Below are positions 1 through 34,102 of a stretch of 34,102 nt of DNA, in pieces. The translations under genes were made by a program, and so were the position numbers. Within the stretch, counting starts at the first letter, position 1, and the number at the start of each line of letters is the position of its first letter. The DNA is from Gracilibacteraceae bacterium (lineage in GTDB: Bacteria > Bacillota > Desulfitobacteriia > Desulfitobacteriales > Syntrophobotulaceae): positions 1-34,102 of the forward strand of contig JAISEW010000022.1 in assembly GCA_031263945.1 (NCBI GenBank). The letters are read 5' to 3'. The notes below the pieces were generated by a model that worked only from the letters and a program-made list of their open reading frames with translations, ran no database searches and was not told where the DNA came from.

Positions 1-18
1 TTCATCAAAATCCGGCAT
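1..18 (-). CDS. 5' end of a gene running off the left edge
   Basis: On the minus strand an ATG at 16-18 opens a frame reading MPDFDE to the window edge. It is preceded by an AAGG-type ribosome binding site (about 27-32) with 7 nt spacing. It would be the next gene of the purA/NYN transcript, starting 22 nt after the stop of the small basic protein. Six codons are visible, so no function can be given and the call rests only on the start context. Confidence 0.35.
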
Positions 19-40
19 ATCAGATCCTTCCCGCAGTCCC

Positions 41-280
41 TTACTTGCTGTGCCCTTGCCATAGTATCATAAAAAACGCCGCGCCGCCACCCTCGTCAAA
101 ATCAAAACCCGACAGGGTATCGCTCCACTGCCGGGTTTTAGTTCTTTGCCGCCTGTAGGCCCGAGGATCAGGCGGTTTCCTGGTCACGGGACGCAGGGCG
201 CCCCAACTGAGGCGCTGTTTGTTGTCCCGCTCCCGCTGCTGTTTTTTGGACAGCTTTTCATAAGGGATGAATTTTTCCAT
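41..280 (-). CDS. small basic conserved protein, function unknown
   Basis: This encodes 79 aa, very rich in Lys/Arg in the first 55 residues (KLSKKQQRERD, PVTRKPPDPRAYRRQR), with a glycine-rich tail. The start is well supported: an AAGGAAGG site lies 7 nt upstream of ATG 280, in the last codons of the preceding NYN gene, whose stop is only 2 nt downstream of this start, so translation is probably coupled. From memory, short proteins with a K-L-S-K-K start and a W-G-x-(L/I)-x-P-V-T-(R/K) core recur as uncharacterised proteins in Clostridia. That recollection is not checked. The basic composition suggests nucleic-acid or ribosome binding, which is inference. No signal peptide or convincing membrane segment is seen. 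Confidence 0.72.
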   Translation of the reverse strand: MEKFIPYEKLSKKQQRERDNKQRLSWGALRPVTRKPPDPRAYRRQRTKTRQWSDTLSGFDFDEGGGAAFFMILWQGHSK

Positions 281-282
281 GG

Positions 283-1104
283 CTAACCTTCCTTTATTTT
301 GATATAAACTCCGCTCTGCACTTTTTTGGTTACGAGATAATCCAATGATTGCACAAACATCGACAGCTTGGAAAAGTTGAAATTCCGCACGTCGAAATCC
401 GGGTAACGCTTGACCAGCTTGTTGCCCAGCTCGCCGATATTGAGCCAGCCGTTGTCATCCGAGTTTTCCGCCACGATGGAGAGGATGGCCGCTTTGATGG
501 TGCGCTTATTGGCCGCCGATTTGCTGGCCGCCGACTTTGCCGACCCAGAGTTAGCGTCGGCTTTATCTGAGTCCGCCCTGCCGCGCGCGCCTTTCCCTTC
601 GGCCTGTTTTTCCTCAATATCCGTTTTTGCGGAGTCCTGTTTTTCGCCAAGGCCCGACTTAGCGGATTCTGTCGCCAAAATATCCAAATATTTGAAACGG
701 TTGCAGGCGGAGATAAAAGACTTGGGCGTCTTGCTTTCCCCCATGCCGATGACGACCATACCGCCCTCGCGCAACCGCGCGGCCAGCCGCGTAAAATCGC
801 TGTCCGAGGAAACGATGCAAAAACCCTCCACGCGGCCGGAATAAAAAATATCCATCGCGTCGATTATCATCGCCGAATCCGTGGCGTTCTTGCCGCTCGT
901 GTAAGCAAACTGCTGGAACGGCAGGATGGAATTGTCCAGCAGCGCCGTTTTCCAGGGATTGAGATTCGGGGTGGTCCAGTCGCCGTAAATGCGTTTGTAA
1001 GTCGCCAGCCCCTCATTAGATATTTCGTCTAAAATAAATTTAATGTACCGTTCAGAAATATTATCCGCGTCGATCAATACGGCGAATTTCTTTTCATCGT
1101 CCAA
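283..1104 (-). CDS. NYN-domain (PIN-like) nuclease with C-terminal OST-HTH/LOTUS domain
   Basis: The 273-aa protein has a NYN domain at about 7-142. Its acidic residues are in the expected places: LIDADN (D12, D14), NATDSAMIIDAMD (D76, D82, D85) and SSDSDF (D101, D103), the metal-binding set of PIN-like RNases. A polar Ala/Ser/Lys/Glu-rich linker (about 145-203) leads to a LOTUS/OST-HTH domain (about 204-271: GWLNIGELGNKL, YPDFDVRNF), a fold linked to RNA binding. A cytoplasmic RNA endonuclease or RNA-binding factor is therefore likely, but its substrate is unknown. The start is TTG with AAGGGG 7 nt upstream. It begins 21 nt after purA and is followed at once by the small basic protein, so all three are probably cotranscribed. 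Confidence 0.9.
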   Translation of the reverse strand: MDDEKKFAVLIDADNISERYIKFILDEISNEGLATYKRIYGDWTTPNLNPWKTALLDNSILPFQQFAYTSGKNATDSAMIIDAMDIFYSGRVEGFCIVSSDSDFTRLAARLREGGMVVIGMGESKTPKSFISACNRFKYLDILATESAKSGLGEKQDSAKTDIEEKQAEGKGARGRADSDKADANSGSAKSAASKSAANKRTIKAAILSIVAENSDDNGWLNIGELGNKLVKRYPDFDVRNFNFSKLSMFVQSLDYLVTKKVQSGVYIKIKEG

Positions 1105-1125
1105 AAAAATACCCCTTAATTAATA

Positions 1126-2415
1126 TTATTCAAATACACCGCCTCTCACTATGGTCTGCTCCCGTTCCGGCCCCACCGCGATCAGGGCCGCCGGAGCGCC
1201 GGCCAGTTCCTCCAGACGGCGGATATAAGCCCGCGCCGCGGAAGGCAGGCGCTCAAACTCCCGAACGCCGCCCAGTTCTTCATCCCAGCCGCTCATCTCC
1301 TCGTACACGGGAGTGATTTGGCTTAAAAGGCGCGTGTTAGAGGGAAAATTCGTCAGCGTCGTTCCGTCGGGCAGCCGGTATCCGACGCAGATTTTCAGCG
1401 GCCCGATCCCGGTCAGCACATCAAGTTTCATCAGGGCCAGACGCGAGATACCGCTGATCCGGACCGCGTAGCGGGCCGCCACCGCGTCCAGCCAGCCGCA
1501 GCGCCGCGCCCGTCCGGTCGTGGTGCCGTATTCGCCGCCGCGCCGGCGCAGCAGATCGCCTTTTTCCTCGAAGATCTCCGTCGGGAAAGGCCCTTCCCCG
1601 ACGCGGGTCGTATAAGCTTTCAGCACGCCTATTACCGCGCTGACGCACATAGGTCCCACGCCGGCGCCCGTGCAGGCGCCGCCGGCTACGGGATTGGAGG
1701 AAGTGACAAACGGATAGGTGCCGTGATCCAGATCCAGCATGACGCCCTGCGCCCCCTCAAACAGAACGCGCTCGCCGCGGGCCAGTCTCTCGTTGATCAA
1801 AAGGGCCGTATCCGTGACATAAGGCGCGAGCCGGGCGCCGTGATCCAGATACTCCGCGCTGATCGCCTCCGGCTCAAGCGGCGGGCAGCCGTAAACTTTA
1901 GTCAGCAGGGCGTTTTTCTCCGCCAGATTATCCCGGATCTTCTCCGCCAGAGCGTCCGCTTCCAGAAGATCCTGCACCCGTATTCCGGAACGGCTGATCT
2001 TGTCGCGGTAAGCCGGGCCGATCCCCCGGCCGGTAGTGCCTATTTTGCCGGCGCCCCGCGCTTTTTCTTCCAATTCGTCCAGCAATCGGTGATAGGGCAT
2101 GATGACATGGGCGCTCGCGCTGACGCGCAGATTGGCGGTCGAGACGCCACGCCGGGCCAAATCACCGAGTTCCGCCAACAGGACGGCCGGGTCGAGGACG
2201 ACGCCGCCCGCGATCACGCAGAGTTTTTCCGGATAAAAAATACCCGACGGCGTCAGATGCAGTTTATAAACCTCTGTTCCCAGCACGATCGTGTGTCCGG
2301 CGTTATTGCCGCCCTGATAGCGCACGATCACCTGCGACTGCTCCGCCAGAAAATCCGTTATCTTTCCCTTGCCTTCGTCTCCCCATTGCGCCCCGATCAA
2401 CACTACAGCCGGCAT
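1126..2415 (-). CDS. purA: adenylosuccinate synthetase
   Basis: PurA makes adenylosuccinate from IMP, aspartate and GTP, the first committed step to AMP, in the cytoplasm. The start is set at ATG 2415 because GGAGG lies 7 nt upstream. The longer track ORF adds MMGGGKN, whose codons are themselves the ribosome binding site. That gives 429 aa, the normal family length. Diagnostic motifs are present: the N-terminal GAQWGDEGKGK loop, GGNNAGHTI, GTTGRGIGPAY, GTTTGRARRCGW and LMKLDVLTG. It has its own promoter just upstream and probably drives the NYN protein and small basic protein downstream. Nothing looks degraded, and the identification is secure. Confidence 0.98.
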   Translation of the reverse strand: MPAVVLIGAQWGDEGKGKITDFLAEQSQVIVRYQGGNNAGHTIVLGTEVYKLHLTPSGIFYPEKLCVIAGGVVLDPAVLLAELGDLARRGVSTANLRVSASAHVIMPYHRLLDELEEKARGAGKIGTTGRGIGPAYRDKISRSGIRVQDLLEADALAEKIRDNLAEKNALLTKVYGCPPLEPEAISAEYLDHGARLAPYVTDTALLINERLARGERVLFEGAQGVMLDLDHGTYPFVTSSNPVAGGACTGAGVGPMCVSAVIGVLKAYTTRVGEGPFPTEIFEEKGDLLRRRGGEYGTTTGRARRCGWLDAVAARYAVRISGISRLALMKLDVLTGIGPLKICVGYRLPDGTTLTNFPSNTRLLSQITPVYEEMSGWDEELGGVREFERLPSAARAYIRRLEELAGAPAALIAVGPEREQTIVRGGVFE

Positions 2416-2454
2416 GTTTTTTCCTCCGCCCATCATATATAATGTACGTCACCA

Positions 2455-2483
2455 AATATAGCAGAAAAAACGCGTATTTTCAA
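2455..2483 (-). promoter_or_regulatory. sigma-A-type promoter for purA
   Basis: Reading the minus strand, TTGAAA (2483-2478) and TATATT (2460-2455) are separated by exactly 17 nt. Each hexamer matches five of six consensus positions. Transcription would start near 2448, leaving a leader of about 33 nt before ATG 2415. That is too short for a PurR-type or purine riboswitch control element, and none is seen. Confidence 0.6.
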
Positions 2484-2520
2484 TGGATAAAAAAGGAAAA
2501 TAGCGTCGTTCTGCTTGGCC

Positions 2521-3363
2521 CTACTTAGCGGCCTGTATATACCGTTTTAGCGCGTCCCGCCAATGAGGCAGACGAGCAAACCCCGCTTGGGTGAGACTTT
2601 CCTTGCTCAGGCGGGAATTTCGCGGCCGCGCCGCTCTTGTCGGATATTCGCCGGTCTGCACCGGTTTCACCTTGGCCGGCAATCCCGCTTCTTCCATGAT
2701 GGCGGCGGCAAATTCATACCAGGAGCAGACGCCTTCGTTGGTGGCGTGATAAACGCCGTATTTTTCGCTCAGGGCCATATCGCAGAGCAGCGGAGCCAGA
2801 TCCGCCGTATAAGTCGGAGAGCCGACCTGATCCGCGACCACGCCGATTTCTTCCCGCTCGGCTCCGAGACGCAGCATCGTTTTGACAAAATTATTCCCCT
2901 GAGCGCCGAAAGCCCAGGAAATGCGCACGGTGAAACATCGGGTCGTCTCCGCCCGCATGGCGGATTCTCCGTCTAATTTCGACTGGCCGTAAACATTGAG
3001 CGGCTGCGTCCGATCGCCTATCTCGTAAAACTTTTCGCCCTGGCCGGGAAAAACATAGTCCGTGGAGATATAAAGCATCTTGGCCCCTACCGCCGCGCAG
3101 GCGCCGGCCACATAGCGCGTGCCGTCCGTGTTGATCGCCCGGCAAAGCTCCGCGTCGTCCTCCGCCTTGTCCACGGCGGTATAAGCCGCGCAATGCAAAA
3201 CCGCGTCGGGAGAGTGATCGGCGATATACGCCCTGACAGCGGACTCGCTCGTAATGTCAAAATCGTCAATATCCACGCCCCGGAGCGCCAATCCGCGCCG
3301 CGCCAATTCCCGGCACAGATCGCCGCCGAGCTGTCCCTTGGCGCCGGTGACTAAAAATTTCAA
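2521..3363 (-). CDS. rfbD: dTDP-4-dehydrorhamnose reductase (RmlD-type SDR)
   Basis: The 280-aa protein is an extended short-chain dehydrogenase. It has an N-terminal TGAKGQLG nucleotide-binding loop (residues 6-13), a DIDD acidic stretch after the second strand, STDYVFPG with the catalytic Ser/Thr, and the YxxxK pair in YGQSKLDGE. It also has the RmlD-type VRISWAFG and VVADQVGSPTYTADLA segments. The family reduces dTDP-4-keto-rhamnose to dTDP-L-rhamnose with NAD(P)H for surface polysaccharides. The start is TTG 3363 with AGGAGG 7 nt upstream. The gene stands alone: the usual rfbA, rfbB and rfbC partners are not in the window, so the exact sugar substrate is inferred from the family only. Confidence 0.92.
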   Translation of the reverse strand: MKFLVTGAKGQLGGDLCRELARRGLALRGVDIDDFDITSESAVRAYIADHSPDAVLHCAAYTAVDKAEDDAELCRAINTDGTRYVAGACAAVGAKMLYISTDYVFPGQGEKFYEIGDRTQPLNVYGQSKLDGESAMRAETTRCFTVRISWAFGAQGNNFVKTMLRLGAEREEIGVVADQVGSPTYTADLAPLLCDMALSEKYGVYHATNEGVCSWYEFAAAIMEEAGLPAKVKPVQTGEYPTRAARPRNSRLSKESLTQAGFARLPHWRDALKRYIQAAK

Positions 3364-3401
3364 TGGCTGCCCTCCTCGCAGGTGATTTAGCCGATGAAAA
3401 A

Positions 3402-3430
3402 ATTATAGCACAGGCGCGGCGAAGTGTAAA
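3402..3430 (-). promoter_or_regulatory. promoter for rfbD
   Basis: The minus strand carries TTTACA (3430-3425), a 17-nt spacer and a perfect TATAAT (3407-3402). The predicted start is near 3395, about 32 nt before the TTG start. The site is back-to-back with the divergent promoter at 3454-3482, with 23 nt between the two -35 boxes. Confidence 0.65.
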
Positions 3431-3453
3431 CCGCGGCGAAATTTGATAATTAC

Positions 3454-3482
3454 TTGCCTTTTTTGGTTTTTCCGGGTAAAAT
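3454..3482 (+). promoter_or_regulatory. promoter for the FMN glutamate-synthase-like gene
   Basis: The plus strand carries TTGCCT (3454-3459), a 17-nt spacer and TAAAAT (3477-3482). The predicted start is near 3489, giving a leader of about 65 nt before ATG 3554. It diverges from the rfbD promoter, so a regulator bound between them could affect both. This is inferred from position. Confidence 0.58.
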
Positions 3483-3553
3483 AAAGGCGGGTTGTTAACG
3501 GAGACGCGGCGGGAACGCCGGCGTTTCAAAAAAGAAAGAAAGTGGTGACCTGA

Positions 3554-5146
3554 ATGAATCTCCAGACTCCCAACAGCAACGACGCGACCAGGACCAGAAA
3601 CCGTTCTCAAAGCGTCGTACCGTGCAGCGGCCTTTGTTCCCGCTGTCTTGACGGCTGCCGCGGCAATTGTGAAATCTTCAAAGCGACGTTTCGCGGCCGT
3701 GAACTCATTTATCCGGGTCCTTTCGGCGATGTGACGGCCGGCGGGGATAAGAATTATCCCGTCGATTACTCGCATCTGAACATCCAAGGCTACGCCGTGG
3801 GGGCGACCGGCCTGCCGGAAGGGGTGGAAGCGGGACCGGACACGGCGCGTTTTCCTCTGGTTTCGACAGAAACCGCTTACGGCTGGGATAAAAAAGTGAA
3901 GATGGCCGCCCCGATCTTCACCGGCGCCCTCGGCTCCACGGACATAGCCCGGAAAAACTGGGAACATTTCGCGGTCGGCGCGGCGATTTCCGGCGTCACC
4001 ATCGTCTGCGGCGAAAACGTCTGCGGCATCGACCCGAAGCTGGAGCTTAACGGCAATAAAAAAGTCGTCAAAGCCCCGGATATGGACGACCGTATAGAAA
4101 AATACCGGCGCTATCACGGCGGCTACGGCGAGATCCTGATCCAAATGAACGTCGAAGACACTAATCTGGGCGTCGCGGAGTATATCATCGACCGGCATAA
4201 GATCGAAACTATCGAGTTGAAGTGGGGACAGGGCGCCAAATGTATCGGCGGGGAAATAAAGGTCTCCTCGCTGGAACGCGCGCTGGAGCTTCAGCGCCGC
4301 GGCTACATCGTCACGCCTGATCCTTCCGATCCGATCACCCAGGCTTCTTTCAAAGCGGGGGCTATTCAGGAATTTGAGCGGCACAGCCGGCTGGGTTTTG
4401 TGACGGAAGAAAGCTTCATGCGCGAAGTGGAACGTTTGCGCGCCCTCGGCTTCAAGCGCGTCACCCTGAAGACCGGCGCCTACAGTTTGCGCGAACTGGC
4501 GATGGCGCTGAAATTTTCTTCCAAAGCCCGCATCGACCTCCTGACGATCGACGGCGCTCCGGGCGGCACGGGTATGAGCCCCTGGCGCATGATGGAGGAA
4601 TGGGGCGTCCCTTCTCTCTATTTGCACAGCGCGGCTTACGAATACGCGTCTATCTTGGCGGCGCAGGGCGAGCGTGTGCCGGATCTGGCTTTTGCCGGCG
4701 GCTTCAGCTCCGAGGACGGCGTTTTCAAGGCGCTGGCGCTCGGCGCTCCTTACGTCAAGGCCGTCTGCATGGGCCGAGCCCTGATGATCCCGGGCATGGT
4801 CGGCAAAAACATTGAGCAGTGGCTGAAAGACAACGATCTGCCCAAGACGGTCTCCGATTTCGGCCGGACGCCGGAGGAAATTTTTGTCAATTATGAAAAG
4901 GTGAAAGACATCGTCGGCTCGCAGGAAATCAAGAACATCCCGCTCGGCGCCATCGGCATCTACAGCTATGCCGATAAGATCAAAGTCGGTTTGCAGCAAT
5001 TGATGGCCGGCGCGCGTAAATTCAATCTCGCGGCGCTGACGCGGCGGGAACTGATGTCTTTGACGGAAGAATGCGCCAAAGTGACCGGCATCCCCTATCT
5101 TTTGGATTGCTACCGGGAAGAGGCGCTGGAGATTTTGCGGGGTTAG
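3554..5146 (+). CDS. FMN-binding glutamate synthase family protein with Cys-rich N-terminus
   Basis: The 530-aa protein resembles the FMN/central alpha-barrel of glutamate synthase, with MAAPIFTGALGS, LKWGQGAKCIGGEIK and IDGAPGGTGMSP (compare HDGGTGASP in GltB). It lacks the glutaminase domain, and the GltB 3Fe-4S Cys triplet is absent at the expected place, where VKAVCMGRALMIPGM is found. Instead residues 24-39 hold five cysteines spaced C-x3-C-x2-C-x3-C-x3-C, a plausible Fe-S site. No gltD-like partner is nearby, so it should not be called gltB. A flavin oxidoreductase acting on an amino-acid or ammonia-related substrate is a family-based guess. Start ATG 3554 has a moderate GGTG site. It has its own promoter and leads the transcript with the hemerythrin gene 36 nt downstream. 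Confidence 0.82.
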   Translation: MNLQTPNSNDATRTRNRSQSVVPCSGLCSRCLDGCRGNCEIFKATFRGRELIYPGPFGDVTAGGDKNYPVDYSHLNIQGYAVGATGLPEGVEAGPDTARFPLVSTETAYGWDKKVKMAAPIFTGALGSTDIARKNWEHFAVGAAISGVTIVCGENVCGIDPKLELNGNKKVVKAPDMDDRIEKYRRYHGGYGEILIQMNVEDTNLGVAEYIIDRHKIETIELKWGQGAKCIGGEIKVSSLERALELQRRGYIVTPDPSDPITQASFKAGAIQEFERHSRLGFVTEESFMREVERLRALGFKRVTLKTGAYSLRELAMALKFSSKARIDLLTIDGAPGGTGMSPWRMMEEWGVPSLYLHSAAYEYASILAAQGERVPDLAFAGGFSSEDGVFKALALGAPYVKAVCMGRALMIPGMVGKNIEQWLKDNDLPKTVSDFGRTPEEIFVNYEKVKDIVGSQEIKNIPLGAIGIYSYADKIKVGLQQLMAGARKFNLAALTRRELMSLTEECAKVTGIPYLLDCYREEALEILRG

Positions 5147-5182
5147 GAAAGACGCGGCCTCGCTGAGGGGGAGATTCGGGAT

Positions 5183-6037
5183 ATGGGTATGTGGAAAGAA
5201 TCTTATGCCGTAGGTCATGATCTCATCGACAGTCAGCATAAGGAATTGTTTCGCATGACTGATGAACTGACGGCGGTTTTGCGGCGCCAGGACGCGGACA
5301 GCTCGGCGGCTTGCGCGCAGGCGGTGGTTTTTTTGAAGAATTATGTCGTAAAACATTTCGCGGACGAGGAGGCCCTGCAAGCCTCTCTGGGCTACGCCGG
5401 CCTGGAAGCGCACCGCTGCCTGCACCGGGATTTTGTGGCCACGGTGCTGGAATACGAGAGGGCTTTGACTGAGAGCAATTTCGATAATAAAATCGCCCAG
5501 CGCTTCGCGGGCAAACTGATCGGCTGGCTGATCTATCATGTGGTGGGCGAGGACGGAAAAATAACCGGTATGGTTCGTTCCGCCGCTCCCGCCGATAAAT
5601 CACGCTCGGCTTCTTATATCGCCTGTTTTACGGACAGCGCCTGCGAAGTCCTGAGCCAGATGCTGAGTATCGCCGTGGAAATAACACCCGAAACGCCGGC
5701 GCCGCTCAGCGGAAAAAGCGATATCAGCGTCAGCGTCGGCATTGTCGGTGACCGTCCCGGCAGCGCGGAATTCGTGTTCCCGCTGGTCACAGCCCTGCAT
5801 ATCGTTCAAAGCCTGACCATGATGCCGGCGGTCGATTTCGGCGATATGGCGGATTCCGCCCTGCGCGAAATCGCCAACATCATCAGCGGCAACGCCGCTT
5901 CCCGGATCGCGGAAACCGGTTGCGCCTGCGACATCACCCCGCCCAAACTGTACCGGGGCCAGCGCCCCGTCGCCTCCGACGGCAAGGTGGTCAGATGTGA
6001 TCTAGGCTCGCTGTCCGTCTCCATCGCCGCTCCCTGA
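5183..6037 (+). CDS. bacteriohemerythrin fused to a CheX-like phosphatase domain
   Basis: The 284-aa protein has two domains. Residues 1-130 form a hemerythrin with the complete diiron ligand set at canonical spacing: H19 (DSQHKELF), H58 and E62 (KHFADEE), H77 and H81 (EAHRCLH), H119 and D124 (HVVGED). This domain binds O2 reversibly or senses it. Residues about 141-284 resemble CheX/CheC, including the E-x2-N phosphatase signature in LREIANIISGNAAS (E229, N232). It probably senses oxygen or redox and dephosphorylates a response regulator, which is inference. No che or fli genes are present. The start is ATG 5183 with GAGGGGGAG about 9 nt upstream. ATG 5189, giving MWKES, is an alternative. 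Confidence 0.9.
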   Translation: MGMWKESYAVGHDLIDSQHKELFRMTDELTAVLRRQDADSSAACAQAVVFLKNYVVKHFADEEALQASLGYAGLEAHRCLHRDFVATVLEYERALTESNFDNKIAQRFAGKLIGWLIYHVVGEDGKITGMVRSAAPADKSRSASYIACFTDSACEVLSQMLSIAVEITPETPAPLSGKSDISVSVGIVGDRPGSAEFVFPLVTALHIVQSLTMMPAVDFGDMADSALREIANIISGNAASRIAETGCACDITPPKLYRGQRPVASDGKVVRCDLGSLSVSIAAP

Positions 6038-6054
6038 CGCGCGGAGTCCGTCAA

Positions 6055-6609
6055 ATGGATGACCTGTTTTCACCCGCTTCCTTAATTGTGGCGGAGGGGC
6101 GCGGCGACGCGGAAGCTATCCGCCGCGCCCTCGGAGACGTCGAGGTGCTGTGGACGGAAGGCTTCGGAGTGACGGCTGCTAAACTGGCATATATCGCCAA
6201 AGCCGCGGCGGAGCGGGGCGTCGTCGTTTGCGCCGATCCGGATCACGCGGGAGAAATGATCCGGGCTAAACTTGACCGCCATATCCCCGGGTTGCGGCAT
6301 GTCTATCTGCCGCGCCGGGAAGCGCGCGACTGCCGGGGGCGGGATATCGGCTGGGAATACGCGTCGCCGGCGGCGGTGCGGGCCGCTTTCGGCCGCTTGC
6401 GCCCCGCGCCGGCGTCTGCCTTGGCCCCGGATAGCCTGAGAGAGGCGGATTTACTGGAATTAGGCCTGACCGGCTGTCCGGCGGCGCGGGAACGCCGCCG
6501 GACAGCCGGTCAGGCTTTGGGGATCGGGGAATGTAACGCCAAACGCTTTTTGGCGCGCGCCAACCGTTTTCGCGTCACACGCCAGGAATTGGAAGCTGTT
6601 TTATTGTAA
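6055..6609 (+). CDS. rnmV: ribonuclease M5 (Toprim-domain 5S rRNA maturase)
   Basis: The 184-aa protein begins with a Toprim domain: VAEGRGD (E14, D18) and ADPDHAGEMIR (D61, D63) supply the acidic metal ligands. This is followed by YLPRREA and GWEYASP, where the family usually has GVEHASP. The C-terminal part DLLELGLTG...ERRRTAGQALGIGECNAKRFL is the characteristic M5 tail. In Bacillus this enzyme trims precursor 5S rRNA at a double-stranded site. It usually sits beside tatD and rsmA/ksgA, but here it follows the hemerythrin gene by 17 nt. The 3' end overlaps the convergent vanY by 9 nt. A perfect 23-bp inverted repeat lies inside the C-terminal coding region. Confidence 0.86.
   Translation: MDDLFSPASLIVAEGRGDAEAIRRALGDVEVLWTEGFGVTAAKLAYIAKAAAERGVVVCADPDHAGEMIRAKLDRHIPGLRHVYLPRREARDCRGRDIGWEYASPAAVRAAFGRLRPAPASALAPDSLREADLLELGLTGCPAARERRRTAGQALGIGECNAKRFLARANRFRVTRQELEAVLL
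6464..6515. repeat. perfect 23-bp inverted repeat with 6-nt loop inside rnmV
   Basis: Left arm 6464-6486 and right arm 6493-6515 are exact reverse complements over 23 bp, separated by CGGGAA. The arms start with GCCTGACCGGCTG and end with CAGCCGGTCAGGC. The peptide spanning the repeat (LGLTG...ALGIG) follows the normal RNase M5 family pattern, so this is not a visible insertion. It is also not a classical terminator, because neither strand has a T-run after the stem. The RNA would form a very stable hairpin in either orientation, including in read-through transcripts from the convergent vanY operon. Confidence 0.95.
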
Positions 6610-7395
6610 ATCCGCTAAATATTCTTCATAGGTCTGACCCGCCTCATACAGAGCCGTCGCCAGTTCCGGGCCAAAATACCGCAGATGCCACGGTTCATAC
6701 ATATACCCCGTGATATCCTCCTTGCCGTTCGGGTAACGCACGACAAAACCGTAGTTATGCGCGTTATCACGGATAAAAGCGTATTCCGGCGTCCGGTCAA
6801 ACGACTGCTCCAGCGCGTAGTTAACAGCGGCGGTGGAGACGTCCATGACCAAACCGGTCTGATGCTCGCTCTCGCCCGGGCGGGCGCTGATACGGTTCGC
6901 TTCTTCCTCGCCGCTGAACCGTCCGACATTATAATTAAAAATTGAAACTTGGGTATTATAGGAGCGGTAACCGGAAACGCCGTAAATATTCAGCCCCGCT
7001 TCTTTGGCCGTCGCGACGAGTTCGGCCAGAGCAACCGCGGCTTCATGGCGCAGCATCCGTTTTTCCACTCTTTCACTGAAGGAAAAAGGAATATCCACAT
7101 ACTCCAGATCCGCCGGGATATAATCTTCGCTCAGATGGCTGTTTTTATTGACCAAAGCGACGATACTGTCTTGATTTTCCGCGATACCCGCCGCCTCCGG
7201 CGATAATATCGGATCGGTCTGCGCTACGACGGCCGGCAGGGGTTCCGCTTCCGCCGGATCTTCCGCCGGCGGCGGCTCTTCCGGCTGGTTTTCCGCCGCT
7301 GGCGGGCCGGCGCAGCCGGTCAGAACTAAAATTACAATAAATGCCATTATTGACAAAAAATATATCACGCTTTGATCCCGCCTGTTTTTCACCAT
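6601..7395 (-). CDS. D-alanyl-D-alanine carboxypeptidase lipoprotein, VanY/LAS family
   Basis: The 264-aa protein has a basic N-terminus, a hydrophobic stretch and a lipobox LTGC (C28), so it is probably a membrane-anchored exported lipoprotein. A Pro/Glu-rich spacer (about 30-60) precedes the peptidase domain. Motifs are SGYRSYNTQ (about 141-149), the zinc motif SEHQTGLVMD (H178, D185) and the EPWHLRY motif (E234, H237). The LAS/VanY family trims the terminal D-Ala from peptidoglycan stem peptides, which fits the adjacent envelope genes. ATG 7395 has GGAGG 5 nt upstream. It is the last gene of the ftsK-rodZ-glyoxalase transcript, 21 nt after the glyoxalase stop. No vancomycin-resistance regulators are present, so a housekeeping wall-remodelling role is likelier than resistance. 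Confidence 0.92.
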   Translation of the reverse strand: MVKNRRDQSVIYFLSIMAFIVILVLTGCAGPPAAENQPEEPPPAEDPAEAEPLPAVVAQTDPILSPEAAGIAENQDSIVALVNKNSHLSEDYIPADLEYVDIPFSFSERVEKRMLRHEAAVALAELVATAKEAGLNIYGVSGYRSYNTQVSIFNYNVGRFSGEEEANRISARPGESEHQTGLVMDVSTAAVNYALEQSFDRTPEYAFIRDNAHNYGFVVRYPNGKEDITGYMYEPWHLRYFGPELATALYEAGQTYEEYLADLQ

Positions 7396-7416
7396 GCTCT
7401 CCTCCCGACCGCAATA

Positions 7417-7791
7417 TCAGTTTTCCGGTAAAATTTCGATCCAGTAGCCGTCCGGGTCGCTGATAAAATACAATCCCATCTCGGGGTTTTCAAAACAAAT
7501 ACAGCCCATCGCCTCATGCCTGGCGTGCGCCGCTTCGTAGTCGGCCGCGCGCAGACAGAAATGGACTTCGTTTTCACCTAGATCATAAGGCTGCGGATGG
7601 TCACGCAGCCAAGTGAGTTCCAAGCGCCAATCCGACATGCCGTCACTGAGAAAAACAATCGTGAAAGCGCCTTTCCCTCCGTGTTTCCGCTCCGTTTCCC
7701 TAAGCCCCAGCGCTTCCCGGTAAAACGTCAGCGAACGGTCCAGATCCGTAACATTGATATTATTATGAAAAAACCGAAACCCGTTATTCAT
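7417..7791 (-). CDS. glyoxalase/VOC family protein (lactoylglutathione lyase-like)
   Basis: A single VOC module of about 124 aa. The start is set at ATG 7791 (MNNGFRFFHNNINVTDLDRS) because GGAGG lies 5 nt upstream. The longer track start would run into the preceding gene. Four candidate metal ligands fall where GloA has them: the His in FFHNNINV, the Glu in RLELTW, the His in EVHFCL and the Glu in WIEILPEN. Typical signatures SLTFYREALGL and FISDPDGYWIEI are present. Glyoxalase I isomerises the methylglyoxal-thiol adduct, but the VOC superfamily is broad and the substrate is not proven. It overlaps the end of the rodZ-like gene by 8 nt, implying translational coupling. Confidence 0.87.
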   Translation of the reverse strand: MNNGFRFFHNNINVTDLDRSLTFYREALGLRETERKHGGKGAFTIVFLSDGMSDWRLELTWLRDHPQPYDLGENEVHFCLRAADYEAAHARHEAMGCICFENPEMGLYFISDPDGYWIEILPEN

Positions 7792-8557
7792 CCTGACCTC
7801 CATCCGGCGGCGCCAGGCGCGGCACATCCGCTGTCACGCGAAAATTACGCGTCACATGCTCGGTAAACCCCGGCAGCAACTCGCCGTTTTTTGTTATGGT
7901 GATCGCTTCCGTCGCGCCGATGGACACAAACTCCCCATACTCATTCGCTTCGATCCGCAGCGACTCCCCTTCCCCTTTGGTTCCGGAAAACACCGGCTCG
8001 CCGTCCGCCCGCACGTCAAGCCAGCAGGGCGCGGAATAGGCTACTTCCACCACCAGCCCCTCAATGATCACCGGCTCCGCCGGTTCAGCCGGCTCATCCG
8101 ATACTTCCGGCGTCACCGGCGGCGCCGCGTCTTCCGGCTGGTTCTGTTCACTCAGGCCAGGCGGATCCGAGATCGGTTTTTGTTCGGCCGGGTTAAAATA
8201 AAACGACAATACTATGACTATTATCACCGCGACCGCGGCCGTCGCCAGCAAAGCCGTGCGCCGAAAAGCCGGCCGGGCGCCCTGGAGCCGCCGCGGCGCG
8301 GACGGCGCGGGTTCTTCCGGCAAAACCGCGGCCATGGACAAATAAGCGGCGATCACCGCGTCGCCGTCTAAACCCAGGAATTTAGCATATGTGCGCATAA
8401 ACCCCTTCGTGTAGGCTGCTCCGGGTAATTCCTCAAATCTTTCTTCCTCGATTGCCCGGAGATAAACCGCCCGGATTTTTATACTCTCTTCCACATCCTG
8501 ATATGATAATCCCATTTCTTCGCGGGCGCCGCGCAGCGTTTCGCCTACTCCCGTCAT
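7784..8557 (-). CDS. RodZ-like helix-turn-helix membrane protein
   Basis: The 257-aa protein has a cytoplasmic HTH_25 domain (about 3-70: LRGAREEMGLSYQDVEESIKI, YTKGFMRTYAKFLGLD). One transmembrane helix follows at about 101-121, then a Pro/Glu-rich outside linker and a C-terminal DUF4115-type beta domain (about 165-245: SAPCWLDVRADG, NGELLPGFTEH). This is the RodZ layout; RodZ links MreB and the cell-wall elongation machinery. ATG 8557 has AAGGAG 7 nt upstream. It starts 11 nt after ftsK and overlaps the glyoxalase gene, so it belongs to that transcript. No mreB is in view, so the morphogenetic role comes from family knowledge. Confidence 0.88.
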   Translation of the reverse strand: MTGVGETLRGAREEMGLSYQDVEESIKIRAVYLRAIEEERFEELPGAAYTKGFMRTYAKFLGLDGDAVIAAYLSMAAVLPEEPAPSAPRRLQGARPAFRRTALLATAAVAVIIVIVLSFYFNPAEQKPISDPPGLSEQNQPEDAAPPVTPEVSDEPAEPAEPVIIEGLVVEVAYSAPCWLDVRADGEPVFSGTKGEGESLRIEANEYGEFVSIGATEAITITKNGELLPGFTEHVTRNFRVTADVPRLAPPDGGQDE

Positions 8558-8568
8558 GACTTTACTCC

Positions 8569-10836
8569 TTACCCGCCGTTCCGGGCTCCGTATATTTGCT
8601 CGAACTGTCCGGCTGTCATCAAAACAGCCCGCGATTTGCTTCCGTCATAACTGCCGATCACCTTTTTTTCCTCCAATAAATCGACCAGCCGCGCCGCCCG
8701 TGAATACCCGATCCGCAGTTTGCGCTGCAAGAGGGAAGTAGAAGCGACATTCAACTCGATAAAAATCATCGCCGCTTCCGCAAAAAGCTGATCGCCCGGT
8801 TCAGGGCCCTGTTGGGAGCCAGGCTCATCAGTCAGTATCTCGCGGTATTCCGGAACAGCCTGACTTTTCACATGATCCACCAGACGGTTCACTTCCGAGT
8901 CAGCGATGAAACAGCCCTGCACACGCACGGGCTTGTGGCGGCCCAGCGGGCGGTAAAGCATATCGCCTTTGCCCAGCAGTTTTTCCGCGCCGCCGGCGTC
9001 CAGAATAGTACGCGAGTCCACCTGAGAGGAAACAGCGAACGCGATCCGGGACGGCACATTGGCCTTGATCAGGCCTGTAACCACGTTCACGGAAGGGCGC
9101 TGCGTAGCGACAATGAGATGAACACCCGCCGCGCGCCCCATTTGCGCCATCCGGCAAATAGCGTCTTCCACATCCGCCGGCGTTACCATCATCAAGTCCG
9201 CCAATTCGTCAATTATAGTCACGATAAAAGGCAGCTCGGACCCAAACGCCGTTTCCCCCTCATCACTCTCCGCCGCGTTTTCCATCGCCGCGCTCGCTTT
9301 TTCCCGCTCTTTTGCCCGCGCCGCGTTGTACCCGGCGATGTTTCGCTCGCCGCAGGCGGCAAACAGTTCATAGCGGGATTCCATCTCCCGCACCACCCAT
9401 TTGAGGGCCGAGGCCGCTTTGTCCGCTTCCACGACCACAGGAGCTACCAAATGAGGAACTCCTTCATAATTAGCCATCTCTACGCGTTTAGGGTCGATCA
9501 GCAGGAGTTTGACTTCTTCCGGCCGTGATTTATACAAAATACTGGCGATAATGGCATTGATACAGACCGACTTGCCCGAACCCGGCGCGCCGGCAATGAG
9601 CAAATGCGGCATTTGAGTCAGGTCGCCCAACACGTGAGCGCCGGCGATATCTTTACCCAGCACCAGCGTCAATTTGCCGGGTGTTTGCTGAAACGCAGCT
9701 CCTTCCAGCATTTCCCTGAAGGAAACGGTACTGGTCTCTTTGTTGGGCACTTCGATCCCCACGACCGCTTTGCCTGGAATGGGCGCTTCAATACGCACCG
9801 AAGCCGCGCTCAGGTTCATGGCAATATCGTCGGCTAAACCGGCGATACGGCTTATCTTGACGCCGGCGGCCGGCTGCAGCTCATAACGCGTGATCGCCGG
9901 TCCCTGGGTTACGCATACGACTTTTGACTCTATCCCAAAACTCCGGAGAGTTTTTTCCAGCATCGCCACATTTTCCGCCAGATCATCCGAGGCGGATACT
10001 GCCGGCGCCGGCGTCCGTTCCAATAAGGATAACGGAGGCAGAGCATATTCCCGCTCCGCCGGCAAAAAATCTTCCCCGCTTCTCTCCGGGGCGCCGGCCG
10101 AAGTTTCCGCGGCGGCCGCTTCTTCGGCGCGGACCACTTGATAAAACGGTTTGACCGTCTCGGGGTCCCGCGCCGCCGGGCGTTCTTTCTGCTCGAAAAC
10201 AGGTTTCTTCTTTGTCTCCGCTTTTTTAGGCTCGGCCGCCCGCCCCGCCGTGACGGCGCGGCGCTGCCTGAGCGCGGTACCGGCTGTTTGCCACTGGCCG
10301 CGCAAAACATGGCAAAACGAGCGGGCGGCGCCTACCGCGGCGGCGCGGCCCGCCACAAGCACTCCGACCGCCATGAGAAAAGCGAAGATAAAATAACTGC
10401 CGGCCGCCCCGATGGCGCCCACGCTCCCATCGACGAGTACGGCGCCCAGCATGCCGCCGCCCAGACCGCTCCGTCCCAGTTCCATGATCTCCGCCTGCGA
10501 ACTCCCGGCGGAAGCGTTCAAATGCAGTATGCCTTCCAGGCCGAGCCAAACGAGGAAAAGACCGCTGAGACGCCAAAACATCTCGCCTTTTTTTCCGCCC
10601 ATCAGCGTAACGCCGGCGACCGCCATGAGGATGTAAAGAGAGGCGCTGCCTAAGCCAAAAGCCTTGCGCAGGCCGCGGGCCAGCGCGTCGCCCAGAACGC
10701 CGTTATCCAAAGCAAAAAGAAAAATGAACCCCAGCCCGGCGGCGCCGATGAGCAGGATCCCGGGGATTATTCGTTGTAATACTTGCGTATTGTCGTCAAT
10801 TTTCAATGACGCACTTTTTTTTCTGCGTCGCGCCAC
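8569..10836 (-). CDS. ftsK: DNA translocase FtsK/SpoIIIE
   Basis: This is the hexameric DNA pump that clears chromosomes through the division or sporulation septum. The track ORF runs to 11442, but the extra N-terminus crosses an oppositely oriented gene and lies upstream of a good promoter (10879-10907). GTG 10836 is chosen: it follows AGGAG (11 nt spacing) and gives 755 aa, the usual size. The N-terminus has about four membrane helices (for example IPGILLIGAAGLGFIFLF). A Lys/Glu/Ala-rich linker leads to the motor, with Walker A GAPGSGKS (about 416-423), Walker B FIVTIIDELADLMMV (about 537-551) and the ATQRPSVNVVTG segment. A C-terminal winged-helix gamma domain (LLQRKLRIGYSRAARLVDLLE) follows. 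A charged insertion, AKEREKASAAMENAAE, lies between the Walker motifs. Confidence 0.95.
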   Translation of the reverse strand: MARRRKKSASLKIDDNTQVLQRIIPGILLIGAAGLGFIFLFALDNGVLGDALARGLRKAFGLGSASLYILMAVAGVTLMGGKKGEMFWRLSGLFLVWLGLEGILHLNASAGSSQAEIMELGRSGLGGGMLGAVLVDGSVGAIGAAGSYFIFAFLMAVGVLVAGRAAAVGAARSFCHVLRGQWQTAGTALRQRRAVTAGRAAEPKKAETKKKPVFEQKERPAARDPETVKPFYQVVRAEEAAAAETSAGAPERSGEDFLPAEREYALPPLSLLERTPAPAVSASDDLAENVAMLEKTLRSFGIESKVVCVTQGPAITRYELQPAAGVKISRIAGLADDIAMNLSAASVRIEAPIPGKAVVGIEVPNKETSTVSFREMLEGAAFQQTPGKLTLVLGKDIAGAHVLGDLTQMPHLLIAGAPGSGKSVCINAIIASILYKSRPEEVKLLLIDPKRVEMANYEGVPHLVAPVVVEADKAASALKWVVREMESRYELFAACGERNIAGYNAARAKEREKASAAMENAAESDEGETAFGSELPFIVTIIDELADLMMVTPADVEDAICRMAQMGRAAGVHLIVATQRPSVNVVTGLIKANVPSRIAFAVSSQVDSRTILDAGGAEKLLGKGDMLYRPLGRHKPVRVQGCFIADSEVNRLVDHVKSQAVPEYREILTDEPGSQQGPEPGDQLFAEAAMIFIELNVASTSLLQRKLRIGYSRAARLVDLLEEKKVIGSYDGSKSRAVLMTAGQFEQIYGARNGG

Positions 10837-10878
10837 ACTCTGCTCAACTCCTGATATCGAAATATTCTTCCTAAAAAA

Positions 10879-10907
10879 ATTATACATGAAAAACAAAACG
10901 CACGCAA
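10879..10907 (-). promoter_or_regulatory. promoter for the ftsK operon
   Basis: The minus strand carries TTGCGT (10907-10902), a 17-nt spacer and a perfect TATAAT (10884-10879). Transcription would begin near 10872. That is downstream of the ATG at 10887, so the MYNFF start cannot be used from this promoter, which supports GTG 10836 as the ftsK start. Confidence 0.6.
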
Positions 10908-10913
10908 GAACAA

Positions 10914-10931
10914 TTTTCGCGGTTTTCGCGG
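10914..10931. repeat. tandem 9-bp direct repeat
   Basis: TTTTCGCGG occurs twice with no gap (10914-10922 and 10923-10931), between the ftsK promoter and the plus-strand promoter at 10956. It could be a protein-binding site shared by the divergent promoters. No known operator is recognised. Confidence 0.8.
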
Positions 10932-10955
10932 TTTGTGGTTTTGATTTTAGGACTG

Positions 10956-10984
10956 TTGACACGGCGTAAATTCTCCCGTAAATT
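10956..10984 (+). promoter_or_regulatory. upstream promoter of the 81-aa gene/ilvC block
   Basis: A perfect TTGACA (10956-10961) is followed by a 17-nt spacer and TAAATT (10979-10984). The -10 lies inside the second copy of a 12-bp tandem repeat. Transcripts would reach the 81-aa gene about 100 nt downstream. Confidence 0.5.
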
Positions 10985-10988
10985 CTCC
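10965..10988. repeat. tandem 12-bp direct repeat over a promoter
   Basis: CGTAAATTCTCC occurs twice, exactly adjacent (10965-10976 and 10977-10988). The repeats cover the spacer and -10 of the promoter at 10956-10984. Perfect tandem copies over a -10 suggest an operator or a recent slippage duplication. Confidence 0.85.
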
Positions 10989-11011
10989 GCGAAAAAATAA
11001 GAAATTTATTG

Positions 11012-11040
11012 GTGACAAAAGCGGGCGGGTAGTCTATAAT
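11012..11040 (+). promoter_or_regulatory. proximal promoter of the 81-aa gene
   Basis: GTGACA (11012-11017), a 17-nt spacer and a perfect TATAAT (11035-11040) precede the gene. The predicted start is near 11047, giving a leader of about 42 nt. Together with the promoter at 10956 this makes a tandem pair. Confidence 0.6.
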
Positions 11041-11088
11041 GATGTTGAGGTTCCCTGATACAAAACGAAGAGGAACGGAGGAAGAAAC

Positions 11089-11334
11089 ATGGCAAGTATG
11101 GCTGAAATAGCCGAAGGCGCGGCGGCGGTGGGCGGAATCGCTTGGGAGGTCGGCGGGTTTGCCGTTGACATCGCCAAAGAAAAATTCAAGGAATTCGCGG
11201 AAAATCCGGCGGTAAAGGGCAATGAACTCGTGGCCAAAGGCAAGGATTTCGCGCGGAAATACCCGCAGGTCGTAGCCGGCGCCGGCGCGGTCGCCGGGGT
11301 TCTTGTCCTGCGCAAACTGTTTTTCAGGAAATAG
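11089..11334 (+). CDS. small Ala/Gly/Lys-rich protein with C-terminal membrane anchor
   Basis: This encodes 81 aa with a strong context: GGAGG 7 nt before ATG 11089 and two promoters upstream. The first 25 residues are Ala/Gly-rich. Residues 25-56 form a charged, probably amphipathic helix (DIAKEKFKEFAENPAVKGN). Residues about 58-76 (YPQVVAGAGAVAGVLVLRKLF) can span the membrane, ending in Arg/Lys. The layout resembles ElaB/YqjD (DUF883) proteins, which are helical and tail-anchored at the inner membrane, but similarity of layout is not proof of homology. ilvC follows after 116 nt. I do not recognise a specific family. Confidence 0.8.
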   Translation: MASMAEIAEGAAAVGGIAWEVGGFAVDIAKEKFKEFAENPAVKGNELVAKGKDFARKYPQVVAGAGAVAGVLVLRKLFFRK

Positions 11335-11450
11335 CCGCGGTCGCGGTGTGCGGAGTATTATAGCGCGGATAACGGAGCTGGATGCCGACAGCGAACATTC
11401 AGCTCTTTTCTGCGTGTTTGGATTCCGGAGATGAAAGGACATAGACGAAT

Positions 11451-12443
11451 ATGGTAAAAATGTATTATGACACGGATGCTGATCTCGGCGTGCTGGACGG
11501 CAAAAAAATAGCGGTCATGGGCTGGGGCAGCCAAGGGCACGCCCAGTCGCAGAATTTACATGATTCGGGCCTGGATGTGCTGGTAGGCCTGCGCCCGGGC
11601 AGCGCCCGCCGCCCCAAGGCGGAAGCGGCCGGACTGAAGGTGCTGACCGTGGCGGAAGCGGCGCGGGCGGCGGATATCATCCAGATCTTACTGCCGGACG
11701 AACAGCAGGCGAAAGTATACCGGGAAGAAATAGCCCCGGCGCTCAAATCCGGGAAAACCCTCGTTTTTTCCCACGGATTCAATATCCATTTCGGGCAGAT
11801 CGTCCCGCCGCCCGACGTTGACGTCATCATGATCGCCCCCAAAAGCCCCGGCCACCTCGTGCGCCGCACTTTTACCGAGGGAGCGGGCGTCCCCGGCCTT
11901 ATCGCCGTCCATCAGGACGCGAGCGGCAACGCGCGTCAAATCGGGCTTGCTTACGCCAGAGGCATCGGCTGTACGCGGGCCGGGCTTTTGGAGACGACGT
12001 TCCGCGAGGAAACGGAGACGGATCTTTTCGGCGAGCAGGTCGTACTGTGCGGCGGGATAACGGAGCTGGTGCGCGCGGGCTACGACACGCTGGTCGAGGC
12101 GGGCTATGAGCCGGAAAGCGCATATTTCGAGTGTTTTCACGAACTGAAACTGATCGTCGATCTGATGTATGAGGGCGGCATCGGCAAGATGCACTACTCC
12201 ATCTCCGATACGGCGCAGTACGGGGACATGATGGTCGGCAAACGCATCATCACGGAAGATACGCGCCGGGAAATGAAAAAAGTGCTGGCCGAGATCCAAA
12301 GCGGCGAGTTCGCCAAGCAATGGCTGCTGGAAAACCAAACCGGCCGGCCGGTATTCAACGCTTTGACCAAGAGAGACGAGGCGCATCCGATCGAAAAAGT
12401 CGGCCGGGAACTGCGCGGCATGATGGGCTGGCTGAATAAATAG
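11451..12443 (+). CDS. ilvC: ketol-acid reductoisomerase (class I)
   Basis: The 330-aa enzyme catalyses the second common step of valine, leucine and isoleucine synthesis (isomerisation plus NAD(P)H reduction). It has the Rossmann motif [12 protein letters not shown] (24-35), and the cofactor-selecting loop reads [16 protein letters not shown]. The Mg-binding and catalytic residues are present: TDLFGEQ (D-x3-E), [23 protein letters not shown] and SHGFNIHF. Length is normal for class I. It sits apart from other ilv/leu genes; the only other branched-chain gene here is ilvE. No T-box leader is visible in the 116 nt upstream, so it is probably transcribed from the upstream tandem promoters. The ribosome site AAAGGA is about 11 nt from ATG, longer than usual. 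Confidence 0.97.
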
Positions 12444-12469
12444 AATAAACAAATCAAAGGAGGGCGTTG

Positions 12470-13447
12470 TTGGAAGAATTCAGGGTAAAACTGCAAAACG
12501 AGCAGGAAGCCATGATCCTGTTTGGCTTGGAAGACGCGCATTTGCGTTTAATGGAAGAAAAAACCAAATGCCGCTTTGTGGCCAGGGGCACGGAGGTCGT
12601 CGTAACAGGTGAGGGCGACCGGGTCAGGCGGGCGGCCGCCGTGATCGATGAATTGCAGAAGCTGATCCGGGCCGGGAACACGCTGACGCCTTCCGACGTG
12701 CTGTATGTGGTCTCCGGCCCGGAGGCCGACAGCCGGGAAGGCAGGGAGCATATGATCGCCAGCCTGACGAAGGTGATCGCCACCACGCAGCGCGGCCGCC
12801 CCATCAAAGCCAAAACCATCGGGCAAGACCGCTATATCAGGTCCATCGACCATGAGTCCATCGTGTTCGGCATAGGACCGGCCGGTACGGGAAAAACCTA
12901 TCTGGCCGTGGTCATGGCGGTCAAAGCCTTAAAAAACAAGGAAGTGAACCGTATCGTCCTGACGCGGCCCGCGGTGGAAGCCGGGGAAAAACTCGGGTTT
13001 TTGCCCGGCGACCTGCAGGAAAAGGTCAACCCTTATTTGCGGCCGCTTTATGACGCCCTGTTCGATCTGCTCGGCCCGGAAACAACAGCGCGCTACCTGG
13101 AAAAAGGCGCGATCGAGATCGCCCCGCTGGCCTATATGCGCGGGCGCACGCTGGACGACTCCTTTGTCATCCTGGATGAAGCCCAGAATACTTCGCCGGA
13201 ACAGATGAAAATGTTTCTGACCCGTCTGGGCTACGGTTCCAAAGCCGTGGTGACCGGAGATATCACGCAGACGGATCTGCCGCGGGGCCAGTATTCCGGT
13301 CTCGTGGAAGTTCAGCGGGTGCTGACCGGCATCGCGGACATATCATTCCATTATTTTACAGCAAGAGACGTCGTCCGCAATCCGCTGGTGCAAAGTATCA
13401 TTAACGCTTATGAAACAGAAGAAAGCCGGCCGGAAGCCGGCGCCTGA
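12470..13447 (+). CDS. phoH: PhoH-like ATPase/RNA helicase-type protein
   Basis: The 325-aa protein contains an N-terminal KH-like region (about 1-85) and a PhoH P-loop domain with Walker A GPAGTGKTYLA, LTRPAVEAGEKLGFLPGDLQEK and Walker B FVILDEAQNTSPEQMKMFLTRLG. PhoH/YbeZ proteins are cytoplasmic NTPases linked to RNA metabolism and are genetically tied to YbeY, encoded two genes downstream. Two adjacent TTG codons are possible starts. TTG 12470 is preferred because AAAGGAGG ends 6 nt before it, versus 3 nt for TTG 12467. It follows ilvC by 26 nt, in the same transcript. Confidence 0.94.
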   Translation: MEEFRVKLQNEQEAMILFGLEDAHLRLMEEKTKCRFVARGTEVVVTGEGDRVRRAAAVIDELQKLIRAGNTLTPSDVLYVVSGPEADSREGREHMIASLTKVIATTQRGRPIKAKTIGQDRYIRSIDHESIVFGIGPAGTGKTYLAVVMAVKALKNKEVNRIVLTRPAVEAGEKLGFLPGDLQEKVNPYLRPLYDALFDLLGPETTARYLEKGAIEIAPLAYMRGRTLDDSFVILDEAQNTSPEQMKMFLTRLGYGSKAVVTGDITQTDLPRGQYSGLVEVQRVLTGIADISFHYFTARDVVRNPLVQSIINAYETEESRPEAGA

Positions 13448-13486
13448 AAAAGCGCGCGGCGGCGGCGAAAGCGCGGTCATGGTTTT

Positions 13487-15748
13487 ATGAAAGAAAACAG
13501 CGGACAATACAAACACTCGTTTTGGCGGACGCCGCAGCTGGGGCTGAAATGTCTGCTTTTTCTCGGTTTTTGGGCGGCGATCACGGTCGTTCTGTCCTCC
13601 GGTCTCATCACCTCCAGTCAGAACATCACGCAGGGGGAACCCAGTCCGGAACTGATCCGCGCTCCCTATGACCGCGAAGTGGCCTATACGGATAAATACG
13701 AGCGGGAGATCGCGGCGGCGCGGGAGTCGGCGCCGGCGGTCTATCGCGTGAACGAAGCTTTTGTCAATATGTTCATGCAAGGCTACCGGAACATGTTTAA
13801 CGTGCTGCTCGGCCTCGCCGGGGAAAGAGCGCGGGAGACGGAGGCGCCGCCCGACGGGACGGGCGCGGCGGGCGGGGAGGAAACGCCGCCGGCGGCCGCG
13901 GATTGGCAGAGTGAAACTCAGGCTTTGCGCGTGAGCGATTATTACGGCGTGTTAGATGATGAAACTTTTGCCGCGATCATGGCTCTGCCGGCGGAAACGC
14001 TGGAGAACGCCCGTGACGAAGCGCTGACCGTCATGCGCCAAGTGATGGAGTCCGAGGAGGATGGCGCGCGCGCCGCGGAAGATCTCCCCCAACTGCAGGA
14101 GCGCGTGATGGACCGGCTCATGGTCTCCGGTCTGCCGGATCCCTTGCGGGAGCTCACCGGCAGTTACGTGGGGCAGGAACTCCTGTCCCCGACGTTCGTG
14201 ATCGACTTGCAGGCGACGGAATGGGCGAAGGAACAGGCCGCCGCCGCGGTGACGCTGGAGACGCATTCCTATCGGACCAATGAAAAAATAGTCGGAGTGG
14301 GCGAAATCGTGGATGAGCGCATTTTCGCCGTACTGAGCGATTACGGCCTCGTCCGGACGGAATCCGTCCTCCTGCCGCTGCTCGGCATCGCTTTGCTGAC
14401 GCTCCTGTCCGTCGTCATCACCGTCGTCTTTGCCTGGCAGGTTTGTCCGCGCATCCGGGAACACTGGCGGAAGATCATCATCATCGGTATTCTCGAGCTG
14501 GCGCTCCTGATCATCGTCTACGGGATGTTCAGCATCGACTTCGCTAACGAAAGCTGGAACGCCCTGCTCATTTTCCTGGCCCCGGTCGCCTGGACCACGA
14601 TGACCGTTTCCATTTTGCTCGGCAGCCGCATGGCCATAGTGGTTTGCATCGTCCAGGCCCTTTATATCGCTTTGCTGGCCGATCCGCAGGGTTTTTCGGG
14701 CATCGGGGCGGCCGACGGCTTTGTGGCGCTGTTTTCCGGCTTGGTGGGCGCTCAGAGCGCGGCCCGTCTGAGCCGGCGGTCGGATTTTGCCAAAGCGGGG
14801 CTTTTGGTCGGTTTGACCGATATAGTCCTCATTTGCGCCATGACGATGCTGGAGGGCGGCGGCTGGCTCATGAGCCTGACCACCGGGCTGCTGTTTATTG
14901 TCGTCAGCGCCGTGCTGACCATAGTTTTGACCATCGGCGCCCTGCCCGGCTTTGAATATGTTTTCAACATCACGTCTTCCATGCGCCTGATCGAACTGGG
15001 CAACCCCAACAACCCCCTGCTCAAATCTTTGCTGATGGAGGCGCCCGGCACTTACCACCACAGCGTTATGGTCGGCAATCTGGCGGAGACGGCGGCGGAA
15101 GAAATAGGGGCCGATTCCGTACTCGTGCGCGTCGGCGCCTTATACCATGACATAGGCAAGCTGAAACGCCCTTATTTTTTCATCGAAAACCAGTTCTCCC
15201 AGGAAAATCCGCACGAACGCATCGCCCCTTCCCTCAGCGCCCTGATTTTGACTTCGCATACCAAAGACGGGCTGGAGATGGCGAAACAGTATAAACTGCC
15301 GGAATCCATCTGCGAGATCATCCAGCAGCACCACGGCGACAGCCTGACGCGTTTTTTTTACCATAAGGCTCTGGAGGAAACGCCGGATATTTCCGAGGAT
15401 ATTTTCCGCTACGCCGGGCCGAATCCGCAGACCAGAGAGGCGGCGATCGTCATGCTGGCCGACAGCGTAGAGGCGGCCGTGCGCGCGGTCAGCGGCGGCA
15501 ATCCGGGCAAGATCGAAGGCATCGTGCGCAAAGTTATCAAGGAAAAACTGGACGGCGGTCATCTCAATCAATGCGAACTCACCTTCCGCGATTTGGATAA
15601 AATCGCCGCCTCGTTCGTCAAGGTCCTGCTGGGGATCTATCACACCCGCGTCGTTTACCCGGACGCGCCCCCGGCGCGCAAGGCCCTGAAAAAACCCGCG
15701 GAGCCGCAGGCGGAGGGAGAGACCGATGGAAAAGCCGATGGAAATTGA
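13487..15748 (+). CDS. pgpH: c-di-AMP phosphodiesterase PgpH-like (7TM-HD protein)
   Basis: The 753-aa membrane protein has an N-terminal helix (about 20-40), an extracellular 7TMR-HDED-type domain (about 45-285) and seven transmembrane helices (about 290-485, beginning LLPLLGIALLTLLSVVITVVF). A cytoplasmic HD phosphohydrolase domain follows, with YHHSVMVGNLAE, GALYHDIGK, QHHGD and ADSVEAAVRA. PgpH/YqfF enzymes hydrolyse c-di-AMP to pApA and so tune potassium and wall homeostasis. The Shine-Dalgarno site is weak. A three-codon reading frame (ATG 13479, MVL) ends in TGA overlapping the start ATG. The 3' end overlaps ybeY by 23 nt. The phoH-pgpH-ybeY-era order is standard in Firmicutes. Confidence 0.95.
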   Translation: MKENSGQYKHSFWRTPQLGLKCLLFLGFWAAITVVLSSGLITSSQNITQGEPSPELIRAPYDREVAYTDKYEREIAAARESAPAVYRVNEAFVNMFMQGYRNMFNVLLGLAGERARETEAPPDGTGAAGGEETPPAAADWQSETQALRVSDYYGVLDDETFAAIMALPAETLENARDEALTVMRQVMESEEDGARAAEDLPQLQERVMDRLMVSGLPDPLRELTGSYVGQELLSPTFVIDLQATEWAKEQAAAAVTLETHSYRTNEKIVGVGEIVDERIFAVLSDYGLVRTESVLLPLLGIALLTLLSVVITVVFAWQVCPRIREHWRKIIIIGILELALLIIVYGMFSIDFANESWNALLIFLAPVAWTTMTVSILLGSRMAIVVCIVQALYIALLADPQGFSGIGAADGFVALFSGLVGAQSAARLSRRSDFAKAGLLVGLTDIVLICAMTMLEGGGWLMSLTTGLLFIVVSAVLTIVLTIGALPGFEYVFNITSSMRLIELGNPNNPLLKSLLMEAPGTYHHSVMVGNLAETAAEEIGADSVLVRVGALYHDIGKLKRPYFFIENQFSQENPHERIAPSLSALILTSHTKDGLEMAKQYKLPESICEIIQQHHGDSLTRFFYHKALEETPDISEDIFRYAGPNPQTREAAIVMLADSVEAAVRAVSGGNPGKIEGIVRKVIKEKLDGGHLNQCELTFRDLDKIAASFVKVLLGIYHTRVVYPDAPPARKALKKPAEPQAEGETDGKADGN

Positions 15749-16241
15749 AGTGATCTGGGAGGCGGCGCCGATCCCCGAATGGGAAATTTTGGAAATCGCC
15801 CTGAGAGATGGCGTGGCCGCCGCCGTGCGGCTGGGCGGGGGACCGGAGACGGCCGCCGTTTGTGTGCTGGTGACGGGTGACGCACGTCTGCGGGAACTGA
15901 ACCGTCAATACCGCGGCCTGGATCAGGCGACGGATGTGCTGTCTTTCGCCATGCGGGAAACCGGCCCCGGTGAGCCGGCGGTGGCGGACGCGAACATGGA
16001 CGCGGACACCGACGCGACGCTGGGCGATATCGTCATATCGCTGGAACGGGCCGCCGCTCAAGGCGAGGAATACGGACACGGCCTGCGGCGGGAATTGGTT
16101 TTTCTCGCCGTCCACGGGGCCCTGCACCTTCTGGGTTATGATCACGGCGCGGAGGAAGACGCGGTCGTCATGCGCGCGATGGAAAAAACCGTCATGAATC
16201 ATCTCGGCGCCTTACAGGAAGGAAGCGACCGTGCCAGATAA
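15726..16241 (+). CDS. ybeY: endoribonuclease YbeY, rRNA maturation factor
   Basis: The 171-aa protein carries the zinc-binding signature HGALHLLGYDH, with DQATDVLSFAM and the LGDIVISLERAAAQ segment typical of the family. YbeY acts in 16S rRNA 3'-end maturation and ribosome quality control. An acidic insertion (ADANMDADTDAT) precedes LGDI, making it slightly longer than usual. The start ATG 15726 has GGAGG within the end of pgpH; ATG 15738 is a possible internal alternative. It overlaps era by 11 nt, so the genes are translationally coupled. Confidence 0.95.
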   Translation: MEKPMEIEVIWEAAPIPEWEILEIALRDGVAAAVRLGGGPETAAVCVLVTGDARLRELNRQYRGLDQATDVLSFAMRETGPGEPAVADANMDADTDATLGDIVISLERAAAQGEEYGHGLRRELVFLAVHGALHLLGYDHGAEEDAVVMRAMEKTVMNHLGALQEGSDRAR

Positions 16242-17136
16242 AACACCGCGCAGCGGTTTTGTCGCGGTGGTTGGGCGGCCGAACGCCGGCAAATCCACTT
16301 TATTGAATACGCTGCTGGGGCAGAAAGTCGTGATCATCTCCGATAAACCCCAGACGACGCGCGACCGCATCCGCTGCATCCTGACCGAGGAGCGGGGGCA
16401 GATAATTTTTATTGACACGCCGGGGATCCACAAACCGCGGCGCCGTTTGGGCGAATACATGCAGACCGCGGCCCGGGGCGCTTTGGACGATGCCGACGCC
16501 GCTCTGCTGGTCGCGGACGTTTCCGTGCCTTTCGGTTCCGGGGACGAGTATTTGCTGGCCCTGACGCGGGAGAGCGGGCTGCCGCTCGTGTTGGCGCTGA
16601 ATAAAACCGATCTGGCGCGGCCGGCGGACATTGCCGCCCGCATCGCTTTTTACGCGAGTCAGGCGGATTTTCGCGACGTCGTGCCCGTCTCCGCTCTGAA
16701 GGGGGATAATACGAACGTGCTGCCGGACGCGCTTTTTCCGCTCCTGCCGCCGGGCCCACTCTTTTACGATCCGGGCGATGTGACGGATAAAACTGAGCGT
16801 TTCATGGCGGCGGAGATGATCCGGGAAAAACTGCTGCTCCTGACACGGGAAGAAATCCCGCACGCTCTGGCGGTCGTCATTGAGGAAATGGAAGAAGAAC
16901 AAACGCTCGTCCGGATAAAAGCGCTGGTGCTGGTGGAGCATGAATCGCAAAAAGGCGTCGTCATCGGGAAAAAAGGGGCTTTGCTGCGGGAGGCCGGCGC
17001 GCTGGCCCGGCGGGATATCGAAGAAATGCTGGGACGGCGGGTGTATTTGCAGCTCTGGGTGAAAACGCGCAAAAACTGGCGCAACAACCCGGCAGGCCTG
17101 CGGGAAGCGGGCTACCGGCTCCGGGATCTGGATTAG
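16231..17136 (+). CDS. era: GTPase Era
   Basis: Era is a 301-aa cytoplasmic GTPase that binds the 3' end of 16S rRNA and checks 30S assembly. G1 GRPNAGKST, G2-region KPQTTRDRI, G3 DTPGIH, G4 NKTD and G5 VSAL are all intact. The C-terminal KH domain has the VIGKKGALLREAG loop. The start is GTG 16231, inside ybeY, after an AGGAAGG site. The dgkA and cdd genes often found between ybeY and era in Firmicutes are absent, and recO follows with no gap. Length is normal. Confidence 0.98.
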   Translation: MPDKTPRSGFVAVVGRPNAGKSTLLNTLLGQKVVIISDKPQTTRDRIRCILTEERGQIIFIDTPGIHKPRRRLGEYMQTAARGALDDADAALLVADVSVPFGSGDEYLLALTRESGLPLVLALNKTDLARPADIAARIAFYASQADFRDVVPVSALKGDNTNVLPDALFPLLPPGPLFYDPGDVTDKTERFMAAEMIREKLLLLTREEIPHALAVVIEEMEEEQTLVRIKALVLVEHESQKGVVIGKKGALLREAGALARRDIEEMLGRRVYLQLWVKTRKNWRNNPAGLREAGYRLRDLD

Positions 17137-17772
17137 GTGGCAGTTTTTCAGGCGGACGCCCTCGTGCTTCGCGGACGGGAGTATGGAGAAACAGACAGGC
17201 TTTTGACCTTGTTTTCCCGTGAGTACGGCAAAATCGAGGCTCTCGCCAAAGGGGTGCGGCGGCCGACCAGCAAACAGCGCGGCGGCACGCAGCTTTTCAC
17301 TTACGCGGATTTTCTCCTGTACAGGGGCCGCGCCCTGGCCATAGTGCGTCAGGCCCAGCCGCGCGAGAGCTTCAGCCATTTGTGGGGCGATTGGGAAAAA
17401 AGCCGCGGCGCGGCGGTGATCGCCGAACTGCTGGATGCCGTGACCCTGCGGGAGGAACCGGAGCCGGAACTGTTCCGGCTGACTTTGAGCAGTTTTTTTC
17501 TCATCGCGGATATAGAGCCGGATCTGCTTATCGCGGCTTATGCGCTGAAAGCGCTGAAAGAACAGGGCTATTGGGCGGAAGGCGCCGAAAAGGATTCGGC
17601 GCTCGGCGAGGGCAGCCGCGCTATGCTGCGCCGTCTGCTCCTGACGCCGGCGGAGCAGTTGGCCCGTTTACGCTGGTCGCCGGAGATGCGGGAGGAAATA
17701 TGCGGTTTTTTGCGCCGCTGGGCGGAAGCACAGCTGGAGCGCCGACTCCCGGCCTGGGAAACTACATTTTGA
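17137..17772 (+). CDS. recO: DNA repair protein RecO
   Basis: RecO loads RecA at gaps with RecF/RecR. The 211-aa protein has the N-terminal OB fold (ADALVLRGREYGETDRLLTLFSREYGKIEALAKGVRR), the RGRALAIVRQAQ strand and a helical C-terminus. It is shorter than the usual roughly 250 aa because the Cys4 zinc-finger region typical of Firmicute RecO is missing: there is only one cysteine (EEICGF). E. coli RecO also lacks the finger, so activity is plausible. GTG 17137 directly follows the era stop. The 3' end overlaps convergent ilvE by 11 nt. Confidence 0.92.
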   Translation: MAVFQADALVLRGREYGETDRLLTLFSREYGKIEALAKGVRRPTSKQRGGTQLFTYADFLLYRGRALAIVRQAQPRESFSHLWGDWEKSRGAAVIAELLDAVTLREEPEPELFRLTLSSFFLIADIEPDLLIAAYALKALKEQGYWAEGAEKDSALGEGSRAMLRRLLLTPAEQLARLRWSPEMREEICGFLRRWAEAQLERRLPAWETTF

Positions 17773-18829
17773 TTTCATAGGTCCAGCTAAAAACGTCAGG
17801 CAGCCGGCCCCACTGCAGACCGGTCAGGTTGTCAAAAAGCTTCTGGGCGACGGGGCCGATGCCGCCGTCCGCGACGGGCAGCAATTCGCCGAATATGCTG
17901 AAAGCGCCGATCGGCGAAACCACCGCGGCGGTGCCGGTGCCGAACGCTTCCCGCAAAGCGCCGCTTTTGGCCGCCTGTTGCAGCTCGGCCACGGATATTT
18001 TGCGCTCAGTGACCGTATGCCCCCAGGAGCGCAGGAGCGCGATGGCGGAATCGCGCGTGATGCCGGGCAGAATGCTGCCGTCCAGCGAGGGGGTGACGAT
18101 TTCCTCCTCCAGGCGGAACATGACGTTCATCGTGCCGACTTCCTCAATGTATTTATGTTCTACTCCATCCAGCCAGAGCACTTGGGTGAATCCGAGATCC
18201 TGAGCTTTCTTCTGGGCGATGAGCGAGGCCGCGTAATTGCCGCCGCATTTTGTCTCGCCGGTGCCGCCGATCACGGAGCGGACGTATTCATCCTCTACAT
18301 AGATGCGCACCGGGTCAAGCCCCTCCGGATAGTAGGCGCCGACCGGCGAGCAGATGACGAGGAATTTACAGGTCAAAGGAAGCCGCACGCCCAGATGCGC
18401 CTCATCCGCGATGAGGTAAGGCCGGATATACAAAGAGGCGCCGGGCTGCCGGGGGATCCAGTCCTGATCCGCGCGTACGAGCGCGCTCACCGCCGCGATA
18501 AAGGTTTCTTCCGGCAGATGCGGCAGACAAACGCGCGCGGAAGAAGAATTGAGCCGTTTGGCGTTTTCCAGCGGCCGGAAAAGCAAAACGCGCCCGTCCG
18601 AAGAATAATAGGCTTTCATTCCCTCGAACACTTCCATAGCGTAATGCAGCACCATCGCCGCCGGATCAATGGACAGCGGCGCGTAGGGAACCACGCGCGC
18701 GTCATACCAGCCTCGCCCTTCCGCATAATCCAAAATAAACATATGGTCGGTATAATAGCGACCGAAGCTCAGATTATTCCAATCAGGCTTCACCTTAGGG
18801 GCGCCGGTCGGCTCCAGTCTGATTTCCAC
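17762..18829 (-). CDS. ilvE: branched-chain amino acid aminotransferase
   Basis: This PLP enzyme (fold type IV) transfers the amino group to the keto acids of Val, Leu and Ile. The start is set at GTG 18829, with AGAGG 8 nt upstream and a promoter at 18880-18908. The track ATG 18889 lies upstream of the predicted transcript start. That gives 355 aa, typical for the long BCAT class. Motifs include YAMEVFEGMKAY, LYIRPYL, the PLP-lysine segment ETKCGGNYAASL, YIEEVGTMNVMF, LPGITRDSAI and FGTGTAAVVSPIG. It is a single-gene unit converging on the era-recO transcript, with no terminator between. Confidence 0.96.
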   Translation of the reverse strand: MEIRLEPTGAPKVKPDWNNLSFGRYYTDHMFILDYAEGRGWYDARVVPYAPLSIDPAAMVLHYAMEVFEGMKAYYSSDGRVLLFRPLENAKRLNSSSARVCLPHLPEETFIAAVSALVRADQDWIPRQPGASLYIRPYLIADEAHLGVRLPLTCKFLVICSPVGAYYPEGLDPVRIYVEDEYVRSVIGGTGETKCGGNYAASLIAQKKAQDLGFTQVLWLDGVEHKYIEEVGTMNVMFRLEEEIVTPSLDGSILPGITRDSAIALLRSWGHTVTERKISVAELQQAAKSGALREAFGTGTAAVVSPIGAFSIFGELLPVADGGIGPVAQKLFDNLTGLQWGRLPDVFSWTYEIKM

Positions 18830-18879
18830 GGGAATTACCTCTTTTCTGTTTCTTTGCGGACAAAGATCATCTTTTGTAC

Positions 18880-18908
18880 ATATTACCATACCAGCGCGAC
18901 GAATACAA
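18880..18908 (-). promoter_or_regulatory. promoter for ilvE
   Basis: The minus strand has TTGTAT (18908-18903), a 17-nt spacer and TAATAT (18885-18880). The predicted start is near 18873, giving a leader of about 44 nt before GTG 18829. No T-box or leader peptide fits in that space. Confidence 0.52.
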
Positions 18909-18938
18909 TATCAGTCAAGATGAATGGCCATGAACCGG

Positions 18939-18966
18939 CCCGCGACCCGCGACCCGCGAACCGCGA
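18939..18966. repeat. tandem CCCGCGA heptamers
   Basis: Three exact copies of CCCGCGA (18939-18959) are followed by one imperfect copy, ACCGCGA (18960-18966). They end 4 nt from the ABC ATPase stop. The array lies between the end of the DUF4418-ABC operon and the ilvE promoter. A slippage-prone GC repeat is likely. I see no terminator hairpin here. Confidence 0.85.
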
Positions 18967-18970
18967 AGGG

Positions 18971-19630
18971 TCACACCAGCCGCCCGGATCTCATGGTCAA
19001 AAGCCTGCGCCCGCAACTTACCGCCTCCGCGTCGTGAGTGGCCATCAGCACCGCCGTCCCTTTTTCCGTGACGGCGGCAAAAATCCGCATGATATCTGCG
19101 GCCGTTTCCTCATCCAGATCTCCTGTCGGCTCGTCGGCGAGCAGCAGTTCCGGCGCGGGAAGCAGCGCGCGGGTAATAGCGGCGCGGCGCAGCTCGCCGC
19201 CCGAAAGGCTGGCGGGGTATTGAGCCGCCAACTGCCGGATGCCCATTTGTTCCAAGAGATCCAGGGCCCGGGCCGTGGGATCGTCCGCGCGCCGGAACAG
19301 CACGCGCGGCAGGATCACGTTTTGCAGCACCGTAAAATTGGGCAGCAGGCTGTGTCCCTGCATGATATAACCCAGCCGCGTATTGCGCAGCCGGGAAAGG
19401 TCTTTGTCGTCCATGGCGCCGTATTCCCGCCCGGCAAAACTGACGCTGCCGGCGTCAGGAGTGAGCAGACCGGCCAATATGTTGAGCAGAGTGCTTTTAC
19501 CGCTGCCGGACCGCCCGGTCAGGCAAACGAATTCCCCCGCCGCCAGCGACAATGATACGTCGTCGAGCGCTAAAAACGGCCGTCCGCCCCGCGAATATTC
19601 CTTTCTGAGGGCGCGGGCCGTTAAGATCAC
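18971..19630 (-). CDS. ABC transporter ATP-binding protein, MacB/LolD type
   Basis: The 219-aa ATPase has Walker A GRSGSGKST (about 39-47), the Q-loop region IMQGHSLLPNFTV, signature LSGGELRRAAITRAL, Walker B LLLADEPTGDLD and the H-loop ATHD. The subgroup is the one that powers FtsX-like permeases, consistent with the gene immediately upstream. GTG 19630 overlaps the permease stop by 4 nt (GTGA), so the two subunits are coupled. The substrate is unknown. Confidence 0.95.
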   Translation of the reverse strand: MILTARALRKEYSRGGRPFLALDDVSLSLAAGEFVCLTGRSGSGKSTLLNILAGLLTPDAGSVSFAGREYGAMDDKDLSRLRNTRLGYIMQGHSLLPNFTVLQNVILPRVLFRRADDPTARALDLLEQMGIRQLAAQYPASLSGGELRRAAITRALLPAPELLLADEPTGDLDEETAADIMRIFAAVTEKGTAVLMATHDAEAVSCGRRLLTMRSGRLV

Positions 19631-20847
19631 GCCTCCCCCTCCCGGATAGCGGCGTAAGCGTCACCCCGGCTTATTTTCCCCGCGGAAAACAGCGAGGCCA
19701 GAGGCCCCACGGCGAAAGCCAGCAGCAGACTCGCGGCGGTCAGTCCGGCAAACTGCCCCGGCGACGGCTGCATATAAGGCATACCGGCGATATCCTGGAT
19801 ATAGGCGCGAAAAGGAAGGATGAGCAAAGCGGCCAGAAATACGCCCGCCGTGCTCCCGGCCAGGCTCACCAGGCCCGACTCCAGGAAAACGATCGAGACG
19901 AGCCGGCGGCGCGTGGCGCCCAGCGAACGCAATATCCCAAATTCCCGTTTCCGTTCGTTTAATACGACGGAAAACACGACGGATAAAACCAATAAGGACA
20001 AAACCCAGAGCAGAGCGTCCAGAGCGCCCGCAAAAGCTACGATGGCGCGCAAACCGCCCGATACGCTGTTGATGATGGTTTTGGCCGCTACAACGACGAT
20101 GCCGCTGCCGCCGTAGCCAAACTCGCTGTTGATCCGGCCGGTCACGCCGGAAGGCGTGTAACCTTCATCCACCATCACCATCAGAGAGGAAATCGCGGCG
20201 GCGTCCGGCGGCGGCGTCCCGCCCGCGGCGCCATAGTCGGCGGCGGCGGTTTTGGCCGCGGTCATGTTCATAAAAACAGAAGCGTCAAAACCCGTGCCAG
20301 TTCTTTCCATTTTTGCCGCTATGCGGTAGTCGCGGTCAAAAAATTTGATCGTGTCCCCCACTTTGCCGGCGATCGCCCCGCCCACGATGATGTCTTCGTC
20401 CGCCAGACCGCCGGGGTGGGCGGTTTTCAGCCACGGCTCGATCACGAAATCCGTTTTTTGCTCAAACCCGATCAGCTGGACCGGCATAGCGCAGCAACTG
20501 GCGTTGAGCGAAGCGACGAACAATTGCGGGGAAACGGCGCGCACGCCCTCCACGGCCGCGATTTTATCCAACCAGGCCGCGTCCATATAAAACGTGCCGG
20601 GCTCGCCGCGCAGCAGGATCCCTTCCACCTTCTGGTCATACCCTTTTGGGACGATGAGGATGTCCGCCCCCAGGCGCTTGCCCAGAGCGTCCGTGCCGTT
20701 AAACAGGCTGTAGGCGATAAGCGAGCCGCCGAACAGGACGAAGGACATGAGCGCGACCAGCAAAATCAGGCCGGCGGCGCGAAAAGGCCGCCGTTTCAGG
20801 TTGCACAGCGCCAGGTCGGAAAACGTCAGATACGGCCGGTCAGCCAT
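19627..20847 (-). CDS. ABC transporter permease, FtsX/MacB family
   Basis: The 406-aa membrane protein has one N-terminal helix (about 22-48), a large extracytoplasmic domain (about 50-255) and three C-terminal helices. The first of these ends in the FtsX-family coupling segment NERKREFGILRSLGATRRRL. This is the topology of mechanotransmission-type ABC systems (MacB, LolCE, FtsX), which move lipoproteins or peptides or signal across the membrane rather than import small solutes. ATG 20847 has GAGG 6 nt upstream and overlaps the end of the DUF4418-like gene by 8 nt. Cargo is not evident from the sequence. Confidence 0.93.
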   Translation of the reverse strand: MADRPYLTFSDLALCNLKRRPFRAAGLILLVALMSFVLFGGSLIAYSLFNGTDALGKRLGADILIVPKGYDQKVEGILLRGEPGTFYMDAAWLDKIAAVEGVRAVSPQLFVASLNASCCAMPVQLIGFEQKTDFVIEPWLKTAHPGGLADEDIIVGGAIAGKVGDTIKFFDRDYRIAAKMERTGTGFDASVFMNMTAAKTAAADYGAAGGTPPPDAAAISSLMVMVDEGYTPSGVTGRINSEFGYGGSGIVVVAAKTIINSVSGGLRAIVAFAGALDALLWVLSLLVLSVVFSVVLNERKREFGILRSLGATRRRLVSIVFLESGLVSLAGSTAGVFLAALLILPFRAYIQDIAGMPYMQPSPGQFAGLTAASLLLAFAVGPLASLFSAGKISRGDAYAAIREGEA

Positions 20848-21259
20848 CGACGACCTCTTTCCGGCCCCGTCCGCCCAGCAAGTAAAACGAATTAAAAGCG
20901 AACCCCGTGAGTGTGAGGACGCTGATCACCGTAAGAGCGGGAAAAACAACGCGGCGGCAGGCCATGGTCTCCATCGGGCAGCCGCCGATCAGCACGGGCA
21001 GCAGCAAGGCGAGCAGCGCTGTGAAAAAAGCCGCAGCGCTCAAGCCGAGGCGCGTTTGTTTGGACGAAAACATGAGCATCAACACTCCCAACAGGGCTAA
21101 TAAAAGACCAGCGCCTATTTCGGCCTGTCCGGTCCAATGGCATATCATCCAGCCTCCGTCCGGCGCCGGCGAGCAAAGCCGGAAAACGTAACGCGGCCCC
21201 AGAGAAAGCGCCAGACCGGCAGTGATCGCGCCGGCGCCGGAGATAAAACGATTAAACAC
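20840..21259 (-). CDS. DUF4418-like integral membrane protein
   Basis: The 139-aa protein has about four hydrophobic helices (roughly 5-25, 45-63, 72-92 and 105-127). Between them are two Cys pairs: C29 with C40-H41 (CSPAPDGGWMICHWTGQAE) and C94 with C101 (GGCPMETMACR). The CHWTxQAE and GCxxxxMxCR patterns recall DUF4418, which I remember as encoded beside FtsX-type ABC genes. This is memory, not a search. The cysteines could form disulfides or bind metal outside the membrane. GTG 21259 follows AGGAGG by 6 nt. It is the first gene of the operon with permease and ATPase. Confidence 0.82.
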   Translation of the reverse strand: MFNRFISGAGAITAGLALSLGPRYVFRLCSPAPDGGWMICHWTGQAEIGAGLLLALLGVLMLMFSSKQTRLGLSAAAFFTALLALLLPVLIGGCPMETMACRRVVFPALTVISVLTLTGFAFNSFYLLGGRGRKEVVDG

Positions 21260-21300
21260 TGAAACCCTCCTCTTAATAAAGAATAACCAGTCCCTAACTC

Positions 21301-21330
21301 AGTATAGCATACCCTCTCGAAGAGCGTCAA
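21301..21330 (-). promoter_or_regulatory. promoter for the DUF4418-ABC operon
   Basis: The minus strand has TTGACG (21330-21325), an 18-nt spacer and TATACT (21306-21301). The predicted start is near 21294, with a leader of about 35 nt before GTG 21259. Confidence 0.6.
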
Positions 21331-21370
21331 CAATAAATTAGCAAAAACTAACCTCCGGCGATCATACTAA

Positions 21371-21427
21371 AATTTCAGATTGAAAAAACCGTCTCCGGAA
21401 AGAGACGGTTTTTTTCAATCTGAAATT
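21371..21427 (-). terminator. groESL terminator, long near-perfect hairpin
   Basis: Arms 21371-21395 and 21402-21427 pair over 25 bp with one bulged base (six A versus seven T), around a CGGAAA loop. On the minus strand the core ACCGTCTC/GAGACGGT is followed by a T-run, a textbook intrinsic terminator 33 nt after the groEL stop. The symmetric A/T tracts would also work on the plus strand. It is the only clear intrinsic terminator I find in the window. Confidence 0.9.
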
Positions 21428-21460
21428 CCCTAATTGGCAACAGGCGCCTGACAGCGCGTC

Positions 21461-23110
<1,650 letters not shown>

Positions 23111-23139
23111 TCAGTTCGTTAAACTTTGTTCAGCAAAGC

Positions 23140-23430
23140 TCACTTTTCCACTACGGCCTGGACGTCGGTCTCGCGCAGGATCAGGTATTCCTCGCCGTCA
23201 AATTTGATTTCCGTGCCGGAATACTTGGAATAAATCACTCTGTCCCCTACCTTGACGTCCATTGGCTGGCGTTTGCCGTCGTCGTCAAGTTTGCCGGGGC
23301 CGACAGCCATGATCTCCCCTTCAAGCGGCTTCTCTTTCGCCGTATCGGGCATGATGATGCCGCCCTTGCTTTTTTCTTCCTTTTCCACCGCTTTGATGAT
23401 CACGCGATCGCCTAAAGGTCTCAGTTTCAT
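23140..23430 (-). CDS. groES: co-chaperonin GroES (10 kDa)
   Basis: The 96-aa lid of the GroEL chamber. The start is set at ATG 23430 ([19 protein letters not shown]), with GGGAGGG upstream. The longer track ORF would begin inside the CIRCE operator and is rejected. The mobile-loop region [14 protein letters not shown] and [16 protein letters not shown] are typical. First gene of the operon; expression is probably heat-inducible through CIRCE/HrcA. The hrcA gene is not in the window. Confidence 0.99.
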
Positions 23431-23473
23431 AAACTTGGTTCCCTCCCTCAGAAATGGAATGTATTTCCTATTG

Positions 23474-23500
23474 TTAGCACTCACCTCCGGCGAGTGCTGA
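23474..23500. promoter_or_regulatory. CIRCE operator (HrcA site)
   Basis: TTAGCACTC (23474-23482), a 9-nt spacer and GAGTGCTGA (23492-23500) match the CIRCE consensus, with a single mismatch in the last arm. It sits just downstream of the predicted groES transcription start, the expected place for HrcA repression of groESL. Confidence 0.95.
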
Positions 23501-23510
23501 TATCATCGTT

Positions 23511-23539
23511 ATAATATTCCTTTGCTGGAAAAATTGCAA
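23511..23539 (-). promoter_or_regulatory. promoter for groESL
   Basis: The minus strand has TTGCAA (23539-23534), a 17-nt spacer and TATTAT (23516-23511). The predicted start is near 23504, placing CIRCE at the very beginning of the transcript. Confidence 0.68.
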
Positions 23540-23652
23540 TCCCGAATATCGGCGTTTAAAGCAGTTTATGTTTATTTATTGGCATATATCGCCGTTTATC
23601 GTCTTAATTCTCTCTATTTCGTCTCGCGAATCATTTTTTAACCGTCTTCGCG

Positions 23653-24489
23653 TCATTCCACCACACAAAAACCCAAGGCGCCGGGACCTATATGCGTGCC
23701 GACCACCGCGCCGATTTCCAGCGCGACAAATTCCCGCGGCGCAAATTTTTGCCGGATCATTTCCTCCACAAGGTTCAATCCTGATTTATCCAGGCTGTAA
23801 GCCAGATACACCGTTTTCCCCCGCATCGGCAAGCCGTTTTTCTCCGAGTCGCCTAACATCCAACGCAGCGCGTTTTTATAACCGCGCGCTTTGGCCAGCA
23901 TGATCACTTCTCCGTCACGGATAGTGATGACCGGTTTGACGCCGAGGATATTGCCTACGATCGCCGAACCGAGCGACAGCCTGCCCCCGCGGCGCAGATG
24001 GTCGAGGCTGTCGATAACGCCGTACATCATATGCGTCGCGACGGCGCGCCGCGCCCATTCAGCGATTTCCGCCCCGCCGCGCCCCTCGCGGGCCAGACGA
24101 GCCGCCTCCAGCACGATGGCGCCGAGAGAAAACGTCGCGGTTTGAGAATCGATGAGATAAATACCTTCCCCGCCCAGAGTTTCCTGGGCCAGCACAGCGG
24201 AATTATAAGTCCCGCTCAGTTTTGACGAAATAAAAATACCGACCACTTCCCGTCCGGCTTCGCGATGAGCGCGAAAAGCCTCCGCAAACTGGGCCGGCGT
24301 CACTTGCGACGTAGTGGGCAGAGTTGGACTTTCCGCCATCTTGTGAAAAAATTCCTCACTGCTCAGATCCAATCCGTCTCTATAACATTCCGTTCCAATA
24401 AATACCAATAAAGGTAGTATTTGTATGTCAAAAGCTTCTGGACGGCCTGTCAACTCGCTGGTACTGTCTGTAACGATTTGCACCGTCAT
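23653..24489 (-). CDS. DegV family fatty-acid-binding protein
   Basis: The 278-aa protein has the DegV two-domain fold: IVTDSTSEL at the N-terminus, the lipid-carboxylate site TSQVTPAQF, FISSKLSGTYNSA, IDSQTATFSLG, and the C-terminal GTHIGPGALGF. In Firmicutes, DegV/FakB proteins present fatty acids to the kinase FakA for acyl-phosphate formation. No fakA is in the window. It follows LCP protein A by 6 nt, with an AAGGGG-type site before ATG 24489, so it is the last gene of the mecA-LCP transcript. Confidence 0.93.
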   Translation of the reverse strand: MTVQIVTDSTSELTGRPEAFDIQILPLLVFIGTECYRDGLDLSSEEFFHKMAESPTLPTTSQVTPAQFAEAFRAHREAGREVVGIFISSKLSGTYNSAVLAQETLGGEGIYLIDSQTATFSLGAIVLEAARLAREGRGGAEIAEWARRAVATHMMYGVIDSLDHLRRGGRLSLGSAIVGNILGVKPVITIRDGEVIMLAKARGYKNALRWMLGDSEKNGLPMRGKTVYLAYSLDKSGLNLVEEMIRQKFAPREFVALEIGAVVGTHIGPGALGFCVVE

Positions 24490-24495
24490 TGCCGT

Positions 24496-25737
24496 CTATT
24501 CCCCTTCCTGCTCCGCCGTGGGCTCCGAATAATCAAACTCCGGGGCGCCCTCCGCGCCGCCCGGAACTCCTTCCGTATTGCCACCCGTTGTTTCGCCGGC
24601 CGGCATTTCGCCTGTCTCCTCTCCGAACGGCTGCTCCGGCGCGCCCTCATAACCGGCTTCGGCTTCCGCCTGTGCCTCCGCTTCCGCCTCCGCCCGAGCT
24701 TGAGCTTCCGCTCTGGCCGCCGCTTCTTGCGCCAGCATATTGCGAACCTCCGGATCCATATCGGACATGGCGCTATAATCGGACGTCCGGTCCGTTGTGA
24801 TGCCCAACATGACGTTCCGTCCCATCATAAGGGCCGCCCGCCTGTTGACTTCCCAATAACTCAAACTATTCAGCATGATCGGCCAGCCCGGCATGGTCTG
24901 ATTTATTATAGAAGCGTCACTGAAATGAACAGCTACTTTAGCCAGTTTCAATAAATCCTGAAAAGGCAGATCCGTCTCCACCGCTTTAAGCGCCTGCGGT
25001 AAAAGCTGGGGGATCTTCGTGATGACATCGGCTTGCATCGCCTTCGCCGCCACGGCTTTCAACATTTTTTGCTGACGGGCCGTGCGCCCTATGTCCGCCG
25101 AGACATTATCGCGGAAACGAGCGTACTGCAAAGCCTGCGAACCGTCCAGATGCTGCTGCCCCTGCCGCAGGTCGATGACCCCGTCTTCCTTGTCTCCCGT
25201 GAGTTTATACATATCCTGTTCTACATAAATGTCCACTCCGCCTAATATGTCTATTATTTCTTTAAACCCCGCGAAATTAGTCAGCAAATATCCGTTGAGC
25301 GGTATGCCGGTCAACTCGGCGATTTCATCCGTCAAAGCTTGGATATTGGCGTACATGGGCAGGGAATTTATTTTGATATGCGAGCCGTTGTACTTTACCC
25401 GCGTATCCCGCGGCACGGAAAGGAGCGATATGATCTTGGCCTCCGGATCGACGCTCGCGACTATGAGAACATCGGAATTAAAATAAGATTCACCCGGGCG
25501 TTTGTCCGTCCCGATCAACAAAACGCTGACCCGTTTATCCAAGGATTCTTCCTCCGTCTCCGGCGCCTGATTTTCCGGCTGCTGAGCGGCAAGAGGAGCG
25601 GAGGATTTCGGTTCTTCATGAAGAAAATACAGCGTCACGGCGCCGGCGACTATGAGTACCAGCGCCACTGCCGCCAGTACGGCAATCAGCAAGGTCAGCA
25701 GCCAATCTTTTTTGCCCCTTCTTTTCCTTCGCGCCAC
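24496..25737 (-). CDS. LytR-CpsA-Psr family protein A
   Basis: LCP enzymes attach lipid-linked wall polymers (teichoic acids, capsule) to peptidoglycan outside the membrane. The start is set at GTG 25737 (ARRKRRGKKDW) because AGAGG lies 7 nt upstream. The longer track ORF reads a low-complexity Arg-rich stretch inside the neighbour. That gives 413 aa: a basic cytoplasmic end, one helix (about 14-37), a linker, and the LCP domain with LLIGTDKRPG, SVPRDTRV, GGVDIYVEQDM, DLRQGQQHLDGSQALQYARFRD and RTARQQKML. The tail is an Ala/Glu repeat (ARAEAQARAEAEAEAQAEAEA) then Gly/Glu-rich. Paralogue of the gene 28 nt upstream. Confidence 0.94.
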   Translation of the reverse strand: MARRKRRGKKDWLLTLLIAVLAAVALVLIVAGAVTLYFLHEEPKSSAPLAAQQPENQAPETEEESLDKRVSVLLIGTDKRPGESYFNSDVLIVASVDPEAKIISLLSVPRDTRVKYNGSHIKINSLPMYANIQALTDEIAELTGIPLNGYLLTNFAGFKEIIDILGGVDIYVEQDMYKLTGDKEDGVIDLRQGQQHLDGSQALQYARFRDNVSADIGRTARQQKMLKAVAAKAMQADVITKIPQLLPQALKAVETDLPFQDLLKLAKVAVHFSDASIINQTMPGWPIMLNSLSYWEVNRRAALMMGRNVMLGITTDRTSDYSAMSDMDPEVRNMLAQEAAARAEAQARAEAEAEAQAEAEAGYEGAPEQPFGEETGEMPAGETTGGNTEGVPGGAEGAPEFDYSEPTAEQEGE

Positions 25738-25765
25738 CCTGTCACCTCTCCCCGGCCGAACCGGC

Positions 25766-27064
25766 CTAATCGTCATCGGATAACTCCGACCAGTCCTGCA
25801 TATATTCCAGTTCTTCCTGTGTATAGCCGTTTTCTTCCGGTGGTTCTTCCGCGGATCCCGCCGGTTCCTCCGCCGGTTCCTCCGGCGTTTCAACCGGCGG
25901 TTCAGGCGAGGTTCCAGCCGGCGTTCCCGACGAAGGTTCCGGCAAAGTCACGGTTTGTGTTTCCGCCGGAGATTCCGGCGGGGCTACGGGCTCTCTGTCC
26001 GGGTCCGGACCGGATCCCGATCCGGCGTCCCCGCCTGCCGCAGCCGCGCCGCCGCCCTGACCGCCGGTGACGCGCGCCCGCGTTTCCGCGTCCAAATGGC
26101 TGAGTACCGCGCCGTCAAATACGCGGTCGGAAACTATACCCAGCAGCAGATTTTCTCCCGCCCGGCGAGCGGCGGTCCTGTCCACTTCCCAATAGCTGAC
26201 GTCGTCCAGTTCCAGGAAATTGCCCGGGATAGTCTGAGAAACTATTTCAATATGGTCAAATCCCACCCCCACTTTGGCCAAACGCATCAGATCCGGCATA
26301 CTGATATCAGATTCCACCGCGTTCAGCAACTGAGGCGTCAGGGTCGGCAGTTTCACGATGACCGCCGGATCGAGACATTTGCGGGCGATAGCCTTCAGCA
26401 CCGTTTGCTGCCGCCCGGAACGGGAAACGTCCGCCAGAGCGTCATTGCGAAAACGCGCGTACTGCAGCGCCTGGAGACCGTTCAGCGTCTGAAACCCGGC
26501 GCGCAGATCAATGACTCCGTCCTCTCCCTCGTCGCCTGTTTCAAAATACATATCCTTTTCCACATTGATCTCTATGCCTTCCAATGTGTCAACCACATCC
26601 TTAAATCCCTCGAAATTCGTCATGATGTAGCCGTCGGGCCGAATACCCGTGAGACTTTCCACCTCATCCAGCAAACTCCGCACGCCCCAGCGCATGACGA
26701 TGGAATTTATTTTTATGTCCTCGCCGTTTTTGCGCACACGCGTATCCCGCAAAAGAGACAGCATCGACACGACCCGCGTGTTCGGATCGACTGTGGCCAA
26801 GATCAACGTGTCGGTATTGTAATACGTTTCTTCCGGACGTTTATCCGCGCCTATCAGGAGAACACTGATCCTTTTTTCCAACTTTTCAGCGGCCTCAACC
26901 GGCTGGAGCATGGTGTTCGGTTTGTCAGCCCAATACATGCCCGCGCCGCGAAACCACACCAAACCAAAAACAGCCGTGCCCACCAAAACGCCAGTCAGAC
27001 AAATTGCCGCCAGCAAGAGCCAACCGCCGACGCTTTGCTTCCTTTTCTTTTTCCTCTTTTGCAA
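25766..27064 (-). CDS. LytR-CpsA-Psr family protein B
   Basis: The 432-aa paralogue of protein A has a basic start, one membrane helix (about 13-38) and the LCP domain with LLIGADKRPE, LLRDTRV (Leu-Leu in place of the usual Val-Pro), EGIEINVEKDM, DLRAGFQTLNGLQALQYARFRND and SRSGRQQTVL. The key Arg and Asp residues are kept. The last 100 residues are a Gly/Ala then Pro/Glu/Thr-rich disordered tail, encoded by GC-rich near-repeats. TTG 27064 has GGGGAG about 9 nt upstream. It lies 30 nt after mecA in the same transcript. The tail probably spans the wall or modulates localisation, which is inference. Confidence 0.94.
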   Translation of the reverse strand: MQKRKKKRKQSVGGWLLLAAICLTGVLVGTAVFGLVWFRGAGMYWADKPNTMLQPVEAAEKLEKRISVLLIGADKRPEETYYNTDTLILATVDPNTRVVSMLSLLRDTRVRKNGEDIKINSIVMRWGVRSLLDEVESLTGIRPDGYIMTNFEGFKDVVDTLEGIEINVEKDMYFETGDEGEDGVIDLRAGFQTLNGLQALQYARFRNDALADVSRSGRQQTVLKAIARKCLDPAVIVKLPTLTPQLLNAVESDISMPDLMRLAKVGVGFDHIEIVSQTIPGNFLELDDVSYWEVDRTAARRAGENLLLGIVSDRVFDGAVLSHLDAETRARVTGGQGGGAAAAGGDAGSGSGPDPDREPVAPPESPAETQTVTLPEPSSGTPAGTSPEPPVETPEEPAEEPAGSAEEPPEENGYTQEELEYMQDWSELSDDD

Positions 27065-27094
27065 AAAGACACGCTCCCCGCGCTGGACAGCTTA

Positions 27095-27712
27095 TTATTT
27101 GGCGCCGCGCAAAAGTTTTAATTTAGGGATCGCCTGTTCGGCTATGATGATCTCTGCGTGCTCACGCAAAAATCCTTCCGCGAAGAGCATGGCCTCTCCG
27201 TATTCGTCAAGGATGGTTTCCACGTTTTTCCTTTTGCGCGCCGCCGTGACTTTACTCAAAGCAATATAATATTCGCCCTCGTAATTATACAGCGCGCTCA
27301 CCGCCTCCGGCGCCGCCGGCAAAGCCGCGGCTGCGTCCACCGCGTCCTCCAGATCCTCAAAAGCGTACACCCATTCCTCTCTGGGCGCCGTTTTATTGGC
27401 CTGACGCAAGGCTGACCGCCGTTCATTTATAGTATGCTGCAGGATCTGCTCCAGATCGGTTTCCGTCTGTTCCTCCTGTTTAACCACCGTAACCACAAAT
27501 TCATCATTAGAGGCGACCATAGCCTGGATCCAGAACGGCTGGTCAAGATGAAATCCCACCTCATCCCGAGCTTTAGCGATCAAATCCCAAAAAAACTGCT
27601 CCGAACGTGTCGTCCTTTGAAAAAAATCCGTCAAAGAGAGGTTCATGTCGGCTAGTTCAGTAAAGGAGATGAAAATACGAACCGTGTTATCGTTTATTTT
27701 CATAATACGCAT
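27095..27712 (-). CDS. mecA: adaptor protein MecA
   Basis: MecA delivers substrates to the ClpC unfoldase and stimulates its assembly (competence and general proteolysis control in Bacillus). The 205-aa protein has the N-terminal substrate-binding motif (KINDNTVRIFISFTELADMNLSLTDFF, RSEQFFWDLIAKARDEVGF) and PFWIQAMVASNDEFVVTVVK. A polar linker leads to the C-terminal ClpC-binding domain (VYAFEDLEDAVDAA, YYIALSK, EYGEAMLFAEGFLREHAEII). ATG 27712 has GGAG 7 nt upstream. It heads the LCP-degV transcript. An imperfect inverted repeat and a weak -10 (TAGAAT at 27767-27762) lie upstream. Confidence 0.92.
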   Translation of the reverse strand: MRIMKINDNTVRIFISFTELADMNLSLTDFFQRTTRSEQFFWDLIAKARDEVGFHLDQPFWIQAMVASNDEFVVTVVKQEEQTETDLEQILQHTINERRSALRQANKTAPREEWVYAFEDLEDAVDAAAALPAAPEAVSALYNYEGEYYIALSKVTAARKRKNVETILDEYGEAMLFAEGFLREHAEIIIAEQAIPKLKLLRGAK

Positions 27713-27729
27713 AACCGTTCTCCTTTCCC

Positions 27730-27751
27730 TTAACCGTCTGACAACAGTTAA
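27730..27751. promoter_or_regulatory. imperfect inverted repeat in the mecA leader
   Basis: TTAACCGT (27730-27737) and ACAGTTAA (27744-27751) pair at seven of eight positions around 6 nt. The pair lies between the mecA start and a candidate -10 (TAGAAT, 27767-27762). No good -35 is seen. It could be an operator, but confidence is low. Confidence 0.3.
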
Positions 27752-27849
27752 GCCTGACCTTATTCTATCATATCAACAATGAAAAATATAGGATGCGCGA
27801 AAAATAATTAACTGTCCGCTGCGCAACCATGAAAGCCAGTAAAATGTTA

Positions 27850-27924
27850 TGGCTCCCCGAGCAGGACTCGAACCTGCAACCTACCGGTTAACAGCCGGTT
27901 GCTCTACCATTGAGCTATCGAGGA
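27850..27924 (-). tRNA. tRNA-Asn (anticodon GTT)
   Basis: Reading the minus strand, the acceptor TCCTCGA pairs with TCGGGGA, followed by discriminator G and an encoded CCA. The D arm is AGCTCAATGGTAGAGC. The anticodon stem/loop CCGGCTGTTAACCGG places GTT at the anticodon, and the T arm contains GGTTCGAGTCC. All arms fold without mispairs beyond one G-T. It is a single tRNA gene with its own promoter. Confidence 0.97.
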
Positions 27925-27938
27925 ACTCTTTCTTTTTA

Positions 27939-27966
27939 ATTATAACGCGCTAAAAATATTTGTCAA
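27939..27966 (-). promoter_or_regulatory. consensus promoter for tRNA-Asn
   Basis: The minus strand has a perfect TTGACA (27966-27961), a 16-nt spacer and a perfect TATAAT (27944-27939). The predicted start lies about 8 nt before the mature tRNA 5' end. This is the strongest match to consensus in the window. Confidence 0.85.
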
Positions 27967-27990
27967 GCTTTTGCAAAAAATAGGATATGC

Positions 27991-29034
27991 CTATAGAGTT
28001 GCGGCGTCCTCCCGGACGAATTCGTCTATGGCCCGAAAGAGCGCCGGCAGCAGTTCCTCCTCAGGCAATTTGGCCCGTACCCGGCCCCGGACAAAAAACA
28101 CGCCCAGCCCGGTTCCGCCCGCCACGCCAAAGTCCGCTTCCCGCGCTTCGCCCGGCCCGTTGACGGCGCAACCCATCACCGCCACGCTCAGCGGCCGCCG
28201 CAACTCCGGCAGCGCGCCGAGTTTTTCCTCTACCCGCGCCGCCAGACCTTCCACATTGATGCCGGTTCGGGCGCAGGTCGGGCAGCTGACGACTTCCCGC
28301 CGGTTCGGCCGCAATTCCAGCGCGTCCAAAATAGCGCGGGCCACGGGTATTTCCGCCACCGGATCCCCGGTCAGGGAAACGCGAACGGTGTCGCCGATGC
28401 CCGCCGCTAAAAGCGAGCCGATGCCCACCGCCGACTTCACAACGCCGCCGCGCGCCGTGCCGGCTTCCGTCACGCCGATATGCAACGGATGATCCGTTTG
28501 CGCGGCCAGCAGATGATAAGCTTCTATCATCAGCGGGACCCGGGACGCTTTGAGGGAGATCTTCACCTGGTCACAGTTCTCGGCCGCCAGCAATTCCACG
28601 TGAACCATCGCGCTTTCCACCATGCCCCGCGCCGTTACGCCGCCGTGACGAGCCACGATCTCCCGTTCCAACGAACCGGCGTTTACGCCGACGCGGATCG
28701 GGATCCCTCCGTCCCGCGCCGCGCGCGCCACTTCGCGCGCGGCGCGGCGGGAACCGATATTGCTCGGATTAAGACGCAAACCGTGGACGCCCGCGGCTAT
28801 CGCGGCCAGCGCCAGCCGGTGATCAAAATGGATATCGGCAATCAAAGGCAGCGCGCTCTCCCGGCTCAACCGCCTGAGCGCCGCCGCCGCCTCGCTGTCC
28901 GGCACGGCTACGCGGGCTATTTGACAGCCCGCGTCCCGCAAGGCGGCGATCTGGGCCAGCGTACCCGCCACATCCCGGGTGTCGGTATTGGTCATCGATT
29001 GAATGACGATCGGATTATTGCCGCCGACCGGCAC
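27991..29034 (-). CDS. ispG: 4-hydroxy-3-methylbut-2-enyl diphosphate synthase, 5' end irregular
   Basis: IspG (GcpE) converts MEcPP to HMBPP with a 4Fe-4S cluster in the MEP isoprenoid pathway. The frame shows GGNNPIVIQSMTNTDTRD, ADIHFDHRLA, LRLNPSNIG, RVGVNAGS, the cluster ligands SCPTC and MGCAVNGPGEA, and the DFGVAGG end. The track start is GTG 29034 (347 aa). The usual preceding residues, RRTREIRVGS, are encoded just upstream in the same frame, but there is no ATG/GTG/TTG there. An ATG at about 29077 is one base out of frame and stops after two codons. Either initiation is atypical, or a one-base deletion (real or sequencing) sits at the original start. No Shine-Dalgarno is well placed for GTG 29034: AAGGGAG is 15 nt away. 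Confidence 0.93.
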   Translation of the reverse strand: MPVGGNNPIVIQSMTNTDTRDVAGTLAQIAALRDAGCQIARVAVPDSEAAAALRRLSRESALPLIADIHFDHRLALAAIAAGVHGLRLNPSNIGSRRAAREVARAARDGGIPIRVGVNAGSLEREIVARHGGVTARGMVESAMVHVELLAAENCDQVKISLKASRVPLMIEAYHLLAAQTDHPLHIGVTEAGTARGGVVKSAVGIGSLLAAGIGDTVRVSLTGDPVAEIPVARAILDALELRPNRREVVSCPTCARTGINVEGLAARVEEKLGALPELRRPLSVAVMGCAVNGPGEAREADFGVAGGTGLGVFFVRGRVRAKLPEEELLPALFRAIDEFVREDAATL

Positions 29035-29099
29035 GGACCCGACCCGGATCTCCCTTGTCCGCCGGCGCTTTGACTGACGCTCTATTTCATTGCCGAACG

Positions 29100-31799
29100 C
29101 TATCTGTTGATCCTCACGCTCAAGGAGGCGACAGTCGTCCCGGCGTTCGGGTTGGTCAGCGCGAACTGCACCGTGGCTCCGGCGTCGTCTCCCGTGTAAA
29201 CTGAAATATCACTGGCGCTATCGCCGCTGCCGCTGAATGTCACGCCTTTGCGATTTGTTTTGATATAGCCGACCACCTGCTCAATGGAACCGTCCGTGTA
29301 ATAGAGTTCCACCAGCTGATACTCCGTGCCGGCCTGGCGGGCGTTCAGCACGCCGTCGCCCAGCAAGCCGCTCGTATAAATATTGGAAAAGGAGATGATC
29401 TCCGAGAGATCCACGTTGCCGCTGTCGATACTGCTGACGCTGCGGAAGCTGCCTCTTGTCACCGACGGCGCCGTATTGACGACGGTGATGGACACGGAAA
29501 CGGTCTTGGTCCGCCCGCTGGTTCCGTCCTGCACTTTGACGTTCACAGTCGGTTTTCCCGTTTTAAGCGTGATTTCCCCGTTGGTGTCCTCATCGATCAA
29601 TCTCACAGTCACGCCGGTTGACGTATCGGTCGCTTCTATCAGATTGCTGCTGCCGGATACCGTCAAACTATCGACGGTGGCGGGTCCCAGGCTGTAGCCG
29701 CTGGAACTGTAGCCCATGATATAGAAATCCATTTCCGATTTTTCTTCAAATTTATTCCGGTCCAGCGTGAAATTGCGGAAATCGCTGCTGGAAGCCACCG
29801 CTTTATAAGTAGAAGCGGAAGAAGTGGAACTGGAGACATCCACCGAGAAACGGCCGACTTCTTTGTACGTCCCGCCGCCGTAGTAGCGTTCGCCGTAAAT
29901 GAGCACATCCCGCTTACCGCGGGCCGTGCCGTCGACCCGCAGCGTCGATTTGCCCTCAGTCGTGATCGTATTGGAATCCTCGAACGAAACCGTAAAATAT
30001 TCGCCGTCAGTATAAGTGCCGCCGAAATTCGAGTCGCGGGAGCCGATATAGGCCCCGTCGCCGGCATAGGGGTCGCCGTATTGGTCTTTCAGCGTCAAGG
30101 TGACAAAATCACTGCCGCCGTTGGTCACTTTGACTGATGAAACGTCCGGGGTGGCGCGCGACAGCACCCGCCCGTCGTCGTTATTGCCTAAAACAGTGAT
30201 GGTCACGGTCTTGGAAGACGTGCCGGACCTCATCGTTATCGTACTCGTGCCCTCGCCTACCGCGTGCAGCAGCTTGGAATTGCCGCTCGTCTCCACATCC
30301 ACCACCCAGGAATTGGAAGACGAAAGTTCCAAAGTGGACGTCACGTCGGTGTTCGCGCCGCTGGAAGATGTGGCGGCTTTGACGTTCACGATCTCAAAGG
30401 TCTCGCCCAGCACCATTTTATTGCTGGTCATGTTCAGAACCTCGGTCGATCGACCTTCCTGATCTTCGATCATGTTGAACTGATAGCTGGCGATGCCGCC
30501 GGAAGCGGTGTAGCGGCCGTCGATCAGCGTGATCGTCGAGCTGCCGGACTGACCGACCAAGACGCTGCGCAGATAAATATTCGCGTCGTAGTAAAACTCG
30601 CGCGCGCCGGTGTCATAAAGATCCTGCAGACTCTGCTGGTTCAGTTTTCCGTCGCTGGAAAGGGACGTGCCGCCAAACACCGATTCCGAAGCGGATATTT
30701 CCACGTCGTAACCGGCGCTCTCCAATTGCTGGATCGTAACGACCGCGTTATTGACCTTGAGCTGCAGATACTGGTTGTCTTTGCGCGTATCGAAGCTGGC
30801 GTCCACCGCTTCCACGCTTTGGATCGTGGAAAGGTTCACGCTGGCGCCGGGTGTGGTTCCTCCGCCCGTGCCCGCGCTGCCAAAAGCGTTGACCGCCACC
30901 TGGGAAACGGCGCTCGTGCCGCCCAGGGCGACGACTTTGGTGGCCGCCGTCAGTTTGCTTTTCACGTTGGAGTTATTCAAGGCCGGGACAGAGGCGCCGT
31001 TGGACAGAAAAATCGGCGCGCCGTATTTAGCCGCCAGCGGGGAAGCCGACAGCGCGTCCACCATGGAGACGCCGTTAGCGACATAGCTGCGGTCAAATTT
31101 GTAGCCCAGGCCGCTGATAACGAGAGCGTTAGTCGCATAACGATCCGCGCCTCCGAAACGGGTGGCGCCGCTTATGTCTTTGACCACGCCCTGACCGCCG
31201 ACGATATAAACCGTGCCCACCAGTTTAGCGGAAGACACATTGCCCTGCGCGTCGGCCAGCACGATCTGATAGTGGTTCTCCGCGGCGAACGAGCCGACGG
31301 ATAAGGCATCGGGAATGGCGTTGTAGCCGATGACGAACGTACCCTGCACCCCGGTGAGTTTAGCGTTGATGGCGTCGGAGGTAGCCCAGCGGTCGCGCCC
31401 GGCAAGTTTCTCTACGGAGAGACCGGAAATTTCCCGCAGCTGGGCGACGACGCTGTCGGATATGGCGCCGATCACATAGACTTTAGCCGCCCCGAGGTTT
31501 TGGATCTTGGTGCGGACATTGGAAGCGAGACTGTTTTTAAAAGTTAAGAGGATAGGCGCGCTTTCCTGCCCGGCCAGAGAGGCCGCGGCCAGCGAATCGA
31601 CGAGATTGGCCTGATCCGCGGCGGCCAGGACCACGGTATTCGCGCTGGACCAGCCGGCGTCGCAAATCTCCAGCGCGGTGGCGATGCGGTCACTACCAGC
31701 CAGCCGGCTGCTGTCAGCGTCAGCGGCGAAAACCTGAACCGGCAGCAGCGTACAGAGCAAAGCCGCTAACAGTAACAGTGATATGGTTTTCTTTGACAT
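29100..31799 (-). CDS. secreted cell-wall-binding repeat 2 (CWB2) surface protein
   Basis: The start is set at ATG 31799, with AAAGGAGG upstream. This gives 899 aa with a clear signal peptide (KKTISLLLLAALLCTLLPVQVFA, cleavage near residue 25-26). Three CWB2 modules follow, each opening with an (L/F)xGxDRxAT motif: RLAGSDRIAT (about 32), KLAGRDRWAT (131) and RFGGADRYAT (214). They end near 305 and probably anchor the protein to anionic wall polymer. A Gly/Thr linker (306-320) leads to about 580 residues rich in Ser, Thr, Gly and beta-strand, without recognisable catalytic motifs; Ig-like or S-layer-type folds are likely. No LPxTG motif is visible. The LCP enzymes encoded nearby may build the polymer it binds, which is inference. 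Confidence 0.92.
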   Translation of the reverse strand: MSKKTISLLLLAALLCTLLPVQVFAADADSSRLAGSDRIATALEICDAGWSSANTVVLAAADQANLVDSLAAASLAGQESAPILLTFKNSLASNVRTKIQNLGAAKVYVIGAISDSVVAQLREISGLSVEKLAGRDRWATSDAINAKLTGVQGTFVIGYNAIPDALSVGSFAAENHYQIVLADAQGNVSSAKLVGTVYIVGGQGVVKDISGATRFGGADRYATNALVISGLGYKFDRSYVANGVSMVDALSASPLAAKYGAPIFLSNGASVPALNNSNVKSKLTAATKVVALGGTSAVSQVAVNAFGSAGTGGGTTPGASVNLSTIQSVEAVDASFDTRKDNQYLQLKVNNAVVTIQQLESAGYDVEISASESVFGGTSLSSDGKLNQQSLQDLYDTGAREFYYDANIYLRSVLVGQSGSSTITLIDGRYTASGGIASYQFNMIEDQEGRSTEVLNMTSNKMVLGETFEIVNVKAATSSSGANTDVTSTLELSSSNSWVVDVETSGNSKLLHAVGEGTSTITMRSGTSSKTVTITVLGNNDDGRVLSRATPDVSSVKVTNGGSDFVTLTLKDQYGDPYAGDGAYIGSRDSNFGGTYTDGEYFTVSFEDSNTITTEGKSTLRVDGTARGKRDVLIYGERYYGGGTYKEVGRFSVDVSSSTSSASTYKAVASSSDFRNFTLDRNKFEEKSEMDFYIMGYSSSGYSLGPATVDSLTVSGSSNLIEATDTSTGVTVRLIDEDTNGEITLKTGKPTVNVKVQDGTSGRTKTVSVSITVVNTAPSVTRGSFRSVSSIDSGNVDLSEIISFSNIYTSGLLGDGVLNARQAGTEYQLVELYYTDGSIEQVVGYIKTNRKGVTFSGSGDSASDISVYTGDDAGATVQFALTNPNAGTTVASLSVRINR

Positions 31800-31851
31800 G
31801 AACGTCCTCCTTTTGATGCGCGCAGATTGATTCAATGACAGATTTATTATA

Positions 31852-31881
31852 ATTATACACCAAAATATCTCGATATGCCAG
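31852..31881 (-). promoter_or_regulatory. candidate promoter for the CWB2 gene
   Basis: The minus strand reads TATAATTATAAT, two perfect -10 hexamers back to back (31857-31852 and 31851-31846). CTGGCA (31881-31876) lies 18 nt before the first and matches four of six -35 positions. The leader would be about 45 nt. The 120-nt gap to the ATPase stop shows no terminator hairpin. Confidence 0.45.
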
Positions 31882-31918
31882 TATTTTTCCGAATATATTC
31901 TATCCGCCGGGCCATTGT

Positions 31919-34030
31919 TCAGGTATTGTTCACACTATCGTCACCGCGGATCCTCTCCGCCGCCGCAGGGCGCAATTTACGGGCGGAAGCGGCGCTGACG
32001 GCGATCGTGGAAACATTGTGCAGCACCGCCGATGTATTGGGAGAGACGGCTCCGCTCAGTCCCAGCGCCAGCAGGGCCGAATTGAAAACTATGATAAAAC
32101 GGAAATTGCCGCGGATACGGCGCATTAGCCGCGCGCTCAACTGCCGCACGGCGACCAGATCACGCAAGTCGGAGCGGAGCAAAGTTATATCGGCCGTTTC
32201 CCGCGCGACGTCGGAAGCGTCTTTCATGGCGACGGAAACGTCGGCCGCGGCCAAAGCCGGAGAATCATTGACTCCGTCCCCCACCATGATCACCTTGCGC
32301 CCTTCGGCTTTCAGGGAGGTGATTATCGCGGCTTTATCCTCCGGCAGCACCTGGGATCGCCAGTCGGCAATACCGAGAGCCTCCGCCGTCGCCCGCGCCG
32401 TGGTTTCGCTGTCGCCCGTCAGCATCACCACATGTTTTATGCCTTCCCGCCGCAGGGCTGCTATCACTTCCGACGCTTCCGGCCGCGGCGGGTCGCTGAC
32501 GCATATGAAACCCATAAGTTTTCCCTCGCGCGCCAGATAGAGGACGGAGTCACCGCCCGCTTCCTTCTCTACCGTCTCCAGTTCCGCCGGCGCAAAGAAG
32601 ACGCCCTCGTCGTCTTCCACAAAATGACGGCTGCCGATGATGACGCGGCGGCCTTTATAGGCGGTGGCGATGCCGTGAGCCACCACATATTCAACCTCCG
32701 CGTGTTCTTCCTCATGCAGGAGACGCTCGTCATACGCCCGCCGCACTACGGCCTGAGCGACAGTATGCGGAAAATGTTCCTCCAGACAGGCCGCGGTGCG
32801 CAATACTTCGTCGCGGTCATGGCCGGCAAACGGGATAACTTTGCTCACTTGAGGACTGGCGACCGTAAGCGTGCCGGTTTTATCGAAGACTACCGTGTCG
32901 GCTTCCGCCATGTTTTCCAGAAATTTGCCGCCTTTGACCAAGACGCGCTCGCCCGCCGCCTCCCGCATGGCGGAAATGACCGCCACAGGCGTGGACAGTT
33001 TGATGGCGCAGGAATAATCTACCAGCAAAACAGACGCCGCTTTCGTCAAATCGCCGGTAAAGAGCAGCACTCCCGCGGACAGAAGAAAACTGTAAGGGAC
33101 GATCTTGTCAGCCAGACGTTCGGAGCGGGCCTGTATCCCTGCTTTGAGGGTCTCGGATCTTTCTATCATTTCCACGATCCGGCCGATACGGCTTTCATCC
33201 GGCAAAGCGCGTGTTTCCACGACTATGCGGCCCTCTTCCAGGACCGTGCCGGCAAAAACGCTGTCCCCCGCCGATTTCAGCGCGGCCAGCGGCTCTCCCG
33301 TCATCGAAGCCTGATTCACGCCCGCCTCTCCGGCCCGGACGGTTCCGTCCACCGGGATCATCTGACCCGCGCCCACGACGACCCTGTCGCCTACCGTCAA
33401 GGCGGAAGCCGGAACAGAAACCTCGCGGCCATCCCTCTCCACCCATACGGTGTCGATATTGACGGCCAAGCTTTTGAGCAAAGCGTTTTTCGCGCGGCGG
33501 CGCGCGTAATCTTCCAGGAGTTCCGATATGCCGAGCAGAAACATGATGGAGGCGGCCGTGTCGAAATTACCGCGCAGTATGGATACGGCCACCGCGGAAG
33601 CGTCAAGAGTTTCCACGCCCAAGACGCCCGAACGCAGGCTTTTGAGTCCGCGAAAGACGTAACTTAGCCCGTCCGAAACAGTCAGAGCCCAGCGGACGGG
33701 TACGGGCAGACACAGGCGCACCGCGCGCCGCAGGACGGTTTTATACAGCCGTTCCCTGAAATCCGTGTCGATGGCGAGCGGTGTTTCCAAACCCGGCGGC
33801 GCCAGATCAGAAAGGCGCAGATCGGACACGGCCCGCAACAGATCCTCGCGGCAGTCTCCTTGATAACAAATGACGATGCTGCCTGTGAGATAACCGGCCC
33901 GCGCGTCCGTGACTCCGGGCCAGACGGCCGCCGCCTCCGCCAGAGCAAAACTTTCCTCTTTGGAAAAAGCGTAACGACCGCAACTCAAACGGATCCGCTG
34001 CGGCAAATCACTAACGATCTTGTACTTCAA
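31919..34030 (-). CDS. P1B-type heavy-metal ATPase with Tyr-Ser-Cys in place of CPC
   Basis: The 703-aa membrane pump has an N-terminal HMA-like domain (about 1-60) lacking a CxxC site. Membrane helices follow, then the actuator TGE (244-246), phosphorylation motif DKTGT (383-387), EEHFPHTVAQAV in the nucleotide domain, TGDSE and the hinge MVGDGVNDSPALAAADV. In the sixth helix the usual CPC reads Y-S-C (VDYSCAIKLSTP, C341), so the invariant helix-kinking proline is replaced by Ser. A transition metal is the likely cargo, but the ion cannot be predicted from this motif. TTG 34030 has GAGG 8 nt upstream. It lies 12 nt after the end of an upstream gene, with which it is probably cotranscribed. 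Confidence 0.93.
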   Translation of the reverse strand: MKYKIVSDLPQRIRLSCGRYAFSKEESFALAEAAAVWPGVTDARAGYLTGSIVICYQGDCREDLLRAVSDLRLSDLAPPGLETPLAIDTDFRERLYKTVLRRAVRLCLPVPVRWALTVSDGLSYVFRGLKSLRSGVLGVETLDASAVAVSILRGNFDTAASIMFLLGISELLEDYARRRAKNALLKSLAVNIDTVWVERDGREVSVPASALTVGDRVVVGAGQMIPVDGTVRAGEAGVNQASMTGEPLAALKSAGDSVFAGTVLEEGRIVVETRALPDESRIGRIVEMIERSETLKAGIQARSERLADKIVPYSFLLSAGVLLFTGDLTKAASVLLVDYSCAIKLSTPVAVISAMREAAGERVLVKGGKFLENMAEADTVVFDKTGTLTVASPQVSKVIPFAGHDRDEVLRTAACLEEHFPHTVAQAVVRRAYDERLLHEEEHAEVEYVVAHGIATAYKGRRVIIGSRHFVEDDEGVFFAPAELETVEKEAGGDSVLYLAREGKLMGFICVSDPPRPEASEVIAALRREGIKHVVMLTGDSETTARATAEALGIADWRSQVLPEDKAAIITSLKAEGRKVIMVGDGVNDSPALAAADVSVAMKDASDVARETADITLLRSDLRDLVAVRQLSARLMRRIRGNFRFIIVFNSALLALGLSGAVSPNTSAVLHNVSTIAVSAASARKLRPAAAERIRGDDSVNNT

Positions 34031-34042
34031 AACATACGCCTC

Positions 34043-34102
34043 TCAGGAATCGCCGTCCTTTTCCTCCGCGTCCGCGCTCTGTCTGGCTTCGCTGTAAATG
34101 TC
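34043..34102 (-). CDS. C-terminal end of an upstream gene (partial)
   Basis: The minus strand reads DIYSEARQSADAEEKDGDS followed by TGA at 34045-34043. The remainder lies beyond the right edge. It ends 12 nt before the ATPase start, so the genes are probably one operon. The acidic helical tail recalls small proteins such as DUF6110 that I remember beside this ATPase type. With 19 residues that is only a guess. Confidence 0.5.
   Translation of the reverse strand, partial: DIYSEARQSADAEEKDGDS

Follow-up and report, generated by a model that had tools for sequence, protein, structure and literature searches.

A perfect 23-bp hairpin in the RNase M5 coding sequence of a Gracilibacteraceae bacterium and its possible origin by template switching

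The perfecting of quasi-palindromes by template switching is established (PMC7202029, PMC8604942), and the process homogenises the arms of inverted repeats, nonsynonymous changes included (PMC8604942). Perfect stems can be created and maintained in this way, which has been proposed for the stems of RNA (PMC8794818). In hairworm mitochondria, conversion between repeat arms was proposed for palindromes in coding sequence (PMC6649704). In our study, a perfect inverted repeat was found in an intact, conserved coding sequence of a bacterial chromosome, the gene encoding RNase M5 (rnmV).

The rnmV hairpin and its gene

The analysed window was a stretch of 34,102 nucleotides (contig JAISEW010000022.1, positions 1 to 34,102; assembly GCA_031263945.1) from a Gracilibacteraceae bacterium, the genome of which is called G000 here. 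MAGs of this kind probably come from termite guts. The locus was found to contain the following features:

6055 to 6609, plus strand: rnmV, RNase M5 of 184 amino acids with Toprim and DUF4093 domains (profile matches)
6464 to 6486, plus strand: 5' arm of the hairpin, codons 137-144, encoding (G)LTGCPAA
6487 to 6492, plus strand: loop of 6 nt, CGGGAA (Arg-Glu)
6493 to 6515, plus strand: 3' arm of the hairpin, codons 147-154, encoding RRRTAGQ(A)
6601 to 7395, minus strand: VanY-family D-Ala-D-Ala carboxypeptidase gene (vanY), convergent to rnmV, overlapping it by 9 nt at 6601-6609

The rnmV reading frame matched DUF4093, Toprim and the TIGR00334 ribonuclease M5 profile, the last with 97.8 bits against a cut-off of 110.65; the score was also under the cut-off in four of the five family relatives tested. 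The convergent overlap of 9 nt agreed with an earlier note made from the sequence alone. The only Rfam match within the window was a tRNA. The reading frame directly upstream of rnmV (5183-6037) matched a hemerythrin domain and a CheC/CheX-like phosphatase. Elsewhere in the window, at 21371-21427, perfect stems (18-bp outer and 13-bp inner) were flanked on both sides by A- and T-runs; this structure looks like a bidirectional intrinsic terminator.

The hairpin at 6464-6515 (codons 137-154) contained 23 Watson-Crick pairs out of 23 around its 6-nt loop, so that the arms were 100% complementary over 23 nt, as the note had described. It forms a GC-rich stem-loop of the kind that belongs to an intrinsic terminator, and its 3' edge lies 94 nt before the end of the rnmV coding sequence. 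Among the perfect hairpins in 521 kb of its own genome it was the longest. The RNA fold was predicted at -59.0 kcal/mol (z = -8.8), a value equalled by 0 of 200 shuffles. When the peptide and the local codon usage were held fixed, the probability of a perfect 23-bp stem was 9.9e-7, and 20,000 synonymous resamplings of the segment stayed at or below 21 pairs.

Distribution of the stem and changes of its arms among relatives

The rnmV gene was present in every one of the 25 family genomes sampled. The number of Watson-Crick pairs in register was 23 in G000, 23 in its closest relative G002 (an upper value that assumes pairing bases at two N positions; the safe lower value is 21), 16 in G001, 11 in G003, 10 in G004 and 4-9 in the others. 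The synonymous-codon null was exceeded by G000, G002 and G001 only, and the full stem was confined to G000 and G002 among the 25; the stem of G001 was imperfect (16/23, P = 0.01 given the G001 peptide). G003, G004 and about 20 further genomes of the family encode the motif in rnmV but lack the stem. G003 carried the same peptide motif without arm symmetry (GLTGVPAARLRRQTIGRA, 11/23 pairs, P = 0.5), a finding that the earlier note had named, together with a lack of RNA ends or processing at the hairpin, as what would refute its reading. Because of this limited distribution, the hairpin is, judged from the alignment, a young feature made from a quasi-palindromic stretch. When codons were resampled, the pairs expected from the peptide were 10-14 in G000 to G003 and 8 in G004; the remaining genomes gave 4-9, typically about 5. 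With the GC-rich codons of the genus, the RNase M5 C-terminal motif GLxG-PAAR-RR--G is by this estimate already a quasi-palindrome, and the stretch is therefore predisposed to become a palindrome.

The number of rnmV codons in the hairpin region equalled that of the relatives in an ungapped protein alignment, so the hairpin was no insertion, in agreement with the note. The view that the arms sit within conserved codons was borne out in one respect, since the codons are in frame and homologous, but Ala151, Gln153 and Cys141 depart from the usual RNase M5 pattern. As several arm residues differ in this way, the arm symmetry has partly shaped the RNase M5 peptide. Before the Gly, where Leu/Val/Ile is usual, G000 has Ala; the idea that this is a cost of the hairpin alone was rejected, since G004, which lacks the stem, also departs there (Thr).

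Codons of one arm face codons of the other in register, so that position 1 pairs with 3 and position 2 with 2. A silent change at a third position therefore has to be matched in the opposite arm by a change at a first position, which in most cases replaces the amino acid. When the partner columns were slid by 1-3, pairing fell from 81% to 20-41%. CGG in G001, G003 and G004 was found to be CAG in G000 and G002 (Arg to Gln), by which a G-U pair became a Watson-Crick pair and the stem was completed. In G002 relative to G000, GGC/GCC was changed to GGT/ACC, a silent change with an Ala to Thr replacement (C-G pair to T-A); the difference of G001 was ACC/GGT versus TCC/GGA, Thr/Ser with a silent change. 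Within the subclade, two pairs thus changed on both sides, each combining one silent change with one replacement. Over the nine pairs CTGACCGGC/GCCGGTCAG, the 3' arm GCCGGTCAG contained 4 changes and the 5' arm CTGACCGGC contained 1, relative to either outgroup (G003 or G004). Over the whole arms, the changes were spread on both sides (4/5 versus G001 and 6/7 versus G003), and a single one-arm event is therefore insufficient.

Coding hairpins in other genes

Three further coding hairpins of G000 served as comparators:

27991 to 29031, minus strand: ispG (GcpE), comparator host gene
28714 to 28727, minus strand: 3' arm (coding sense) of the ispG hairpin, 1/14 positions differing from G001 and G003
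28734 to 28747, minus strand: 5' arm (coding sense) of the ispG hairpin, 6-7/14 positions differing from relatives, fully complementary to the 3' arm in G000
L080:12990-13024: 13-bp coding hairpin in cmk
L100:4270-4304: 13-bp coding hairpin in a fabD-like acyltransferase gene

The ispG hairpin (28714-28747, 14 bp, perfect) recurred unchanged in G002 but was missing from G001, G003 and G004, and its peptide was changed from RQRVRE or RTRVRE to RRAARE by three amino-acid changes. The cmk and fabD hairpins contained 11/13 pairs in G002 and 4-7/13 in the other congeners. The changes of the two arms were 6 versus 1 of 14 in ispG (against G001), 6 versus 2 of 13 in cmk (against G003) and 2 versus 7 of 13 in fabD (against G001), in genes that were 18-22% diverged from the compared congeners. 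In each gene, one arm had hardly changed and the other had become its complement, with encoded amino acids altered as well; the one-arm pattern is clearer here than in rnmV and reads as a footprint of template switching. The comparators were picked for being perfect in G000, and so the one-arm asymmetry alone is only modestly significant. We know of no hairpin requirement shared by the ispG, cmk and fabD genes, which makes arm-to-arm copying the simplest common cause.

Long perfect coding stems exceeded synonymous shuffles, on crude gene calls, in G000 (5 versus 0.75, at least 12 bp), G002 (8 versus 0.85, at least 11 bp) and the distant G007 (7 versus 1.05, at least 11 bp); the excess was not found in the G003 sample. 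The arm-copying process looks general on this account, and not special to the G000 lineage.

Origin of the hairpin and comparison with known systems

The stem is perfect, recent and not inserted. We infer template switching, or quasipalindrome correction, as the mechanism, and mutation of this kind probably produced the young palindrome in the coding sequence of rnmV. The starting state would have been an imperfect quasi-palindromic stem in the GC-rich motif. During replication, the growing strand would fold onto itself, so that one arm serves as template for its partner; repeated events of this kind would have perfected the stem to 23 bp in the common lineage of G000 and G002, with some amino acids altered in the process. 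Single differences arising later would be homogenised, so that both arms change together, and any effect at the RNA level would be a side effect. It counts against this origin that the hairpin persists in two species, that selection on RNA would also give paired changes, and that no parent-offspring pair displays the event, the nearest relative being about 12% diverged from G000 in nucleotides. Nothing found shows that the hairpin regulates RNase M5.

That selection maintains an RNA hairpin where rnmV and vanY converge is a possible but rather unlikely explanation. The hairpin would act as a bidirectional terminator free of a U-tract or as an RNase III site, setting 3' ends and limiting antisense RNA. 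In both G000 and G002 the perfect stem is found together with the convergent overlap, a pattern scan found no terminator-like site near the junction on either strand, the predicted fold is strong (-59 kcal/mol) and the stem is kept by paired changes. However, neither strand contained a U-tract (TTTGGGG and CTAATTCC; tails TTTGGGGATC and CTAATTCCAG), and a terminator at this place would truncate the rnmV message 94 nt short of the end of the coding sequence. G001 has a partial stem, but its vanY adjoins tRNA-like sequence and its rnmV lies elsewhere, on a contig that ends inside the gene. The comparable hairpins of ispG, cmk and fabD are also away from overlapping convergent junctions. The proposal that the hairpin blocks read-through from vanY thus keeps the coincidence of stem and overlap in G000 and G002 but is weakened by the missing U-tract and by the arrangement in G001. 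That the stem was selected as an RNA element at the junction, with amino acids changed to keep the pairing, is likewise doubtful.

That codon choice for a quasi-palindromic peptide produced the stem by chance is very improbable; the peptide alone yields about 14/23 pairs, but 23/23 has a probability of about 1e-6, and the stem is common to a second species and co-varies there.

An assembly or read fold-back artefact is highly improbable as well. The G000 assembly is a draft of 262 contigs, and in G002 rnmV is split over two contigs (the ends of C46 and C87), both of which break just past the hairpin. The contig tails beyond it were error-rich: of 59 bases, 22 disagreed between the two contigs, and at 20 of these the tail had G or C; such tails would fit read failure at a strong hairpin. 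But the conserved RNase M5 C-terminus is encoded through both arms and further, which fold-back would not give, the two G002 contigs gave the stem independently, one from either side, and in G001 the sequence continues through the partial stem. The near arms of G002, GCCTGACCGGTTGT and ACAACCGGTCAGGC, were exact complements; two loop-nearer positions, partners or nearly so, were discordant between the contigs and stand as N in the alignment, in two different pairs. The ends of G002:C46 (L004) and G002:C87 (L008) also exemplify, in a public MAG, an assembly that fails at a strong hairpin.

Feedback, in which RNase M5 would cleave its own mRNA at the hairpin duplex, was proposed by the earlier note and is scarcely credible by the present analysis. 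Its one favourable point is that the gene in which the hairpin lies encodes a ribonuclease active on duplex RNA. RNase M5 recognises the 5S precursor bound to uL18 and not generic duplex, its specificity depending on the 5S fold and uL18. The stem is missing from rnmV across the family, including the congeners G003 and G004 and about 20 others, and 5S-like sequence was not found: a DNA search of its own genome with the hairpin found only the hairpin itself, though the 5S gene is present. As there was no second match, the hairpin bears no resemblance to the 5S rRNA gene.

The in-frame insertion of a mobile palindromic element, as known from Rickettsia, can be dismissed, for although the palindrome is perfect and in frame and the G000 genome has other intergenic palindromic repeats, the ungapped protein alignment already refutes insertion, the further arm copies that the note suggested seeking were absent from the genome at up to 2 mismatches, and phage and plasmid searches gave zero matches. 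No relative of rnmV was found in the viral contigs searched. Near-identical palindromes (ACAGGGAACGGGCGG...) were observed at L081:17158-17194, L081:17545-17583 and L083:17504-17546, which are possibly an intergenic palindromic repeat family of the G000 genome.

Paired substitutions are usually taken as proof of functional RNA. Those of rnmV affect a protein-coding gene at the price of amino-acid replacements, and they occur in a genome that also has one-arm rewriting in three unrelated housekeeping genes. The hairpin is a bacterial example in which arm copying at the DNA level, and not RNA selection, may explain covariation together with several amino-acid replacements.

Among known systems, an intrinsic terminator between convergent genes likewise places a strong GC-rich hairpin near two converging ends, but the rnmV hairpin has no U-tract and lies inside the coding sequence, 94 nt before its end. 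The Rickettsia palindromic elements share a palindrome in frame inside a gene; the rnmV hairpin is neither inserted nor repeated. The RNA stems ascribed to template switching (PMC8794818) are similar in being perfect and in showing paired substitutions from DNA-level copying, but they belong to RNA genes and the present stem is protein-coding. The mitochondrial coding palindromes of Nematomorpha (PMC6649704) are also perfect repeats in functional genes in which both arms encode conserved protein, and the rnmV hairpin falls in 'phase 2' of that paper (codon position 2 pairs with 2); those palindromes are numerous and up to 284 bp long, whereas rnmV is one 23-bp case on a bacterial chromosome. 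Quasipalindrome template-switch mutation in E. coli and yeast (PMC7202029, PMC8604942) likewise turns an imperfect repeat into a perfect one, with the arms homogenised and with clustered, nonsynonymous changes in coding DNA; the rnmV arms differ in being unusually long (23 bp) and common to two species, and the event is reconstructed from comparison. The kind of process is already known, and rnmV is a long, well-placed bacterial example.
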